In this document: positions 1 to 64,000 of the stretch, piece by piece
How positions within the stretch are numbered: the stretch's first letter is position 1
Layout of the letters: every line of letters starts with the position of its first letter
Assembly (NCBI RefSeq): GCF_027214025.1
Contig: NZ_JAPWHB010000002.1
Coordinates: 186,001-250,000, forward strand
Direction of reading: 5' to 3'
From: Parahoeflea alexandrii
GTDB taxonomy: Bacteria > Pseudomonadota > Alphaproteobacteria > Rhizobiales > Rhizobiaceae
Length of the DNA stretch: 64,000 nucleotides
Program-made: the position numbers and the translations under genes
The notes under the pieces: generated by a model
The model's input: the letters and a program-made list of their open reading frames with translations, nothing else
Told to the model about the DNA's origin: nothing
The model's database searches: none

Positions 1-464
1 CCGAGGCCCAACTGCATCTCGCGCGCCATCGACGCCCGGTGCTCAAGCGGCTCGGCCACGGCAATGGTAAGGCTTTCCTGCAGCGCTGCCTCGTAATAGA
101 ACCTGTGGGTGGCAGATTGCCGGAACCCGACGCCATCGTAAGGCGGAAAGATCGAGGGGTCGGCGGCATGGGAACTGATGAGCACGCGTCCCTGTGCATC
201 GCGAACGATGTAGGTCAGGAACTCCGAGTGCTCCTTCAGGTTGGCTATCCGCTGCGAAAGTCCTTCTTCCTCGCGGTCTATAATGTCGACAACCGCAAGC
301 GGCAGCAGCCTTTGAGCCGTTTCCTGCAACGCGGAATCGAACACCTCGTCCATTTCATGGCGCAGCAGCGTCGCAGTCACTGTCGCTGTTATGATCCAGA
401 GCAGTGTCACGCCGAGCCCGATGAGGATCGCCAGCCTTGCCTGAAGCGAACGGGGCGCCCTCAT
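1..464 (-). CDS. Sensor histidine kinase, N-terminal part (cut by window edge)
   Basis: The reading frame starts at ATG 464 and stays open to the left edge of the window, so about 154 N-terminal residues are visible. The protein begins with a short basic cytoplasmic end and one membrane helix (about residues 11-35), followed by a predicted periplasmic sensor segment rich in acidic and amphipathic helices. The HAMP, dimerisation and ATPase domains would lie outside the window. The ATG overlaps the stop codon of the response regulator (ATGA at 461-464), so the two are co-transcribed and translationally coupled. This pairing is the basis for the kinase call: the visible part alone carries no kinase motif. 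It is likely the QseC/PmrB type with a small periplasmic loop. The sensed signal cannot be read from the sequence. Confidence 0.8.
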   Translation of the reverse strand, partial: MRAPRSLQARLAILIGLGVTLLWIITATVTATLLRHEMDEVFDSALQETAQRLLPLAVVDIIDREEEGLSQRIANLKEHSEFLTYIVRDAQGRVLISSHAADPSIFPPYDGVGFRQSATHRFYYEAALQESLTIAVAEPLEHRASMAREMQLGL

Positions 465-1120
465 GTGGTCCCCAGCCGGTAGCCGAGGCCCCGCTCCGTC
501 TCGATCACGGAATGGCCGAGCTTCTTGCGCAGGCGGCTCACATGCACCTCGATCGCGTTGCTGTCGATCTCGGTGTCGAAGGAATAGAGCCGCTCTTCAA
601 GCTGCGCCTTGGAAAGCAGCTGCCCCGGACGCTGAACGAAGGCCTCGAAGAGCACCCATTCGCGCGCCGTCAGCGGCACCGCGCGGCCGGTCTTGCGCAC
701 GCTGCGGGCGGCAAGATCTATCTCGAGGTCCCCGAGCCTGATGATGGGATTCGGATTGCCGCTGTAGCGCCGGGCGACGGATCCGATGCGCGCGGACAGT
801 TCCGCAAGGTCAAACGGCTTGACCAGATAGTCATCCGCGCCGGCGTTCAATCCCTCGATCCGGTCGGAAACCTGATCAAGCGCTGTCAGAATGATGACGG
901 GCGTCACATCGCCCTTGGAGCGAAAGGTCCTGAGAAAGGGAATGCCGCGCCCGTCCGGAAGCATCAGGTCGAGCAGCACCAGATCGTAGGCTGCAACCGC
1001 GACGGCGTCGCTCGCCTCGTCAAGCCGCTTGACCCAATCGAGCGAATGGCCGTCGGCGGCAATCTGGTCCCGCACGGCGGAGCCCAGAACCGTGTCGTCT
1101 TCAATCAGGAGTATGCGCAT
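461..1120 (-). CDS. OmpR/PhoB-family response regulator (QseB/PmrA-like)
   Basis: A two-domain DNA-binding response regulator of 219 residues. The receiver domain (about 1-115) has the acidic pair in LLIEDD, the phosphoacceptor Asp51 in LLDLMLP, and the conserved Lys in the YLVKPF loop. The C-terminal winged helix (about 125-218) ends in VHVSRLRKKLG and RGLGYRL, typical of the OmpR/PhoB effector domain. I chose ATG 1120 because the receiver fold begins MRILLIEDD; in-frame starts further upstream would add an unrelated tail. It is coupled to the kinase gene by a 4-base overlap. It is divergent from a PepSY gene, and tandem CTGACG/CTGAAG boxes in the divergent region and before two further genes are likely its binding sites. 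Its target set probably is the neighbouring flavin electron-transfer genes (inference). Confidence 0.93.
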   Translation of the reverse strand: MRILLIEDDTVLGSAVRDQIAADGHSLDWVKRLDEASDAVAVAAYDLVLLDLMLPDGRGIPFLRTFRSKGDVTPVIILTALDQVSDRIEGLNAGADDYLVKPFDLAELSARIGSVARRYSGNPNPIIRLGDLEIDLAARSVRKTGRAVPLTAREWVLFEAFVQRPGQLLSKAQLEERLYSFDTEIDSNAIEVHVSRLRKKLGHSVIETERGLGYRLGTT

Positions 1121-1162
1121 GCTGTTCGCCCATGTTGTTCGTGCACTGTCTCGCATTGCCAA

Positions 1163-1180
1163 CTGACGGCAAACTGAAGC
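1163..1180 (+). promoter_or_regulatory. Putative response-regulator box 1
   Basis: CTGACGGCAAACTGAAGC. Two hexamers (CTGACG, CTGAAG) repeat head to tail with an 11-bp period, which is how OmpR/PhoB-family dimers usually bind. The box ends 81 bp before the start codon of the PepSY gene at 1262. The same 18-mer with one or two changes recurs at 1594 and 2129, and a variant lies on the other strand at 1195. Confidence 0.65.
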
Positions 1181-1194
1181 ACCACGGTGTCCAT

Positions 1195-1211
1195 GTTCAG
1201 CCCGCCGTCAG
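1195..1211 (-). promoter_or_regulatory. Putative response-regulator box 2 (autoregulatory)
   Basis: Read on the minus strand this is CTGACGGCGGGCTGAAC, the same CTGACG-N5-CTGAA layout as the three plus-strand boxes but less well matched in the spacer and last bases. It lies 74 bp before the response regulator start codon, so it fits positive autoregulation of the regulator/kinase operon (inference). Confidence 0.5.
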
Positions 1212-1261
1212 CTTCGGGGCGCAGATGAGCCTTCAAGATTCTACTACAGGGAGTATGGAGT

Positions 1262-1537
1262 ATGAGAAAGTCACTGGCCATTCTGTTTCTTTTCACGTCG
1301 CTTGGCGCCACCGGCCTGGCACGCGCCGAGGACGATGATTGCGCCGTGCCTATGGCGCAATGGCAGCCGCGCGAAGCGGTTCAGCGCGTGGCAGCGGAAC
1401 AGGGCGTGACCGTCCGCAGGATCAAGATTGATGACGGCTGCTACCAGATCAAGGGCCGCGACGCATCAGGGCGGAAGGTCGAGATCAAGGTCAATCCGCA
1501 GACGTTGGAAGTCATTGAAATCGAATATGACGATTGA
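1262..1537 (+). CDS. Small exported PepSY-domain protein
   Basis: A 91-residue protein with a signal peptide (about 1-22, ending ARA before EDDD) and one PepSY-like domain covering the rest: an amphipathic helix (REAVQRVAAEQG) followed by strands (VRRIKIDDGCYQIKGRDASGRKVEIKV split over two strands) and a C-terminal strand (VIEIEYDD). PepSY domains are found in secreted or membrane proteins and often occur beside two-component systems and membrane electron-transfer proteins. Two Cys residues (near 28 and 60) could form a disulfide in the periplasm. A GGAG sequence precedes the ATG. The gene is divergent from the response regulator gene and has a regulator box 81 bp upstream, so it likely belongs to the same regulon. 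The biochemical role is unknown; modulation of a sensor or a redox partner is possible. Confidence 0.85.
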   Translation: MRKSLAILFLFTSLGATGLARAEDDDCAVPMAQWQPREAVQRVAAEQGVTVRRIKIDDGCYQIKGRDASGRKVEIKVNPQTLEVIEIEYDD

Positions 1538-1593
1538 GGCCTTGAGGAGTGCCGACGCTGTTGCGCCGCACTCCTTGGTCTGCAGTTTTGTTC

Positions 1594-1611
1594 CTGACGC
1601 CAAGCTGAAGC
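1594..1611 (+). promoter_or_regulatory. Putative response-regulator box 3
   Basis: CTGACGCCAAGCTGAAGC, matching box 1 at 16 of 18 positions. It ends 78 bp before the ATG of the Asp-rich protein gene. A second partial copy lies just downstream on the opposite strand (GGGCGTCAGG at about 1624-1633), forming a 9-bp inverted repeat with the start of this box. Confidence 0.65.
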
Positions 1612-1689
1612 AGAAAGTCTCCGGGCGTCAGGAAACGATAAGGCCCAGGGACGAGGTTCCGGGTGTCGATCAAACCACAGGAGACACCC

Positions 1690-2034
1690 ATGAAGACAAC
1701 CCTTGCCATTCTGACCGCAACCACCGCGCTTGCCGCACTCCTCGCGATCCCGGCAGTCGGCGCGGTCCACTCCGGCCGCACCGGCGATTCCGGCCAGTTG
1801 ACAGCGATGGATAACGCCTCGCCCAACGAACATGGCTATCTGCTCGCCAGCAATGACGACGATGATCACCGGTCAAAGGCCCGATATCGTTCGGATGATG
1901 ACGACGACGATGATGAAGATGACGACGATCATCGCGGCCGGGCAAGCGCAAATCCTGCTCCCGCCGGCTCCGTCTCGCCCCCCAACAACGGTCTCTTCGA
2001 TACCGGCGCGGCATCGCAGGTTCAGGTGAACTGA
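1690..2034 (+). CDS. Exported Asp-rich acidic protein
   Basis: A 114-residue protein of unknown family. Residues 1-25 form a clear signal peptide (basic MKTT, then an Ala/Leu-rich core ending VGA). The mature part is low in complexity: one run of four Asp at about 56-59, a second run of twelve residues that are all Asp except one Glu at about 69-80, each followed by His/Arg (DDHRSK, DDHRGR), then a Pro/Ala/Ser/Asn tail. Such Asp clusters suggest binding of cations (Ca2+, Fe or other metals) or an unfolded acidic region; this is inference. The start was chosen at ATG 1690 after a CAGGAG ribosome site. A response-regulator box ends 78 bp upstream and a strong hairpin follows the stop, so it is probably a single-gene transcript within the same regulon. 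Confidence 0.75.
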   Translation: MKTTLAILTATTALAALLAIPAVGAVHSGRTGDSGQLTAMDNASPNEHGYLLASNDDDDHRSKARYRSDDDDDDDEDDDDHRGRASANPAPAGSVSPPNNGLFDTGAASQVQVN

Positions 2035-2060
2035 CCCGACCCTCGCGCTTGCCTCTCCTC

Positions 2061-2098
2061 AGCCCCGCCATCGTTTGCCGATGGCGGGGCTGCTTCGT
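2061..2098 (+). terminator. Hairpin terminator after the Asp-rich protein gene
   Basis: A 13-bp perfect stem (AGCCCCGCCATCG / CGATGGCGGGGCT) with a 5-nt loop, followed by a weak T-rich stretch (GCTTCGTTC). It separates the Asp-rich gene from the next boxed transcription unit. Confidence 0.75.
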
Positions 2099-2128
2099 TC
2101 CGACCATCGGTCGGCGGCCCGGCCAAAC

Positions 2129-2146
2129 CTGACGGCAAGCTGAAGC
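2129..2146 (+). promoter_or_regulatory. Putative response-regulator box 4
   Basis: CTGACGGCAAGCTGAAGC, the best consensus copy. It ends 79 bp before the ATG of the DUF2271 gene, the first gene of the three-gene electron-transfer operon. The nearly constant distance to the start codon in four units (74-81 bp) supports real regulatory sites. Confidence 0.65.
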
Positions 2147-2225
2147 GAAATCACGAGCTTGTTAAGGAAGGCATCAGGCGCACGGCCGATTGAAGCTTCA
2201 TCAGATCAACTCGTGGAGAAACAGT

Positions 2226-2696
2226 ATGAAATCGATCCTGGCCGCGCTTGCCATCACCACCGCGCTGACACTTCCCGCCACCGCCTGGGCACGGCCGGTG
2301 ACCATCGACACGACGCTGAAGAACTATGGCGGCAACGGCGCCTACCTGGCGATCTACGTGACCGACGCCAAGGGCGTCTACAAGGGCAGCCTCTGGATGG
2401 CCGGCAGCAAGTCGAAATACTACAAGCATCTGAGTGACTGGCAGCGCGCCACCGGCGGAAGCCTGTCCGAGATCAACGGAATCACCGGCGCCAGTGTCGG
2501 CTCGGGCCGCAAACTCTCGATCACCCTCAACCTCGCCGACGCGCTGTTTGACGCCGGCTACCAGGTGCATGTCGATGCCGCCGTGGAGGACATGCGCGAC
2601 AGCCCGTCCGAAGTGGTCGTCCCGCTCACAACCGCTGGCGCCGGCAAGGCAACACAAGGCCGCCGCTATATCGCTTCCTTCGCCTACAAGATGTGA
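2226..2696 (+). CDS. DUF2271 periplasmic protein, candidate flavinylated (FMN) carrier
   Basis: A 156-residue exported protein: signal peptide about 1-22 (ending AWA before RPV), then a DUF2271 domain with the usual LWMAGSKSKYYKHLSDW block (about 57-72). Residues 84-90 read NGITGAS. This resembles the flavinylation sequence used by ApbE transferases, (D)GxSGAT or variants, where FMN is attached by a phosphoester to the last Ser/Thr; here that is Ser90. DUF2271 proteins are known to occur with ApbE and PepSY membrane reductases, and both follow directly here. The start ATG 2226 fits the signal peptide; GTGGAG precedes it. The next gene starts at GTG 2693, overlapping this stop. A role as FMN-bearing electron carrier outside the cytoplasmic membrane is inference but well supported by context. 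Confidence 0.85.
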   Translation: MKSILAALAITTALTLPATAWARPVTIDTTLKNYGGNGAYLAIYVTDAKGVYKGSLWMAGSKSKYYKHLSDWQRATGGSLSEINGITGASVGSGRKLSITLNLADALFDAGYQVHVDAAVEDMRDSPSEVVVPLTTAGAGKATQGRRYIASFAYKM

Positions 2697-4918
2697 GTGC
2701 AACCACGATGATCCGCTCCCTGCACAGATGGCCAGGCCTCGTCGCCGCCGCGCTTCTTCTTGTTCTCAGCCTGTCGGGCGCCGTCCTGTCGGTCTTTCCG
2801 GCACTCGAGACGGTGACGGCGCCTGCGCAGACGGAGGCCGGACTCACCGTCGCTGACCTGACAGCCCGGGTTGTCGCCACCCATCCCGGTGTCGAGCAGA
2901 TCAAGCGTGCGCCATCGGGGCGGATCACCGCCTACTGGTTTGACAATGGTACGCCGGGAGCTGCCGTTGTCGACCCCACGACCGGCCTCGATGCCGGTTC
3001 TGCCGACGCATCGGCCGTCGAACGCTGGATGAAAAACCTGCATCGGTCGCTCTTTCTCGATGACACAGGACGGATTGTTGCGGCCATCGGAGCCGGCGCC
3101 ATGCTGGTCCTGGCCCTTTCCGGAACGGCACTCGTTGTCCGGCGTACCGGCGGTTGGCGCCGGATATTCGCCCCCCTGAAAGGCCCCCTGTCCGGCCGGT
3201 TGCATGTGGAGATCGCCCGGCTCTCCGTCGCAGGGCTGCTGCTGTCTTCGGTGACCGCCCTGTGGATGACGGCATCGACATTCGGGTATCTGCCGGAAGG
3301 CAATGTGACCCCGCCGGTTCCCGATACGGTCAGTGGTGTGAGCGGTTTTGCGGTCACGGACATTCAGGCCCTGCGCACCACGCCGCTGTCGGCGCTGCGG
3401 GAACTGACTTTCCCCTATCCGGACGATCCGACCGACGTCTATACGCTGAAAACCGATGCGGGACAGGGCTACATCGACCAGGGAACCGGCACTCTGCTTG
3501 CCTGGACCGAGCCTGGCCTGTGGGACCAGGTATCGGAAACCATCTACATGCTGCACACCGGCCAGGGTGCCGCGACACTCGGCCTTCTGCTCGGATTGAT
3601 GGCGCTCGGCGTGCCGTTGATGGCGGTGACAGGCATAATCGTCTGGGTGGCCGGACGCCGCGCCCGGCCAAGGCTGCGCGGAAACGCTACTGCTGGCCAG
3701 GCCGATACGGTGCTGCTCGTGGGCAGCGAAGGCGGCAATGTCTGGGGCTTTGCCGCTACACTCCAAGCAGCCCTGACTGCCGCGGGTCAGAAGGTTCATG
3801 CGGCCCCCATGTCGGCATTCGCGCCCGATCGCTACACGCAGGTGGCCCGCATCATCGTCCTCGCCTCAACCTACGGCGATGGCGTGGCGCCCGCCTCGGC
3901 GAAGGGGTTTCTCGACCGCCTTGCCGCCCTGCCCGCGCCCCCGGCCATGCCGCTGGCGATCCTCGGGTTTGGCGACCGCAGTTTTCCTGATTTCTGCGGT
4001 TATGCAAGGCAGGTGGAGCGCGCTGCCGAAGCGAAGGGCTGGACCACGTTTCTGCCAATGGACACGGTCAACCGCCAGTCGCCGCAGGATTTCGCCCGCT
4101 GGGGCCGATTGCTCGGTGCGGCCTTGAACATGCCTCTGGAACTCGACCATCAGCCGGTGGCGCCGAAGACCTCCGCACTCACGCTGGTCTCGCGCCGCGA
4201 CCATGGCGCCGAGGTGCAGGCCCCGACGGCAATCCTGCGCTTCGCCCTGCCGCATGTACCCGTCTGGCGGCGACTGACCGGGCTTGGCGTCTCCCGCTTC
4301 ATGGCGGGTGACCTGCTCGGGATAGTGCCCGCAGGATCACCCGTGCCGAGGTTCTATTCGCTGGCTTCAGGCGTGAAGGACGGCTTTGTGGAAATCTGTG
4401 TCCGCAAGCATCCCGGCGGCCTGTGTTCCGGACAGCTTCTCTCGCTGGAGCCGGGAGAGGTCATCCAGGCCTTCATCCGTCCCAATCCGGGGTTCAGGCC
4501 GGTTCGAGGCAAGAAGCCCGTCATCCTGATCGGCGCCGGCACCGGCATCGGTCCGCTGGCCGGCTTCGCGCGGGCGAACACAAGGCACCGGCCGATGCAT
4601 CTGTGGTTTGGCGCCCGCCACCCCGACAGCGATCTTCTCTATCGCCCCGAGCTCATCGATTGGCACACCGAAGGAAGGCTGACCTCGGTTGCCGCAGCCT
4701 TCTCCCGGACGGAAGCGCGCACCTATGTCCAGGACATCCTGCGCCGCGACCGGGCCAGGGTTGCGCGGCTGATCGCCAATGGCGCACAGGTTCTGGTCTG
4801 CGGTGGCCGCGACATGGCCGCAGGCGTTGCCGAAGCGATGACCGACATCCTGGCTCCGCAGGGCCTGACCCCTGCCAAGCTGAAATCGGAGGGACGATAT
4901 GCCGAAGACGTTTACTGA
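2693..4918 (+). CDS. PepSY membrane domain fused to flavodoxin and NADPH-dependent reductase
   Basis: A 741-residue fusion (or 736 if ATG 2708 is used). Residues 1-330 are a PepSY-associated membrane domain with about four membrane helices. Residues 335-485 are a flavodoxin-like FMN domain (TVLLVGSEGGNVWGF, STYGDGVAP, GFGDRSFPDF). Residues 490-741 resemble cytochrome P450 reductase or sulfite reductase flavoprotein: RFYSLASG near 553 (FAD), GGLCSGQL near 575, GAGTGIGPLAGF near 614 (NADPH), VLVCGGRDMA, and a terminal GRYAEDVY. The layout suggests that cytosolic NADPH electrons pass through FAD and FMN into the membrane part and on to a periplasmic acceptor, here probably the DUF2271 protein. 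It overlaps the previous stop by 4 bases and the apbE start by 20 bases, showing tight coupling. The final electron acceptor is unknown. Confidence 0.88.
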   Translation: MSATTMIRSLHRWPGLVAAALLLVLSLSGAVLSVFPALETVTAPAQTEAGLTVADLTARVVATHPGVEQIKRAPSGRITAYWFDNGTPGAAVVDPTTGLDAGSADASAVERWMKNLHRSLFLDDTGRIVAAIGAGAMLVLALSGTALVVRRTGGWRRIFAPLKGPLSGRLHVEIARLSVAGLLLSSVTALWMTASTFGYLPEGNVTPPVPDTVSGVSGFAVTDIQALRTTPLSALRELTFPYPDDPTDVYTLKTDAGQGYIDQGTGTLLAWTEPGLWDQVSETIYMLHTGQGAATLGLLLGLMALGVPLMAVTGIIVWVAGRRARPRLRGNATAGQADTVLLVGSEGGNVWGFAATLQAALTAAGQKVHAAPMSAFAPDRYTQVARIIVLASTYGDGVAPASAKGFLDRLAALPAPPAMPLAILGFGDRSFPDFCGYARQVERAAEAKGWTTFLPMDTVNRQSPQDFARWGRLLGAALNMPLELDHQPVAPKTSALTLVSRRDHGAEVQAPTAILRFALPHVPVWRRLTGLGVSRFMAGDLLGIVPAGSPVPRFYSLASGVKDGFVEICVRKHPGGLCSGQLLSLEPGEVIQAFIRPNPGFRPVRGKKPVILIGAGTGIGPLAGFARANTRHRPMHLWFGARHPDSDLLYRPELIDWHTEGRLTSVAAAFSRTEARTYVQDILRRDRARVARLIANGAQVLVCGGRDMAAGVAEAMTDILAPQGLTPAKLKSEGRYAEDVY

Positions 4919-5867
4919 TCTCACACGCCACGCGCTCAATGGCGAGACCATGGGTACGCGCTGGTCCGCGCTGTTTCACAAGCCCGCCGATTTCGACGTG
5001 GCCCCGGTTGCCGCCGCGATGGCGGCGGCGGTGAACGAGGTCGACCGGCAGATGTCCACCTGGAAGCCCGACAGCGATCTGATGCGCCTGAATGCCGCGC
5101 CGCCCGGTGTCTGGGTCGAGTGCCCAGAACATCTGATGATCGTGCTGGAGACCGCTATTTCGATTGGCCGGGCTTCCGGCGGAGCCTTTGACATTGGCGT
5201 CGGCGATGCGGTGTCGGCCTGGGGCTTTGGCCCTGCGACTGCGGATCCGGGCCGTATTCAGGCCGCCCTGTCTGAACCCAGACGCCTGGCGCACGATATC
5301 CTGGAGCTAGACCTGTCGGGACGCCGCGTGCGCAAGAGCGCTCCGGTCACTTTGGACCTGTCAGGCATTGCCAAGGGGTACGGTGTAGACCGCCTGACCG
5401 ATGTCGCGAGGCGATTTCAGATCTCCGACGCGCTGCTGTCCATCGATGGAGAATTGCGGGGGATCGGCCTCCAGCCCGATGGCTCGCCCTGGTCGATCGC
5501 GATCGAGGACCCTGATTACTCGGCACGCAAGGCAATGGCGATCGTCGCCCTGGAGGATGCCGCTGTCGCCACCTCGGGTGATTACCGGCACTGGATTGAC
5601 GTCGGCGGCAAGCGGTTGTCCCACACCATGGACCCTTCCCGCGGCGGACCGCTGGCCCGGTCGCCTGCTTCGGTCACCGTATTTGCCGAGACCTGCATGG
5701 CGGCCGATGCCTGGGCAACGGTGCTGATGGTCAAAGGCAGCAGCGAAGGCGTCGAGCTGGCACGTCAGATGCGGCTGAGCGCCCTGTTTGTCGAGCGCGA
5801 CGGCAATGGTCTGCGTCAAACACCGGTCGGGCCACTGTTCGAGCCCGCTGACCGCACCCAGGAGTAG
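4899..5867 (+). CDS. apbE: FAD:protein FMN transferase ApbE
   Basis: A 322-residue ApbE-family enzyme, which uses FAD to attach FMN covalently to Ser/Thr of target proteins with Mg2+. Family blocks are visible: NGETMGTRW (14-22), the TAISIGRASGGAFDIGVG segment split around residue 90, LDLSGIAKGYGVDRL (about 152-166), SIDGELRGIG (about 182), TSGDYRHW (about 225), HTMDPSRGGP (about 241), and CMAADAWATVLMV near the end. The usual GG(E/D/N) block reads DGELRG here. No lipobox or clear signal peptide is seen at the chosen start, so it may be cytoplasmic or exported by another route; export is usual for targets outside the membrane. It is the last gene of the DUF2271/PepSY operon, whose first product carries a candidate flavinylation motif. 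Confidence 0.93.
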   Translation: MPKTFTDLTRHALNGETMGTRWSALFHKPADFDVAPVAAAMAAAVNEVDRQMSTWKPDSDLMRLNAAPPGVWVECPEHLMIVLETAISIGRASGGAFDIGVGDAVSAWGFGPATADPGRIQAALSEPRRLAHDILELDLSGRRVRKSAPVTLDLSGIAKGYGVDRLTDVARRFQISDALLSIDGELRGIGLQPDGSPWSIAIEDPDYSARKAMAIVALEDAAVATSGDYRHWIDVGGKRLSHTMDPSRGGPLARSPASVTVFAETCMAADAWATVLMVKGSSEGVELARQMRLSALFVERDGNGLRQTPVGPLFEPADRTQE

Positions 5868-6440
5868 CCCGGATTTGACTTCTGCTTTGGCGTCGCACGG
5901 TCTCCGGTTCAAGCCAAGCCCTTGCTTTCGCGACGGCAGCACGCCTCACAGTCGATCAAACCCGCCCGCAGCTTCGCTTGCCACAGCGCACTCGGTCCAT
6001 CGACGCTCGGTAAGTCGGCCGAGCCTGCCATACCGTTCTTTGTGCATCTCATGATCCGCAACTTGGAACTCCTTGGGAACCTCAAGTTTGGTTTCAGCGC
6101 CAGGAAGACAAACAGATGCGCGCCCCCGATCTCACCAAACCGGACGGCGGTTGTTTCCGGGTGACCGATTTAAAATCCGATCTGCCCCACGTGACCGCAA
6201 AGATGAAAGCGAAGAAGGGCAGCAACGCCAAAACGGAAACGCATGCCTGGGTCCGGAATGCTGAGCGCCTTCCATCTCCATGCCACCAACTGCAGCCGTG
6301 TAGGCGATCAAAATGCAGTATTGCCCGGAGCCTGACCTTGATGTGGAGCAAACGGGTCCGTTCAAACCGGCTTCACCCAAGCGCCTCCCGTCCCGTATGT
6401 CAGAGGACACCGACAGAGGCTCATTGCCGGGGTGGACTGT
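5868..6440. other. Intergenic region without a supported gene
   Basis: About 570 bases between apbE and the convergent DUF6880 gene. I find no ORF with a convincing start, ribosome site and coding composition on either strand. A near-palindrome around the TTTAAAA at 6170 (ACCGATTTAAAATCCGAT) is present but does not extend into a tRNA or terminator. The region may be decayed sequence. Confidence 0.5.
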
Positions 6441-7877
6441 CTAATCCAGGTATTTCCAGAATCCCTGTTTCTTGCCGTGCTGGTATTTGAGCCTTGCCAC
6501 GTAAGCGTCGTGGGACTCGGCGTTGCCGTGATCATCAACATGGGGAGCAAGAGCTCCACATTCAGCAAGATGCCGCGCCGCGTGCTTGTAGCGGCTGGAT
6601 CGCGCACTTTCGAGCGTGAAATCGATCATGGAGCGCAACAGGATGATTGCTGTGAGCGGATACTTCTCCTGCAGGGCTTCGGCCGCCGGCGGCATCAGTT
6701 CATAGAGGTTGCCATCAAGCTCAGCCTGCCGAGCAGTGACGAGTTTGGCTGCCTCTTCCAGTGACGGCCAGCGCAGGAAAAAAACGAGAGCCTGGTGGAC
6801 ATCCGGGAACGTCTGAGCGTAGCCGTATGCCCTTTCTTCGGCCTCCATGTCATCGAAGTCCGGCAGACGGCGCAGGAAGTCGCGCAAGTGCTGGTCATTC
6901 AGCGATTGCTCGAAGCATGTCCATCGATAGGCCTGTGCCTCCTCTCCGCGCTCCAGGGCTTCGAGCACTTTGACGCGGGCCAGTTGCCATTCGATAGGAA
7001 CGTCGGAACGGTTCCGCGTGTCCACCCTGTCCAGCGCCAGGAGAGCCTCATCAGCTCGTCCGGCCGCAAGCAGGCGGCTGGCAATATCTGCTGCGACCAT
7101 TGGCGCCTTGCGGGTGTTCTCCGGTTGCTGAGCGATATAGGCGTCAACGTCACCAAGGGCATCGGCGATTTCCTGCAAGGCGATGCGGACGGTCAGTTCC
7201 CGATGATTATCGTAGATCTCGTCCTCGTAGACCGGTCCATTGCTGCTCCAGCCGGTGACCTGCCGGTCGTGCTCCGCCAGCTTCTCCGATGGCTCCCTCG
7301 CCCATTGCTCGAAGAGGGCCTTTAGCTGTTCCAACCCGTCCCTGCCGAGCGCCGGCACCATCGCCGCGATCAGCCGGTCATATTGCCCGTAACCATTGTC
7401 CTGCAACGCGGAGAAAATCTTGGCGGCCAGGACATCGGCATTCATACGGGCCAGCTTGGCAATCACCCCGGCATCCGTGCAGGCCTGATGGAAACTCTCG
7501 ATCAGAGAGCCGCTGCCGTCATCAGATCGGGCGAAGATCGAATCTCCCAGAGCCAGGAACTGCCAGATAAGTTCGAAGGCTTCCGTCGGATCATCGGCTG
7601 CAAGCGTCTCGACGATCGCCTTCCGCTGCGTCTCAAGATCCTTCTTAAGCGCCTTCACCTTGCGCCAATTGATGAAAGTGCGGGCGCGCGAAATGCTCAC
7701 GAGCCGTTTCCGGACTTCGCGTGCAACCTCGGCGCCACCGTGATTGCCTGCAAGCTCCATTCGCAATCGTCGCTTATGGGCCGCACTGCCAGTGCTGATC
7801 TCGATCAACAGCTCGGCAAGTCGTGCGGTGCCGAGCGCTTCCAGGTTCTTGGCGTTGAGTGTCGTTTTCGATGCCAT
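6441..7877 (-). CDS. DUF6880 family protein
   Basis: A 478-residue soluble protein whose opening (MASKTTLNAKNLEALG, then LAELLIEISTGSAAHKRRLRMELAG) matches what I know as the DUF6880 family. It is almost wholly alpha-helical with TPR-like helix pairs in the middle (ADIASRLLAAGRADEALLALDRV; WQLARVKVLEALERGEEAQAY), suggesting a protein-binding solenoid. The C-terminus (RHLAECGALAPHVDDHG...YVARLKYQHGKKQGFWKYL) resembles that seen in SWIM-associated helical proteins. No signal peptide, membrane segment or catalytic motif is visible. I chose ATG 7877 since ten extra upstream residues lack family character. It is a single gene near an NYN-domain gene on the same strand, 100 bases apart. Function unknown. 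Confidence 0.75.
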   Translation of the reverse strand: MASKTTLNAKNLEALGTARLAELLIEISTGSAAHKRRLRMELAGNHGGAEVAREVRKRLVSISRARTFINWRKVKALKKDLETQRKAIVETLAADDPTEAFELIWQFLALGDSIFARSDDGSGSLIESFHQACTDAGVIAKLARMNADVLAAKIFSALQDNGYGQYDRLIAAMVPALGRDGLEQLKALFEQWAREPSEKLAEHDRQVTGWSSNGPVYEDEIYDNHRELTVRIALQEIADALGDVDAYIAQQPENTRKAPMVAADIASRLLAAGRADEALLALDRVDTRNRSDVPIEWQLARVKVLEALERGEEAQAYRWTCFEQSLNDQHLRDFLRRLPDFDDMEAEERAYGYAQTFPDVHQALVFFLRWPSLEEAAKLVTARQAELDGNLYELMPPAAEALQEKYPLTAIILLRSMIDFTLESARSSRYKHAARHLAECGALAPHVDDHGNAESHDAYVARLKYQHGKKQGFWKYLD

Positions 7878-7976
7878 ATACAGCCGATACCGATTGCACG
7901 AGGACACTACCCTAACGACAGCGCGAGTCCAAGAAGGTCACCGTCCGGCCGTTGCCAGCCACACGTAAGCCATTGG

Positions 7977-8732
7977 CTAATCAGACGCGGACATTTTTCG
8001 GCGAGCCGGCTTCATCCGGACGCGCAAGGTTCTGCCCTCTCCCTGGTCGAGCTCGAAGCCGCCGGACTTTCGGACGAGATCGCTCAGCTTTCGGAAACCA
8101 TAGGTCCGGGGGTCGAAGTCGGACGAAAGGTTGGCCAACTGCGTTCCCAGGGCGCCGAGGGGAACCCAGCCGTCTTCACTTTCCATCTGCGTGATGACCT
8201 TTCTCAACACCGGCGTTGCAGCACTTGGCGGCTGGAGCGATTTCGAAGCGTCCGCTGCCTCGCTGTTGTCGGATACCAGTTCGGGCAACAGGTTCTCGGT
8301 GTAGGTGAACCTCCGGCAAGCCTGGCGGAAGCTCTCGGGCGTCTTCTGCTCGCCGAAACCGAAGACATCGACACCCTGCTCCCGGATGCGGGATGCGAGC
8401 CGGGTGAAATCGCTGTCGGACGAGACCAGGCAGAAGCCATCGAAGCGGCCGCTGTGCAGGAGGTCCATCGCGTCGATGACCAGGGTGATGTCGGAGGCGT
8501 TCTTGCCACTCGTGTAGGCAAACTGCTGTTGCGGGATGATCGCATGCCGGGCGAGAACCTCCGTCCAGCCCCGGGACCGGGGACTGGCGAAATCGCCATA
8601 GATCCGGCGCACGCTCGCCTCCCCGATCTTGGCTATCTCCTCAAACAGGCCATCAACGATCTTGGCCGATGTGTTGTCTGCGTCGATCAGCACGGCAAGC
8701 CGTGGTGCGCGTGGTTCAGTTTGTGTGGCCAT
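7977..8732 (-). CDS. NYN-domain (LabA-like) protein with OST-HTH/LOTUS C-terminus
   Basis: A 251-residue protein. Residues 10-150 form a PIN-like NYN domain: LAVLIDADN with acidic residues at 17 and 19, ASDITLVIDAMDLLHSG, and CLVSSDSDFTRLA, which together give the expected cluster of Asp for a metal-dependent RNase. Residues 180-245 contain an OST-HTH/LOTUS-like wing (ESEDGWVPLGALGTQL, DPRTYGFRKLSDLVRKSGGFEL), a domain that binds RNA or RNA-processing factors. Bacterial members are suspected RNA nucleases or RNA-processing factors, but the natural target is not known. A GAGGAG ribosome site precedes ATG 8732. The gene follows the DUF6880 gene in the same direction after about 240 bases of other sequence on each side and may be transcribed alone. 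Confidence 0.88.
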   Translation of the reverse strand: MATQTEPRAPRLAVLIDADNTSAKIVDGLFEEIAKIGEASVRRIYGDFASPRSRGWTEVLARHAIIPQQQFAYTSGKNASDITLVIDAMDLLHSGRFDGFCLVSSDSDFTRLASRIREQGVDVFGFGEQKTPESFRQACRRFTYTENLLPELVSDNSEAADASKSLQPPSAATPVLRKVITQMESEDGWVPLGALGTQLANLSSDFDPRTYGFRKLSDLVRKSGGFELDQGEGRTLRVRMKPARRKMSASD

Positions 8733-9954
8733 GGGTCACTCCTCATGCGACTGATTGCGAAGGTTTTCCGAGCAGTTGTTCCATGGAGCATACACTATCA
8801 TTCATCATTTCCGCGGAACGACTTCACGCCGGGTCTTGCTCGAATTTTGTGGGTGCCGGCATGCCTCATCGGGCGAATGAAAGCTTTCGATCGCCCACGT
8901 TGACTGCGCGGATGATCGGTCAGCATAGTCCCGATAGGGCTTCTTGGGCTCCCAATGGCCTGCGAAGACTGTGCGCTGACACTACAAATGGGATAAGGAA
9001 CCCGCAGCGGATAGACCTGCCCAATGCATGCATTTGTCGACCGTGGCGGCGGCAAGGGCGCGGAGGCGCCCCCGGACCCTGATCTGGACCAACCGGGATG
9101 ATGATGGGCCGACCGGCCACGGCTTATGTCGCACTGCGAGCCTGGCATTCCGCCCATTTTGTTCGGCAACCGATGGGGCGCTACTCTTTAACAAATCAGC
9201 CCCAACGCGGATCCGATCCTGTCCCCTCGACCAAACACTGGATATCGTCGCAATTCCGCGGGAAACAACGCTGCGCTCTGCAATGATTGCAGCAACATGT
9301 GCGGGCATTGCAGGCGACATCAAAACGCCTGCCCCTGCCGACGCGGCGGCGAGTGACACAAATAGCAATAGGAGAATCATCGTCCTGAAGCACCTCTCAT
9401 TTGACAGAAGAGATCCAGAAACATCTTCAATCTGCGGCGGGCCAGGAACCATACATTACCATGATCTGATCGATTTACGCGTTTCTGGGCACATTCCGGC
9501 ACTCCAAGAGGAACCAGGACAGATATCCACGCCTCTGCCAGCGCTGGGACCGCCATGACCCGCTTAAGCTCACGCGTTGTGGGAATGCGAACAGCAGCTT
9601 TCATGCTGACCCAGCTCAACTGGAACCTCGAATGGAGAGGCTTCCAGACCGCAGGGGTGACACCGCCGGCACGCGTGACAAACGGTCAGCAAGGATCCCG
9701 CATACGCCCAAAATTTAGGCCTTCCGCCGCTTCAACAGGCAACCTCCAAATGGTCCGGATGGTCACTGACTGCGCCTGCAAGTGCCAAAGCTTGCCGCTG
9801 GTGCGGCGATCTTGACCCGAAGCTCCAATAGGGCGACTTTGTCTCCCTGTGGCATGAAACTTGCCACATGACAGGAAGGCGTGCCGCGTGCACTCGCCCT
9901 GCAGCAACGCCGCGGCAATCGAGAATTGACGCCAATCCGAAACCAGGAGTTCCC
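8733..9954. other. 1.2-kb region without a supported gene
   Basis: No convincing protein gene. The best candidate is a minus-strand frame from ATG 9380 to 8982 (132 residues) whose first 20 residues are hydrophobic (MILLLLFVSLAAASAGAG) after a CAGGA sequence, but the remainder looks like random translation and no family is recognised. GC content is lower than in the flanking genes. Ends with the likely control region of the ABC importer (see 9848-9868). Confidence 0.45.
9848..9868. promoter_or_regulatory. Inverted-repeat operator candidate upstream of ABC importer
   Basis: TGTGGCA-N7-TGCCACA, a perfect 7-bp inverted repeat centred about 97 bp before the binding-protein start codon. It has the form of a dimeric repressor/activator site; no T-run follows, so it is not a terminator. 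The cognate regulator is not in the window. Confidence 0.4.
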
Positions 9955-10962
9955 ATGATCCGTACCACACTCGCTACAGCCGCTGCTGTTCTGACCCTTG
10001 TCACCTCGGTGGCCGCCGAGACCGCGATGCCCTTCGCCCTGGACTGGAAGTTCGAAGGGCCGGCAGCACCCTATTTCGTGGCCATCGACAAGGGCCATTT
10101 CACCGCCGAGGGCCTTACCGTTGAGGTGTCGGAAGGCGCAGGCTCGCTCGACGCGATCCCCAAGGTGGCCACCGGCGCGTTCCCGGTCGGATTTGCCGAT
10201 ATCAACAGCCTGATGAAATTTCTCGACCAGAACCCCGGCGCGCCGGTGACTGCGGTCATGATGGTCTATGACAAGCCGCCGTTCTCGGTGGTAGGCCGCA
10301 AGTCGCTTGGCGTCGAGATCCCCGGCGACCTGGCTGGCAAGGTCCTGGGCGCGCCTCCCCCGGATGGCGCCTGGGCACAGTTCCCGATCTTCGCCGCTGA
10401 AAACGGCCTCGACATGGCCTCGATCACAGTGGAGCCTGTCGGCTTTCCGACACGCGAACCGATGCTCGCCGAAGGCAAGGTCGCAGCCGTCACCGGCTTT
10501 TCCTTCTCCTCGACGCTGAACCTGATCCGTCTCGGCGTGCCGGAAGATGACCTCAGCGTCATCCTGATGGCCGATCATGGCGTCGCGCTCTACGGCAATG
10601 CGGTCATCGTCAACACCGATTTCGCCGCCGCCAACCCGGAAGCCGTGACCGGATTCATCCGCGCGGTCGCCAAGGGCTGGCAGGATTCGATCGCCGATCC
10701 CGACATGGCGATCGAAGCCCTGGTCAAGCGCAATCCGGCCGCCGATCCGGCGCTTGAGAAGCGCCGCCTGCAAATGGCGATTGACGCCAACGTGCTCACC
10801 GACTGGGTCAAGGCCAACGGGTTCGGCGGCATTGATGCCGACCGCATGGCAAAGGCTATCGAGCAGACCAAGTCCGTCTACGAATTCGTCAATGCCCCGG
10901 ATGCGGCGTTGTATTTCACATCGAAATACCTGCCGACCGATGGCAGCCTCGCGCTGAAGTGA
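9955..10962 (+). CDS. ABC transporter substrate-binding protein, NMT1/SsuA/ThiY type
   Basis: A 335-residue exported protein. Residues 1-21 are a signal peptide ending VAA before ETAMP. The mature part opens LDWKFEGPAAPYFVAIDKGHFTAEGL, the usual start of NMT1/THI5-like binding proteins, followed by GSLDAIPKVATGAFPVGFADINSLM, a ligand-pocket region. It delivers a small organic solute to the permease encoded downstream. The substrate is not certain: this family includes aliphatic sulfonate, taurine, nitrate, hydroxymethylpyrimidine and riboflavin importers. ATG 9955 follows CAGGAG. It lies upstream of the ATPase and permease genes, with a hairpin in the gap that probably makes the binding protein more abundant than the membrane parts. 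Confidence 0.9.
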   Translation: MIRTTLATAAAVLTLVTSVAAETAMPFALDWKFEGPAAPYFVAIDKGHFTAEGLTVEVSEGAGSLDAIPKVATGAFPVGFADINSLMKFLDQNPGAPVTAVMMVYDKPPFSVVGRKSLGVEIPGDLAGKVLGAPPPDGAWAQFPIFAAENGLDMASITVEPVGFPTREPMLAEGKVAAVTGFSFSSTLNLIRLGVPEDDLSVILMADHGVALYGNAVIVNTDFAAANPEAVTGFIRAVAKGWQDSIADPDMAIEALVKRNPAADPALEKRRLQMAIDANVLTDWVKANGFGGIDADRMAKAIEQTKSVYEFVNAPDAALYFTSKYLPTDGSLALK

Positions 10963-10979
10963 TCGGGTAGACCGATACC

Positions 10980-11010
10980 GGCGCTCCCGGCGACACCGGG
11001 GGCGCCTTTT
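10980..11010 (+). terminator. Hairpin between binding protein and ATPase genes
   Basis: GGCGCTCCCGG-CGACA-CCGGGGGCGCC (11-bp stem with one G-T pair) followed by TTTT. A partial terminator or 3'-stabilising hairpin; such structures after the first gene commonly raise binding-protein expression relative to the downstream ABC genes. Confidence 0.7.
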
Positions 11011-11042
11011 CCATGACACCGGCTCGAAGGCTGAAATCCCGC

Positions 11043-11831
11043 ATGACCAATCTCATCGAGATCAAGGGCGTCACCCACGCCTACCGCACCAAGGCAGGCC
11101 CTCTGCCGGTGCTCGACAATCTCAATGTTTTCGTCCCCGAGGGGGAATTCTGCGCGGTCGTCGGACCGTCCGGATGTGGCAAGTCCACCCTCACCCGCCT
11201 GATTGCCGGGCTGATGAAGCCCGACCAGGGTGAAGTCTGGCTGCATGGCGAGCGGGTGACCTCGCCGCGCAAGACCGTCGGCATGGCGTTTCAGAACCCG
11301 GTGCTGCTCGAATGGCGCACGATCATCGACAATGTGATCCTGCCGCTCGAGATCGTCGCGCAGCGCATGCCGCAGCGCGATCGCGAGGAGCGCGCCATGC
11401 ATCTGCTGGAAATGGTCGGCCTCAAGGGCTTTGAGAACAAGCGTCCCTCGGAGTTGTCGGGGGGAATGCGTCAGCGCGCCTCGCTGTGCCGCTCCATCGT
11501 CCACAAGCCCGATGTGCTGATCATGGACGAGCCTTTCGGCGCGCTCGATGCCTTCACCCGCGAGGACCTGTGGCAGACCATGCGCGATCTGCGCGCGGCC
11601 GAACCCTTTACCTGCGTGCTGATCACCCATGACCTGCGCGAATCGGTCTTTCTTGGCGATCAGGTGATCGTGCTTTCGGGCCGGCCCGCGCGCACCCAGC
11701 ACGTGCTCGATGTCGACCTGCCCGCAGACCGCACGATCGAAAGCCTCTACACACCCGAGGCGACCGATATGCTGCACCTGCTGCGCGACCAGATTCGCCT
11801 GGCCCAGGGCCGCGACGGAGGCGCACACTGA
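11043..11831 (+). CDS. ABC transporter ATP-binding protein (SsuB/TauB/ThiZ-like)
   Basis: A 262-residue ATPase that powers the importer. Walker A GPSGCGKST (41-49), Q-loop around FQNP, signature LSGGM (about 137), Walker B VLIMDEPFGALD (about 157-168) and the switch His in ITHDLRES are all present. It is closest in style to the nitrate/sulfonate/taurine group. ATG 11043 is preferred over an in-frame upstream start because the family begins just before IKGVTHAY. The stop overlaps the permease start by one base (TGATG), so the two are translated together. Confidence 0.93.
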   Translation: MTNLIEIKGVTHAYRTKAGPLPVLDNLNVFVPEGEFCAVVGPSGCGKSTLTRLIAGLMKPDQGEVWLHGERVTSPRKTVGMAFQNPVLLEWRTIIDNVILPLEIVAQRMPQRDREERAMHLLEMVGLKGFENKRPSELSGGMRQRASLCRSIVHKPDVLIMDEPFGALDAFTREDLWQTMRDLRAAEPFTCVLITHDLRESVFLGDQVIVLSGRPARTQHVLDVDLPADRTIESLYTPEATDMLHLLRDQIRLAQGRDGGAH

Positions 11832-12595
11832 TGGAAACGCTCAAGAAAATTGCCGTCCCGGGACTTGCGATCATCGCCTTCCTCGGCCTGTGGGAATTCA
11901 TTGTCTGGGTCAACGACTGGCCGAATTACAAGATGGCTTCGCCCTCCGACTTGCCGCCGGCGTTTTCGCGCTACAGCGGCTTGTTCATCGAGATGGGCTG
12001 GCAGACGTTGTGGCGTACCGTCGCCGGGCTGGGGCTCGCCGTCATCGTCGGCACGCTGATCGGCATGGCGATGGGGTTTTCGAAGATCGCACGCGATGCG
12101 CTCTATCCGCTGCTGGTCGGCTTCAACGCCATCCCCAAGGCGACGCTGGTTCCGGTGATCGCGCTGATCTTCATCGGCCAGCATGATTTCAACACCGTGC
12201 TGATGGCCTTCCTGATCTCGTTCTTCCCGATTGCCGTGTCAGTCGGCATCGGCCTGTCGACGCTCGAGCCGGAATACCGCGACATCCTGCGCAGCCTCGG
12301 CGCCTCGAAGGTCACCATCTTCCGCAAGATCGCCCTGCCCAAGACCCTGCCCGAGTTTTTCGGCGCGCTGAAGGTCTCGGTGACACTCGCCTTCATCGGC
12401 ACCAACCTGGTCGAGATTGTCTCGCCGCATGGCCGGGGTCTGGGCGCCCTGTTCAAGTCAGGCGAAACCAACGGCGATTATCCGCTGATGTTCGCGGTGC
12501 TGATTGCGCTGGCGGCTCTGGGCATCGTGCTCTACTACGCCGTCGTTGCGCTCGAGCGGATCTTCGCTGGCTGGGCCGAGCGCCCGCAGGGCTAG
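11831..12595 (+). CDS. ABC transporter permease (SsuC/TauC/ThiX-like)
   Basis: A 254-residue inner-membrane permease with about six membrane helices. The EAA-type coupling loop is visible as [26 protein letters not shown] in two adjacent pieces (about 142-167), which docks with the ATPase. The N-terminal half includes the usual [24 protein letters not shown] segment of this transporter group. It forms a dimer with the ATPase encoded immediately upstream and receives solute from the NMT1-type binding protein. The stop codon (TAG) shares the palindrome CTAG with the convergent anmK stop at 12592-12595, so there is no space for a separate terminator between the two transcripts. Confidence 0.92.
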
Positions 12596-13752
12596 GACCG
12601 GTCCGCTGTCTTGCCGCGGGCCAGCACCCCGCCCGTGGCTGCTTCGTTGACACCGGTGGTGCCGGGATAGGTCAGCGGCAGTCCGGCAAGCGACCGCACC
12701 GCGAGCCAGGCCCACGCCTCGGCTTCCATCGAATCGCCGTTGAGGCCCGCCTCCTCCGCGACAATGACCTGCCCGGTATGGCGCGTGGCGACCGTCAGGT
12801 CCTCGACGATCAGCCGGTTGTGGCGGCCGCCGCCGGTCAGGATCCACAATTTCGGCTTTTGAGGCAGATGCGCCTGCGCTTTGGCAATCGCCGCCGCGGT
12901 CACGAAGGCCAGTGTGCGCGCGCCGTCTTCCAGCCCGACCTCGCTGTCATCCGGCAGCTGAAAATCGTTGCGGTCGAGCGAGATACGCTCTTTTGCCGTG
13001 AAGAACGGCGACGACAGGTAGCGGTTGGCAAGCCCGGAAAGCACCCGTCCCTCCGAGGCAATGGCGCCGCCCGCATCGTAGGGAATGCCCGCATGCCGCG
13101 TCACCCACTGATCGATGAGCGTGTTGCCGGGGCCGCTGTCGAAAGCGCGGAGGTCGCCGTCCGGCCCGACATAGGTGATGTTGGAAATGCCGCCGATATT
13201 GACGAACGCGACCGGCGTCTCGCCGGCCCATTCCTCCGGCAGGCCGACGGCCAGCGCCCGGTGATAGGCGGGAACCAGCGGCGCGCCCTGTCCGCCGAGC
13301 GTCATGTCGCGGGCGCGAAGATCGTAGACCACGTCGATGCCAAGCCGTTCGGCCAGCCGCGCGCCGTCGCCCAGTTGCACCGTCAGCGCTTTCAACGGGC
13401 GATGCAGCACGGTCTGGCCATGGAACCCGACGACATCGATGTCACTTGTCGTAAGCCCCTCGCGCGCCAGGAAGGTCTCGACCGCCGCAGCATGACGGTC
13501 CGTCAGCTCCGCCTCGAGTTCGGACAGGTCGCCCGGCCGGTCGGTCCGCACCTCGATCGTTTTCGCCGTCTCCAGCGCCGCCTCAAGCCGCTTGCGGAAC
13601 CGGGCGTCGTAAGGCGTGAAGGACGAGGCCCCACGGCTGACCAGACTGTCGCCATCGGTCTCGAGCATCGCCAGATCGATGCCGTCCATCGAAGTGCCGC
13701 TCATCAGTCCGATTGCCCGTTTCGGAGTACCCTGCATCGCCATGTAACTCAT
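12592..13752 (-). CDS. anmK: Anhydro-N-acetylmuramic acid kinase
   Basis: A 386-residue AnmK, which hydrolyses and phosphorylates 1,6-anhydro-MurNAc to MurNAc-6-phosphate in peptidoglycan recycling in the cytoplasm. Typical motifs are [18 protein letters not shown] (13-30), [12 protein letters not shown] (about 108), [25 protein letters not shown] split at residue 140-165, [12 protein letters not shown] and [13 protein letters not shown]. Length agrees with the family (about 370-390). In-frame starts at 13752, 13743 and 13737 are possible; the first is given. It diverges from tyrS and meets the ABC permease tail to tail. Confidence 0.95.
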
Positions 13753-13960
13753 CCTTTATGCCTTCCCCCTCCTCCGCCGGGAGGTTGCGGCGGTGTCGCC
13801 GGAGGGGAACTTACAGGCCTGGGCTCTGCCCGTCAGCAGCCACAATTGCAAGCCCTGAGTTGAATGCACCTTCCGCTAGTGCTAAAGGCCCGCCCGGGCC
13901 TGCCGCACCCCGTGGCAGGCTCTTGCTTGCGGAATTGCCGACAACCCCAGGGACAGTGTC

Positions 13961-15217
13961 ATGTCAGCCTTCAAATCCGATTTCCTGCGCACGCTCAGTG
14001 AGCGAGGCTTCATTCATCAGATGTCCGACGAGACGGGCCTCGATGACCTTCTCGCCAAGGAGAGCGTGACGGCCTATATCGGCTACGACCCGACGGCATC
14101 GAGCCTGCATGTCGGTCACCTGATGCAGATCATGATGCTGCAATGGTTCCAGAAGACGGGCCATCAGCCGATATCGCTGATGGGCGGCGGCACCGGCATG
14201 GTCGGCGATCCTTCCTTCAAGGAAGAAGCGCGCAAGCTCATGACCGTGGACATGATCGAGGACAACATTGCCTCGATCAAGCGTTGCTTCGCAAACTATC
14301 TCGACTACGACGGCGGCCCCAAGGGCGGCGCCCTGATGATCAACAACGCCGAGTGGCTGCGTCCGCTCAACTACCTCGAATTCCTGCGCGATGTGGGTCG
14401 CCATTTCTCGGTCAACCGGATGCTGTCCTTCGACAGCGTGAAAACGCGCCTCGACCGCGAACAGTCGCTGTCGTTCCTGGAATTCAACTACATGATTCTC
14501 CAGGCCTACGATTTCGTCGAATTGAACCAGCGCTATGGCTGCCGTCTGCAGATGGGCGGGTCCGACCAGTGGGGCAACATCATCAACGGCATTGATCTGG
14601 GCCACCGCATGGGCACGCCACAGCTTTATGCGCTGACCGCGCCGCTGCTGACCACCTCGTCAGGCGCGAAAATGGGCAAATCGGCCTCCGGAGCGGTCTG
14701 GCTGAATGCCGATCTGCTGCCGGTCTATGACTTCTGGCAGTACTGGCGCAACACTGAGGATGCCGACGTGGAGCGCTTCCTCAAGCTCTTCACCGTCCTG
14801 CCGATGGATGAGATTGCGCGTCTGTCGGCCCTCGGCGGTTCGGAGATCAACGAGGCCAAGAAGGTGCTTGCCAACGAGGTGACGGCGCTGCTGCATGGCC
14901 GTGCCGCAGCCGATGAGGCCGCCGAAACCGCCCGCAAGACCTTCGAGGAAGGCGCCATCTCGGAAAATCTTCCGACAATAACGGTATCTGCATCCGAACT
15001 GGATGCCGGCATCGGTCTTCTGGCCCTCTTCGTCCGCGCCGGTCTCGCCGGTTCGAACGGCGAAGCCCGCCGACATATCCAGGGCGGCGCCATCAGGATC
15101 AATGACGTGTCGATCACCGACGACAAAACCATGGTCGATGCCGGCTATCTCAATGATGACAGCGTGATCAAACTGTCGCTCGGCAAGAAAAAGCACGTGC
15201 TGGTCCGGCCACAGTAA
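13961..15217 (+). CDS. tyrS: Tyrosyl-tRNA synthetase
   Basis: A 418-residue class I aminoacyl-tRNA synthetase charging tRNA-Tyr. The HIGH-like motif is HVGH (50-53) in [13 protein letters not shown], and the KMSKS-like loop is KMGKS (237-241). Tyrosine-binding segments [12 protein letters not shown] and the [25 protein letters not shown] region (in two pieces) are as expected. The C-terminal 70 residues are an S4-like RNA-binding domain ([19 protein letters not shown]). It is divergent from anmK, an order seen in other rhizobia, and ends before a strong hairpin terminator. Confidence 0.97.
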
Positions 15218-15244
15218 CCTGCGATAGAGACCCTATTGCCAGAT

Positions 15245-15280
15245 AAAGGCCGCCGATCATTGGTTCAGGCGGCCTTTTTT
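15245..15280 (+). terminator. Bidirectional hairpin terminator after tyrS
   Basis: AAAGGCCGCC / GGCGGCCTTT, a 10-bp perfect stem with a 13-nt loop, then TTTTTT; A-rich sequence lies on the other side. It can serve both tyrS and the convergent AsmA-like gene whose stop codon overlaps it. Confidence 0.85.
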
Positions 15281-18200
15281 ACGGCCTGAACTCGAAGATC
15301 GAGCGGAACACGCCGGGCGCGATCACCGAAAGCGGATTGACCTCCAGCAATGGCGAGGAGGTCTTGCCCGTCAGCCGGAAGGTGATGCCTATCAGCCCGC
15401 GGTCGCGGCCATTGCCCAAGAGCACTCCGATGATCGGCAATTCGCTGAACAGTCTGTTGACGCCATAGGCCGGCATGAAGGTTCCGGTCAGGTCGACAAG
15501 CCCCTTCGCATCGTGGACTTTGCCCTGGAATGAGGCGCCGATCTGCGGGCCTCGCACAACCCCCTCGCTGACAAGCAGTTCGCCGTTGCCTGAGACGAGA
15601 CGGGCATTGGCAACCTCGAACTGCGCCTCGGACACGTCGATATCGGCGCGCACCGCATCCTTGAGGCTCTTGCCGTCCTGTTTGCTGGGTGTTGAGACCA
15701 GCGACCCCAGCCGCGGTTCACCCACCACCACAAAATTCCTGATGTCGAGCGTTCCGCGCCGCAGCGGACCATTCTGACGCTTGAGCCTGACATTGAGCAA
15801 GCCGCCCCGGATGCGCGAATAGACACCCGCGAAGCGGGAGAACGCACCGGCATCACCGCTGGTCATCTCTATGGTTTCGCCAGCTTCGCCGCTGGCTATG
15901 GAAATAACGACCGCCTGGCCGCTCTTCGTCACCGCCTTGAAGTCGAGCAGGTCGATCCGGCTGCCCTGCCCCTTGTAACTCGCCTTTCCCGAAGACAGCT
16001 GCTCGTCGGAATACCCGTGCATCGCATCGATGCTCGCCGACACTTCGACCGGAACGGCGTCACCGCCGGAGCCGGGCGAATCGGATTCGGCGGATTTCGC
16101 CAGCGTGATGACCGGACGCATGTCCATAGAGGCACCGCTGACCTCAACTTTGTAGCCCTTTCCCTTGCGCGCAATCACGGCCTGGTAGTTGTCGCGCGGC
16201 GAAAGTGCGACGCGGTCGAACCTGGCTGAAACCAATTGCCCTTTCTTCAGCGACACCTCGCCCGACGCCGAAAACCCGTCTCCCGACAGTTTCAGGTCCG
16301 AAAGCGTAATCGCGTCGCCGGTACCATCCAACACGAAGTCGAGCTTGGCAGACACGCCCGCGCCCTTGGTCCAGCCGATGCCCGGCACCGTGAGCTTGGC
16401 GGGCGTCAGATCGAGACTGACGACCTGTCTGCCTTCGGTTTCCGGATCGACTTCGAGCGAAAATCCGACCGGACCCGAAAATATGGCCCCGCTGCCCGGC
16501 GCGATCTTCTCCCGGTCTTCCGGACTCAACGTGCCGGAGAGCCGGCGTTGCGGCGCAATTCTCGAGCTGTCGCCCACCGGCTGCACGATGTCGAGGTTCA
16601 TCTTCGCCCCGTCCACCAGCGCATCGGCTTTCAGCACCGCTCTTTCGGGTGTCACGGTCAGCTTGCCATCCATCCCGGTCAGCGTCCTGCCTTCCACCAG
16701 CTTGGCAATATCGACACCCGTCATGTCCAGATCGACGTTCCAGTCGGGCGGCGGCGGTGACTGGTCCCGGATCAATCCGAACCGGGCGGTCACGGTCGAT
16801 GAGATATCGCCGCTGAGGTCCGATGGTCGCAACCCGATCCGGTCGAGCGCATCGATCGGGTGGTAGGTGATCAGTTCGGCGACCGCATCGGCGTTGCCGC
16901 GGACCGACATCGACAATTCGGCCATCAATGGCTGCTTGTCCGCCTCGGGAATCGAGAACACCGCATCATTGACCTCGACCGTTCGTCCGGTCGGAAAGAA
17001 TGCGGTGGCCGAATCGATGTTGAAGATGATGTCGGAACCGCGCAGCCGCATGTGCCCGACGGTATCGCGCAGCGGCGGAATGTCGCCGGCGACGTTCATC
17101 CGCGCCCGATCGATATCGAAATCGATCTGCAGCTGGTCCTCATCAAACGGCACGTCATCGTAAGGCTTGTAGTGCCCCGCCGGCACGGCGAGTTGGATCC
17201 GCGCGTTGCTGACTGTCCCGCCATAGAGATTGGCGAGCACCCACTGCCGCGCCATCTTGCCGACCCAATAGGGCCAAAGCTGCTTCACCGCCGCGGTCGA
17301 CATCCGCTCGGCCTGCGCCACGAGGTTGATCTCGGGCGAAATGCCTTCGACAAAGCGCCAGGATGCCGAGCCGAACATCGCGCCTTGCTCGGAAGCAACC
17401 GTCAGTTCCTCGGCGACCAGCTTGCGGTTTGCGGCATCGAACCAGCCGAATGCCTTGCCGGCGAACGGGATTGGCGCCTCGTCGGAATCGCCGGGCGCGG
17501 CAAGTCCCTTGGCGACGACGAAATCAAACGCGATCCCTTCGCCGGTTAGGGTTTCAAGCCGGTCCGCGTCAATCAGGCCGCCCGTAAACGGAATGGTCGT
17601 CTCCCCGATCCGGATGATCGATGGCGTGATCTCGATCTTGTGCATCTTCGGCATGTAGACAAGATTGACGCTCGCATCACGCACGTCTGCCTGGACGCCG
17701 CCCATCGTCATCGTACCCCGATCCGCCGCCACCTTGATCGAGAGCGAGGCCTTTTTGGCCGGCGTCGCCCGGCCGGCGGTGAAGCTTATTCCGAGCGGCG
17801 CCGTCAGCCCGTTTTGCCGGTCGCTTGCGCCTTCCGTCAGGAAATCGATCGCCAGTCCGGTGAACTCGCCGGTCACCTTCGACAGGTCTGTTTCGTTGGC
17901 CCGGGCGCTGGCTTCTCCCTTGATGCCGATACTTTGCCCGTTGCGCTCGATTTCGGCTTCGATCTGGTAGTGCCTGGCATCGACCCTGCGCACCAGCGCA
18001 TTGTCGATCACCACCGGCACGCCGGCGCCGGAAATGCGTATGTCCGAAAAACGGAAGGCCCCCGCATCGACCGCATCAACCTGAATGGCAACCCGGTTCA
18101 AGGCGCTGAACAGCTGTTCGAGCATCGCATCCGTGCCATCGACCCGGAACCCGGCCAGATCGGTGAGATTGAAACCGTCGCCTTGCGGCGCGGCCAGCTC

Positions 18201-18671
18201 CACCCCGCCAATATCAACCGAGAGGATGCTTATCCTGCCCGCAAGCAGCGCCAGCGGATCGAGCGAGATCAGGATTCGGTCCGCCCGGTTGGCCGGCGCC
18301 ACGCCATCAACCGCCTCTACCCGGACATCCTCGGCCAGCAGCGCAAGATGCCCGCGCCGGGTCAGGCGTATGCCGGCACTGGTGAGTTCGGCGCGCTTGT
18401 CCGGGCCGACTGCCTGGGCCAGGGCGGCCTGCGCGCGATCCCGGATAAAGCCGTCGGCAACGCCTGTTTCCAGCGCCGCAACGAACCCTCCGGCAAGCAC
18501 CGTGAGCAGCAGCAGCAGTCCGCAGACCCAGCGCACGGCTGTACCGCTCCAATGCCTCGGATGGTGCCCGCGGACCAGAATGGAGTCTTCGCCGTTTGCC
18601 GACGGGTACTCGTGCAACCCGATAATATCGCGTCTTTTGAACAGAACCTTGTCTATCGGCTGATCCGGCAT
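15279..18671 (-). CDS. AsmA-like (YhdP/DUF3971 family) envelope protein
   Basis: A very large, 1130-residue protein with one membrane helix near the N-terminus (about 45-67, WVCGLLLLLTVLAGGFVAAL) and a long periplasmic part rich in beta-strand. Blocks typical of the family are the early ILISLDPLALLAGRISILSVDIGGVEL region (in two parts) and the C-terminal block GLVDLTGTFMPAYGVNRLFSELPIIGVLLG, then LIGITFRLTGKTSSPLLEVNPLSVIAPGVFR (in parts). AsmA/YhdP/TamB-like proteins form groove-shaped bridges that carry phospholipids between inner and outer membranes, so a role in envelope lipid transport is the best inference. It is divergent from a peroxiredoxin gene with a 127-base control region between them. 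Confidence 0.88.
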   Translation of the reverse strand: MPDQPIDKVLFKRRDIIGLHEYPSANGEDSILVRGHHPRHWSGTAVRWVCGLLLLLTVLAGGFVAALETGVADGFIRDRAQAALAQAVGPDKRAELTSAGIRLTRRGHLALLAEDVRVEAVDGVAPANRADRILISLDPLALLAGRISILSVDIGGVELAAPQGDGFNLTDLAGFRVDGTDAMLEQLFSALNRVAIQVDAVDAGAFRFSDIRISGAGVPVVIDNALVRRVDARHYQIEAEIERNGQSIGIKGEASARANETDLSKVTGEFTGLAIDFLTEGASDRQNGLTAPLGISFTAGRATPAKKASLSIKVAADRGTMTMGGVQADVRDASVNLVYMPKMHKIEITPSIIRIGETTIPFTGGLIDADRLETLTGEGIAFDFVVAKGLAAPGDSDEAPIPFAGKAFGWFDAANRKLVAEELTVASEQGAMFGSASWRFVEGISPEINLVAQAERMSTAAVKQLWPYWVGKMARQWVLANLYGGTVSNARIQLAVPAGHYKPYDDVPFDEDQLQIDFDIDRARMNVAGDIPPLRDTVGHMRLRGSDIIFNIDSATAFFPTGRTVEVNDAVFSIPEADKQPLMAELSMSVRGNADAVAELITYHPIDALDRIGLRPSDLSGDISSTVTARFGLIRDQSPPPPDWNVDLDMTGVDIAKLVEGRTLTGMDGKLTVTPERAVLKADALVDGAKMNLDIVQPVGDSSRIAPQRRLSGTLSPEDREKIAPGSGAIFSGPVGFSLEVDPETEGRQVVSLDLTPAKLTVPGIGWTKGAGVSAKLDFVLDGTGDAITLSDLKLSGDGFSASGEVSLKKGQLVSARFDRVALSPRDNYQAVIARKGKGYKVEVSGASMDMRPVITLAKSAESDSPGSGGDAVPVEVSASIDAMHGYSDEQLSSGKASYKGQGSRIDLLDFKAVTKSGQAVVISIASGEAGETIEMTSGDAGAFSRFAGVYSRIRGGLLNVRLKRQNGPLRRGTLDIRNFVVVGEPRLGSLVSTPSKQDGKSLKDAVRADIDVSEAQFEVANARLVSGNGELLVSEGVVRGPQIGASFQGKVHDAKGLVDLTGTFMPAYGVNRLFSELPIIGVLLGNGRDRGLIGITFRLTGKTSSPLLEVNPLSVIAPGVFRSIFEFRP

Positions 18672-18798
18672 GGGCGTTGGAATGTTATCTTTCTGTCTTG
18701 TCGCTGATTCTTCTGGACTGTCAGTTCCGCGTTTATATATCCCGTGGCGGCAGGGTCACCTGCGAAAAACGCGGCTGAACTGGCGAAAGGGTTGCATA

Positions 18799-19266
18799 GT
18801 GAACGAATTGATCGAGGGCGCTGTCGCGCCGAACCTGGATTTGCCACGTGATGGCGGCGGAAACGTGTCGCTGGCTGAAATGGCTGGCAAGAAAGTGGTA
18901 CTGTATTTCTATCCGAAAGACGATACCAGCGGCTGCACCACAGAGGCGCTGGACTTCACCGCGCTTGCGGGTGAATTTGCCGGCGCCGGGGCGGTCGTGA
19001 TCGGCGTGTCGCCCGATCCGGTCAAGGCCCATGACAAGTTCGTCGCCAAGCACGGACTGGCGGTCATCCTTGCCTCGGACGAGGACAAGACGGTTCTCGA
19101 GGCCTATGGCGTCTGGAAGGAAAAGAGCATGTACGGACGCCAGTACATGGGCGTCGAGCGCTCCACGTTCCTGATCGACGCCAGCGGCAGGATCGCCAGG
19201 ATCTGGCGCAAGGTCAAGGTCAAGGGGCATGCCCAGGACGTGCTCGAGGCGGTCCGGTCGCTTTGA
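18799..19266 (+). CDS. bcp: Peroxiredoxin, Bcp/PrxQ type
   Basis: A 155-residue thiol peroxidase that reduces hydroperoxides. The peroxidatic Cys is Cys46 in DDTSGCTTEA. E. coli Bcp has a second, resolving Cys five residues later; here that position is occupied by Asp/Phe residues (EALDF) and no other Cys is present, so the protein behaves as a 1-Cys type and needs an outside thiol. The start was set at GTG 18799, after a GAAAGGG ribosome site; upstream in-frame sequence is unlike Bcp. A candidate promoter (GGACTG...TATATA around 18711-18740) precedes it. Its stop overlaps the next gene's TTG start option, so the DUF455 protein is probably co-transcribed. Confidence 0.93.
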   Translation: MNELIEGAVAPNLDLPRDGGGNVSLAEMAGKKVVLYFYPKDDTSGCTTEALDFTALAGEFAGAGAVVIGVSPDPVKAHDKFVAKHGLAVILASDEDKTVLEAYGVWKEKSMYGRQYMGVERSTFLIDASGRIARIWRKVKVKGHAQDVLEAVRSL

Positions 19267-19292
19267 GCCGCGTACCGGAATCAGGATCCGAG

Positions 19293-20123
19293 GTGAGCGT
19301 CGAAACCGCCACGTTTCTCTCGCTGCGCGACGGCGCGGCGCGAGCAATCAGGGCAGCGGACCTGACTGAGAAGACTGCTCTCGCCCAGGAGGTCGCCCGA
19401 CGCTGGCATGCGCGGCGGCTGTCGCTGCGCTCGCCGCTCGACACCCTGCCGCCCGAACGCCCCGGCCGCCCGGAGAAACCGCAGCTGGTGCCGCCCACCC
19501 AGGTGGTGCGGCGCTCGCTCCACTCCCGCCGCGGACGCATCGCGCTGCTGCATGCCATCGCCCACATCGAACTCAACGCCATCGATCTGGCGCTCGACAT
19601 TGTCGCGCGGTTTGCAGCAAGCCCGATGCCGCAGAGCTTTTTCGACGGCTGGATGCAGGTGGCCTTCGAGGAAGCCAAGCATTTCAACCTGGTCCGGCAG
19701 CGACTTCAGGCGCTGGATGCGGACTATGGCGACATGCCCGCCCATGACGGCCTGTGGCAGGCGGCGCACGACACCCGCAACGACCTGACCGCCCGCCTCG
19801 CCGTTGTGCCGCTGATTCTCGAGGCACGCGGGCTCGACGTCACCCCGTCCCTGCGCGCCAAGATGCGCGAGGTCGGCGACGACGACACCGCCTCGGTCCT
19901 CGACGTGATCTACGAGGACGAGAAGAAGCACGTGGCGATCGGCGCCAAGTGGTTCCGCTTCATCTGCGCTCGCGAGGGCAAGGACCCGGCTGACACCTTC
20001 AGGCTTCTGGTGCGTGCCAATTTCCGCGGCGGCCTGAAACCGCCCTTCAATGACCTCGCCCGCGCCGCCGCGGGCCTGACGCCGACATTCTATCGCGCCC
20101 TCACCAGCCAAAATATGTCGTAA
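19293..20123 (+). CDS. DUF455 ferritin-like di-iron protein
   Basis: A 276-residue ferritin-like protein. Metal-ligand blocks are spaced through a four-helix core: HAIAHIELNAIDLALD, VAFEEAKHFNLV, LEARGLD and YEDEKKHVAIG, giving the ExxH pairs of a di-iron site. The family (sometimes annotated as rhamnosyltransferase) is of uncertain function; an oxidase or metal-storage role is plausible. I prefer GTG 19293, which has AGGA upstream; an overlapping TTG at 19263 would give 286 residues. The peroxiredoxin gene lies directly upstream, so a joint role in iron or oxidative stress is possible (inference). Confidence 0.85.
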   Translation: MSVETATFLSLRDGAARAIRAADLTEKTALAQEVARRWHARRLSLRSPLDTLPPERPGRPEKPQLVPPTQVVRRSLHSRRGRIALLHAIAHIELNAIDLALDIVARFAASPMPQSFFDGWMQVAFEEAKHFNLVRQRLQALDADYGDMPAHDGLWQAAHDTRNDLTARLAVVPLILEARGLDVTPSLRAKMREVGDDDTASVLDVIYEDEKKHVAIGAKWFRFICAREGKDPADTFRLLVRANFRGGLKPPFNDLARAAAGLTPTFYRALTSQNMS

Positions 20124-20157
20124 AGCTAATCTATTGCCCATGAAAGGCTCCGGCTCA

Positions 20158-20181
20158 AACCTTTGTTAACCTTAACAGGTT
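20158..20181. promoter_or_regulatory. TTAA-rich inverted repeat upstream of the M23 peptidase gene
   Basis: AACCTTTGTTAA-CC-TTAACAGGTT: a nearly perfect inverted repeat ending 52 bases before the GTG start. It contains two GTTAAC-type half sites like those bound by the cell-cycle regulator CtrA of alphaproteobacteria, but the spacing between TTAA motifs is 2, not the consensus 7, so this is only a weak suggestion. An alternative is a promoter-overlapping operator for another factor. Confidence 0.3.
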
Positions 20182-20232
20182 GTAATCCCTCCAGAACAAT
20201 CAACGGCAACCCGTTCTGACGAGGATTATCGC

Positions 20233-21534
20233 GTGTCGCAGAGGCAGGACAGCCGCGTATTTGGCAAACGCCCAAAACATCCGCATACCATCATTTTCGC
20301 CAGTGGCGAGACTGTCCGGCACATAACGGTCCGTCCGTGGATCGCCGGATTGCTGATGTCCGTTCTGGGTGTGATGGCGATCGGCTATCTCGGCGCCACC
20401 TCCTATCTGGTGCTGCGCGACGACCTGATCGGCGCGTCGATGGCGCGGCAGGCGCGCATGCAGCATGCCTACGAGGACCGCATCGCGGCTTTGAGGTCGC
20501 AGGTCGACCGGGTGACCAGCCGGCAATTGCTCGACCAGCAGCTGATGGAAGAGAAAGTCGCCGAGCTGATCGCCCGGCAGAACGCGCTCAGCAATCGCCA
20601 TGGCAAGCTCGGACCATTGCTCGACCGGGTCGGCGCGTCCCCGGGCCATGTTCCCGTTCCCACCGGCAATCCGAAGAAAGAGGCATCGCTGACGGCGACG
20701 ACGACAAAGAGAGCCCGGCTTGCCGCTCTCGCTTCGCAATCGGTTGTTGTCGCTGATCCCGCGGCCACCCATCTCAATCCGCTCGCCTTTGCCCCTGTCT
20801 CCACCTCTGCGGAACGGGAATCGGTTGGCGAACGGGCCGACCGGATCTTTTCGAGCGTAACCCTTTCGCTGAAATCCATTGAACGCGAACAGATCGAGAA
20901 GATGCAGGGCCTGGCAATCAACGCCTTCGAAACCGCGTCAGAAATCGACGAGATCATCAGGTCCACGGGCCTGCCGATCCCTGCCGTCGACGACAGCGCT
21001 GTGGGCGGACCATTCGTCCGGCCAAACGATCCAAACGCATTCGAAGCCACGCTCGACGACCTCGACCAGGCGCTCGGACGGCTCGATTCTGTGCGGCGCC
21101 ATGCCCGCAAGCTGCCGATCGGCATTCCCGCTCCCGGCCGGGAAATCACCTCTCGCTTCGGAAACCGCCGTGATCCGTTCCTTGGCCGGCTTGCCTTTCA
21201 CGGCGGCATCGATTTCCGCACGCCGACAGGCACCCCCATCGTCTCCACCGGCTCCGGCATTGTCGTCCACGCCGGCCGCAACGGTGGCTACGGCAAGATG
21301 GTCGAGATCGACCACGGCAACGGCATCACCACCCGCTATGCCCACCTCTCCGCCGTGGAAGTCCGCGAAGGCGATCACGTGGCAAACGGCGAGCGCATCG
21401 GAAAGTCCGGCTCGACCGGCCGTTCCACCGGTCCGCACCTGCATTATGAAGTCCGCCGCAACGGCGATGCGGTCGACCCGATGCGCTTTCTCAAGGCGGC
21501 CCAGAAACTCAAGCCGCTGCTGGTATCCAACTGA
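20233..21534 (+). CDS. M23 family metallopeptidase (LytM-like) with coiled coil
   Basis: A 433-residue envelope protein. A cytoplasmic N-terminal stretch is followed by one membrane helix (about 37-60), a coiled coil (about 75-130), a low-complexity linker, and a C-terminal M23 domain (about 295-425). The domain carries FHGGIDFRTPTGTPI (metal-binding His/Asp), YGKMVEIDHGNGITTRYAHL and GRSTGPHLHYEVRRNG (catalytic HxH). Intact metal ligands indicate an active peptidoglycan endopeptidase acting in the periplasm, although some family members are activators of amidases. Start is GTG 20233 after GAGGA. A TTAA-rich palindrome precedes the gene and a hairpin terminator follows it. Confidence 0.92.
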   Translation: MSQRQDSRVFGKRPKHPHTIIFASGETVRHITVRPWIAGLLMSVLGVMAIGYLGATSYLVLRDDLIGASMARQARMQHAYEDRIAALRSQVDRVTSRQLLDQQLMEEKVAELIARQNALSNRHGKLGPLLDRVGASPGHVPVPTGNPKKEASLTATTTKRARLAALASQSVVVADPAATHLNPLAFAPVSTSAERESVGERADRIFSSVTLSLKSIEREQIEKMQGLAINAFETASEIDEIIRSTGLPIPAVDDSAVGGPFVRPNDPNAFEATLDDLDQALGRLDSVRRHARKLPIGIPAPGREITSRFGNRRDPFLGRLAFHGGIDFRTPTGTPIVSTGSGIVVHAGRNGGYGKMVEIDHGNGITTRYAHLSAVEVREGDHVANGERIGKSGSTGRSTGPHLHYEVRRNGDAVDPMRFLKAAQKLKPLLVSN

Positions 21535-21577
21535 TCAGTGCGGTCCCTTGGCCGAGCCGGACACCATCTCACGAAAA

Positions 21578-21604
21578 AAAGGGCCGCGAACGCGGCCCTT
21601 TCCC
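21578..21604. terminator. Hairpin terminator between M23 peptidase gene and fasciclin remnant
   Basis: AAAGGGCCGC-GAAC-GCGGCCCTTT with an A-tract upstream and TTTCCC downstream, so it can act in both directions. Confidence 0.85.
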
Positions 21605-21623
21605 ATTGGCTCGAAAGGTTTGG

Positions 21624-21722
21624 TTACAGGACGCCTTCCGGCACCGGCACCTTGTCGATGACGTATATGACGCCATTCGAGGTATCGATGTCGGCGGTCA
21701 CCACCTTGGCGTCGTTGACCAT
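21624..21722 (-). pseudogene. Remnant of a fasciclin-domain protein gene (C-terminal end only)
   Basis: Read on the minus strand, 32 codons and a TAA give the C-terminal end of a fasciclin (FAS1) domain: VNDAKVVTADIDTSNGVIY and VIDKVPVPEGVL. This VNDAxV...ADI..SNGVI.VIDKVL.P pattern is the hallmark end of secreted fasciclin proteins. Upstream sequence stays open for a short way (SGEGRVSFSPRR) but no longer resembles the domain, and no signal peptide or first FAS1 half is present. It is therefore a truncated leftover of a deleted gene. The native stop and a terminator hairpin are retained, consistent with a deletion that removed the 5' part between here and the helicase gene. Confidence 0.8.
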
Positions 21723-21949
21723 CGTCCGCCGGGGCGAAAATGAAACGCGGCCTTCACCGCTTGAAACGTCTTGATAATTTGAAGAAGCGCCCAGGCCGGC
21801 CGGCGCGGCAATACGGCGGCAATCCGGGGCTTATCCGGGCTTTTCCTTGACTTAATGCACTGCAGCGACTATGCGGAACGCAATGGGATCGCGATATACA
21901 GCGCGCTCCCGCGCATTGCCGCAAACTCCGAAACGGAAAACGCTCCCAA

Positions 21950-23515
21950 TTGACCACTTTTGCTGATCTTGGCTTAAGCCAAAAAGTACTGTCCGCCGTA
22001 ACTGACGCCGGCTACACGACGCCAACCCCGATTCAGGCTGGCGCAATCCCGCCGGCCCTCGAAAGACGCGACATTCTCGGCATCGCCCAGACCGGAACGG
22101 GCAAGACCGCCTCGTTCGTGCTGCCGATGCTGACAATGCTCGAAAGGGGTCGCGCCCGGGCGCGCATGCCGCGCACCCTGATCCTCGAGCCGACCCGCGA
22201 ACTCGCGGCCCAGGTCCATGAGAACTTCGAGAAATACGGCAAGAACCATCGCCTCAACATCGTTCTGCTGATCGGCGGCGTGTCCTTTGACGAACAGGAC
22301 CGCAAGCTCGAGCGCGGCGCCGACGTGCTGATCGCCACCCCGGGCCGCCTGCTCGACCACACCGAGCGCGGCAAGCTCTTGATGACCGGCGTCGAACTGC
22401 TGGTGATTGACGAAGCCGACCGGATGCTCGACATGGGCTTCATTCCCGACATCGAACGCATCGTCAAATTCATTCCGTTCACCCGGCAGACGCTGTTCTT
22501 CTCGGCCACCATGCCGCCGGAAATCCAGAAGCTCGCCGACAAGTTCCTGCAGAACCCTGCCCGCATCGAAGTGGCCCCGCCCTCATCGACCGCAGCCACC
22601 GTGGTGCAGCGGCTCGTTGCCTGCGGCAGCAAGGACTTTGAAAAGCGCGAGCGCCTGCGCGACCTGATCAACAGCCAGACCGAGCTGACCAACGCCATCA
22701 TCTTCTGCAATCGCAAGAAGGACGTGGCCGATCTCTACAAGTCGCTTGAGAAGCACGGCTTCTCCGTTGGTGCACTGCATGGCGATATGGACCAGCGTTC
22801 GCGCACCAACATGCTGCAGGGCTTCAAGGACAACGAGATCACGCTGCTTGTGGCCTCCGATGTCGCTGCCCGCGGCCTCGATATCCCTGCCGTCAGCCAC
22901 GTCTTCAATTTCGACGTGCCGATCCACGCCGAGGACTATGTCCACCGCATCGGCCGCACCGGCCGCGCCGGTCGCGCCGGCGCGTCCTTCACGCTGGTCT
23001 CGCGCCGCGACGCCAAATATGTCGACGCCATCACCAAGCTGATCGACCGCGAAATCGAATGGCTGGACGGCCAGGAGGCAATCCACTCTGCCGACCCGGC
23101 CGATGACAAGCCCGCGCGCGGCCGCCGTGGCGAAAGCAAGTCGCCGGCCCGCAAGACCGGACGTGGCGAAAAGCGCAGTCATGAGGAAAAATACGAACCG
23201 GTTGCCGCAGCAGTTCAAACCGTTGCCGAGACCGCGCAGGCAGAGGATGTCGTCGAAACCGCAGAGGTCAGGGAAGCGCCGCGCCGTGAGCGTGAAGAGC
23301 GCCAGCCCCGGCAGGAACGCGAAGAGCGCCAACCCCGCGAAAATCAGCCGCGTGAAACCCGTCCGGCGCCGCAGCGCACCCCGGAGCCGGCCAACGCCAA
23401 TGACGACCGCAACCGCAATCGCAACCGCCGTGGCGGCCGCGACAACGACGACCGCGAGCCCACACCCGTCGGCTTCGGCGACGAGATCCCGGCCTTCATG
23501 ATGATCGGCAGCTGA
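21950..23515 (+). CDS. rhlE: DEAD-box RNA helicase, RhlE type
   Basis: A 521-residue ATP-dependent RNA helicase. Motifs in order: Q motif (TPTPIQAGAIP), motif I AQTGTGKT (46-53), PTRELA, TPGRLLDH, DEAD (about 154), SAT, then helicase domain 2 with ARGLDIP and HRIGRTGRAGR (about 332). The last 130 residues are a charged disordered tail with repeated EREERQPRQ-type units and NRNRNRRGGRD, which binds RNA without specificity, and a short conserved ending (IPAFMMIGS). The start is TTG 21950, because the Q-motif helix FADLGLSQKVL begins directly after it. It likely acts in ribosome assembly or RNA decay at low temperature. A strong terminator follows. Confidence 0.93.
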   Translation: MTTFADLGLSQKVLSAVTDAGYTTPTPIQAGAIPPALERRDILGIAQTGTGKTASFVLPMLTMLERGRARARMPRTLILEPTRELAAQVHENFEKYGKNHRLNIVLLIGGVSFDEQDRKLERGADVLIATPGRLLDHTERGKLLMTGVELLVIDEADRMLDMGFIPDIERIVKFIPFTRQTLFFSATMPPEIQKLADKFLQNPARIEVAPPSSTAATVVQRLVACGSKDFEKRERLRDLINSQTELTNAIIFCNRKKDVADLYKSLEKHGFSVGALHGDMDQRSRTNMLQGFKDNEITLLVASDVAARGLDIPAVSHVFNFDVPIHAEDYVHRIGRTGRAGRAGASFTLVSRRDAKYVDAITKLIDREIEWLDGQEAIHSADPADDKPARGRRGESKSPARKTGRGEKRSHEEKYEPVAAAVQTVAETAQAEDVVETAEVREAPRREREERQPRQEREERQPRENQPRETRPAPQRTPEPANANDDRNRNRNRRGGRDNDDREPTPVGFGDEIPAFMMIGS

Positions 23516-23550
23516 CCGGGTCATCCGGCCAGGACTGATGTGAAATCCAG

Positions 23551-23578
23551 CCGCCGGCATCTTTGCCGGCGGTTTTTT
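23551..23578 (+). terminator. Terminator of the helicase gene
   Basis: CCGCCGGCA-TCTT-TGCCGGCGG followed by TTTTTT: a 9-bp perfect stem and a clean T-run. Confidence 0.9.
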
Positions 23579-23620
23579 GTGTCCGCCCGGCAGAGCGTCG
23601 ACAACTCCGAAAAATACAGT

Positions 23621-23962
23621 TTACTTCTTCGCCCGCAGCGCCGCCGCCCAGGCGAGCCGCACCCATTTCGCCATTTCCTCGGGATCGTCGAGCGCCGCAT
23701 CAGGGATAGACCAGTAGGGCATTGCCACCGGCTTCGCTCGCGCCTTGCCCTCATAGACCCATTGCCTGGCCCCGGCGGCAGCGAACTCGGGCGCGCTTTC
23801 GGCATCGGCCTTGAGCAGGATGTCGCCACTGAATTCGAGCGCCAGGATCCGGCCCTCATGGTAGATCCCCTTGCCGCCGAACATGCGCTTGATCGCCACC
23901 TCGCCGAGGCTGTCGAACATGTCCCGGATTGCATCATTGTCCACGGCCGGTTTCCACTCCAT
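23621..23962 (-). CDS. TfoX/Sxy N-terminal domain protein
   Basis: A 113-residue soluble protein that consists of the TfoX N-terminal domain alone: IRDMFDSLGEVAIKRMFGGKGIYHEG, then ALEFSGDILLKAD, ending PEEMAKWVRLAWAAALRAKK (about 95-113). In gamma-proteobacteria TfoX activates competence genes; stand-alone small versions in alphaproteobacteria have no known role. ATG 23962 is used; a GTG at 23944 (VDNDAIRDMF) would match the usual family start even better. It is convergent with the helicase gene and divergent from a small DUF2256 gene. Confidence 0.82.
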   Translation of the reverse strand: MEWKPAVDNDAIRDMFDSLGEVAIKRMFGGKGIYHEGRILALEFSGDILLKADAESAPEFAAAGARQWVYEGKARAKPVAMPYWSIPDAALDDPEEMAKWVRLAWAAALRAKK

Positions 23963-24052
23963 ATTCGGTGTTGAGGTCTGAAGCACGAATGTGCCGGGCA
24001 TTTCCAACGAGGGCAAGCTTGCCGGATTCTGACCCGGCTCCATATCGGATGC

Positions 24053-24208
24053 ATGAGCAAGATGATCGCAAAACCCGACCTGGCGCAAAAGACCTGCGTC
24101 CAATGCCACCGCCCCTTCACCTGGCGGAAGAAATGGGCGCGCACCTGGGAGGAGGTGAAATACTGCTCGGAGCGCTGCCGCACCGAGGCCCGGCGGAAAT
24201 CTGTTTAG
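24053..24208 (+). CDS. DUF2256 small zinc-ribbon-like protein
   Basis: A 51-residue protein that is easily missed because of its length. It carries the DUF2256 pattern: [16 protein letters not shown] (13-28), then VKYCSERCR (35-43), giving two CxxC/CxxxC pairs able to bind one zinc. The family is widespread and of unknown function. ATG 24053 starts the family-like sequence. It is divergent from the TfoX-like gene, and its stop codon overlaps by four bases the stop of the convergent molybdenum-cofactor gene at 24205, so the two 3' ends are interlocked. Confidence 0.87.
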
Positions 24209-25842
24209 TCAGTGCCGATTTCCGTCACGCCGCCGGCAGCCCGCACCGCTTCGGGCGTGTCGACATCGAGCCGCGCGGCGGCGCCGATCTCGACATCCAC
24301 CACCGGCCAGGTACCGCTTTCGATCAGGGCGCGGGCGCCAACGTCGCCTGAAAGCTCCATGGCCTCGGCAAAGGCGCTTGCGGGCAGGATCACCGGGTTT
24401 CCCCGCCGCTCGCCGTCGCAGGCGCGGACAATGGCCTGTCCTCCGTGCTTGAGAAACGTCTCGATCAGCCTGTCCAGATGCGCGGCGGTCAGCGCCGGCA
24501 TGTCGCCAAGCAGGACAAGCGCGCCGTCTACCTCTGCGCCGAGGGCTGACAGGCCGGTTTTCAGCGACGACGCCATGCCCGTTTCATAGGCGCCATTGTG
24601 CGCCAGGATGACGTCAAGGCCGTCGAGGCTTGCCTCGATGTCGCCGCTGCGGTGCCCGGTGACAACCACTGTCCGCGCGGCTTTCGACGAGAGCGCCGTG
24701 CCGGCCATGCGGCGGATCAGGGTTTCGCCGCTGAACTCAGCCAGCAGTTTGTGCCCGGCCGCATCGCCCATCCGGCTTGCCCGCCCCGCCGCCAGCAGAA
24801 CCACGCCGACTGCCGCGCCGGCCTTGCGGGCGCTCGCGGCCGCATCCGGCTGCCGCGGCTGCGGACGGGTCGGAATTTCCTTGAGCAGGCCGCCCACGCC
24901 CATCCGCGCGATGTCCGCAGATGTCGGCGTCTCCCCGGCGATGATCCGCGCCAGCACCCAGTCGAACCCGTTCTCCTTGGGGCTGCGGGCGCACCCCGGC
25001 GCGCCGATCACCGGCACGGCGCCGATGCTGCCCAGCACCAGCAGATTGCCCGGATCGACCGGCATGCCCACCCGTTCCACCTCTCCCCCGGCCTTGCGGA
25101 TCGCAGCGGGAATGACATCCTCCGGATCGGTCACCGCCGAGGCGCCGAAGACGACGATCATCTCGTATAATCCGGCCATGCGGACGATCTCGCCGGCCAC
25201 CGCCTCGGCGTCGTGCGCGACGCGGGCTTCTTCAGCGAGGCTCGAACCGCTGAGCGCCAGCCGCGCTTCCAGCAAGCCTCTGGTCTTGTCCATCACGGAT
25301 ACCTTGAGCGAGGGCAGCCGGGTCGAGATCAGGCCGGCACGGACCGGGCGAAATGGCAGCACATGCGCCAGCCCGTCAGCGGCAATCGCGGCTCTGGCGC
25401 GGTCGAGGGATTGTCCCGACACTGCCAGCGGGATGATCTTGATCGTCGCAACCATTTCACCGGGCTGGACCGTGGTGTGATCGGCCAGGCAGGCGAAGGT
25501 GATGGCGGGATCGATCGCGTTGAAGGCATCGACCAGCGTCTTGTCGGCCCGAAACAGCCCGGCGCAATCGGCATGAAGGTTGACCCGTCCGGTCGACGCG
25601 TTGGCCGCGCGTATGCCGCCCCCGGCAAAGGCTTGCGACAGGGCTTCCGCAGCAGCATCCTCGCCCGCGTCGCCGGTTTCCAGCCGCGCCACGATAACGC
25701 TTTCAAGCCCGGCCTGCCCGATCAGCTCCAGATCCCCGGCGCCGAGCACATGGCCTTTCTTGAGCCGCACTGGCCCGAGCGAGAGCGAATGCGCCAGCAC
25801 TGCGCCTTCGGCCTCTGACAGCGGGACCGGGCCGAATTTCAT
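24205..25842 (-). CDS. Fused molybdopterin-binding and NTP-transferase protein (MocA/MobA-like)
   Basis: A 545-residue fusion. Residues 1-330 resemble a MoaB/MogA-MoeA type molybdopterin-binding domain ([20 protein letters not shown] near 230, then [24 protein letters not shown]). Residues about 345-540 are a MobA/MocA-like nucleotidyltransferase: [40 protein letters not shown] and [11 protein letters not shown]. MocA-type enzymes attach CMP to molybdopterin to make the cytosine dinucleotide cofactor of xanthine/CO dehydrogenase enzymes. It is the last gene of an operon with xdhC halves, coxE, moxR and a flavin reductase, so it most likely finishes the cofactor for a molybdenum hydroxylase encoded elsewhere. 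It follows the XdhC gene by 3 bases. Confidence 0.88.
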
Positions 25843-25845
25843 GCC

Positions 25846-26556
25846 TCAGTCTTTCCCCGGTTGCGCCGGCGTCTGTGGCGCGGGCTTGCGCAGCGCCGCA
25901 ATCACCTGCGCCAGGATCGCCACCGCGATCTCTTCCGGGCTCTGCGCCCCGATATCAAGCCCGATCGGCGCCGCGATCCGGCCGATCTCGGTCTCGTCGA
26001 GCCCGGCTTCGGTCAGCCGCTCCACCCGCCGGGCATGGGTCTTGCGCGAGCCCAGTGCGCCCACATAGAACGCGCCGGTCTTCAGCGCCGAGATCAGCGG
26101 CCAGTCGTCGATCTTCGGATCATGGGTCACCGCCACAAGCGCCGTGAATGCGTCGATCGGCTGCTCCTTGAGCGCATCCTCAGGCCAGTCGGCGACAAGG
26201 TCCACGTTCTCGAAACGCTCGGGCGTGGCAAAGGCGGTGCGCGGATCGATCACCCGGACATCGAAGCCGGACATCGCCGCCATCGGCGCCAGCGCCTGCG
26301 AGATATGCACAGCGCCGATGATCACCATCCGTGGCGCCGGCACGTGCACATTGAGAAAGAAGCGCTGCCCATCGGCCTCCACCGCACCGGACTTGGCCGT
26401 CCTGAACGCCTTTTCGATGGCTTCGCCGAGCTCTCCGGCAACGGGATCGCCCTTCATGATCAGCCTGTTGCGGCCGTCGGCAAGGTCGGTAAGCATGATC
26501 GCGGCCTTACGCTCGCGCCGCGCCTCGTTGAGCTTTCTGAGCAGATGCGGATCCAT
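25846..26556 (-). CDS. XdhC-family protein, C-terminal Rossmann part
   Basis: A 236-residue protein equal to the C-terminal half of XdhC/CoxI: VHVPAPRMVIIGAVHISQALAPMAAMSGFDVRVIDPRTAF (in parts, about 95-135) is the nucleotide-binding fold, and VGALGSRKTHARRVERL with GLDIGAQSPEEIAVAILAQVIA are family hallmarks. XdhC proteins hold and sulfurate molybdenum cofactor before its insertion into xanthine dehydrogenase type enzymes. ATG 26556 overlaps the stop of the N-terminal-half gene (ATGA), so the protein is split in two coupled genes here. Both halves probably assemble into one factor. Confidence 0.9.
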   Translation of the reverse strand: MDPHLLRKLNEARRERKAAIMLTDLADGRNRLIMKGDPVAGELGEAIEKAFRTAKSGAVEADGQRFFLNVHVPAPRMVIIGAVHISQALAPMAAMSGFDVRVIDPRTAFATPERFENVDLVADWPEDALKEQPIDAFTALVAVTHDPKIDDWPLISALKTGAFYVGALGSRKTHARRVERLTEAGLDETEIGRIAAPIGLDIGAQSPEEIAVAILAQVIAALRKPAPQTPAQPGKD

Positions 26557-26918
26557 CAGCCGACGCGCTCCAGATAGACCTGGATCCTGCCGCCGCAGGA
26601 GAGCCCCACCCGCCATGCGGTCTCGTCGGCAACCCCGAATTCGAGCATCTTCGGCTCACCGCTGGCAATCACGTCGGCGGCCTCCGAAATCACCGCGCCT
26701 TCCACGCAACCGCCCGAAACCGAGCCCGAGAAATTGCCCTCTGCATCGATCACCAGATGGCTGCCCACCGGCCGCGGCGCCGAGCCCCAGGTCTCGATCA
26801 CCGTCGCCACGGCGACGTCGCGCCCGTCGAGCATCCAACGTTCGGCCACCATCAGCGGATCGAGCTGATCGTCCGTCGCCTGCGCAATTGTCTGAGATGT
26901 CATGCCAGCCTCCGTCAC
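26556..26918 (-). CDS. XdhC/CoxI-family protein, N-terminal part
   Basis: A 120-residue protein equal to the N-terminal XdhC_CoxI domain. The characteristic segments are VATVIETWGSAPRPVGSHLVI, SGSVSGGCVEGAVISEA and GLSCGGRIQVYLE, including the conserved Cys of GGCVE and of SCGG. It belongs to molybdenum hydroxylase maturation with the protein encoded just downstream. Start is ATG 26918 or ATG 26903. About 50 bases separate it from the CoxE-like gene upstream in the same operon direction (that gene ends at 26969). Confidence 0.9.
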   Translation of the reverse strand: MTEAGMTSQTIAQATDDQLDPLMVAERWMLDGRDVAVATVIETWGSAPRPVGSHLVIDAEGNFSGSVSGGCVEGAVISEAADVIASGEPKMLEFGVADETAWRVGLSCGGRIQVYLERVG

Positions 26919-26968
26919 CTGTCATTCAATGGAATATGGCCACCGCCGCCGGGTGAATACAAGGGGGA

Positions 26969-28196
26969 TTACAGGTAACGCCGGGGATCGGCCTTCGCCG
27001 TGTTCTTTTCGCCAAGCGCCGAGACAAGATCCGCCATCGCGTTGATGTTGTGCACCGGCCGGAATTCGTCGACATGGGCGAGCATGGTGCGCACGCCGCG
27101 CGCGCGCGCCTCGAACCCGTCGAACCTGAGCAGCGGATTGAGCCAGATCAGCCGCCTGCAGGACCGGTGCAGCCGATCCATCTCGGCATCGAGCTCATCG
27201 ATGGAATCGCGCTCGAGCCCGTCGGTGATCAGGATCACCACCGCCCCCTGCCCCAGCACCCGGCGCGACCATTGCCGGTTGAACAGTCTCAGCGCCTCGC
27301 CGATGCGGGTGCCGCCGGACCAGTCCTTGACCGCGCCGGTGCACTGGTCCACGGCCTCGTCCGGATCCTTGTTGCGCATCTGCCGTGTGATGTTGGTGAG
27401 CCGCGTGCCGAACAGGAAGGTGTGAACCCCGCGCCGCTTCTCGCTCATGACATGCATGAAATGCAGGAAGATCCGGGTGTACTGGCTCATCGATCCGGAA
27501 ATGTCGGCGATTATCACCAGCGGCGGATGCACCTTCCGGTGCTTGCGGAACCGCGGCAGGATCAAATCGCCGCCCGTGCGCATCGCCGCCCGCATGGTGG
27601 CCCGCGGATCGATCTTGCGCGCTCTGGCCGACGGCTTGTAGCGCCGCGTCTCGACCTGGTCGAACGGCAACGTCAGATTGGCGATCGCCTGTTTGGCTTC
27701 AGTCAGTTCGGCCGCCGTCATCTGGGCAAAATCCTGCTGGCGCAGCACCTCGTTGCCCGACACCGTTTCCCGCGCATCGATGTCGATGACCGGCTTGTCC
27801 TCGGGCGGACGCTGCTTCTCGTGCCCTTCGAACAGCGCCTGGCTGACCCGGGTCTCGCCGGCTTTGAGCTTCTCGCGCTGCTTGTTCTCCATCGCCACCG
27901 GCGAGAACATGGCGATCATCTTCTCGACCAGATCGCGTGTCCGCCAGAACAGCCGGAACGCCTGGTCGAAGACCTCGTGGTCCTCGCGCCGCTTGACGAA
28001 CACCGAATGCAGCACCCAGTAGAATTCCTCGCGGCTGCCGATACCGGCGATCTGAACCGCCTCCACCGCATCGCGCACCGCAGCCGGCCCGACCTTCATT
28101 CCGGCCTTGCGCAGCACCCGGGCGAAATAGACGATATTGTTGACGATGCGGCCGTCGCCGCCCTTGAAGGCAATCGCGTTGCCGGCCTCCGCCATC
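26969..28196 (-). CDS. VWA-domain protein, CoxE-like
   Basis: A 408-residue protein with an N-terminal helical part (FARVLRKAGMKVGPAAVRDAVEAV) and a C-terminal von Willebrand A domain (about 220-400) whose MIDAS motif is DISGSMS (about residue 230), followed by GGTRIGEAL and ITDGLERD. CoxE with the AAA+ protein CoxD acts in maturation of CO dehydrogenase and related molybdenum hydroxylases, probably in sulfuration or insertion of the metal site. ATG 28196 overlaps the MoxR-type gene's stop (TCAT at 28195-28196 region). The middle section (residues 120-200) is charged, with RPPEDKPVIDIDARETVSG. Confidence 0.9.
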
Positions 28197-29118
28197 AGAG
28201 CGCCTGGGCCAGCTCGGCCTTCACTTCGGCCAGCAGTTCCCGGCCTGCGCTGCCCTCGATGCGGGCGATGTCGTCCTGGTACTTGAGCAGCGTGCCGAGC
28301 GTGTCCGACACCGTCTCCGGATCGAGCGCCAGCCGGTCGAGTTCGGTCAGCGCCGTCGCCCAGTCGATGGTTTCGGCAACACCGGGGCTCTTGAACAGGT
28401 CCATCTGCCGGAGCTTCTGCACATAGGCCACCACCTGCCGCGACAACTCGTCGTGACAGCCCGGCACCTTCAGCCGGACGATCTCGAGCTCGACGTCGGC
28501 GGCGGGATAATCCACCCAGTGATACAGGCACCGCCGCTTCAGCGCGTCGTGGATTTCGCGGGTGCGGTTGGTGGTGATGATCACGATCGGCGGCTCCTGC
28601 GCCTTGATCGTACCGAGCTCGGGGATCGTCACCTGGTAATCCGACAGGATCTCCAGCAGGAACGCCTCGAAGGCTTCGTCGGTCCGGTCAAGCTCGTCGA
28701 TCAGGAACACCGGCGCGCGACCACCGGTGCCTTCCAGCGCCTGCAGCACCGGACGCCGGATCAGGTGCTTTTCGGAGAAGATAGTGCGCTCGATCGCCGA
28801 GCGGTCATCTTCGCCGGTGGCTTCCGCCAGCCGGATTTCCAGCATCTGCGCCGGATAGTTCCACTCGTAGACCGCCGAGGAGACATCCAGTCCCTCGTAG
28901 CACTGCAGCCGGATCAGCGGCCGGTCGAGCGCCTTGGCCAGCACCTTGGCAATCTCTGTCTTGCCGACACCAGCCTCGCCTTCGAGAAACAAGGGTCGCT
29001 TCATCCTCAGACTCAGGAACAGAACCGTCGCCAGCGCCCTGTTGGCGACGTAATCCTGGCTCGAAAGCAGCGCCAGCGTTTCGTCAATCGAGTTTGGCAG
29101 CGGATTGGTGATCGACAT
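28195..29118 (-). CDS. MoxR-family AAA+ ATPase (CoxD-like)
   Basis: A 307-residue AAA+ ATPase. Walker A is GEAGVGKT (47-54); Walker B is in PVFLIDELDRTDEAFEAFLLEIL (about 130-150); sensor 1 is in IVIITTNRTREIHDALKRRCLYHW, including the arginine finger region. MoxR ATPases work with VWA partners as chaperones; here the CoxE-like VWA gene follows with an overlapping start/stop. GGAG precedes ATG 29118. The gene begins 45 bases after the flavin-reductase gene. Together they form a CoxD/CoxE pair for a molybdenum hydroxylase whose structural genes are not in the window. Confidence 0.92.
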   Translation of the reverse strand: MSITNPLPNSIDETLALLSSQDYVANRALATVLFLSLRMKRPLFLEGEAGVGKTEIAKVLAKALDRPLIRLQCYEGLDVSSAVYEWNYPAQMLEIRLAEATGEDDRSAIERTIFSEKHLIRRPVLQALEGTGGRAPVFLIDELDRTDEAFEAFLLEILSDYQVTIPELGTIKAQEPPIVIITTNRTREIHDALKRRCLYHWVDYPAADVELEIVRLKVPGCHDELSRQVVAYVQKLRQMDLFKSPGVAETIDWATALTELDRLALDPETVSDTLGTLLKYQDDIARIEGSAGRELLAEVKAELAQAL

Positions 29119-29162
29119 CTTTGCTCCGGATTGAGGCGGTGACTGTTCCATCCGGCTCAAGG

Positions 29163-29657
29163 CTAAACAGAATGGTATCCACGGTCCAGATACAAAAGCG
29201 CCGGTCCTGCGGGTCCGGTTCGTAATCCGGTGACCTCGCCAAACAGCACGGTGTGGGTCGCTACGATCTTCGCATCGATGAGACGGCAGTCGAACACCGC
29301 GGCGGCTCCGACAAGCGTCGGCGCGCCGGTGGTGATCGTGTCCCACTCCGCCTCGGCGAAGCGCTCGTCGACGCTCAGATGATCAAGACCGGAAAACGCC
29401 ACCGCCAGATGCTCGTGGCTGGCCATCAGCGTATTGAGCGCGAAGACACCCGATTCGGTGAAAATCTCGTTGTGCGGATTGGAATGGTTGAGACAGACCA
29501 GCAACGTGCCCGGATTGTCCGAAACCGAACAGGCCGCCGTCACGGTCACGCCGCGCCGCACGCCCTCGTGCATTGTCGTGGCGATCTGCACATGCCCGGC
29601 ATAGCGCGCCATGGCGTCGCGGTAGTCCCTGGAATCAATCGTCTGCCGTTTCAACAC
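29163..29657 (-). CDS. Flavin reductase-like domain protein
   Basis: A 164-residue protein of the flavin-reductase family (HpaC/RutF type): GVRRGVTVTAACSVSDNPGTLLVCLNHSN (in two parts), IFTESGVFALNTL and LVGAAAVFDCRLIDAKIVATHTVLFGEV. Members reduce FMN or FAD with NAD(P)H, or bind flavin without reductase activity. GTG 29657 is chosen because GAGG lies 8-10 bases upstream; an ATG at 29708 would add 17 residues. It is the first gene of the operon for molybdenum-hydroxylase maturation; its role there is unknown, but the co-location is seen in rhizobia. Confidence 0.85.
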   Translation of the reverse strand: MLKRQTIDSRDYRDAMARYAGHVQIATTMHEGVRRGVTVTAACSVSDNPGTLLVCLNHSNPHNEIFTESGVFALNTLMASHEHLAVAFSGLDHLSVDERFAEAEWDTITTGAPTLVGAAAVFDCRLIDAKIVATHTVLFGEVTGLRTGPAGPALLYLDRGYHSV

Positions 29658-29834
29658 GCCTGCGCCTCGGTTTGGGTTTGCCCCGGTAAAGATGAACTTG
29701 CCGACCATACATAAAGTGCGAGCGCGAATTTGAAACCCGCCGCGCGCGACTTTTTCTCCCCCAGCGCCGCCAGGCGAGCCGCAAGCGACGGATTTCGCTT
29801 TGATTAGCCCGCGTCGCCGGGCTAAATACCGCGC

Positions 29835-30959
29835 ATGACCGTTCGCTCAGCACTTTCCGTCCTGCCGCTCGTCCTCGGCCTTTGTCTCGCCGCTGCGCCG
29901 GCGCGGGCGGAATCGCTGCATGTCGGGCTGGTGATCCCGCAGGAAGGCCAGTTCAAGCCGCTCGGCAATCACGTCCGTCAGGCCTTCGAGGTCTGGGAGA
30001 CCGCCAATCCGAACGTCTTCGAGGACATCGTCGAGGGTGACGACAGCTGCTCCGAACAAGCCGGCACCGATGCCGCGGCGGCGATGATCGAGGCCGGCGT
30101 CAATGTTGTCGTCGGTTTCCTGTGCACCGAAAGCCTGGCCGCGGCCCTGCCGCTGCTGTCGGCGGAAAACATCCCTGTCATCACACTCACCGTGCGCGCC
30201 GACATCATCGGCGAGGAAGCCGCACGGCTCGGATGGACATTCTTCCGCCTCGCCCCGCGCGCCGGCTCCGAAGCGGAAATCGCCTCCGACGCGATCCTGC
30301 GGCTCTGGGCCGACAAGTCGTTTGCGCTGATCGAGGACGGCGCCATCTCCGGACGTGAACTGGTCGAAGCCATCCGGGTCAATCTCGAAAGCCGCGGCCT
30401 GAAGCCGAACTTCGTCGACAACTACCGCCCCGGCCAGGCCACCCAGCCGAGCCTGGTGCGCAGGCTCAAGGCCGCCGGCGTGTCCCGCGTCTTTGTCGGC
30501 GGTGAGCGCTCCGACATGGCGGTCATCGCCGCGGAGGCCGCGCGCCAGGGCGTTGCGCTCAAATTTATGGGCGGCGACCAGCTCAATGCACCGCAGGGCG
30601 AGATCCCGCTGCCCGACGGCACCATCGCCGTGCTTGCCGCCGGCGCCACGCCGGGCCCGGAAGCCGAGGCCGCCCGCAGCGCCTTCGAAGGCCACGGCCT
30701 GATCGCCGAGGGTCTGCGGATCCCGGCCTATGCGGCAGCGGAAATTCTCGGCGCCGTCGCCACAAGGATGGATTACAGCGAAACCGGTCTAGAACAGGCC
30801 CTGCGCGCGACCACCTTTTCCACCGCGCTCGGCCCGGTGACATTCGACGAGAATGGCGAACGCCGCGAGCCGGGCTTTGTGCTGGCGGTGCTGAAGGACG
30901 GTGAATTCACCCGGCTCAGCATCGAGGAATCGGCGCGCATCGCCGGAGAAAGCCAATGA
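29835..30959 (+). CDS. Periplasmic ABC-type substrate-binding protein (LivJ-like)
   Basis: A 374-residue exported binding protein. Signal peptide 1-25 (ending ARA before ESLHV). The mature protein has the type I periplasmic-binding fold: LHVGLVIPQEGQFKPLG, VVVGFLCTESLAAALPLLSAENIPVI and AGVSRVFVGGERSDMAVIA. Such proteins carry amino acids, urea or similar solutes; no permease or ATPase gene is next to it, so either another transporter is shared or the protein is a stand-alone sensor partner. Two Cys in DDSCSEQ and FLCTES probably form a disulfide. A P1-type peptidase gene overlaps its stop (ATGA), which suggests peptide or amide metabolism. Confidence 0.87.
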   Translation: MTVRSALSVLPLVLGLCLAAAPARAESLHVGLVIPQEGQFKPLGNHVRQAFEVWETANPNVFEDIVEGDDSCSEQAGTDAAAAMIEAGVNVVVGFLCTESLAAALPLLSAENIPVITLTVRADIIGEEAARLGWTFFRLAPRAGSEAEIASDAILRLWADKSFALIEDGAISGRELVEAIRVNLESRGLKPNFVDNYRPGQATQPSLVRRLKAAGVSRVFVGGERSDMAVIAAEAARQGVALKFMGGDQLNAPQGEIPLPDGTIAVLAAGATPGPEAEAARSAFEGHGLIAEGLRIPAYAAAEILGAVATRMDYSETGLEQALRATTFSTALGPVTFDENGERREPGFVLAVLKDGEFTRLSIEESARIAGESQ

Positions 30960-31978
30960 CGGAGACTGCAATGAAGACCGGACCGCGCAATCTGATCACC
31001 GACGTTGCCGGGCTTCTGGTCGGCAACGCCAGCGATCGCACACTCAACTCCGGCGTCACCGCGATTGTCTGCGATCCGCCGGCCACCGCCGCCGTCCAGG
31101 TGCTCGGCGGCGCGCCGGGTACAAGGGAGACCGATCTTCTCGAACCGCACAACACGGTCGAGACCGTCAACGGGATCATCCTGTCCGGCGGCTCGGCATT
31201 CGGTCTTGATGCCGCCAGCGGCGCGCAGGCCTGCCTGCGCGAACAGGGCAAGGGCTTCGAGGTCGGCCCGCACCGCATTCCGCTGGTTCCCGCGGCGATC
31301 CTGTTCGACCTGATCAATGGCGGCGACAAGGACTGGGGCACCTACCCGCCCTACCGCGAACTGGGCTACCAGGCCACCGCCGCAGCATCCGAGCATTTCG
31401 ACATCGGAACCGCAGGCGCCGGCACCGGCGCGCTGACCGCCACCTTCAAGGGCGGGCTCGGCTCGGCTTCCAGCATTGTCGGCGGCCATTTCACCATCGG
31501 CGCGCTGGTCGGCGCCAACCCGATGGGCTCGGCGACCATCGGCGCCACGCGCCATTTCTGGGCGGCGCCGTTCGAGATTGGCGACGAATTCGGCGGCCTA
31601 GGCATGCCTTCCCCCCTGCCCGCCGACACGAGCGATCTGAAGATCAAGTTCCGCGACATGAACCGTGGCGTTTCCAACACCACCATCGCCGTCATCGCAA
31701 CCGACGCCGTCCTCTCCAAGGCCGAGGCCAAGCGCCTGGCGATTGCGGCGCATGCGGGTTTCGCCCGCGCCATCTGGCCGAGCCACACCCCGTTTGACGG
31801 CGACCTGGTGTTTGCCCTCGCCACCGGCGCGTCCGGCCGCAAGCCGAACCAGGACGACTTCCTCGATCTTTGCGCGGCCGCCGCCTCGACCATGAGCCGC
31901 GCCATCGCCCGCGGCATCTACCACGCCACGCCCGATGACCGCGACCTGATGCCGGCCTGGAGCACGACTCGCGCCTGA
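30956..31978 (+). CDS. P1 family (DmpA-like, S58) aminopeptidase or amidase
   Basis: A 340-residue N-terminal-nucleophile hydrolase of the DmpA/P1 family. Segments are NLITDVAGLLVGNASD, VNGIILSGGSAFGLDAASG, GTYPPYRELGYQA and NRGVSNTTIAVIATDAVLSKAEAKRLA (in parts). Self-cleavage before a Ser/Thr in the NTT(I) stretch (about residue 240) would yield two subunits and expose the nucleophile. Substrates of the family include D- or L-amino acid amides, beta-peptides and cyclic amides. Two starts are possible: ATG 30956, overlapping the previous stop, and ATG 30971 after GGAG. It forms an operon with the upstream binding protein. Confidence 0.88.
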   Translation: MTETAMKTGPRNLITDVAGLLVGNASDRTLNSGVTAIVCDPPATAAVQVLGGAPGTRETDLLEPHNTVETVNGIILSGGSAFGLDAASGAQACLREQGKGFEVGPHRIPLVPAAILFDLINGGDKDWGTYPPYRELGYQATAAASEHFDIGTAGAGTGALTATFKGGLGSASSIVGGHFTIGALVGANPMGSATIGATRHFWAAPFEIGDEFGGLGMPSPLPADTSDLKIKFRDMNRGVSNTTIAVIATDAVLSKAEAKRLAIAAHAGFARAIWPSHTPFDGDLVFALATGASGRKPNQDDFLDLCAAAASTMSRAIARGIYHATPDDRDLMPAWSTTRA

Positions 31979-32114
31979 CCGAGCCGAGGTTGCCCGCAAG
32001 CGCCTGCGGTGATAGGCCGTGCTGCCACCCAGTCCAGAGAAACCCGATGTCGTCTGTGCATAGCAAACCGCCCGTTCTGAATGCCGGACCGCTGTTGCGA
32101 AACGCCGCTTGTCC

Positions 32115-32708
32115 ATGAAAACCCCGGTCAAACGGCACAGGGGACCGGCGCCCAGACCGGCCAACGACAATTCCAACCTGCGCGACCGGCTTCAGGCCGC
32201 GAAGCTTGGCTGGCGCGATGTTGTCCTTGGCTCGATCGGCTGGGGTGCGGCGATGGCGATTTCGGCGCAGGCCTGGCTCTGGCTGTCCGTTGCTGCGCTT
32301 ACCAGCCATTACTGGAGCCTCACCGCGCTGGCATTTGGCGGAGCCGCCCTTGCCTGGCCGCCGAGCCTCGCCGCATTCCGCTTCATTGCCTTCCGGCGCG
32401 GCCGCGAAGCGGCCTTCGCCACCGCCTTCCTCTGCCTCACGGTCTTCACCATAGGCGTCACCTCGGTGATCTTCGCCATCATCTACCGCAATTTCTATGC
32501 GCAGTGGCACGGCGATCCGCTGACCAAACTGTGGCTCGTGCAGCTGGTGTTCACCACCGCCTCGGCGCTCTACCAGTTCGCGGTGCAGGGATTGCGGCTC
32601 TACCTGCCGCTGGGCGTGATGTTTCTTTTCGGCGCATCCTGGCTGCTTGCCAGCGGGCACTCGCATGCAAAGCCGCGGAAAACAGGGACTAGAGCCGATC
32701 ATCTTTAG
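32115..32708 (+). CDS. Small integral membrane protein of unknown family; 3' end altered by inserted element
   Basis: A 197-residue membrane protein not recognised. The N-terminus is basic (RHRGPAPRPANDN, a pattern common at the start of rhizobial proteins). It has about four membrane segments (about 39-60, 65-90, 104-125, and 160-182). No catalytic motif is seen. The last residues (RADHL and the TAG stop at 32706-32708) are encoded by the left inverted repeat of a MITE-like element that starts at 32690, so the natural C-terminus has been replaced or truncated. ATG 32115 is used, two codons after a possible TTG 32109. Confidence 0.7.
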   Translation: MKTPVKRHRGPAPRPANDNSNLRDRLQAAKLGWRDVVLGSIGWGAAMAISAQAWLWLSVAALTSHYWSLTALAFGGAALAWPPSLAAFRFIAFRRGREAAFATAFLCLTVFTIGVTSVIFAIIYRNFYAQWHGDPLTKLWLVQLVFTTASALYQFAVQGLRLYLPLGVMFLFGASWLLASGHSHAKPRKTGTRADHL

Positions 32709-33000
32709 ATGGAATCGTTTGAACGCCGGAATTTCGTGATCTGGCTAGAAGCGGGAGGCGACGCGGCGCGAGCGCCGTTAGCCTTGCGCGACGCAGTCCA
32801 GAGCGCGAAGGGCCAAGTTCAGGCGATTATAATGGTTTGATTCTGGTCTAGCTGCCCGTTTCGCGAGGCTTGGACGTCTTTTCCGCGCCAGCGTCGTCAA
32901 AATCCTCGCACGATGCGCTGCATCGCGCTTGCGGCTTTTCCTCGCCGACACGAAAAATCCTGTCCATCAAATCGCTTCCAGCTAAAGATGATCGGCTCTA
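32690..33000. mobile_element. MITE-like palindromic element with 19-bp perfect terminal inverted repeats
   Basis: The 311-bp block begins TAGAGCCGATCATCTTTAG (32690-32708) and ends with its exact reverse complement (32982-33000). Similarity continues inward imperfectly for about 14 more bases (ATGGAATCGTTTGA against CTGGAAGCGATTTGA). TA at both outer ends fits a TA target duplication, as for IS630/Tc1-type elements. There is no transposase gene inside; the interior has no ORF with coding character. It is a non-autonomous element or an intergenic repeat of rhizobia. It lies between the membrane protein gene and purB, and ends 86 bases before purB's ATG, so it may have replaced the purB promoter region. 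Confidence 0.75.
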
Positions 33001-33086
33001 ACGTCTAGTTTCAGCCGATCTGAAGTTTGATTTCGCTCGGAAATGGTCTAGACCCGCCGCAACACCAACTTGCCACGGATCTCGCC

Positions 33087-34415
33087 ATGATACCTCGCTA
33101 CTCCCGTCCGGAAATGGTCGCCGTCTGGTCGCCGGAATCCAAGTTCCGCATCTGGTTCGAGATCGAGGCCCATGCCTGCGATGCGCTGGCAGAGCTCGGG
33201 GTCATCCCGAAAGAGGCCGCCAGGACCATCTGGGACAAGGGCGGCGCCGCCACCTTCGACATCGACCGCATCGACGAGATCGAGCGCGAGACCAAGCACG
33301 ATGTCATCGCCTTCCTCACCCATCTGGCCGAGATCGTCGGTCCCGACGCCCGCTTCGTTCACCAGGGCATGACCTCGTCGGACGTTCTCGACACCTGCTT
33401 CAACGTGCAATTGGTCAAGGCGACCGACCTGCTGCTCGCCGACATGGACGCGCTTCTGGCCGCCATCAAGCGCCGCGCCTATGAGCACAAGGACACCGTC
33501 TGCATCGGCCGCTCGCACGGCATCCACGCCGAGCCGGTGACCTTCGGCCTGAAGATGGCCGAGGCTTATGCCGAGTTCGACCGCTGCCGCACCCGGCTGG
33601 TCAACGCCCGCGCCGAGATCGCCACCTGCGCCATCTCCGGCGCCGTCGGCACCTTCGCCAACATCGATCCGCGCGTCGAGGAGCATGTCGCCAAGGCCAT
33701 GGGCCTGACCGCAGAGCCGGTCTCCACCCAGGTGATCCCGCGCGACCGCCATGCAATGTATTTCGCCACGCTCGGCGTCATCGCTTCGTCGATCGAGCGC
33801 GTCGCCACCGAAATCCGCCATCTGCAGCGCACCGAGGTGCTGGAAGCCGAGGAATACTTCTCGCCCGGCCAGAAGGGCTCGTCGGCGATGCCGCACAAGC
33901 GCAATCCTGTGCTGACCGAGAACCTGACCGGCCTGTCGCGGCTGGTGCGCATGGCTGTCACCCCGGCGATGGAAAACGTGGCACTTTGGCACGAGCGGGA
34001 CATCTCCCACTCCTCGGTCGAGCGCATGATCGGCCCGGACACTACCGTCACCCTCGATTTCGCGCTGGCCCGGCTGACCAATGTCATCGACAAGCTGATG
34101 GTCTATCCGGAACGCATGGCCGGCAACATGGACCGTCTGGGCGGCCTGGTGCATTCGCAGCGCATTCTGCTGGCGCTGACCCAGGCAGGTTCGTCGCGCG
34201 AGGACGCCTACCGCCTGGTCCAGCGCAACGCCATGAAGGTCTGGAACAGCTACCAGACATCGGGCGATTCCGAGGTCGACTTCCTCACCGAGCTGCTGAA
34301 TGACGAGGATGTCCGCAAATATCTCTCGGAGACCGAAATCCGCGACCGTTTCGATCTCGGCTATCACACCAAGCATGTCGACACGATCTTCGCGCGGGTG
34401 TTCAAGGACAGCTGA
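33087..34415 (+). CDS. purB: Adenylosuccinate lyase
   Basis: A 442-residue lyase of the fumarase/ASL superfamily, used in purine synthesis to release fumarate from SAICAR and adenylosuccinate. Signature region GSSAMPHKRNPVLTENL (about 268-284) is intact; HQGMTSSDVLDT, GRSHGIHAEPVTFG with the general-acid His, and HERDISHSSVERM are present. It starts MIPRYSRPEM at ATG 33087; an earlier in-frame start lies within the divergent element-derived sequence and was rejected. The gene lies upstream of the purC-purS-purQ-purL series, with other genes between. A palindrome follows the stop. Confidence 0.97.
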   Translation: MIPRYSRPEMVAVWSPESKFRIWFEIEAHACDALAELGVIPKEAARTIWDKGGAATFDIDRIDEIERETKHDVIAFLTHLAEIVGPDARFVHQGMTSSDVLDTCFNVQLVKATDLLLADMDALLAAIKRRAYEHKDTVCIGRSHGIHAEPVTFGLKMAEAYAEFDRCRTRLVNARAEIATCAISGAVGTFANIDPRVEEHVAKAMGLTAEPVSTQVIPRDRHAMYFATLGVIASSIERVATEIRHLQRTEVLEAEEYFSPGQKGSSAMPHKRNPVLTENLTGLSRLVRMAVTPAMENVALWHERDISHSSVERMIGPDTTVTLDFALARLTNVIDKLMVYPERMAGNMDRLGGLVHSQRILLALTQAGSSREDAYRLVQRNAMKVWNSYQTSGDSEVDFLTELLNDEDVRKYLSETEIRDRFDLGYHTKHVDTIFARVFKDS

Positions 34416-34447
34416 CCTCTCGCCCGAGGCGGTTCACCTGAGACATA

Positions 34448-34484
34448 AATGACACGCAGTCATGCGAAGTGATTGCGTGTCATT
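34448..34484. repeat. Inverted repeat downstream of purB
   Basis: AATGACACGCA and TGCGTGTCATT, an 11-bp perfect inverted repeat with a 15-nt centre. It could be the purB terminator (no T-run) or an operator; a TATACT sequence overlaps its right end at 34484-34489, 72 bases before the next gene. Confidence 0.5.
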
Positions 34485-34560
34485 ATACTGCCCTGCTGTT
34501 GCCCCCGTGTTGCCGCGGTTGCCGACCATTCTGGGATCATCCGACACATTGGAGGATCCC

Positions 34561-34794
34561 ATGCAGGACCACCCACCCCTTGCCGGCAACGGCCACCACA
34601 ACCACCATGACCGCAATTCCGCGCACCGTCAGCCCGGTGACAGCGGCATCAGCCTCTGGATCGCGGCCGCGACCGTGATCATCTCGCTTGGCGTCCTTCT
34701 GGTCTTCAGCCAGGGGCACCTGAAAAATGGTGGTGGGCCGTTCGTCATCACCCCGTCGACCGAGATCAGCGCCTACCCGGCAAGCGGCCTGTAG
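34561..34794 (+). CDS. Small His-rich single-pass membrane protein
   Basis: A 77-residue protein of unknown function. The first 28 residues are polar and rich in His and Asn (GNGHHNHHDRNSAHRQP), followed by one membrane helix (ISLWIAAATVIISLGVLLVF, about 31-50) and a short outer tail. The His cluster might bind metal. TTGGAGGATCCC gives a strong ribosome site before ATG 34561. It stands alone between purB and a YdeN-like hydrolase gene. Confidence 0.7.
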   Translation: MQDHPPLAGNGHHNHHDRNSAHRQPGDSGISLWIAAATVIISLGVLLVFSQGHLKNGGGPFVITPSTEISAYPASGL

Positions 34795-34946
34795 CGGCCT
34801 CATGGCCAGCCAAGGCCGTGAAGTGCCCGGCCTGGAGCCTGGGCCGCACGCCGAGTGTGGCACGAAAGCCATCTTGAACCGCCCGCGGGCCTTCTGGTCC
34901 CGCTCCACCGGTTGACATTTGATCCGGCCTCGCCCAACTCGGCAGC

Positions 34947-35501
34947 ATGAAAGTAGCTGAATCCGACATCCTGATCGTCCCCGGATACACCAATTCCGGG
35001 CCCGACCACTGGCAATCGCGCTGGCAGGGGCGCCTGTCGACCGCGCGCCGCGTCGAACAGGACGCTTGGGCCAAGCCGGTTCGCGAGGACTGGACCGCGC
35101 GTTTCGCCGAAGCGGTCAACGAGGCCACGAAGCCGGTTGTGGTGATTGCCCATTCGCTGGGCGTGGCGACCATGCTGCAGGCCTTGCCGGAATGCCGGAA
35201 CCCGATCGCCGGCGCCTTCCTGGTGGCACCGCCGGAGGTCAACAACCCGAAGATCCGCCCAAAGCACCTGATGACCTTCGGGCCTTACAAGGAAGAGCCG
35301 CTCGATTTCCCGTCGATCGTCATCGCCAGCCGCAACGATCCCTTTGGCTCGTTCGAACATGCCGGCGACATGGCCAATGCCTGGGGCTCGATGCTGATCG
35401 ACGCCGGCGAAGCCGGTCACATCAACGCCGAATCGGGCCATGGACCCTGGCCGGAGGGCATCATGGTGTTTGCCAACTTCCTCTCGCGGCTGAAGGTATA
35501 G
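34947..35501 (+). CDS. RBBP9/YdeN-family serine hydrolase
   Basis: A 184-residue alpha/beta hydrolase. LIVPGYTNSGPDHWQSRWQ at the start and VVVIAHSLGVATML (nucleophile Ser near 70) are family marks; the catalytic Asp lies in ASRNDPFGSF (near 131) and the His in GHINAESGHGPWPEG. Members cleave small esters or act on peptides; the natural substrate is unknown. The gene is convergent with the HpcH/HpaI-type aldolase gene, with only 14 bases between. Confidence 0.88.
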   Translation: MKVAESDILIVPGYTNSGPDHWQSRWQGRLSTARRVEQDAWAKPVREDWTARFAEAVNEATKPVVVIAHSLGVATMLQALPECRNPIAGAFLVAPPEVNNPKIRPKHLMTFGPYKEEPLDFPSIVIASRNDPFGSFEHAGDMANAWGSMLIDAGEAGHINAESGHGPWPEGIMVFANFLSRLKV

Positions 35502-35515
35502 GACTGCGGGCGCGG

Positions 35516-36277
35516 TCAGCCCCGCGCCTTCTCCAGCATCACCGCGGCCCCGGCATGAATGATGCCGGGATCGGTGTTCAGCGCCGCCAGCCGGTAGCCC
35601 ATCTTGCCGAAGCGCGGCACATCGGCCGGATCGACGGCAAACACCGCCGCAAACTTGCCTGCCTGCTGGGCCCGGCTGCCGATCGTGGCAATCACATCCT
35701 GCAGCTCCTCGTTGCGCGGATCGACGCCGGCGCCATCCGACCAGGAAATCGACAGGTCCGAGGGTCCGACAAACACGCCATCGATACCATCGGTCGCAAG
35801 GATTCCATCGAGCGCGGCGAATGCCGCCCGGGTCTCGATCATCGCCAGCGACAGCGTCTTGCCGTTGGCGGAGCGGAAATAGCTTTCCGGCGAATAGGCG
35901 GAATGCATTTGCAGCGCTTTCATCGGCCCCCAGGAGCGCTCTCCCACCGGCGGATATTTCATCGCACTGGCAAACGCCCGGGCATCCGCGACCGAATTGA
36001 TCATCGGCGCGATGACGGCCTCGAACCCCATGTCCAGCGCCCGGCTGGCGAGATCGTTGCGCCCCACCGGTATCCGCAGGATCGCGGGCTTGCCCGCGGC
36101 AAAGATCGCACCCGCCGACGCAAAGGCGGTGGATTCGCTGTGCGCGCCATGCTGCATGTCGACGGTAACGGTGTCGAAGGGACAGCGGGCCAGCGCGCCC
36201 GCCATCTCCTCCGACGGCGAGGTCGACCACGCGGAGATCAGCATCCTGTCCTGATCAAGCTTGTCTCGCAATTGCAT
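35516..36277 (-). CDS. HpcH/HpaI-family aldolase
   Basis: A 253-residue class II pyruvate aldolase. VTVDMQHGAHSE (substrate His/Asp), ILRIPVGRNDLASRALDMGFEAVIAPMINS (in parts, with the substrate-binding Arg), MIETRAAFAALDGILA (metal Glu near 149) and IDGVFVGPSDLSIS (metal Asp near 175) show an intact metal-dependent active site. Such enzymes cleave 2-keto-4-hydroxy acids or citramalyl/malyl-type compounds; which is used cannot be told. It is a single gene, followed by a terminator for the neighbouring zeta subunit gene upstream of it. Confidence 0.92.
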   Translation of the reverse strand: MQLRDKLDQDRMLISAWSTSPSEEMAGALARCPFDTVTVDMQHGAHSESTAFASAGAIFAAGKPAILRIPVGRNDLASRALDMGFEAVIAPMINSVADARAFASAMKYPPVGERSWGPMKALQMHSAYSPESYFRSANGKTLSLAMIETRAAFAALDGILATDGIDGVFVGPSDLSISWSDGAGVDPRNEELQDVIATIGSRAQQAGKFAAVFAVDPADVPRFGKMGYRLAALNTDPGIIHAGAAVMLEKARG

Positions 36278-36337
36278 GGCCGGCTCCTCCCGAATCAGTG
36301 TTTCGCCCGAAACGGGCGCGCGAATGTCTCAATCCAA

Positions 36338-36371
36338 CAAAAAACCGCCCCCGGCAAGCCGCAGGCGGTTT
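36338..36371 (-). terminator. Terminator of the zeta subunit gene
   Basis: Read on the minus strand: AAACCGCC, a short internal C/G-rich loop, GGCGGTTT, then TTTTG. It lies 22 bases after the stop of the F1 zeta subunit gene. Confidence 0.85.
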
Positions 36372-36392
36372 CCTGAATAAAGGTGTATTGCG

Positions 36393-36713
36393 TCAGCTGT
36401 TCTGGATCTGCTCGACGGCGACCGCCAGCAATTCATCCATCTTGCGGCGCAGCTGGTGATCGGACTGATCAACGCCGGCGGCATCGAAATCACCGCGAAC
36501 CTTGCGGAACACGTCTTCGTCGCCGGCTTCCTCGAAATCGGCCATGACCACGCTTTTCGCATAGGTCTCGGCGTCATCGCCGGACTTTCCGAGCAATTCG
36601 GCGGCCCACAGGCCCAAAAGCTTGTTGCGGCGCGCTTCTGCTTTGAACTTCAGCTCCTCATCATGGGCAAACTTGTTTTCAAATGCGTTTTCGCGGTCTT
36701 TCATATTGCTCAT
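36393..36713 (-). CDS. F1-ATPase inhibitor zeta subunit (DUF1476)
   Basis: A 106-residue DUF1476 protein. Family text: FENKFAHDEELKFKAEARRNKLLGLWAAELLG (in parts, 12-45), then EEAGDEDVFRKVRGDF and HQLRRKMDELLAVAVEQI. In Paracoccus and other alphaproteobacteria the zeta subunit binds F1-ATPase through its N-terminal helix and blocks ATP hydrolysis. ATG 36713 is chosen because the inhibitory N-terminus starts MSNMKDREN. It is divergent from purC, a conserved arrangement in rhizobia. A sigma-70-like promoter and a terminator bracket it, so it is a single-gene transcript. Confidence 0.92.
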   Translation of the reverse strand: MSNMKDRENAFENKFAHDEELKFKAEARRNKLLGLWAAELLGKSGDDAETYAKSVVMADFEEAGDEDVFRKVRGDFDAAGVDQSDHQLRRKMDELLAVAVEQIQNS

Positions 36714-36743
36714 GAGCTGGCTCCCGGCGGTGAATCGATAATC

Positions 36744-36772
36744 CCTATATGGGCGTTCGCCCCATAAAACAA
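36744..36772 (-). promoter_or_regulatory. Candidate promoter of the zeta subunit gene
   Basis: On the minus strand TTGTTT, 17 bases, TATAGG; the predicted start lies about 24 bases before the ATG. The spacer includes a GGGCG/CGCCC near-palindrome. Confidence 0.45.
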
Positions 36773-36939
36773 AAGACCGCCGAAAGTGCAATGCAAACCC
36801 GACTCAAGCCGCGCAATTCCGGGGACATTGCTGATAACGGCGTTGTGAAAGCCGCTACAATCCGCTAAAGCACGGCTCAAAATCGACCCTAAGCCGAGTT
36901 GCCGCGGCTTCAGCCGGCACAATTGACAGAGATACCCCC

Positions 36940-37704
36940 ATGACCCGTCGCCGCCGTATCTACGAAGGCAAGGCCAAGATTCTATATGAAGGCCCCGAGC
37001 CCGGCACACTGATCCAGTTCTTCAAGGACGACGCCACCGCGTTCAACAAGAAGAAGCACGATGTGGTTGACGGCAAGGGCGTGCTCAACAACCGCATCTC
37101 CGAGTACATATTCTCGCATCTCAACCGCATCGGTATCCCGACCCACTTCATTCGCCGTATCAACATGCGCGAGCAGTTGATCAAGGAAGTCGAGATCATC
37201 CCGCTTGAGGTGGTGGTGCGCAATGTCGCCGCCGGCTCGCTGTCCAAGCGTCTGGGCATCGAGGAAGGCACCGTGCTGCCGCGCTCGATCATCGAATTCT
37301 ACTACAAGGCCGACGCGCTCGACGACCCGATGGTCTCCGAAGAGCACATCACCGCCTTCGGCTGGGCCAGCCCGCAGGAAATCGACGACATCATGGCGCT
37401 CGCCATTCGCGTCAATGATTTCCTCACCGGCCTGTTTCTCGGCGTCGGCATCCAGCTCGTCGATTTCAAGATCGAATGCGGCCGGCTGTTTGAAGGCGAC
37501 ATGATGCGCATCGTCGTTGCCGACGAGATCTCGCCCGATTCCTGCCGCCTCTGGGACGTCAACACCAACCAGAAGTTCGACAAGGACGTCTTCCGCCGCG
37601 ACCTGGGCAACCTTGTCGAGGCCTACCAGGAAGTCGCCCGCCGGCTTGGCATCATGAACGAGAACGAGCCGAACCGTCCCACCGGGCCGGTTCTGGTCAA
37701 GTAA
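36940..37704 (+). CDS. purC: SAICAR synthase
   Basis: A 254-residue enzyme that joins aspartate to CAIR in purine synthesis. [17 protein letters not shown] at the start, [19 protein letters not shown] (about 89-108) and the SISPDTFR-type signatures ([24 protein letters not shown]) are present. It starts at ATG 36940. It is the first gene of the purC-purS-purQ operon: purS follows after 18 bases and purQ after 3 more. Confidence 0.97.
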
Positions 37705-37722
37705 GCGACGGGAACTGCGACC

Positions 37723-37965
37723 ATGATCAAGGCACGCGTAACAGTGACGCTCAAGAACGGCGTCCTCGACCCGCAAGGCAAGGCCATCGAGCATGCGCTC
37801 GGCGGCCTCGGGTTCTCCGGCGTCGATTCCGTCCGCCAGGGCAAGGTGTTCGACGTGGTTCTTCAAACCTCCGACCGCGCCAAGGCGGAAGCCGAACTCA
37901 AGGCCATGGGCGAAAAACTGCTTGCCAACACGGTGATCGAGGATTTCTCGGTCGAGGTGATCTAG
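37723..37965 (+). CDS. purS: FGAM synthase subunit PurS
   Basis: An 80-residue subunit that bridges PurL and PurQ in the three-part formylglycinamidine ribonucleotide synthase. KARVTVTLKNGVLDPQGKAIEHAL and GVDSVRQGKVFDVVL are typical, as is the ending (KLLANTVIEDFSVEVI). PurS exists only where PurL is the short form, and the short PurL is present nearby. It lies between purC and purQ with small gaps. Confidence 0.96.
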   Translation: MIKARVTVTLKNGVLDPQGKAIEHALGGLGFSGVDSVRQGKVFDVVLQTSDRAKAEAELKAMGEKLLANTVIEDFSVEVI

Positions 37966-37968
37966 GCC

Positions 37969-38643
37969 ATGAAAGCTGCCGTCATCCTGCTCCCCGGCCT
38001 CAACCGCGATCGCGACATGATCGCGGCGCTGACCAAGATTTCGGGCCAGGCTCCGCAAACCGTCTGGCAGACCGAGACGTCGATCGATGACGACGTCGAC
38101 CTGATCGTCATCCCCGGCGGCTTTTCCTATGGCGACTACCTGCGCTGCGGCGCCATTGCCGCGCGCATGCCGGTGATGCAGGCGGTGCGCGAGAAGGCCG
38201 AAAAGGGAACGCGGGTCATCGGCGTCTGCAACGGTTTCCAGATCCTGCTTGAAGCCGGCCTGTTGCCCGGCGCGCTGATGCGCAACGCCTCGCTCAAGTT
38301 CGTCTGCCGCGAAGTCAGGCTCGAAGTTGCCAACGCCAGGACCGTGTTCACGCAAGGCTATTCTCAGGGCCAGGTCATCCGCTGCCCGGTGGCCCATCAC
38401 GACGGCAACTATTTCACCGACGCCGACACGCTGGCCGAGATCGAGGCCAACAACCAGGTGGCGTTCCGCTACACGGCCGACACCAATCCGAACGGCTCGC
38501 TCAACAACATCGCCGGCATCGTCAACAAGGCGGGAAATGTGCTGGGCATGATGCCGCACCCGGAAAACCTGATCGAACCGGCCCACGGCGGCAGCGACGG
38601 CCGCGCCCTGTTCGAATCGGCCCTGGGGCTTGTCGGGGCCTGA
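37969..38643 (+). CDS. purQ: FGAM synthase glutaminase subunit PurQ
   Basis: A 224-residue class I glutamine amidotransferase that supplies ammonia to PurL. Nucleophile Cys87 is in [19 protein letters not shown]; the catalytic His/Glu pair is in MPHPENL near the end. [16 protein letters not shown] is the oxyanion region. It starts three bases after the purS stop. A lipoprotein gene is placed between it and purL, a small break in the usual order. Confidence 0.97.
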
Positions 38644-38783
38644 CGACCCGGCCGGCGGTTTGGCACGCCATTGACGACAAGATGCACTGAAGTCCTGCCC
38701 TCCGATTGTGGCCCTTCGCCGGGCAGGAATCGTGCTATTGCAGCCTGTCCCTGAATGCCATCTGGCCGATGCCCGGAGCTGCC

Positions 38784-39161
38784 ATGAACAAGAATTCGCT
38801 GATGTTGGTGCTGCTGTCCGGCCTCGCGCTTTCGGCCTGCGCGCCCTCGTCCGGTCCGCCGGCGGGCATGAGCGGCAACGCGGTCGCCGTCTCGACGCTG
38901 CAAAGGGTCAACGCGCAGGCCCATGCTTGCTGGCTCAAGGACCGGGATTTCGCCGCCTACGGCATCGTCCCCGAGCTCGACACCACCAGCACGCCGCGGC
39001 TCCTGATCATCCCGCGCGGCAAGCCGCAGTCGCTGCCGCAGGCGGTCATCGTCGCCTCCGCCGGCAGCGCCCAGTTCTACGGCCCCCTCTCCACATCGCC
39101 GCTGGCCGGCCGGATCGACAGCGACATTTCGCGCTGGGCGTCGGGCGGCGCCGGCTGCTGA
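38784..39161 (+). CDS. Small putative lipoprotein
   Basis: A 125-residue protein with a lipoprotein signal: LVLLSGLALSAC, with the lipobox Cys at residue 19, so it should be anchored to a membrane in the envelope. The mature part contains the segment RVNAQAHACWLKDRDF and PRLLIIPRGKPQSLPQAVIVA; family unknown. Two further Cys (one near 50, one at the C-terminus) may pair. It sits within the pur operon between purQ and purL, in the same direction, and could be cotranscribed. Confidence 0.78.
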   Translation: MNKNSLMLVLLSGLALSACAPSSGPPAGMSGNAVAVSTLQRVNAQAHACWLKDRDFAAYGIVPELDTTSTPRLLIIPRGKPQSLPQAVIVASAGSAQFYGPLSTSPLAGRIDSDISRWASGGAGC

Positions 39162-39306
39162 TCGGCGCGCTATGCAGGATGGATCCCGGTCCATGTCCAC
39201 AGAATAGCGCTTTCTTTCGGCTCAAATCCCAATTTCCAGGTGCCAACCGCACCGCCAGTGCGCTATAGGCTCAGGCACGCGCAGGACAAGAAGGGCGACC
39301 ACCGCC

Positions 39307-41538
<2,232 letters not shown>

Positions 41539-41557
41539 CCCAATCAGGAGCCCCCCC

Positions 41558-41791
41558 ATGCCAATGAACGCAGGCGATATCGAGAAACTCATCAAGACCG
41601 GGATTCCTGACGCCAAGGTCACCATCCGCGATCTGGCGGGCGACGGCGATCACTACGCGGCGGAAGTGGTCTCCGAGAGCTTCCGCGGCAAGAGCCGGGT
41701 GCAGCAGCACCAGATGGTCTACAACGCGCTCGAGGGCAACATGGGCGGCGTCCTGCATGCCCTGGCGCTGCAGACCAGCGTTCCGGACTGA
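41558..41791 (+). CDS. BolA-family protein (IbaG-like)
   Basis: A 77-residue BolA-like protein. VTIRDLAGDGDHYAAEVVSESFRGKSRVQQHQMVYNAL (in parts) includes the conserved His of the QHQMVY block that helps hold a [2Fe-2S] cluster with a CGFS glutaredoxin. CAGGAG precedes ATG 41558. In most rhizobia the next gene is the CGFS glutaredoxin; here that gene lies about 3.8 kb away at 45599, after other genes. Confidence 0.93.
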   Translation: MPMNAGDIEKLIKTGIPDAKVTIRDLAGDGDHYAAEVVSESFRGKSRVQQHQMVYNALEGNMGGVLHALALQTSVPD

Positions 41792-41799
41792 GACAAGCC

Positions 41800-42090
41800 A
41801 TGGCGGGATTTCTCGACGGCCTGATCGGCGAGATCATTGACGGCGTCGTTGACGGCATGGCCAAGGGCGCCGTCACCCGCAAACGCCGCCGCTCCACCAC
41901 CCGCCGCAAGACAAGCCGCAGGAAAACCACGTCGCGGCGCAAGCGCTCGACCACCACATCGACCATTGAAAAGGTGCTGGTCGAGGCGCTGACCGGCAAG
42001 AAACCTGCTACCGCCCCCCGCACCCGCGCCAAGACCCGCCGGACAAAGGCCCGGGCCACCCGCCGCAAGACCACAACGCGCAAGCGCTAA
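41800..42090 (+). CDS. Lys/Arg/Thr-rich histone-like protein
   Basis: A 96-residue protein. The first 24 residues form an amphipathic helix with glycines (FLDGLIGEIIDGVVDGMAKG), and the rest is a low-complexity basic tail made of RK, RR and TT repeats (RRKTSRRKTTSRRK and similar), resembling histone H1-like or RNA-binding tails. A central segment (STIEKVLVEALTGKKP) breaks the tail. ATG 41800 follows the bolA stop by 8 bases, so it likely shares the pur/bolA transcript. No family is recognised; nucleic-acid binding is the natural inference from charge. Confidence 0.65.
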   Translation: MAGFLDGLIGEIIDGVVDGMAKGAVTRKRRRSTTRRKTSRRKTTSRRKRSTTTSTIEKVLVEALTGKKPATAPRTRAKTRRTKARATRRKTTTRKR

Positions 42091-42166
42091 GCTTAGCAGC
42101 GGTCGATCGTCCAATGACAGGGCCGGAGCCGAATTCGGCCGTTCGCAGACCGCTTTCCCGGTCCCG

Positions 42167-43090
42167 TCAGGCCGCCAGACGGCGCGATTTGCGCAGGCCA
42201 GCAAGTGTCAGGCCGTAAATCGAAAGCGCCACCACGGTGAACGCCACGACTTGATGGACAGCGATCTGCTCGCCCAGCACGACTACGGCGAGGATCATGG
42301 TAAAGGCCGGCCAAGGCGTGGTGATCGAACTGGCGAGCGATACGTCGATGTGCCGGACCGCATAAAACCAGACCACGAGTTCGAGATAATAGACCAGCCC
42401 CATCAGCAGGGCGAAGCCCTGGAAGCCGGCGTCGAGCCCCGAGGCAAAGCCCGACGGCTCCGCCACCGCCAGCGCGACGGCCAGGAAGACCGTCGAAATC
42501 ACCACCCGGAAGAAGGTCACCTGGATCGGGCTGATCGGCATTCGCCCCAGTTCCTCCTTGATGATAACGTGGGCGATGCTCCACAGCAGCGGCACGCCCA
42601 GGGCAACGAGGAACCATGCCGAGATCCCCTCGAGCCGCAGGCTGCCGCCGGTCGCCAGATAGTAGAGAGCCGCCATCAGCAGCGCTGTGAACCCGAGTTC
42701 GACCGGCGACTTCCGCCGCTTCAGGAACAGCGTTTCCCACAGGATCGCGAACATCGGATAGGCTTGCATGGCAATTGCCGCGTTGCCCGCACCGGCTTTC
42801 TCCACGCCCAGCACATACAGGAAGGTCGACAGGCCGAACATGGCGCCGGTCGCCAGCGCAACCCCGATGCTGCGGCGAGTTTGGCGCGGCGTGAGCCCGG
42901 CGGAGAAGATGCCCCGTCGTCCCGACCATAGCTCAAGCACAAATGGCGGCACCGCGAACACCACCTGCCAGACGGAAAGAAAGAACGCGAAACTGAGCGC
43001 GCTGAAACCCGCCGGCCGGCTGTTTGAGATGACCGGCATGACCGAGAGGATGCACAGACACACAAGCGCAAGCGAGACGCCCGTCTTCAT
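42167..43090 (-). CDS. EamA-family (DMT) transporter
   Basis: A 307-residue inner-membrane protein with ten membrane helices arranged as two EamA repeats. PLLWSIAHVIIKEELG, AMQAYPMFAILWETLFLKRRKSP and ASSITTPWPAFTMILAVVVLGEQIAVHQVVAF (in parts) are typical of the drug/metabolite exporter family, which exports amino acids or other small molecules. ATG 43090 is followed by MKTGVSLALVCLCILSVMP. It is divergent from a MocR-type regulator gene, and that regulator very likely controls it. Confidence 0.92.
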   Translation of the reverse strand: MKTGVSLALVCLCILSVMPVISNSRPAGFSALSFAFFLSVWQVVFAVPPFVLELWSGRRGIFSAGLTPRQTRRSIGVALATGAMFGLSTFLYVLGVEKAGAGNAAIAMQAYPMFAILWETLFLKRRKSPVELGFTALLMAALYYLATGGSLRLEGISAWFLVALGVPLLWSIAHVIIKEELGRMPISPIQVTFFRVVISTVFLAVALAVAEPSGFASGLDAGFQGFALLMGLVYYLELVVWFYAVRHIDVSLASSITTPWPAFTMILAVVVLGEQIAVHQVVAFTVVALSIYGLTLAGLRKSRRLAA

Positions 43091-43160
43091 GGAGTGGTTG
43101 GCCAAGATTTGCCTCCGCGCTTGCAAATTGCTCTGATTGACCTCAAAATTACATCTGAAA

Positions 43161-43173
43161 TTGATACCATCAA
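43161..43173. promoter_or_regulatory. Operator candidate between EamA and MocR genes
   Basis: TTGAT-ACC-ATCAA, a perfect 5-3-5 inverted repeat in the 99-base divergent region, 17 bases before the regulator's start codon. Probable self-binding site of the MocR-type regulator. Confidence 0.4.
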
Positions 43174-43189
43174 GGAAATCATTGCACTG

Positions 43190-44584
43190 ATGGCAATATG
43201 GAAGCCCGATCTCGCCAACCGGCGCGGCCCGAAATATCTGCAGATCGTCGAGGCGCTTTCCGACGACATCGCCGCGGGAATCCTGAGCTGCGGCGACAGG
43301 CTGCCGCCGCACCGGGAGCTGGCCTATCAGCTACAGCTCTCCCCGAACACCACCAGCCGGGCCTATGCCGAGGCGGTGAACCGCGCGCTCATCCGCGGTG
43401 AAGTCGGCCGCGGCACCTTCGTGCGCGGTCCCGCAACGGAAGCGCCGGCCTCGGACGGCGGAACGCTGCGGCGCCCGGCGACCGGACCGATCGACCTCTC
43501 GCGCAACCTGCCTCTGCCGGGGCTCGCCGGCGAAATGCTCGCCAGGACCTGCATCGAGCTCGGCCGGTCGGGCAACCTCGCCGCATTGGCCGACTATCAA
43601 ACCGGGGCTGATCTCGATCGCCACACGGCCGCCGCCAAACTTTGGCTGAAGCGTCATGGCGTCATTTCAACCGCCGAGGAGACCGTCATCACCGCCGGCG
43701 CCCAGCATGGCATCCTCTGCGCGCTGATGGCGCTCGGCCAGCCGGGCGACCTGCTGCTTGCCGAACAGCTGACCTATCAGCCGGTCAAGGCAATGGCCGC
43801 GCGCCTCGGGCTCAAGATCGCAGCCATCGCCTCCGATTCCGAGGGGCCCTGCCCCGAGGACATCGACCGGCTCTGCCGGCAGCGCAGGGTCAGGGCGCTC
43901 TATCTCACCCCGACGCTCCAAACCCCGACCGGCCGCACCATGCCGCAACACCGGCGCGAGGCGATCGCCGCGATCCTCAACGCGCACGGCGTCCACCTGA
44001 TCGAGGACGACGTGTTCGGGTTGTTTCACCCCGAGCGGCCGCAACCGATCGCCAGCCTGGCGCCGGACCTGACCATCTCCATCACCAGCACATCCAAGTA
44101 CCTGGCACCCGGGCTCCGGGTCGGCTTCGTCCGCGCGCCCGCCGGTCTCGCCGGGGCGGTCCGCAGCGCGGTCAATCTGAGTTGCTGGATGACGCCCCCG
44201 CTCACCACCGAGATCGTTGCACGCTGGATTGCCGACGGCACGGCGGACGAGCTTGTCGCACGCCAGCTTGCGGCGGCATCCACCCGGCAGGCCCTCACCC
44301 GCCGGATCCTCGGTGAACATGCGCCCAGCGATCACGCCGCCGGCCTGCATCTGTGGCTGGACCTGCCGGACGGATGGAGCGCCGATCTGTTCTGCGCCCG
44401 CGCGGCCAGTCGAAATGTCCTGGTCACCGGCGGCGAGGCCTTCGCGATTGCGCGCTCGGCCGGAGCATCCTCGATACGAATCTGCCTCAGCCACGAGGCC
44501 GATGCGGCCCGGCTGGAAACCGGTCTTTCCGTGATTCGGGAAATTCTCGATGCCGGACCGCGCCAGGCGCCGCTGGTTCTTTGA
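43190..44584 (+). CDS. MocR/PdxR-type GntR regulator with aminotransferase domain
   Basis: A 464-residue regulator. Residues 5-75 form a GntR winged helix (YLQIVEALSDDIAAGIL...LPPHRELAYQLQLSPNTTSRAYAEAVNRALI). Residues 100-460 form a fold-type I aminotransferase domain; the PLP Lys is in ISITSTSKYLAPGLRVGF (near 303), and TPTLQTPTGRTMP is the usual loop. MocR regulators sense PLP-bound amino compounds and activate genes such as pdxST, gabT or transporters. Divergent EamA transporter and shared control region mark it as the target. ATG 43190 is favoured over an earlier in-frame start because the GntR helix begins directly after. Confidence 0.92.
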   Translation: MAIWKPDLANRRGPKYLQIVEALSDDIAAGILSCGDRLPPHRELAYQLQLSPNTTSRAYAEAVNRALIRGEVGRGTFVRGPATEAPASDGGTLRRPATGPIDLSRNLPLPGLAGEMLARTCIELGRSGNLAALADYQTGADLDRHTAAAKLWLKRHGVISTAEETVITAGAQHGILCALMALGQPGDLLLAEQLTYQPVKAMAARLGLKIAAIASDSEGPCPEDIDRLCRQRRVRALYLTPTLQTPTGRTMPQHRREAIAAILNAHGVHLIEDDVFGLFHPERPQPIASLAPDLTISITSTSKYLAPGLRVGFVRAPAGLAGAVRSAVNLSCWMTPPLTTEIVARWIADGTADELVARQLAAASTRQALTRRILGEHAPSDHAAGLHLWLDLPDGWSADLFCARAASRNVLVTGGEAFAIARSAGASSIRICLSHEADAARLETGLSVIREILDAGPRQAPLVL

Positions 44585-44629
44585 AACGCCGGCGGCCGCG
44601 CGCATCCGCTCAAGCCCCTGGCCCGGATT

Positions 44630-45499
44630 TCAGTCCTCGGCCTTCGCAAACACCGCCACCACCGGCCCCGCCCGTTCGCCCGCATCGATGACCATCTGCG
44701 TGCCCCAGGCGAGGCTCGACACCGCGCCGTCGAAGAACAGCGCGTTCGGGCACTTAGCTACATCCCTGAACAGCCGTCCGAATGACCCGAGACTCACCGG
44801 GTCGCGGGTGATCGCCAGCACGATGCTGCCGTCGGCCCTCACGCCGACGCCGTTGCGGATGTATTTCGACGTGCCGTCAGGCAGGAAACGCGGATGGATG
44901 GCGCCGTCGATGACCAGCATCGGCCCCGACTGGGTGGCAAATTCCGGCGCAAGTCCCGCCGCCCGGTAGGCCTCCGTCTCCCTCACCCCGGCGCTTCCGT
45001 CCTCGCGGACAAAGAACACGCCGTTCGGCTTGAGAAAGAAGTTGCCGAACCCGTTATCCTCGTTGAGTGGCGCCAGCTCCGTGCCGTTTTCGACATAGAG
45101 ACCCACCGGCGTCATGTCGGCGTGATACATGCCGGCGTTCATTGCCAGGATCGGTGTCTGTCCGACGGTCGCCAGCGCTGCGACCGCCTTTGCCACACTG
45201 CCCAGCACCTCGCCATCCGGCCCGCGATAGGCGAGCCGGACCGCATGAACGGCGGGATCGGCGACACACAGGATCGCCCGCGCGCCCTCGAACACGGTCT
45301 CCTCGCAGATATCGGGCTTGTCAGTCACCGTCTCGTTCCCCCTCGTCGGGCCACCCGCCATTGCACTTTCTGGCTGGCTTCGCTCCGGCAGTTCAAGCCG
45401 CGCCGGTTCCATCCGCACGGCCATCATCATCCATGCGCCCCATGCCCCGGCGGCCACGAGCAGGATCAGGACAAAATAACCGGCGCGATACATCCTCAT
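44630..45499 (-). CDS. DUF2233 (phosphodiester glycosidase-like) membrane-anchored protein
   Basis: A 289-residue protein with one N-terminal membrane helix (about 7-28) and a periplasmic DUF2233/NAGPA-like domain: PILAMNAGMYHADMTPVGLYVENGTELAPLN (in parts), FLKPNGVFFV, ATQSGPMLVIDGAIHP and PNALFFDGAVSSL with the conserved FxDGxxS. NAGPA-type proteins hydrolyse sugar-1-phosphate diesters; the bacterial YigE-like branch is uncharacterised. Two Cys near 66 and 78 may bond. ATG 45499 (or 45493). The gene lies between the regulator and the glutaredoxin gene on the other strand. Confidence 0.88.
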   Translation of the reverse strand: MRMYRAGYFVLILLVAAGAWGAWMMMAVRMEPARLELPERSQPESAMAGGPTRGNETVTDKPDICEETVFEGARAILCVADPAVHAVRLAYRGPDGEVLGSVAKAVAALATVGQTPILAMNAGMYHADMTPVGLYVENGTELAPLNEDNGFGNFFLKPNGVFFVREDGSAGVRETEAYRAAGLAPEFATQSGPMLVIDGAIHPRFLPDGTSKYIRNGVGVRADGSIVLAITRDPVSLGSFGRLFRDVAKCPNALFFDGAVSSLAWGTQMVIDAGERAGPVVAVFAKAED

Positions 45500-45598
45500 A
45501 CGATCACTTATAGGGCGCGCCTTCTTGTCTTGTCATGCCGCCCGCGTTATCTGAAGGACAAGAAATATCGTGGTCACGCGCTTTGAAAGGATCCAACG

Positions 45599-45931
45599 AT
45601 GTCCGGCATCAATGATTTCATCGACAACGAAGTGAAAAACAACGACGTGGTGCTGTTCATGAAGGGCACCCCGCAATTCCCGCAATGCGGTTTCTCGGGC
45701 CAGGTCGTCCAGATTCTCGATTATCTCGGCGTTCCCTACAAGGGCATCAACGTTCTGGCTGACGATGCGCTCCGGAACGGCATCAAGGAATATTCCAACT
45801 GGCCGACCATCCCCCAGCTCTACGTCAAGGGCGAGTTCATCGGCGGCTGCGACATCATCCGCGAGATGTTCCAGTCGAGCGAGCTGCAGCAGCACATGAC
45901 CGACGCCGGAGTGCCGGTCAAAGCCGCCTGA
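45599..45931 (+). CDS. grxD: CGFS monothiol glutaredoxin Grx4 type
   Basis: A 110-residue monothiol glutaredoxin with the CGFS motif (Cys30-Gly-Phe-Ser), KGTPQFPQ before it, the [20 protein letters not shown] (in two parts) that binds glutathione, and a second conserved Cys. Such proteins carry [2Fe-2S] clusters between IscU/SufU systems and targets and act with BolA proteins. The bolA gene is 3.8 kb upstream in this genome instead of adjacent. ATG 45599 follows AAAGG. A good terminator follows. Confidence 0.96.
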
Positions 45932-45953
45932 CACTGACCAAATACGAAACGGC

Positions 45954-45978
45954 AAGAGGCGGATTTTCCGCCTCTTTT
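45954..45978 (+). terminator. Terminator after grxD
   Basis: AAGAGGCGGA-TTT-TCCGCCTCTT then TT: a 10-bp perfect stem with T-run. Confidence 0.88.
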
Positions 45979-46045
45979 CATTTCAGCGGCAGCCGGAAAT
46001 CCTGCCAGGCTGCCCGATGACAAGAATGCGACTGGAGACATGATC

Positions 46046-46528
46046 ATGCCCTGGACCATCTATCTCTCGGGCGAAATCCACACCGACTGGCGCGATCAGA
46101 TCGCAGCCGGCGCCAGGGCGGCCGGGCTGCCGGTGCAGTTCTCGGGTCCCGTTACCCATCATGAAGCTTCCGACGATGTCGGCGTCGCCATCCTTGGCGC
46201 CGAGCCGGACAAGTTCTGGCACGACCACAAGGGCGCGCAGATCAACGCTATCCGCACCCGCACGCTTTTGCAGAAGGCCGATATCGTCGTCGTCCGCTTC
46301 GGCGAGAAATACAAGCAATGGAACGCCGCCTTTGATGCGGGCTTCGCCGTCGCTCTCGGCAAGCCGCTGATCATCCTGCACCAGGACGAACACGCCCATG
46401 CGCTCAAGGAGGTCGATGCCGCCGCCCTCGCCGTCGCCAAAACTCCAGACCAGGTGGTCTCGATCCTCAGCTACGTCATCAATGGCGAATTGTCCGGCTA
46501 CACCGATGCGCGGGACGCAGCCCAATGA
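46046..46528 (+). CDS. YtoQ-family protein
   Basis: A 160-residue YtoQ-like protein. It opens PWTIYLSGEIHTDWRDQI and has FSGPVTHHEASDDVG, QKADIVVVRFGEKYKQWNAAFDAGFA and KPLIILHQDEHAHALKEVDAAAL, a Rossmann-like fold related to nucleoside 2-deoxyribosyltransferases. The role is unknown. ATG 46046 is preferred over 46040 because the GGAGA spacing is better and the family starts M(N/P)WT. The DUF2461 gene overlaps its stop (ATGA), so the two are coupled. Confidence 0.88.
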   Translation: MPWTIYLSGEIHTDWRDQIAAGARAAGLPVQFSGPVTHHEASDDVGVAILGAEPDKFWHDHKGAQINAIRTRTLLQKADIVVVRFGEKYKQWNAAFDAGFAVALGKPLIILHQDEHAHALKEVDAAALAVAKTPDQVVSILSYVINGELSGYTDARDAAQ

Positions 46529-47238
46529 GCCAAGCCGCCTATTCCGGTTTCGGCGACAAGGCCCTGCCCTTCCTGAAAGCCTTGGGCTTTCACCAGAACC
46601 GGGAGTGGTTTCACGAGAACAGGGACATCTTCGAAGAGCATCTGAACGAGCCCCGCGGGCGGCTGATCGACGATCTGGCGGTGCGCTTGGCCGAAAAGAA
46701 GATCCCGCTCACCTGCAACCGCAAGACCTCGACCTTCCGCATCAACCGCGACGTTCGCTTCGCCAAGGAAAAGCACCCTTACAACACCCATGTCAGCGCG
46801 GTGATCACCCGCTCGGGCACGAAAAAGGACCAGGGGCTGCTCTATTTCCACGTCTCGCCGGACGAGAGCTTCCTGGCCGTCGGTTTCTACGCGATGGAAT
46901 CCGACGAACTGCGCGCCTTCCGGGAGGCCATCGTCAAGCGCAAGGACCAGTTCGACGCGGCGGTGAAGCCGCTCACCGCTCTCGGGTTTGCCTTCGACCG
47001 CGAAAACAGCCTCAAGCGCACCCCGCGCGGGTTCGAAGACATCACCGATCCGGAGATCGTCGATCTGCTCCGGCTCAGGCACCTGACCCTGTCGCGGCGC
47101 TTTGCCGCCGAGCGGCTTAAAGGCACGGCGCTGCTCGACGATCTCGTTGAACTCGCCGCCGCCGCGCAGCCGTTCCTGAGTTTCGGCTGGCGTGTCATCG
47201 ACCCGGTCCGCGCCGCCCGCGACGAAACCAACCGCTGA
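46525..47238 (+). CDS. DUF2461 family protein
   Basis: A 237-residue protein of DUF2461 (TIGR02453). FLKALGFHQNREWFHENRDIFEEHL (in parts), TFRINRDVRFAKEKHPYNTHVSAVI and YFHVSPDESFLAVGFY are the family text. The function is unknown; some related proteins are of mixed bacterial/plant spread. It overlaps the YtoQ gene by four bases. Convergent with an oxidoreductase gene five bases away. Confidence 0.88.
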   Translation: MSQAAYSGFGDKALPFLKALGFHQNREWFHENRDIFEEHLNEPRGRLIDDLAVRLAEKKIPLTCNRKTSTFRINRDVRFAKEKHPYNTHVSAVITRSGTKKDQGLLYFHVSPDESFLAVGFYAMESDELRAFREAIVKRKDQFDAAVKPLTALGFAFDRENSLKRTPRGFEDITDPEIVDLLRLRHLTLSRRFAAERLKGTALLDDLVELAAAAQPFLSFGWRVIDPVRAARDETNR

Positions 47239-47243
47239 GACAG

Positions 47244-48302
47244 TCAGACGTCCGTATCTGCCTTGAAAGCGGACCCAACCTGTATCAGGCCCCCTTCGGC
47301 CGATGATCTGATCATGGCCTCAATCAGCGCCTGCACTTCAAGCGCCCCGCGCCCTGTAACCGCCGGCAGGCGGTCGTCGCGGATCGCATCGGCGAAATCC
47401 TCAATCAGCGCCTTGTGCCAATCGCAGGGAAACGCCATCGGATCGGCGCCGCCGCCGGTCGCCGCCGGCTCGCCGGTCTCTTCCCGCCGCCCGTCGCGCC
47501 AGTTGACCGTGAGCCGCCCTGCCTTCAGAACCGCCGTGGCAAGCGCGCCATCGAGCGTGATCGATTCCGCCGATCCAGGATAACTCGCCGTCGTCGCCAC
47601 GATCGAACCCACCGCCCCGGACGCAAAGCGGACGCCGGCGGCCACGAAATCCTCGGCTTCCATCCGGTGCAGGCTGGTCGTGGCGCTCAGCGCATGAACG
47701 GACGCGACAGGCCCGGCAAGATGCAGCATCAGGTCGAGCGTGTGGATCGCCTGGCTGATCAGCACGCCGCCGCCGTCGCGCGCATAGGTGCCGCGCCCCG
47801 GCTGGTCGTAGTAGTCCTGGCCGCGCCACCAGGGCACCTCCACCCGCACCAGCCCGATCTCGCCCAGCGCGCCATCTTCCAGCAGGGTTCGCAATTTCAG
47901 GGATCCAGCCCGAAACCTGTGCTGCAGCACGATGCCCAGGTGCACGTCATGACGCTCACAGGTCTCCACCAGGGCTTGGGCGGCTGACAGCGTCCGCTCG
48001 ACCGGCTTCTCCATCAGCATATGCTTGCCGGCCTTCGCCATCATCCCGACAATTTCGGTCCGCTGGTCAGGAGGAGTGGCAAGGATGACACCGTCGACCG
48101 CCGGGTCGGATGCGATCTCCTCGAGATTGTCGAATATCCGGTAGCCGCAAGCCTTTGCGACACTCTCGGACCGGCCGCGGCTGCGGTTGTAGATGCCCGC
48201 AACCTCGGCTCCGCAGCCCGGATCCGACAGCGCCTCGAGATGCGGCCTCGTCGCCATGCCAAGTCCGATCAGCGCGAGGCGTACGGGTCGCCTTGTCTCC
48301 AT
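47244..48302 (-). CDS. Gfo/Idh/MocA-family oxidoreductase
   Basis: A 352-residue NAD(P)-dependent dehydrogenase. LALIGLGMATRPHLEAL (9-25) is the Rossmann start, EKPVERTLSAAQALVE follows with the conserved EKP, and the C-terminal domain contains GRGTYARDGGGVLISQAIHTLDLMLHLAG (in parts), including the catalytic-type HTLD. Substrates in this family are sugars, inositols and related compounds; none is named by context. GGGAGGGATG precedes ATG 48302. It is convergent with the DUF2461 gene, and 392 bases of non-coding sequence separate it from a divergent MFS gene. Confidence 0.9.
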   Translation of the reverse strand: METRRPVRLALIGLGMATRPHLEALSDPGCGAEVAGIYNRSRGRSESVAKACGYRIFDNLEEIASDPAVDGVILATPPDQRTEIVGMMAKAGKHMLMEKPVERTLSAAQALVETCERHDVHLGIVLQHRFRAGSLKLRTLLEDGALGEIGLVRVEVPWWRGQDYYDQPGRGTYARDGGGVLISQAIHTLDLMLHLAGPVASVHALSATTSLHRMEAEDFVAAGVRFASGAVGSIVATTASYPGSAESITLDGALATAVLKAGRLTVNWRDGRREETGEPAATGGGADPMAFPCDWHKALIEDFADAIRDDRLPAVTGRGALEVQALIEAMIRSSAEGGLIQVGSAFKADTDV

Positions 48303-48694
48303 GAAACATCCCTCCCTCAATCGCTTCAGCGAGCGATGCTGCAATTCCGGGCTGAATGTAGACGGCTTGCCGGCCACCGGGAAGGCCGCCGGCATGACGC
48401 ATCCTCAGCCAATCGGCATCGCCTCCGATGGATCTCGATCCGCCGGCCCATAGAGAGCGCCCGTTTGCCCGAAAACTTCCCGGTGAAACCAAAAGCCCCG
48501 TGAAACCAAAGCTTGTCGGATTGGAAAACCGGGTTTAAGAACGGTTCCGGCATCAGCCAGTAAGGCCTGCCTTCTGATCTCCAGACACACCACGTTCAGG
48601 CAGATGCCGCATCACGAGGTGCCCATTGCTGGGACAGCTTCGAAAATCACCGGGCGCTTTCACGCACTCTGGTCCCGATAGGACAGTCAATACA
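48303..48694. other. Divergent control region between oxidoreductase and MFS genes
   Basis: No gene is visible. GTGAAACCAAA occurs twice as a direct repeat (48483-48493 and 48500-48510; 17 bases from start to start), and GGAAAACCG with CGGTTCC forms a loose inverted repeat just after (48522-48547). These may be operators for the MFS or oxidoreductase gene. Confidence 0.4.
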
Positions 48695-49942
48695 ATGCAC
48701 GGAACCACGGCAACCGCCGTCAGCCCACCCGCGACCATCGGCGGAATTGGCCGTCCGCAATTCATCGCCATCATCGCTTCGCTGATGGCGCTCAATGCGG
48801 TGGCCATCGACATCATGCTGCCGGCGTTCCCGAACATATCGGGCAGCTACGGCATCACCGATGCCAACCGGGTCCAGCACATCCTGTTGTCCTATATCAT
48901 CGGCTTCGGTCTGGCACAGCTGTTCTTCGGGCCGGTTTCCGATCGCTATGGCCGCCGCGCACCCTTGTTCATCGGCATCGGGCTCTATGCTTTCTGTGCC
49001 GTCGCCGGTGCATTCGCGCCGAGTTTCGAGATCCTGCTGGTCGCCCGCTTCCTGCAGGGCGTCGGAGCCGCCGCCACCCGCGTCATTGCCATTTCCGTTG
49101 TCCGCGACACCCATTCAGGCCGCGGCATGGCCGCCACCATGTCGCTGGTCATGATGGTCTTCATGGTGGTACCGGTGTTCGCGCCGATGATCGGACAGGT
49201 GATGATTCTTGCCGGCGACTGGTATCTGATCTTCATCTTCATGGCCTTTGTGTCGCTCGTGGTCGGCGCCTGGGCGCTGTTTCGCCTGCCCGAAACCCTG
49301 CATGAGGAATACCGCCGCCCGCTGACCGTCAAAAGCATCAGCCAGGCCTTCGCCATGGTGCTGTCGAACCGGATCGCGCTGTTCTACACACTGGCGACGA
49401 GTTTCTATTTCGGCTCTCTGTTCGGCTTCCTCAACGTGGCGCAGCCGATCTATGTCGACATTTATGGTCTGGGGTCCTATTTTCCGATCGCGTTTGCAGC
49501 AGTGGCCGTTGTCATGGCCGGCTCGTCATTCCTCAATTCACGGCTTGTCGGCCGGTTCGGCCAGCGCCGTCTCTCGCACGGCGCGCTAATCGCCTATTTC
49601 ACCATGGCCCTGCTGCTCGCCGGGCTGACCGCAATGGGGCCGATCCCGTTCTGGCTGTTCTTCGGAATTTCCATGCTGATGATGCCGCTGTTCGGCTTTG
49701 TCGGCTCCAATTTCAATTCGATCGCCATGGAGCCGCTCGGCGCCATCGCCGGCACCGCATCATCGACGCTGGGCTTTGCCCAGACCGTCGGCGGTGGACT
49801 TGTCGGCGCGCTGATCGGGCAGGCCTATGACGGCACTGTCTTCCCGCTGGCCGCAGGCTATGCCCTGGTCTCCGCGGTGGCGGTGGCGATGGTGCTCATC
49901 GCCGAGAAAGGCCGGTTGTTCGGCGTCGGAACGCCGGACTGA
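48695..49942 (+). CDS. MFS drug-resistance transporter, Bcr/CflA type
   Basis: A 415-residue major facilitator with twelve membrane helices. The loop between helices 2 and 3 reads GPVSDRYGRRAPLFIGI, and ARFLQGVGAAATRVIAISVVRDT is the antiporter region (motif C-like, helix 5) of the Bcr/CflA group that exports drugs such as bicyclomycin or chloramphenicol, with protons. The true substrate is not known. ATG 48695 after AGGACA. The N-terminal 20 residues are cytoplasmic. It is divergent from the oxidoreductase gene and convergent with the phosphatase gene. Confidence 0.92.
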   Translation: MHGTTATAVSPPATIGGIGRPQFIAIIASLMALNAVAIDIMLPAFPNISGSYGITDANRVQHILLSYIIGFGLAQLFFGPVSDRYGRRAPLFIGIGLYAFCAVAGAFAPSFEILLVARFLQGVGAAATRVIAISVVRDTHSGRGMAATMSLVMMVFMVVPVFAPMIGQVMILAGDWYLIFIFMAFVSLVVGAWALFRLPETLHEEYRRPLTVKSISQAFAMVLSNRIALFYTLATSFYFGSLFGFLNVAQPIYVDIYGLGSYFPIAFAAVAVVMAGSSFLNSRLVGRFGQRRLSHGALIAYFTMALLLAGLTAMGPIPFWLFFGISMLMMPLFGFVGSNFNSIAMEPLGAIAGTASSTLGFAQTVGGGLVGALIGQAYDGTVFPLAAGYALVSAVAVAMVLIAEKGRLFGVGTPD

Positions 49943-49954
49943 TGTGAGTCCGGC

Positions 49955-50791
49955 TCAGGCCCGCCACAGCGCTTCGCGTACAAGGTTCCAGCTGTCGATG
50001 TCGGTGGTGGCCAGCACACCGCCGTCGAGATGCTCCGGCCGGTAGACACTGCCGTCGAAACGGCGGACATAGCCGCCCGCCTCGCTCGTGATCAGGCTGC
50101 CCGCCAGATGGTCCCAGGGCATTAGCTTGTTGTAGAGCGCAAAGTGGATGTGACCGCCGCACAGCAGCCTGTATTCCTGTGCCGCGCAGCGATAGGCGAC
50201 GCTGCCCAGGCAGAGCGCCTGGTTGCCGGCGATCCTGCTGCGCTCGGGCTCGGGCATGTATTGCCAGGACGCCGAACCGATCATGCGGCTGACCGCGCCT
50301 GCGGGCTCGGCAACCTTGAGCGCGCTCTCGCGCCCGTCAAGCCGGCGCAGGATCGCGCCGCCGCCCTTTTCCGCCATGATCCAGTCCTGGCCGACCGGAT
50401 CGTGAATGATCCCGGCGATCGTCTCGCCGGCTTCCACCACCGCAAGCATGACGCCGAAGGCAGCAACGCCGGAGGCGAAATTGAAAGTCCCGTCGATCGG
50501 ATCGACGACAAAGGTCAGGCTGTCCGATGTGCTCCAGCCTTCGAGCAGCGCCGGATTGTCCGACACCGCCTCCTCGCCGATCACCATCGCTCCGGGAAAT
50601 CGCTCCAGCAGCGCTTCGGTGATCACCCGCTCGGCGCTCACGTCGGCTTCGGTGACCAGGTCGGCGGCAGAGGTCTTCTGCTGCACCGCGCCATCTCCGA
50701 GATTGCGGAACCGAGGCATGATTTCCGCCGTGCCGACGTCCAGCAGCAGCGCTGCCAGCCAATCCATATCCGCCGAGCCGAGTGTGGTCAT
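49955..50791 (-). CDS. Inositol monophosphatase family protein
   Basis: A 278-residue Mg2+-dependent phosphatase. [14 protein letters not shown] (metal Glu), [15 protein letters not shown] (metal Asp pair) and the C-terminal [17 protein letters not shown] are the conserved blocks. Family members act on inositol-1-phosphate, PAP (CysQ type) or histidinol-phosphate; the order ttcA-phosphatase is common in rhizobia, but the substrate is not fixed by the sequence. ATG 50791 overlaps the ttcA stop (ATGA), so they are co-translated. Confidence 0.93.
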
Positions 50792-51729
50792 GTTTCCGCT
50801 TTCCTTGGTTGAACGGCAAGTGCCGCAAAATCGAACAGCGATCTGTCGAGCAGATGCGAAGGCCGCGTGTTGGACAGAGCCCGGATCATCGACTCCTTGC
50901 GACCGGGCATCCGCCGCTCGATGTCGTTGATCATCAGCTTCATGGCATTGCGCTGCAGCCCGTCCTGCGATCCGCACAGGTCGCACGGGATGATCGGAAA
51001 CTTCAGTGCTTCGGCAAAGCGCGCCAGGTCCTCTTCCGCGCAATAGGCCATCGGCCGGAGCACCATCACGTCGCCATCGTCGTTGAGCAGCTTCGGCGGC
51101 ATCGCTTCGAGCCGCCCGCCATGGAAGAAATTGAGAAAGAAGGTCTCGAGAATGTCGTCGCGATGATGGCCGAGCACCAGCGCCTCGCAGCCCTCCTCCC
51201 GCGCGATGCGGTAGAGATTGCCGCGTCTGAGCCGTGAGCACAGCGCGCAATAGGTGGCGCCTTCGGGCACCTTCGATGTCACCACCGAATAGGTATCGCG
51301 GTACTCGATCCGGTGCGGCACGCCATGGGCGCCGAGATAGTCGGGCAGGATGTGCTTGGGGAAATTCGGCTGGCCCTGGTCGAGATTGCAGGCGATCAGG
51401 TCGACCGGCAGCATGCCGCGCCATTGCAGATCCATCAGCAGCGCCAGCAGTCCGTATGAATCCTTGCCGCCCGACAGCGCCACCAGCCAGCGCGGCCGCT
51501 TGCCGGTCTCACCCGCAGCCGACACCATCGAGAAATCTTCGATCGCCTGCCGCACATTGCGGATCAGCCGCTTGCGCAGCTTGTTGAACGACACGCTCGA
51601 CGGCGCCTGCGCATAGAGCGACGGGCCGGCGCTTGCAGCGTCGACTGGACCGTCTGTCTCCAGGTCGGCCGCCCGCGCGGTATCATTATCGGCGGCAGGC
51701 GCGCCCAATGTCTCAAGTGTCTCGCTCAT
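50788..51729 (-). CDS. ttcA: tRNA 2-thiocytidine biosynthesis protein TtcA
   Basis: A 313-residue enzyme that thiolates C32 of tRNA. The PP-loop SGGKDS (86-91) activates the base with ATP; CALC near 165 and CDLC near 250 hold the [4Fe-4S] cluster; [19 protein letters not shown] is a family stretch. The N-terminal 40 residues are an extra Ala/Asp-rich extension. ATG 51729 is preceded by CGGTGG. It ends within the phosphatase start, giving one operon with glsA upstream by 31 bases. Confidence 0.95.
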
Positions 51730-51760
51730 GCCACCGGGATGATGGCTTTGACCTGTCCAG

Positions 51761-52690
51761 TCAAGCCCCGAACACCGACCATTGCATCCGCCTGGCCAAT
51801 TGCTCGAGCGCGTGCGTGCCGAGTTTCGAATTGCCGACCGTATCGAGCCCCGGCGACCATACTGCAATCGAGGCCTTGCCCGGCGCGATCGCCAGGATGC
51901 CGCCGCCGACGCCGCTCTTGCCCGGCAGGCCGACCCGGTAGGCGAACTCGCCCGAGCCGTCATAATGCCCGCACATCAGCATGATGGCGTTGATCCGTCG
52001 CGCCCGCTGCGGTGGCACCACCTGCGCGCCGGTCAGCGGGTTCTGCCCCTGGCTGGCCAGGAAAAGACCGGCCCGCGCCAGTTGCCGGCAATTCATGGCA
52101 ATGGCGCACTGGTGGAAATAGACACCCAGCACATGGTCGACCGGATGGGAAATGCTGCCGAAGGAGCGCATGAAATGCGCCAGCGACGCGTTGCGGTCAC
52201 CATGCTCGGTTTCCGAGCGCGCCACCCGCTCGTCGATTCTGATCGTGTCGTCATCGGCCAGGTAGCGCATGAACCGGACGATCTCGCCGATCGCCTCGCG
52301 CGGCTGGTGGCCCGCCAGGATGAGATCGGCCAGCACGATGGCGCCGGCATTGATGAACGGGTTGCGCGGCCGCCCTTTCTCCTGCTCCAGCTGGACAATC
52401 GAATTGAACGGATTGCCCGAGGGCTCGCGCCCTACCCGGGCCCACAGCGCATCGCCAAGCTTGCCCAGCGCCAGCGACAGCGTGAACACCTTCGACACGC
52501 TCTGGATCGAGAACGCCGTATCGGCGTCCCCCGCGCAGAAGACCTGCCCGTCCGGAAGCGCCACCGCGATGCCGAACTGGCCCGGATCCACCTTGGCAAG
52601 CTCTGGAATGTACTGCGCCACCGCGCCCCGGTCAGCCGCCATCGCCGCATCAAGGGCGATCTCGTCAAGCACTTGCTGAAGATCGGTCAT
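51761..52690 (-). CDS. glsA: Glutaminase A
   Basis: A 309-residue beta-lactamase-fold glutaminase, turning glutamine into glutamate and ammonia. The catalytic Ser64/Lys67 pair is in [28 protein letters not shown] and the block [19 protein letters not shown] are typical. It supports acid tolerance or nitrogen supply. It is upstream of ttcA with a 31-base gap, and is separated from rpsD by a terminator for that gene. Confidence 0.96.
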
Positions 52691-52737
52691 TCACGGCCTC
52701 CCGTCGCGCCTCGGACGCGATAACAACGGACACAAAA

Positions 52738-52760
52738 AAGCCGCCCCGAAGGGCGGCCTT
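52738..52760 (-). terminator. Terminator of rpsD
   Basis: On the minus strand: GCCGCCC-TTCG-GGGCGGC followed by TTTTTTG. The T-run extends to 52733. Confidence 0.9.
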
Positions 52761-52785
52761 GATCTGGCGCAATCCGAAGAACGGA

Positions 52786-53403
52786 TCAGCGCGAATAGAA
52801 TTCGACGACCAGGTTCGGTTCCATCACGACGGCGTAAGGAACGTCCGACAGGGCCGGAACGCGAACGTAGGTGGCAGCCATCTTGTGGTGATCGGTTTCC
52901 ACGTACTCGGGAACGTCACGCTCGGCCAGCTGCGAGGCTTCGATGACGAAGGCCAGCTGCTTGGACTTTTCCTTGACCGCGATCACATCACCCGGCTTGC
53001 AGCGGTACGAACCGATGTTGACGCGCTTGCCGTTGACGGTGACGTGGCCATGGTTGACGAACTGACGGGCGGCGAAGATCGTGGCGACGAACTTGGCGCG
53101 GTAGACGATGGCGTCCAGACGCGATTCCAAGAGGCCGATCAGGTTTTCAGGCGTATCGCCCTTCATCCGGTTGGCTTCGTCGTAGATCTTGCGGAACTGC
53201 TTTTCCGAGATATCGCCGTAGTAGCCCTTCAGCTTCTGCTTGGCGCGCAGCTGCACACCGAAGTCGGAAAGCTTGCTCTTGCGGCGCTGACCGTGCTGGC
53301 CGGGGCCGTATTCGCGACGGTTGACCGGGGACTTCGGACGGCCCCAGATGTTTTCGCCCATACGGCGATCGAGTTTGTATTTTGCCGATTCGCGCTTGCT
53401 CAT
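52786..53403 (-). CDS. rpsD: Ribosomal protein S4
   Basis: The 205-residue small-subunit protein S4, which binds 16S rRNA early in assembly. [30 protein letters not shown] (in parts) is the N-terminal region; the S4 RNA-binding domain [38 protein letters not shown] (in parts, 93-130) is present. GAGAGGAAATGCG precedes ATG 53403. It is monocistronic: a sigma-70 promoter lies 175 bases upstream and a terminator follows. Confidence 0.97.
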
Positions 53404-53546
53404 CGCATTTCCTCTCAAAAGGTTACACCGGTCTGTTGCCAAACCGGATGAAGGAAACGCGCCCTCCTCTGGCCCCTGTTGATGAGACCTGACAGAACGG
53501 TTCACGCACGCATTGTGACAAACCGTCCACGGGACACGTAAGAAAA

Positions 53547-53568
53547 CGCGAGGGCATGAACCCTCGCG
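53547..53568 (-). other. 5'-end hairpin in the rpsD leader
   Basis: CGCGAGGG-N6-CCCTCGCG, an 8-bp perfect stem, then TTTTCTT on the minus strand. It begins only about 3-4 bases after the predicted transcription start and so lies at the very 5' end of the rpsD mRNA. It may protect the mRNA end or act as an attenuator-like element for ribosomal-protein control. Confidence 0.55.
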
Positions 53569-53577
53569 CTGGCCGGG

Positions 53578-53606
53578 TCTCTAGAGCATCCGGCCCGGGC
53601 TGTCAA
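53578..53606 (-). promoter_or_regulatory. Sigma-70-like promoter of rpsD
   Basis: On the minus strand TTGACA, a 17-base GC-rich spacer, TAGAGA. Predicted start at about 53571, giving a leader of roughly 168 bases before the rpsD ATG. Confidence 0.6.
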
Positions 53607-53788
53607 CGCTTGCGGCGCTAGGCAGACACCGCAGAACAGCTTGCCGGCACGCACCGATCCGGCCCGGGTCTCGGCGCCCGGCGGTGGATGGCGGCGATGG
53701 CAGCACTATGTCGCGTCCGGCCACGGTTCCCCGACCCCGCCAGGATCGCTATAGCAGGTGAGACCCGCAATTGGAATCAGACCCTCCC

Positions 53789-55021
53789 ATGACAGACACC
53801 GTACTCGACCGCCTGCTCCGCTATGTCGTCATCGACACCCAGTCCGACCCCGAGTCGCGCACCCAGCCCTCAACCGAGAAGCAGAAGGATCTCGGCCGCC
53901 TGCTGGTCGAAGAACTCCTGGCGCTCGGCCTCGATGACGCGCACATGGACGAGCACGGCAATGTCTACGCGACGGTTCCCTCCAACATCGACAAGCAGGT
54001 GCCGGTGATCTGCTTCTGTTCGCACATGGACACTGCACCCGACTTCACCGGCACCAACGTCAAGCCCAACATCGTGAAGAACTACCAGGGCGGCGACATC
54101 CAGCTCAGCGGCGACACCAGCCGCATCATCAAGGTCTCCGAGCATCCCGACCTCGCCCATCAGATCGGCCACGACATCGTCACCACCGACGGCACCACGC
54201 TGCTCGGCGCCGACGACAAGGCCGGCATTGCCGAGATCATGACCGCCGCCGCGACCCTCATCGCCAATCCGGAGATCAAACACGGCACCATCAGGATCCT
54301 CTTTACCACCGACGAGGAGATCGGCCGCGGCGCCGACAAGGTCGACATCGCCAAGCTTGGCGCCGCATTCGCCTACACGCTGGATGGCGGACGCATCGGC
54401 GAGATCGACAACGAGACCTTCTCCGCCGATGGCGTCGACATCGAGATCACGGGCGTGGCCCAGCACCCGGGCACCTCCAAGGGCGTGATGGAAAACGCCA
54501 TCAAGATCGCCAGCGACATCGTCGCCCGGTTGCCGAAGGATCTGGCGCCGGAAACCACCGAGGGCCGCCAGGGCTTCATCCACCCCACCGACATCTCAGG
54601 CTCGATGGACGCGGCACATTTGAAGTTCATCATCCGCGATTTCGTCAACGAAGGTCTGACGGAGAAGGAAGGCCTGCTCAAGTCCATCGCCGAAGAGGTG
54701 ATGAAAGCCTATCCCGGCTCAACCATGTGCCTCACGGTCACCGAGCAGTACCGCAACATGAAGCAAGTGCTCGACCTGAACCCCGAGATCGTCGAGAACC
54801 TGCTGGAGGCCGTCCGCCGCGCCGGCCTCGAACCGGTCACCAGCTCGATCCGCGGCGGCACCGACGGCTCGCGTTTCTCCTTCATGGGCCTGCCCTGCCC
54901 CAACATCTACACCGGCGGCCATTCCTACCACTCGCCGCTCGAATGGGTGAGCGTTCAGGACATGGAAAAGTCGGTCGAGACGATCGTCGAACTGGTGAAG
55001 GTGTGGGAGGAGCGGGCGTGA
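53789..55021 (+). CDS. pepT: Peptidase T
   Basis: A 410-residue tripeptide aminopeptidase (M20B) with two zinc ions. Metal and catalytic residues: CFCSHMDTAPDF (His/Asp), LLGADDKAGIAEI (Asp), FTTDEEIGRGAD (Glu pair), and the dimer domain region between. IRGGTDGSRFSFMGLPCPNIYTGGHSYHSPLEWV (in parts) near the end holds the last His ligand. ATG 53789 fits the usual start (MTDTVLDRLLRYV). About 170 bases of the 3' end recur in damaged form at 55535, after the DUF1810 gene. Confidence 0.96.
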   Translation: MTDTVLDRLLRYVVIDTQSDPESRTQPSTEKQKDLGRLLVEELLALGLDDAHMDEHGNVYATVPSNIDKQVPVICFCSHMDTAPDFTGTNVKPNIVKNYQGGDIQLSGDTSRIIKVSEHPDLAHQIGHDIVTTDGTTLLGADDKAGIAEIMTAAATLIANPEIKHGTIRILFTTDEEIGRGADKVDIAKLGAAFAYTLDGGRIGEIDNETFSADGVDIEITGVAQHPGTSKGVMENAIKIASDIVARLPKDLAPETTEGRQGFIHPTDISGSMDAAHLKFIIRDFVNEGLTEKEGLLKSIAEEVMKAYPGSTMCLTVTEQYRNMKQVLDLNPEIVENLLEAVRRAGLEPVTSSIRGGTDGSRFSFMGLPCPNIYTGGHSYHSPLEWVSVQDMEKSVETIVELVKVWEERA

Positions 55022-55093
55022 GTGTGAGCTCTCCCGCCTGCGGCCCGATGCAATGATCCGTCAGCGATGAAACGCAACTGAGGAGAAAAGTCG

Positions 55094-55522
55094 ATGACTG
55101 ATGAGTTCAACCTTCGACGCTTTGTCAAGGCCCAGGACCCGGTCTACAGCCGCGTCCTTGCCGAGTTGCGCCATGGCGAAAAGCGAAGCCACTGGATGTG
55201 GTTCGTTTTTCCGCAGATCCAGGGTCTCGGCTCCAGCCCGCTGGCCGAGTGCTACGCCATCACCTCGCTCGAGGAGGCCCGCGCCTATCTCGACCACGAA
55301 CTGCTGGGACCTAGGCTTAAAGAATGCTGCGAAATCCTCGAAACGATCGAGGATCGAAGCGCCGAAGAGATTTTCGGCTATCCCGACGTCGACAAGCTGC
55401 GCTCGTCGATGACGCTGTTTGCCCGGGCAAGCGAGGGAGAAAACATCTTCACCCGGATTCTGGACAAGTTTTATTCGGGCGAAGCCGACCCTCAAACGCT
55501 CGACAGGATCGGCAGGAGCTGA
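55094..55522 (+). CDS. DUF1810 family protein
   Basis: A 142-residue protein: FNLRRFVKAQDPVYSRVLAELRHGEKRSHWMWFVFPQIQGLG (in parts), then SLEEARAYLDHELLGPRLKECCE. This matches DUF1810, a helical family related in fold to calpastatin-annotated entries; its role is unknown. It sits between pepT and a pepT 3' fragment, so it either was inserted next to or duplicated with pepT. GAGGAGAAAAG precedes ATG 55094. Confidence 0.88.
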   Translation: MTDEFNLRRFVKAQDPVYSRVLAELRHGEKRSHWMWFVFPQIQGLGSSPLAECYAITSLEEARAYLDHELLGPRLKECCEILETIEDRSAEEIFGYPDVDKLRSSMTLFARASEGENIFTRILDKFYSGEADPQTLDRIGRS

Positions 55523-55534
55523 GGCCTACTCGCT

Positions 55535-55709
55535 GCGGCGACACCGACGGCTCGCGCCTGTCCTTCATGGGCCCGCCCTGCCCCAACATCTACACGGCGG
55601 CCATTTCTGCCACTCGCCGCTCGAATGGGTGAGCCGCCAGGACATGGAAAAGTCGGTCGAGACGATCGTCGAACTTGTAATGGTCTGGCAGGAATGGGCA
55701 GCGGATTAG
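55535..55709 (+). pseudogene. pepT: Duplicated, frameshifted 3' end of pepT
   Basis: This stretch repeats pepT positions about 54850-55021: GACACCGACGGCTCGCG, then TCCTTCATGGGC, CTGCCCCAACATCTACAC, CTCGCCGCTCGAATGGGTGA and GTCGGTCGAGACGATCGTC are shared. One C is missing (ACACGG instead of ACACCGG near 55595), so the frame changes in the middle: the first half reads DTDGSRLSFMGPPCPNIYT in one frame, and the second HSPLEWVSRQDMEKSVETI in another. There is no start codon. It cannot encode a working peptidase. Confidence 0.9.
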
Positions 55710-55800
55710 GCGCGGGGGATGAATACTGCAGCGGCCTTTGAGACTAGCCCGAATCTTTTATTGAGTTGCATAGGATTTTTTTGGGCTGTTCAAAAATGAC

Positions 55801-56481
55801 TCAAACCCCATCACTCTCGCCAGCAGTATCAGCTTTCCGAAGGCCAGACGCAATTTGTTTTGCCCGCACTCTTGCAATCGTAGCGGGACGGACAAAAAGT
55901 CGATCCAGGAGATCAATGGTCAGTTCTTCGAGAGCCTCTGCTTCTTTGGTAGTGTAGGGATCTTCATCATGAGTTGCGTCATTGCCATCAAGCGCAGCAA
56001 TATCTGCAAGCTCCACAATATCTTCATCCAATACCTTCATGTCACCTAACGCCTTCAACCGGCTCCTTAAAGCATTCGCCGGCTGTTTATCTTTCAGTCG
56101 TTCATTATTTGAATAGAATTCTTTCGTACCCACATCGATCGTTTTGCGAAACATAGCACCTGCAGGTTCACTAAGACCATAACGCAGGCAAGTGGCGGCC
56201 TGCCTAAAAAGATCGCGTGTTCTTGCCGGAATATCATCGCTAAGCTTAGGGATTTCGGGATAGATTTGCACTGGAGAGTCCCTAATAGAACGGCCGGTTT
56301 CTAGGTCCCGATCATCTGCAAAATTTCCTTTTGGCTGACCTTGATAAATGCTGCCGCGACCGCAAGCATTACAAACCATAAACATCTCGTAATTCAGGTC
56401 ATCTTGTGTCGCAAACCCCTTGATCTGCATTTGAACATGTGATTTTCCACACCTTTGGCAATCCCTAATCAGATATCCCAT
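55801..56481 (-). CDS. DUF4145 domain protein with N-terminal zinc ribbon
   Basis: A 226-residue protein from an AT-rich patch. Residues 8-45 have two CxxC pairs (CQRCGKSHV, CNACGRG) that suggest a zinc ribbon. Residues 85-215 are a DUF4145 helical domain (FRQAATCLRYGLSEPAGAMFRKTIDVG, ADIAALDGNDATHDEDPYTTKEAEALEELTIDLLDRLF in parts). DUF4145 proteins are often seen next to restriction or other defence genes, but many stand alone; function unknown. ATG 56481 follows GCGGGGAATTG. A TATAAT box precedes it by 42 bases. GC content is well below the GC-rich neighbours, which suggests transfer from another source. Confidence 0.82.
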   Translation of the reverse strand: MGYLIRDCQRCGKSHVQMQIKGFATQDDLNYEMFMVCNACGRGSIYQGQPKGNFADDRDLETGRSIRDSPVQIYPEIPKLSDDIPARTRDLFRQAATCLRYGLSEPAGAMFRKTIDVGTKEFYSNNERLKDKQPANALRSRLKALGDMKVLDEDIVELADIAALDGNDATHDEDPYTTKEAEALEELTIDLLDRLFVRPATIARVRAKQIASGLRKADTAGESDGV

Positions 56482-56522
56482 CAATTCCCCGCCAATTGCT
56501 TCGTTTTGTCGATCACAAAGAC

Positions 56523-56528
56523 ATTATA
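56523..56528 (-). promoter_or_regulatory. TATAAT -10 box of the DUF4145 gene
   Basis: Read on the minus strand, GTTATAATG gives a consensus -10 hexamer 42 bases before ATG 56481. No good -35 is seen at 17 bases. Confidence 0.4.
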
Positions 56529-56699
56529 ACAATTTGTGCAACAGATTCTCTATCACCATGCACGATGCCAAATTTTAAGAAAGTACTGGCGATCTTAAAT
56601 ACACATCGCTTAATGACGTTCAGCGAGAACTCGGGTTCGACGGATATTCCTGAGGTTAAGCGAGAGAACGCTAAGTTCAGACCGCGAGACGGTTACCCC

Positions 56700-58226
56700 T
56701 CACTCCGCCGCTTCCGCCCCGCCTGCATCCTCGTCCGGCGCATCCGCCGCTCCGGGCGCGGTTTCGGCCTGGAGTTCGGGAATGCCGACGATCCGTTTTC
56801 CCGCATGATCAGCATGCACGATGATCAGGTCCTGCTCCTCGAAATAGCCGAGCAGCCTGCGGGCGCGGCGCGCCGAATGGGTGCCGTAAGCCCTTGCGAT
56901 GCGGGCGTCTGACGGACACGGCTCGGCCCGGATCGCGGCCACCGCCAGCATCAGGAACACGCCCTGCAGGTCTTCCGACACCTGCGCCGAGAGCCGGAGC
57001 GCCGTGGCCCAGGCCTCGCCTGCGGCGGTTTCCGCATCGACGCCCGAGCGGGCGATGGCGACGCGGCGGCGGAATTCGCCGAGCGACATCGGCGACCCTG
57101 ACACCCGGCGCATTCTCAGCCGCACCAGGAAATCCTGGTACAGCGCCGAATCCGTCCGGTAGCCCGATTCCGGATCGGCGAGGATTTCGCCAAGCACCGC
57201 CGCCACCCGCTCCTCGCGCTCTTCCGCCGACAGGCCGCCGGAACCGGCCGCCTCCCCGCCCGACCGCGCGATCGGCTGATCGGAGAGCGGCGTGGCGCGC
57301 GACAGTTCCGCCAGGATATCGGTGGTCGGCCGAGGCGCCGGACGCGCCCGGCGCGTGAGCGGCCGGGTCAGCTCTTCCGGATCGGGGGTGAAGATCAGGT
57401 CTTCGACGTCTTCCACGGTTTCGGGCATCGGCATCAGCTTCGGGCTCGATGACCGCGCCTGCGTTTCCACCGCGCCGATGGCGATCGGCAGCGGACGCCG
57501 CGACAAGGCCGGTCCGAGACCGACGAAATTGCCGCGCTGCAGATCGCGGAACATCTCCGCCTGCCGCCGGTCCATGCCGAGCAGATCGGCGGCGCGCGCC
57601 ATGTCGATGTCGAGGAAGGTCCGGCCCATCAGGAAGTTCGAGGCTTCAGCCGCCACGTTCTTGGCCAGTTTCGCCAGCCGCTGGGTGGCGATCACGCCGG
57701 CGAGACCACGTTTTCTGCCGCGGCACATCAGGTTGGTCATCGCGCCGAGCGACATCTTGCGCGCGTCTTCGGACACGTCGCCGCCAACGGCGGGCGCGAA
57801 CAGCTGCGCCTCGTCCACCACCACCAGCACCGGGTACCAGTACTCGTGATCGGCATCGAACATGGCGTTGAGAAACACCGCCGCCGCGCGCATCTGCTGC
57901 TCGACATCGAGCCCTTCCAGCGAGAGCACGCACGACACCCGGTGCCGCCTGATCCGGCTGGCGATACCGGCAAGCTCGCCCTCGCTGCGCTCGCCCTCGA
58001 CCACCAGGTGGCCGTATCTCTCCGACAGGGTGACGAAATCGCCCTCGGGATCGATGATCACCTGCTGCACCCATTGCGCCGACTGCTCGAGCAGGCGCCT
58101 GAGCAGGTGCGACTTGCCCGAGCCGGAATTGCCCTGCACCAGGAGACGGGTCGCCAGCAGCTCTTCGATGTCGAGCCTGGCCGGCTGTCCGCCCGTCAAG
58201 CTTCCCATGTCAATTCCGACCTGCAC
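56700..58226 (-). CDS. HerA-like (DUF87) P-loop ATPase
   Basis: A 508-residue ATPase. Walker A is GNSGSGKS (33-40); IIDPEGDFVTLSERYGHLVV, then LVVVDEAQLFAPAVGG (Walker B) and CRGRKRGLAGVIATQRLAKLAKNV (in parts) are HerA/VirB4-like. The C-terminal 170 residues carry an HTH-like helix bundle and an acidic Ala/Glu-rich tail. HerA-type motors translocate DNA, or act in repair or defence with nuclease partners such as NurA; here no nuclease gene adjoins. GTG 58226 follows a GGAG. GC-rich, unlike the AT-rich genes on both sides, so it is probably the old chromosomal gene. Confidence 0.88.
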   Translation of the reverse strand: MQVGIDMGSLTGGQPARLDIEELLATRLLVQGNSGSGKSHLLRRLLEQSAQWVQQVIIDPEGDFVTLSERYGHLVVEGERSEGELAGIASRIRRHRVSCVLSLEGLDVEQQMRAAAVFLNAMFDADHEYWYPVLVVVDEAQLFAPAVGGDVSEDARKMSLGAMTNLMCRGRKRGLAGVIATQRLAKLAKNVAAEASNFLMGRTFLDIDMARAADLLGMDRRQAEMFRDLQRGNFVGLGPALSRRPLPIAIGAVETQARSSSPKLMPMPETVEDVEDLIFTPDPEELTRPLTRRARPAPRPTTDILAELSRATPLSDQPIARSGGEAAGSGGLSAEEREERVAAVLGEILADPESGYRTDSALYQDFLVRLRMRRVSGSPMSLGEFRRRVAIARSGVDAETAAGEAWATALRLSAQVSEDLQGVFLMLAVAAIRAEPCPSDARIARAYGTHSARRARRLLGYFEEQDLIIVHADHAGKRIVGIPELQAETAPGAADAPDEDAGGAEAAE

Positions 58227-58627
58227 CTTGGCTTTACTCCGTAAACGCGACGCGGCAATTCAGCGATTCGGCCAACACTCGGCCACCGCATTCCCTAGCA
58301 GAATTTCCCGGCCCTGCTGCCGGTGATCTCGGAAATACACAGGATTTCGTACACGCAATTAAAGGCCAACATGCAGCACAACAACACCGAACAACTGCGT
58401 ATGAGATTCCTCACGTGCCCAAAATCTATCGCTACTCCTCAATATTCAACTTTGCTTAGCTTGCTTCGGCCCCACTGGAGGAGAAATAGACATGCTCAAA
58501 TCCTAATACCCAAATAGCATCTCGCCCACGACTCCTCTTTACCACCAAGATAAGTATTGATACTGATGGCTAAAAAAAATCACGAGAATGGCGGGCTGCA
58601 TCACTTTTTCAGCCAAACGGGGGAGTT
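58227..58627. other. AT-rich intergenic region before the membrane/GAF-like gene
   Basis: No ORF of size. GGAGGAGAAATAGACATG gives an excellent ribosome site with a four-codon frame (ATG at 58492, stop TAA at 58504-58506). AGTAT-TG-ATACT at 58553-58564 is a 5-2-5 inverted repeat that could be an operator for the next gene. GGGGGAG stands before ATG 58628. Confidence 0.5.
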
Positions 58628-59560
58628 ATGTTCGATATATTGAGGCGTGCAAAGAACGCGATTTTTTTGTTTTTCGGCATAATTGGAGGTATGGCCACCT
58701 ACTTCGCCACATTTGACCCAATTCAAAAGCTCTTAGAGGACCATGTAGCCGTTAGCACCTTAGCAGCAATATATCTAGGATTACTCATATGCTCGATAGT
58801 CATTTTCTTCGTATTTAGAGAATACCAAACAAGCAGAAAAGAAAAATATGCAAACATAGCAAACAGTCTTCATGTAATAAATCACAACATTAGAGACTTA
58901 AACTACATACAAAACAAACACATTAAAAGTAAAAGCGATCTCGAATTAACAATAAATCAACAAAGATCGAAAATTGTTGACATACTTGATGGCATCGCCC
59001 TCGTATTCCATACGATTACAGGAACTAAGTGCAGATCATCAATAAAAATTATTTCAGCTATAGAAGAAACAGAATACGTAGTAACAATCGCTAGAAATAA
59101 ATCTGAAGACGAAATACTGAAGAATTTTGATAAAAAAAGACGGAAAGCCCTTGTTGACCCTCTATCTGAGAATGAAAAGTACAAACAACTCATCTCTCCA
59201 GACAAGGAAAAATGGCATATTTACTGCCCAAGCGTTGCAAATGCTCCCAACTCTACAAGCTTTACCGCGTACATGGAGAAAGAAAAAGATGTTCGACCAC
59301 CAACTGGCTGGTTTTCCAGTGTATACAATCGAGACCCACGCCCCTATCGATCATTCATGACGTGCGTTATACGAGCATCCAACTCAGGGACACCCGACGG
59401 AGAACAGAAAATAATTGGATTTCTATCTGTAGATAGCGAGGCCACAGACGCATTTGTTGAACGCTGGGACGCACAGCTTTTGTACTCATTTGCTGATTCT
59501 ATGGCCTATGCCTTAGACAAGTACCAAGTCATGGCAGCTTCTTCAGGGTCCGAAACCTGA
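58628..59560 (+). CDS. Membrane-anchored protein with GAF-like cytosolic domain
   Basis: A 310-residue AT-rich gene product of unknown family. It has two N-terminal membrane helices (about 11-29 and 42-64), then a helical or coiled part with many Lys and Asn (about 65-115), then a domain (about 120-305) that ends with KIIGFLSVDSEATDAFVERWDAQLLYSFADSMAYAL (in parts), typical of the last strands of GAF domains. GAF domains bind small ligands such as cyclic nucleotides. Codon use (ATA, AAA, AAT) is quite unlike the neighbours, showing recent transfer. Two-helix sensor domains with a cytosolic ligand fold occur in bacterial defence proteins, but no effector motif is seen here. Confidence 0.6.
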   Translation: MFDILRRAKNAIFLFFGIIGGMATYFATFDPIQKLLEDHVAVSTLAAIYLGLLICSIVIFFVFREYQTSRKEKYANIANSLHVINHNIRDLNYIQNKHIKSKSDLELTINQQRSKIVDILDGIALVFHTITGTKCRSSIKIISAIEETEYVVTIARNKSEDEILKNFDKKRRKALVDPLSENEKYKQLISPDKEKWHIYCPSVANAPNSTSFTAYMEKEKDVRPPTGWFSSVYNRDPRPYRSFMTCVIRASNSGTPDGEQKIIGFLSVDSEATDAFVERWDAQLLYSFADSMAYALDKYQVMAASSGSET

Positions 59561-59668
59561 TGATGCCGACGCTGCCCGCCAGCGAGCGCAGGAAAGCCCG
59601 TCCCATTGCTCTTCACATATTGGTCGGCTTGTAAAGCTGTCAAGATTTTTACAGATAATATTGTGGGT

Positions 59669-59697
59669 TTGTAAATCCTTCGGAAATATCCTATATT
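59669..59697 (+). promoter_or_regulatory. Sigma-70 promoter of the 62-residue protein gene
   Basis: TTGTAA, 17 bases, TATATT; the -10 box ends 23 bases before the ATG at 59721. Confidence 0.55.
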
Positions 59698-59720
59698 GCT
59701 TATATCGAAAGGGTGAAATT

Positions 59721-59909
59721 ATGGCTGATAGTTCATCGTCTATTACTTCATCAACATGGAAGGAGCAGATTTCCGTTCCACTCCAAACCAAAGACCAATC
59801 GAATGTTAAGACCGTCGAGAACAGATACGACGATGGATTTGGGTTAATGTCAGTAGTTTATTATCGGACTTTTGATGATTCAGTCATTGATCGGTTTTTC
59901 GAAGATTGA
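59721..59909 (+). CDS. Small hypothetical protein (62 residues)
   Basis: A 62-residue protein rich in Ser, Asp and Thr: the first half (SSSSITSSTWKEQISVPLQTK) is polar, the second (ENRYDDGFGLMSVVYYRTFDDSVIDRFFED) has aromatic and acidic residues. No family is recognised. Its support is a good AGGGTGAAATT ribosome site and a promoter with correct spacing just upstream. It is AT-rich and lies right after the membrane/GAF-like gene, so both probably belong to one transferred block. Confidence 0.5.
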   Translation: MADSSSSITSSTWKEQISVPLQTKDQSNVKTVENRYDDGFGLMSVVYYRTFDDSVIDRFFED

Positions 59910-59974
59910 ATTTGTGGCCCGGTATTGAGTTCGAGGATCAAGCGCCCGAGAAAATGATTGATTAACTAGCTTAC

Positions 59975-60766
59975 CTACCCCGCCGTCAGCCCGAAGCCGT
60001 GCATCAATCTCAGCGCGCTGTAGTCGGGATTGCCCGAGGTGAATTCCACCGTGTCACGCGCGTCCGGCAGCGCGTGGCCGCCCGGCAGCGTCTCCACGAT
60101 CGCCAGCGCCCGGCGCGCGATCGCTTCCGCCGGGTCGATCCAGTCCACCGGCCAGGGCGCGAGCTTGCGCATGCGGTTGACCAGGAACGGAAAATGCGTG
60201 CAGGCCAGCACCACGATATCGGTCTTGCGTCCGTCCTTCGTAACGAAGCACGGTTCGATCTCGGCCTTCACCGCCGCCTCGTCGACAAAGCCCTTTCGCA
60301 TGTAGGTCTCGGCAAGTTCGGCGAGATTTTCCGATCCCACCAGCCGCACATGCACCTTGTCGGCATAGTCGCGGATCAGGTCGCGGGTGTATTGCCGCTT
60401 CACCGTGCCCGGCGTCGCCAGCACCGAGACCAGGCCCGAGCGGGTCCGTTCGGCCGCAGGCTTGATCGCCGGCACCGTGCCGACGAACGGCACGCCGAGA
60501 TAGGCCGCCCGTAGCGCCGGCATGACGATGGTCGAGGCGGTGTTGCAGGCAATGATCACCAGCGCGGGGTCGTGGCGTTCGATCAGGCCGGCAAACAGCC
60601 CGACGATCCGGTCGCTGAGCGCGCCCTCTTCCCAGCGGCCATAGGGAAAGCCGGCATCGTCGGCGACATAGACAAAGCGTCGGCCCGGCATGATCACCCG
60701 CGCCTCGCGCAGCACGCTTAAGCCCCCGATGCCGCTGTCGAAGACCAGAACCGGCCGCTCGCTCAT
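59975..60766 (-). CDS. murI: Glutamate racemase
   Basis: A 263-residue racemase that makes D-glutamate for peptidoglycan. [16 protein letters not shown] (Asp10, Ser11) starts the protein; the catalytic pair is Cys74 in IIACNTAST and the second Cys in [10 protein letters not shown] (near 188). ATG 60766 overlaps the trmJ stop by four bases, so the genes are coupled. It is the last gene of the minus-strand group at the right end. Confidence 0.96.
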
Positions 60767-61587
60767 TCGTCGTCCCCCTGCCCCTTGTCGAAAGTTTCGT
60801 CGCCCGCGCCGGGCGTTCTTTGTCCGGGGCGACTGAACCTGTCAAATGAGGCGAAAAGACCGCGCAGCACGGCGATTTCATCGCTGGAGAACCCCGGCCG
60901 GGTCAGCACGGCGCGCAAGTTGTCGACCGCCTTCATCTTCTTGGTCTCGGAGCGGAAATAGCCGCGCGCCTCGAGCCCTTCCTCGATCTGGGCGAAAAGG
61001 CCGAACAGATCGGCCTTCGGCGCCGGCTCCACCTCGGCCTTGTCGAACGCCGTCTGGTGCGGGCTCGAAAGCCCCGATTTCATCCATTCATAGGACATCA
61101 AGAGCACGGCCTGGGCGATGTTCAATGAGGCATAGGCCGGGTTGACCGGAAATGTGACGATCTCGTCGGCAAGGCCGACTTCCCAGTTGCGCAGGCCGAT
61201 GCGTTCGCGCCCGAACAGGATCCCGGTCTTCTCGCCGCCGTTCTCCCGCCCGCGCAGCACTTCGCCCGCCTCCACCGGCCCGCGCACCGGCTTGTGCCCG
61301 TCGCGCGGCCGCGCCGTGGTGGCGTAGACGAAACTCAGATCCGCGAGTGCGGCTTCCAGCGTGTCATAGACGATCGCCCCCTCGATCACGTGGTCGGCGC
61401 GCGCGGCCGCGCTCACCGCCTTCTCGTTCGGCCAGCCGTCGCGCGGATTGACGATCCTAAGGTTCGACAGCCCGAAATTGGCCATGGCGCGCGCCACCAT
61501 GCCGATATTCTCGCCCAGTTGCGGTTCGACCAGGATGATCGCCGGCCCGCCGGTGATCAGTTCGCGATTTCGATCCGTCCCGGCCAT
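60763..61587 (-). CDS. trmJ: tRNA (Cm32/Um32) 2'-O-methyltransferase TrmJ
   Basis: A 274-residue SPOUT methyltransferase. [32 protein letters not shown], and [20 protein letters not shown]...[22 protein letters not shown] hold the knotted AdoMet site. TrmJ methylates position 32 of tRNAs. The start ATG 61587 immediately follows the stop of the acetyltransferase gene (TGAATG), and the end overlaps murI, so the order acetyltransferase-trmJ-murI is one transcript. Confidence 0.94.
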
Positions 61588-62166
61588 TCAGAAACCGCCC
61601 TTGTCCATTTCGTTCCATTCCCTTGCCAGCATGGCGTAGTGGAATTCTTCGTCCCAGACGCCCTTGAACAGCGCATGCTCGCGAAAATGCGCTTCGCGCC
61701 GCATGCCCAGGCGTTCCATCAGCCGCCACGAAGCCCTGTTGCGCGCGTCGCAACGCCCGAAGATCCGGTGCAGATTGAAGTGGCCGAAACCGATTGCCAA
61801 CACCGCGCGCGCCGCCTCGGTAGCGTAGCCCTTGCCGCCATGCGAGGGATGGAAGGTGAAACCGATCTCGCCCTGCCGCGCCTCCCTGTCACGGAACAAC
61901 AGCACCATGTCGCCGATCAGGATCCCGCTCTGCTTCAGGGTGACGGCGAAAACGATGGCGTCGGCATCGGGCGCCTGCCGGTCCCAGCCTCCGTCAGCCC
62001 ACTTGCTGACTTCCTCGACCACCTCGTCGCGCGAACGCGGCTCCCAGTACTGGTAGCGCGCCACCGCTTCCAGGCTGTGATAGCCATGCACGGCATCCAC
62101 ATCCGCGGGCGTGAACGGGCGCAACCGCAATCGCGCCGTCTCGATCGGATAGGTCAAATCAGCCAA
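61588..62166 (-). CDS. GNAT-family N-acetyltransferase
   Basis: A 192-residue acetyltransferase of the RimJ/RimL-like group: IETARLRLRPFTPADVDAVHGYH starts the domain; GEIGFTFHPSHGGKGYATEAARAVLAIGFGHFNLHRIFGRCDARNRASWRLMERLGMRREA (in parts) contains the acetyl-CoA binding (G-K-G-Y-A-T) and the RxxA..N..S motif. Acceptor unknown. The start is uncertain: TTG 62166 matches the domain start, and another TTG at 62223 would give 19 more residues. It lies between the FabF-like gene and trmJ. Confidence 0.9.
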   Translation of the reverse strand: MADLTYPIETARLRLRPFTPADVDAVHGYHSLEAVARYQYWEPRSRDEVVEEVSKWADGGWDRQAPDADAIVFAVTLKQSGILIGDMVLLFRDREARQGEIGFTFHPSHGGKGYATEAARAVLAIGFGHFNLHRIFGRCDARNRASWRLMERLGMRREAHFREHALFKGVWDEEFHYAMLAREWNEMDKGGF

Positions 62167-62235
62167 GGCGTGCCCCGTTTCTGTCAGGCCGACAGCACTA
62201 ATGCCGCGCCCGCGCACAATCAAGGCTCGCCACGG

Positions 62236-63510
62236 CTAGATCCCGCTGAACACCAGCGAGGCGTTGACGCCGCCAAACCCGAAGGCGTTCGACAGCACAT
62301 TCCGCAACTGTTTCCGGCGCGGCGTGTTCGGCACCAGGTCAAACCGGGCGGCAGCCTCGTCGGGGTGGTCGAGATTGATCGTCGCCGGCATCATGCCGTC
62401 ACGCAGCGCCAGGACCGAAAACACCGCCTCGATGGCGCCGGCCGCGCCGAGCAGATGCCCGGTGGAGGACTTTGTCGCCGAGACCGACAGGTCCTGCCCC
62501 CTGCCAGCGAAAACATGGCCGATGGCGGCGATTTCCGCGGCATCGCCGACGCCGGTCGAGGTCGAATGGGCATTGACATAATCGATATCGTCCGGCGTCA
62601 GCCCCGCCATCTTCAGCGCACCGCGCATCGCCTTTTGGGCGCCATGGCCTTCCGGATGACCGGCCGTGAGATGATAGGCATCGGCGGACGTGCCGTATCC
62701 CGACAGGATCGCCAGCGGTTTGGCGCCGCGCGCCATCGCATGGCTGAGCCGCTCGATGACCAGCACCGCCGCCCCTTCCGAAAGCACGAACCCGGCACGC
62801 GACTGGTCGAACGGCCGCGAGGCGCGCGCCGGATCGTCATTATAGGCCGTGCACAGCGCCCGCGCGGCGGCAAACCCGCCGATCGAGATCGGATCGACCG
62901 AGCCTTCGGCGCCGCCGCAGACGACAACGTCGGCTTCGCCGGTGTGGATCAGTCGCATGCCGTCGCCGATAGCCTGTGCCGAGGCGGCGCATGCCGTCAC
63001 GGGCGCGCCGATCGGGCCGGTGAAGCCGTGGCTGATCGAGATCCAGCCGGATGCCAGATTGGGCAGGAATGCCGGAACAGTGAAAGGCGACAGCCGCCTC
63101 GGTCCCCTTTCAGCGATCGTCTGCGCCGTCTGCGCCATCAACGGCGAGCCACCGACGCCGGTGCCGATAATGGTGGCGGTCGCATCCCGATCCGCCTCGG
63201 TTTCGGGTCTCCAGCCGGATTGCGCCAGCGCCTGCGTCGCCGCGGCGAGGCCATACTGGATGAACCAGTCCATCTTCTTGACGTCCTTACCGTCAATCCA
63301 GTCGCGCGCATCAAACCCGTCCGGGTCGACGCTCTTTGGCGGAACCAGGCCGGCGATGGTACAGCCGTAGTCGCTGGTGTCGAAACGGTCATTGTGAACC
63401 ACGCCGCTGCGTCCGGCGAGCAGCCTTGACCAGTTGGTCTCCACTCCCACGCCCAGCGGGCTGACGACGCCCATTCCGGTGACCACGATCGGATCCTTGT
63501 GCATGCTCAT
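62236..63510 (-). CDS. FabF-like beta-ketoacyl-ACP synthase
   Basis: A 424-residue condensing enzyme of fatty-acid or related synthesis. IVVTGMGVVSPLG begins the fold; the nucleophile Cys is in VTACAASAQAIGDGM (near 170), and the two His are in VNAHSTSTGVGD and TKSSTGHLLGAAG. So the C-H-H triad is intact. It differs from housekeeping FabF (which is elsewhere in rhizobia) and has no adjacent acyl carrier protein gene. Starts at 63510 or 63504; the second has better AAAGG spacing. The MarR-type gene lies just upstream in the same direction, with operator-like repeats between. Confidence 0.92.
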   Translation of the reverse strand: MSMHKDPIVVTGMGVVSPLGVGVETNWSRLLAGRSGVVHNDRFDTSDYGCTIAGLVPPKSVDPDGFDARDWIDGKDVKKMDWFIQYGLAAATQALAQSGWRPETEADRDATATIIGTGVGGSPLMAQTAQTIAERGPRRLSPFTVPAFLPNLASGWISISHGFTGPIGAPVTACAASAQAIGDGMRLIHTGEADVVVCGGAEGSVDPISIGGFAAARALCTAYNDDPARASRPFDQSRAGFVLSEGAAVLVIERLSHAMARGAKPLAILSGYGTSADAYHLTAGHPEGHGAQKAMRGALKMAGLTPDDIDYVNAHSTSTGVGDAAEIAAIGHVFAGRGQDLSVSATKSSTGHLLGAAGAIEAVFSVLALRDGMMPATINLDHPDEAAARFDLVPNTPRRKQLRNVLSNAFGFGGVNASLVFSGI

Positions 63511-63525
63511 GCCTTTCGTTGCTAT

Positions 63526-63554
63526 TACACTGGTGTATTTACACTATTGTGATC
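63526..63554. promoter_or_regulatory. Repeated TACAC/GTGTA sites between MarR and FabF-like genes
   Basis: TACAC-TG-GTGTA (63526-63537), a perfect 5-2-5 inverted repeat, followed by a second TACAC...TTGTGA variant (63540-63552). A pair of such sites in the 66-base gap is a likely operator, probably for the MarR protein encoded upstream. Confidence 0.45.
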
Positions 63555-63576
63555 AAAAAAAGTCCTGGATCGTGCC

Positions 63577-63993
63577 TCAACCCGCCGTCAACGCCCGCAG
63601 GGCTGAGAGCAGATGCTCGGATTGCGCCGGACTGAGCAGCCCGCGCACCTCGACCTGCGCCTCCCGCCAATGCGGCACCAACTCGTCCGCCAGTTCATGA
63701 CCGGCCGGCGTCAGCCTGAACGCGCGGCCATTGCCCTTGGCCGCCGGCGCCGTTGCCACCAAACCCTTGCGGATCAGCAGTTCGAGATTGCGGATCAGCG
63801 TGGTGCGGTCCATGGCAATCCGCCTGGCCATGTGGCTCACCGGTTCGTCCCGTTCCTGCAGCAACACCATGAGCACAGAAAACTGCACCACCGAGACGCC
63901 AAAGCGCTGCAAGCGGGCATCGTAGCGGCGGGTCATGGCGCGCGCCGCCATGACCGTGTTGAGCAACAGGCAATCGGAGAAGTCAGGGTCCAT
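63577..63993 (-). CDS. MarR-family transcriptional regulator
   Basis: A 138-residue regulator with a winged helix: VVQFSVLMVLLQERDEPVSHMARRIAMDRTTLIRNLELLIRKGLV (in parts, about 36-85) holds the recognition helix; the wing is in KGNGRAFRLTPAG. MarR proteins respond to phenolic or other ligands. The FabF-like gene follows in the same direction after 66 bases, with TACAC/GTGTA repeats, so it probably controls that gene. ATG 63993 lies near the window end, so its own promoter is outside. Confidence 0.93.
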   Translation of the reverse strand: MDPDFSDCLLLNTVMAARAMTRRYDARLQRFGVSVVQFSVLMVLLQERDEPVSHMARRIAMDRTTLIRNLELLIRKGLVATAPAAKGNGRAFRLTPAGHELADELVPHWREAQVEVRGLLSPAQSEHLLSALRALTAG

Positions 63994-64000
63994 CGCGGGC

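Follow-up and report, generated by a model that had tools for sequence, protein, structure and literature searches.

The 64-kb window analysed here (the whole stretch of DNA, in whose positions all coordinates below are given) contains three composite operators of 49 bp, CTGAM-N6-CTGAM-N17-KTCAG-N6-KTCAG, each made up of a forward box and a converging reverse box. We predict, with a probability of roughly 85%, that these three sites are the operators of the OmpR/PhoB-type response regulator encoded at 461-1120, bound by two dimers head to head and activating both the regulator's own gene and a set of flavin electron-transfer genes.

The 18-mer CTGACGNCAARCTGAAGC occurs exactly at 1163-1180, 1594-1611 and 2129-2146 on the plus strand, upstream of the genes for a PepSY, an Asp-rich and a DUF2271 protein, just as an earlier sequence-only reading of this DNA had it, and the window holds these three copies alone at up to three mismatches. 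Shuffled windows contained 0.30 such matches on average and reached three in 1 of 100 shuffles, which bears out that reading's view that the agreement is unlikely to be accidental. All three forward boxes consist of CTGAM-N6-CTGAM, i.e. the paired hexamers 11 bp apart already described, and lie 81, 78 and 79 bp from their start codons, with a minus-strand copy at 1211-1194 (CTGACGGCGGGCTGAACA) 73 bp from the regulator start; the distances first put forward were 74-81 bp. This last copy, taken at the time for a weak box before a unit of its own, is indeed present, with four mismatches to the 18-mer and both CTGAM half-sites intact, but turns out to be the partner of box 1163 in a shared divergent operator. 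Boxes 1594 and 2129 have reverse partners at the same offset as in operator 1 (CTTATCGTTTCCTGACGC at 1642-1625 and CTGATGCCTTCCTTAACA at 2177-2160, respectively), and the four independent boxes of the sequence-only reading accordingly give way to six boxes in three head-to-head composites. Operator 1 (1163-1211) matches the composite exactly and is common to the divergent regulator gene on the minus strand and the PepSY gene on the plus strand; operators 2 (1594-1642, plus strand, before the Asp-rich gene) and 3 (2129-2177, plus strand, before the DUF2271 operon) each carry two mismatches. Every half-site in the forward boxes is CTGAC or CTGAA, and so are those in the reverse box of operator 1. 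Operators 2 and 3 depart from this in one half-site of the reverse box, the outer one in operator 2 (CTTAT) and the inner one in operator 3 (CTTAA), these degenerate partners keeping 7/8 half-site bases in the window genome.

The composite is largely specific to this locus within its genome. At up to three mismatches it occurs at four places in the whole 5.54-Mb genome, three of them being the window operators (0, 2 and 2 mismatches) and the fourth lying elsewhere with three mismatches; the control for the same search returned no match. Single boxes with at most two mismatches number eight in the genome, and the five outside the locus stand without a partner at offset 48 (score 1-3/8). A genome-wide dispersed repeat was considered and rejected on the same two counts, eight single boxes and four composites. 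Within the genus, the DUF2271 gene is present in 6 of 18 genomes; these same six have a regulator 81-100% identical to that of the window, all six carry the operators, and the best regulator identity in the other 12 is at most 49%.

In the six orthologous same-genus loci, as well as in L034 (a second locus in G012, contig C242) and L039 (in G034), forward and reverse boxes stand head to head at a 5'-to-5' offset of 48. When offsets from 28 to 74 were scanned, the ten boxes of the six same-genus loci that stand before Asp-rich, DUF2271 or hemerythrin-like genes, chosen independently of the composite, all had their best partner at 48, as did L034 (at another site), L038 and L039. Over the same offsets, none of five near-perfect boxes found singly elsewhere (L040-L044, in other genomes) had a partner, and these were treated as chance occurrences. 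It should be noted that L034, with its two composites, comes from a genome whose listed contamination is 9% and may belong to another organism. An additional composite in a same-genus genome (L036:1877-1925) precedes a gene with a weak, sub-threshold hemerythrin match.

Across the order, the exact composite was sought in 397 genomes with the central gap left free from 2 to 32, and was found in 64; the reversed pattern, its gap likewise left free, gave no match in either these genomes or 385 genomes of the class, and a chance origin of the composite was rejected on this ground. The loci examined among the matches listed contain 66 distinct sites (the list has two more, one of 61 bp and one of 49 bp, besides further copies of sites already counted), and their total lengths fall at 49 bp (42 sites), 39 bp (13), 48 bp (2), 50 bp (1) and 57-63 bp (8), with no other length between 34 and 64 among them. 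A gene for a response regulator, a histidine kinase, a PepSY, a DUF2271 or a PepSY_TM protein borders 62 of these 66 listed sites: 45/45 at 48-50 bp, 8/8 at 57-63 bp and 9/13 at 39 bp, the remaining four of the 39-bp class being bordered by genes none of which was recognised as part of the system. Since the neighbour profiles derive from the proteins of the window, every family member among regulators or kinases will match them, and the regulator label is correspondingly broad. With all collections pooled, including the fixed-spacing scan, 173 of 188 sites among the matches listed border system genes. Some composite matches lie outside the alphaproteobacteria (e.g., in Nocardioides, Acidobacteria and Marinobacter), and several of the regulators concerned are long-branched in the tree described below; these matches are probably due to chance and were kept in the set of 188. 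In the class sample, five of whose 385 genomes are also in the order sample, the exact composite occurs in 22 genomes at 23 sites, with lengths of 39 (7), 37 (3), 40 (1), 46 (1), 49 (9, the window's included), 50 (1) and 62 bp (1), i.e. 21 of 23 at 37-40 or 49-50 bp. Helical phasing would produce length steps of 10-11 bp.

The motif was not used at all in a second approach, in which the regulator protein was searched in the same 397 genomes (E ≤1e-70) and an orthologue found in 75. Scored in the 30 best of these 75 loci (~3.6 kb each, the window's own included), a 49-bp composite with 15-16/16 half-site bases is present in 29, more than one composite in 13, and one within 250 bp of a regulator-gene end in 25; positions below 15 in these 30 loci score at most 10-13, and the one locus without a composite in its ~3.6-kb DNA is G190. 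Over all 397 genomes, regulator and exact composite occur together in 49, the regulator alone in 26, the composite alone in 15 and neither in 307; 11 of the 26 regulator-only genomes are among the 30 loci, and in 10 of these 11 the composite has at least 15/16 half-site bases. The scans of the complete genome and of related genomes that the sequence-only reading had called for thus come out in favour of the motif, which is infrequent in the genome, is kept in all six genus members with the same genes and accompanies the regulator orthologue across the order. Together, these comparisons of sequences support a regulon.

The operator length in turn tracks the protein. In a quick tree of 143 regulator rows (restricted to near-gapless, non-identical ones, with two entries for the window regulator), those of the 39-bp class form one clade (seven rows, SH-aLRT 99) and six of the seven of the 57-63-bp class another (SH-aLRT 99). 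Most of the 48-50-bp class (105 of 116 rows) also falls into a single group, though without strong support (SH-aLRT 89), and this class label needs six changes on the tree; judged from this phylogeny, spacing class follows regulator subclade. It is also important to consider what stands on the far side of the operator: a DUF2271 gene is the outward gene at 45 distinct 48-50-bp sites among the matches listed, and at 24 of these 45 a kinase gene has its 3' end on the opposite side, so that a second promoter cannot explain the reverse box.

Alignment of the sites further reveals a strongly conserved A 12 bp past the operator end toward the gene (position 61 from the composite start), with an information content of 1.97 bits before PepSY genes (n = 80), 1.71 before regulator genes (n = 90) and 1.67 before DUF2271 genes (n = 42), and A and T are more frequent in the bases after it; the A at 61 shows no conservation in 92 segments that lack a recognised outward gene. 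Its equivalents in the window are A1223, A1654 and A2189, and the mirror position T1151 (as read on the plus strand) for the regulator, and a putative -10 region of the PepSY promoter can be placed at 1222-1227 on the plus strand, around A1223. Between operator end and start codon there are 42-50 bp (regulator 42, Asp-rich 47, DUF2271 48, PepSY 50). If the conserved A belongs to a -10 element, a reading that the consensus promoter scan does not bear out, the reverse box nearer the gene would cover the -35 region, and we infer that this box, rather than the conspicuous forward one, occupies the place where RNA polymerase contact is to be expected.

Such an arrangement bears on how the sites should be interpreted. 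A reading as four independent single-dimer OmpR boxes, serving one promoter each and with functionless converging partners, has in its favour that the forward boxes are the best conserved in the window genome and lie 78-81 bp from the start codons; yet a partner at offset 48 was recovered for ten of ten boxes chosen without the composite and in 29 of 30 protein-selected loci, partners remain at DUF2271 operators without a divergent promoter, and the spacing is quantised, all of which makes this reading decidedly improbable. Repression by the regulator, with the proximal dimer blocking the -35 region, draws on the very overlap of the proximal box with the inferred -35 region, but we consider it unlikely in view of activation by BqsR with the same half-site geometry, of the positive autoregulation suggested for DbfR (PMC12714742) and of the promoter scan, which detected no consensus sigma-70 promoter, i.e. 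no consensus -35/-10 hexamers, at the three operators and thereby fits activator-dependent promoters.

The identity of the binding protein can be questioned on similar terms, since the genome encodes further OmpR-type regulators and binding by the adjacent one is a prediction: an unlinked OmpR-type protein, for instance, might occupy the operators. Against this, operator 1 lies at the adjacent regulator's own promoter, the composite tracks that regulator across the order, spacing class goes with regulator subclades (as in the 39-bp clade of the quick tree, SH-aLRT 99), and the 6-of-18 pattern in the genus is the same for the regulator and DUF2271, so that we regard binding by another protein as very improbable. 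A hairpin of RNA or DNA (a terminator, attenuator or mobile repeat) in place of a protein operator was rejected as a reading, and its chances appear negligible: the composite is imperfectly palindromic and positions 5, 6, 17 and 18 do pair somewhat above the between-locus background, but pairing of the spacer (positions 7-11 with 39-43) is seen in 28-49% of 148 sites as against a between-locus background of 33-41%, and the composites lie upstream of genes in spacing classes about one helical turn apart. Two head-to-head dimers of the adjacent regulator, acting positively, are thus the interpretation retained in what follows.

The regulator itself (219 aa, 461-1120, minus strand) contains Response_reg (1.6e-23) and Trans_reg_C (2.6e-20) domains, which place it in the OmpR/PhoB class, and together with the histidine kinase beside it confirms, by Pfam, that a two-component system adjoins the boxes as first claimed. 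Its NCBIfam equivalog scores stay below the cut-offs (PmrA, 202.4 vs. 330; QseB, 192.8 vs. 345). All three forward boxes have the BqsR/PmrA operator geometry of two direct half-sites at an 11-bp period (5 + 6 spacer), with CTGAC/CTGAA in place of the TTAAG/CTTAA half-sites. PmrA is described as reading bases through Asn188, Asn196 and Arg210; in an ungapped alignment Asn188, Val192 and Arg210 are kept and Asn196 is replaced by Arg. Among the regulators at 48-50-bp operators in which this position is occupied, 109 of 119 have that Arg. A link between Arg196 and the G of the half-site fits these alignments and falls short of proof. Two same-genus paralogues with Lys196 (L266 and L267) have CTTAAGGCAGGCTTAAG upstream, a PmrA/BqsR-type (CTTAAG-type) site, and nine of 12 same-genus paralogues have Arg196, three of which (L269, L270 and L272) are accompanied by CTGAC-type repeats; in the 0.4 kb before the gene, no such repeat was found for the other six, nor a CTTAA repeat for the paralogue with Asn196 (L268), which leaves the residue-196 argument for specificity a weak one.

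The histidine kinase (446 aa; 2CSK_N, HisKA and HATPase_c) occupies positions 1-464 on the minus strand and runs past the window; it is complete at L031:5124-6464. Downstream of the regulator-kinase pair on the same strand, L031:50-3273 holds ORFs that we take to be NADH dehydrogenase (nuo) genes. Across operator 1, the small PepSY_2 protein (91 aa, 1262-1537, plus strand; PepSY_2, 4.7e-26) has a start that by eye resembles a signal peptide, and the position of a PepSY-only gene within four genes of the kinase and regulator gives the locus the gene arrangement of a PepSY-TCS module. An ExxE motif directly follows the first transmembrane segment in 82 of 101 kinases (gappy and identical rows dropped). 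BqsS is reported to bind Fe(II) via the ExxE of its periplasmic domain, added iron gave no response in Vibrio cholerae DbfRS with its PepSY partner, a Caulobacter PepSY/DUF2271 operon is described as mattering for fitness in EDTA, and PepSY-like clusters have been tied to iron reduction and VIT1. Our best guess, made with moderate confidence from these analogies (the Caulobacter EDTA fitness, the PepSY/VIT1 literature and the kinase ExxE) and from the genes behind composites described below, is that the signal is iron or redox.

Behind operator 3, the DUF2271 gene (2226-2696, plus strand; Pfam) encodes a protein with TGAS, matching the flavinylation motif [S/T]GA[S/T] given for DUF2271 in PMC8238504. 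It is followed on the same strand by a 736-aa protein of PepSY_TM, flavodoxin and NAD-binding reductase domains (2708-4918; Pfam) and a 322-aa ApbE-family protein (FAD:protein FMN transferase; 4899-5867; Pfam, with an NCBIfam match below cut-off), so that PepSY_TM, ApbE and a candidate DUF2271 substrate stand in one cluster, as in PepSY-like flavinylated electron transfer. Elsewhere, same-strand runs behind composites contain 175 unassigned ORFs, 20 of which were scanned for families: six are cytochrome b561, one VIT1, one a ferric-reductase-type flavoprotein, one luciferase-like and one a solute-binding protein, and ten had no match. The PepSY run of L037 includes another ferric-reductase-type protein, L115 an FMN_bind/ApbE/NQR2-RnfD set (ApbE by profile), and L148 an EB_dh protein behind its composite. 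Efflux-type genes, comprising membrane-fusion and RND genes and an outer-membrane efflux protein, follow the composites of L107 (57 bp), L124 (39 bp) and L169 (49 bp).

The product of the gene behind operator 2 (1690-2034, plus strand) is an Asp-rich protein of 114 aa for which no Pfam match was found, with a signal-peptide-like start (by eye) and a conserved C-terminal tail, PAPAGxVxPPxNGLF...VQVN. By a loose pattern, this tail (near NPAPAGTVAPPxNGLFGxGAPPxVQVN) recurs in 50 distinct, mutually non-independent ORFs of the examined loci, and in some loci, e.g. L149, L152, L173, L209, L227 and L242, it is fused to a PepSY protein. Asp-rich and DUF2271 genes each have their own composite in L031-L033; in L035-L037 the two genes follow one another in a run that has its composite upstream of the Asp-rich gene. 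A perfect 14-bp inverted repeat with a 5-bp loop follows the window's Asp-rich gene in a terminator-like position (2060-2092); the terminator scan did not flag it.

In the mechanism we propose, the phosphorylated regulator would bind each operator as two head-to-head dimers lying on the same face of the helix; the direct repeat CTGAM-N6-CTGAM would take one of them and the converging KTCAG-N6-KTCAG the other. The gene-proximal dimer would end ~10 bp before the putative -10, i.e. over the -35 region, and because of this position most likely activates in the PhoB/PmrA manner, with help from the distal dimer. Operator 1, being common to the regulator-kinase and PepSY genes, would confer autoregulation, and operators 2 and 3 would bring in the Asp-rich protein and the DUF2271/PepSY_TM-flavodoxin-reductase/ApbE operon. 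The membrane protein would then relay electrons from NAD(P)H in the cytosol to the flavinylated DUF2271 protein in the periplasm, a route that plausibly serves to reduce iron or to maintain the redox state of the periplasm. For the secreted PepSY protein, the probable role is to tune the kinase, in the way that DbfQ tunes DbfS.

On a broader reading, which we put forward tentatively and at somewhat less than even odds, the locus would represent a widespread and apparently undescribed alphaproteobacterial PepSY-TCS regulon together with a phased operator class and an acidic-protein partner: a two-component system, possibly iron- or redox-sensing, would govern electron export of the flavinylated, cytochrome b561 and ferric-reductase types by way of head-to-head dimers at phased lengths (~39, 49 and 60 bp) that follow the regulator subclade, and a new secreted acidic family would supply the reductase with its metal or electron partner. 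Flavinylated PepSY/DUF2271 systems are common and the regulation mentioned in the accessible literature is by Fur, to which a two-component system would add a second, testable input. An operator of this precision can be used to look for further alphaproteobacterial targets, its head-to-head phased pairing makes cooperativity directly testable, and the predicted regulon links to an unnamed secreted acidic protein family. The accessible parts of the literature on tandem-site OmpR-type regulators did not yield a fixed head-to-head, helically phased pairing, and a description of the composite operator was not found in titles and abstracts among the matches listed, in which subscription journals are thinly covered.

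Among known systems, PmrAB/BasRS provides the best full-length PDB and NCBIfam match and aligns without gaps, with Asn188, Val192 and Arg210 in common; it differs in that the score remains well under the family cut-off, the base-reading Asn196 is Arg here, and the third half-site base is G here and T in PmrA, whose half-site is CTTAA. The remaining comparisons, like those above, draw on PMC12714742, PMC8238504, PMC4682146, PMC11845868, PMC12666569, PMC12004947, PMC4660055, PMC11334425 and PMC2909971. The PepSY-like flavinylation clusters of PMC8238504 likewise combine PepSY_TM, DUF2271 with [S/T]GA[S/T], ApbE, an NAD-binding domain and sometimes VIT1, but the regulation mentioned there is Fur repression, and neither "response regulator" nor "histidine kinase" occurs in the main text. 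The SK1/Orf1/RR systems with SHP cytochrome operons (PMC2909971) also join a periplasmic accessory protein to a regulator and a kinase, with a divergent promoter to an electron-transfer operon suggested; the cytochrome operon is of another kind, and the available text does not describe an operator. DbfQRS of Vibrio cholerae (PMC12714742) likewise encodes a small secreted PepSY protein next to its kinase and regulator, with positive autoregulation suggested, and PepSY-TCS modules of the same report show the opposite-strand arrangement in some species; the text consulted gives no operator for it, and DbfQRS controls the biofilm lifecycle, whereas the system described here has a divergent operator and a reductase operon. 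BqsRS/CarRS of Pseudomonas aeruginosa, finally, supplies the closest solved DNA-binding domain (CarR/BqsR), direct half-sites at an 11-bp period, a kinase whose periplasmic part carries ExxE, and adjoining PepSY genes (PA2658 and PA2659), like the PepSY gene adjoining the system here. Its operator, TTAAG-N6-TTAAG, is reported to require the 6-bp spacer, 5- or 7-bp spacers reducing expression to <10%; in contrast to that system, the half-sites here are CTGAM instead of CTTAA, the operators are predicted to hold two converging dimers at a fixed, phased spacing, and the targets centre on flavinylated electron transfer.
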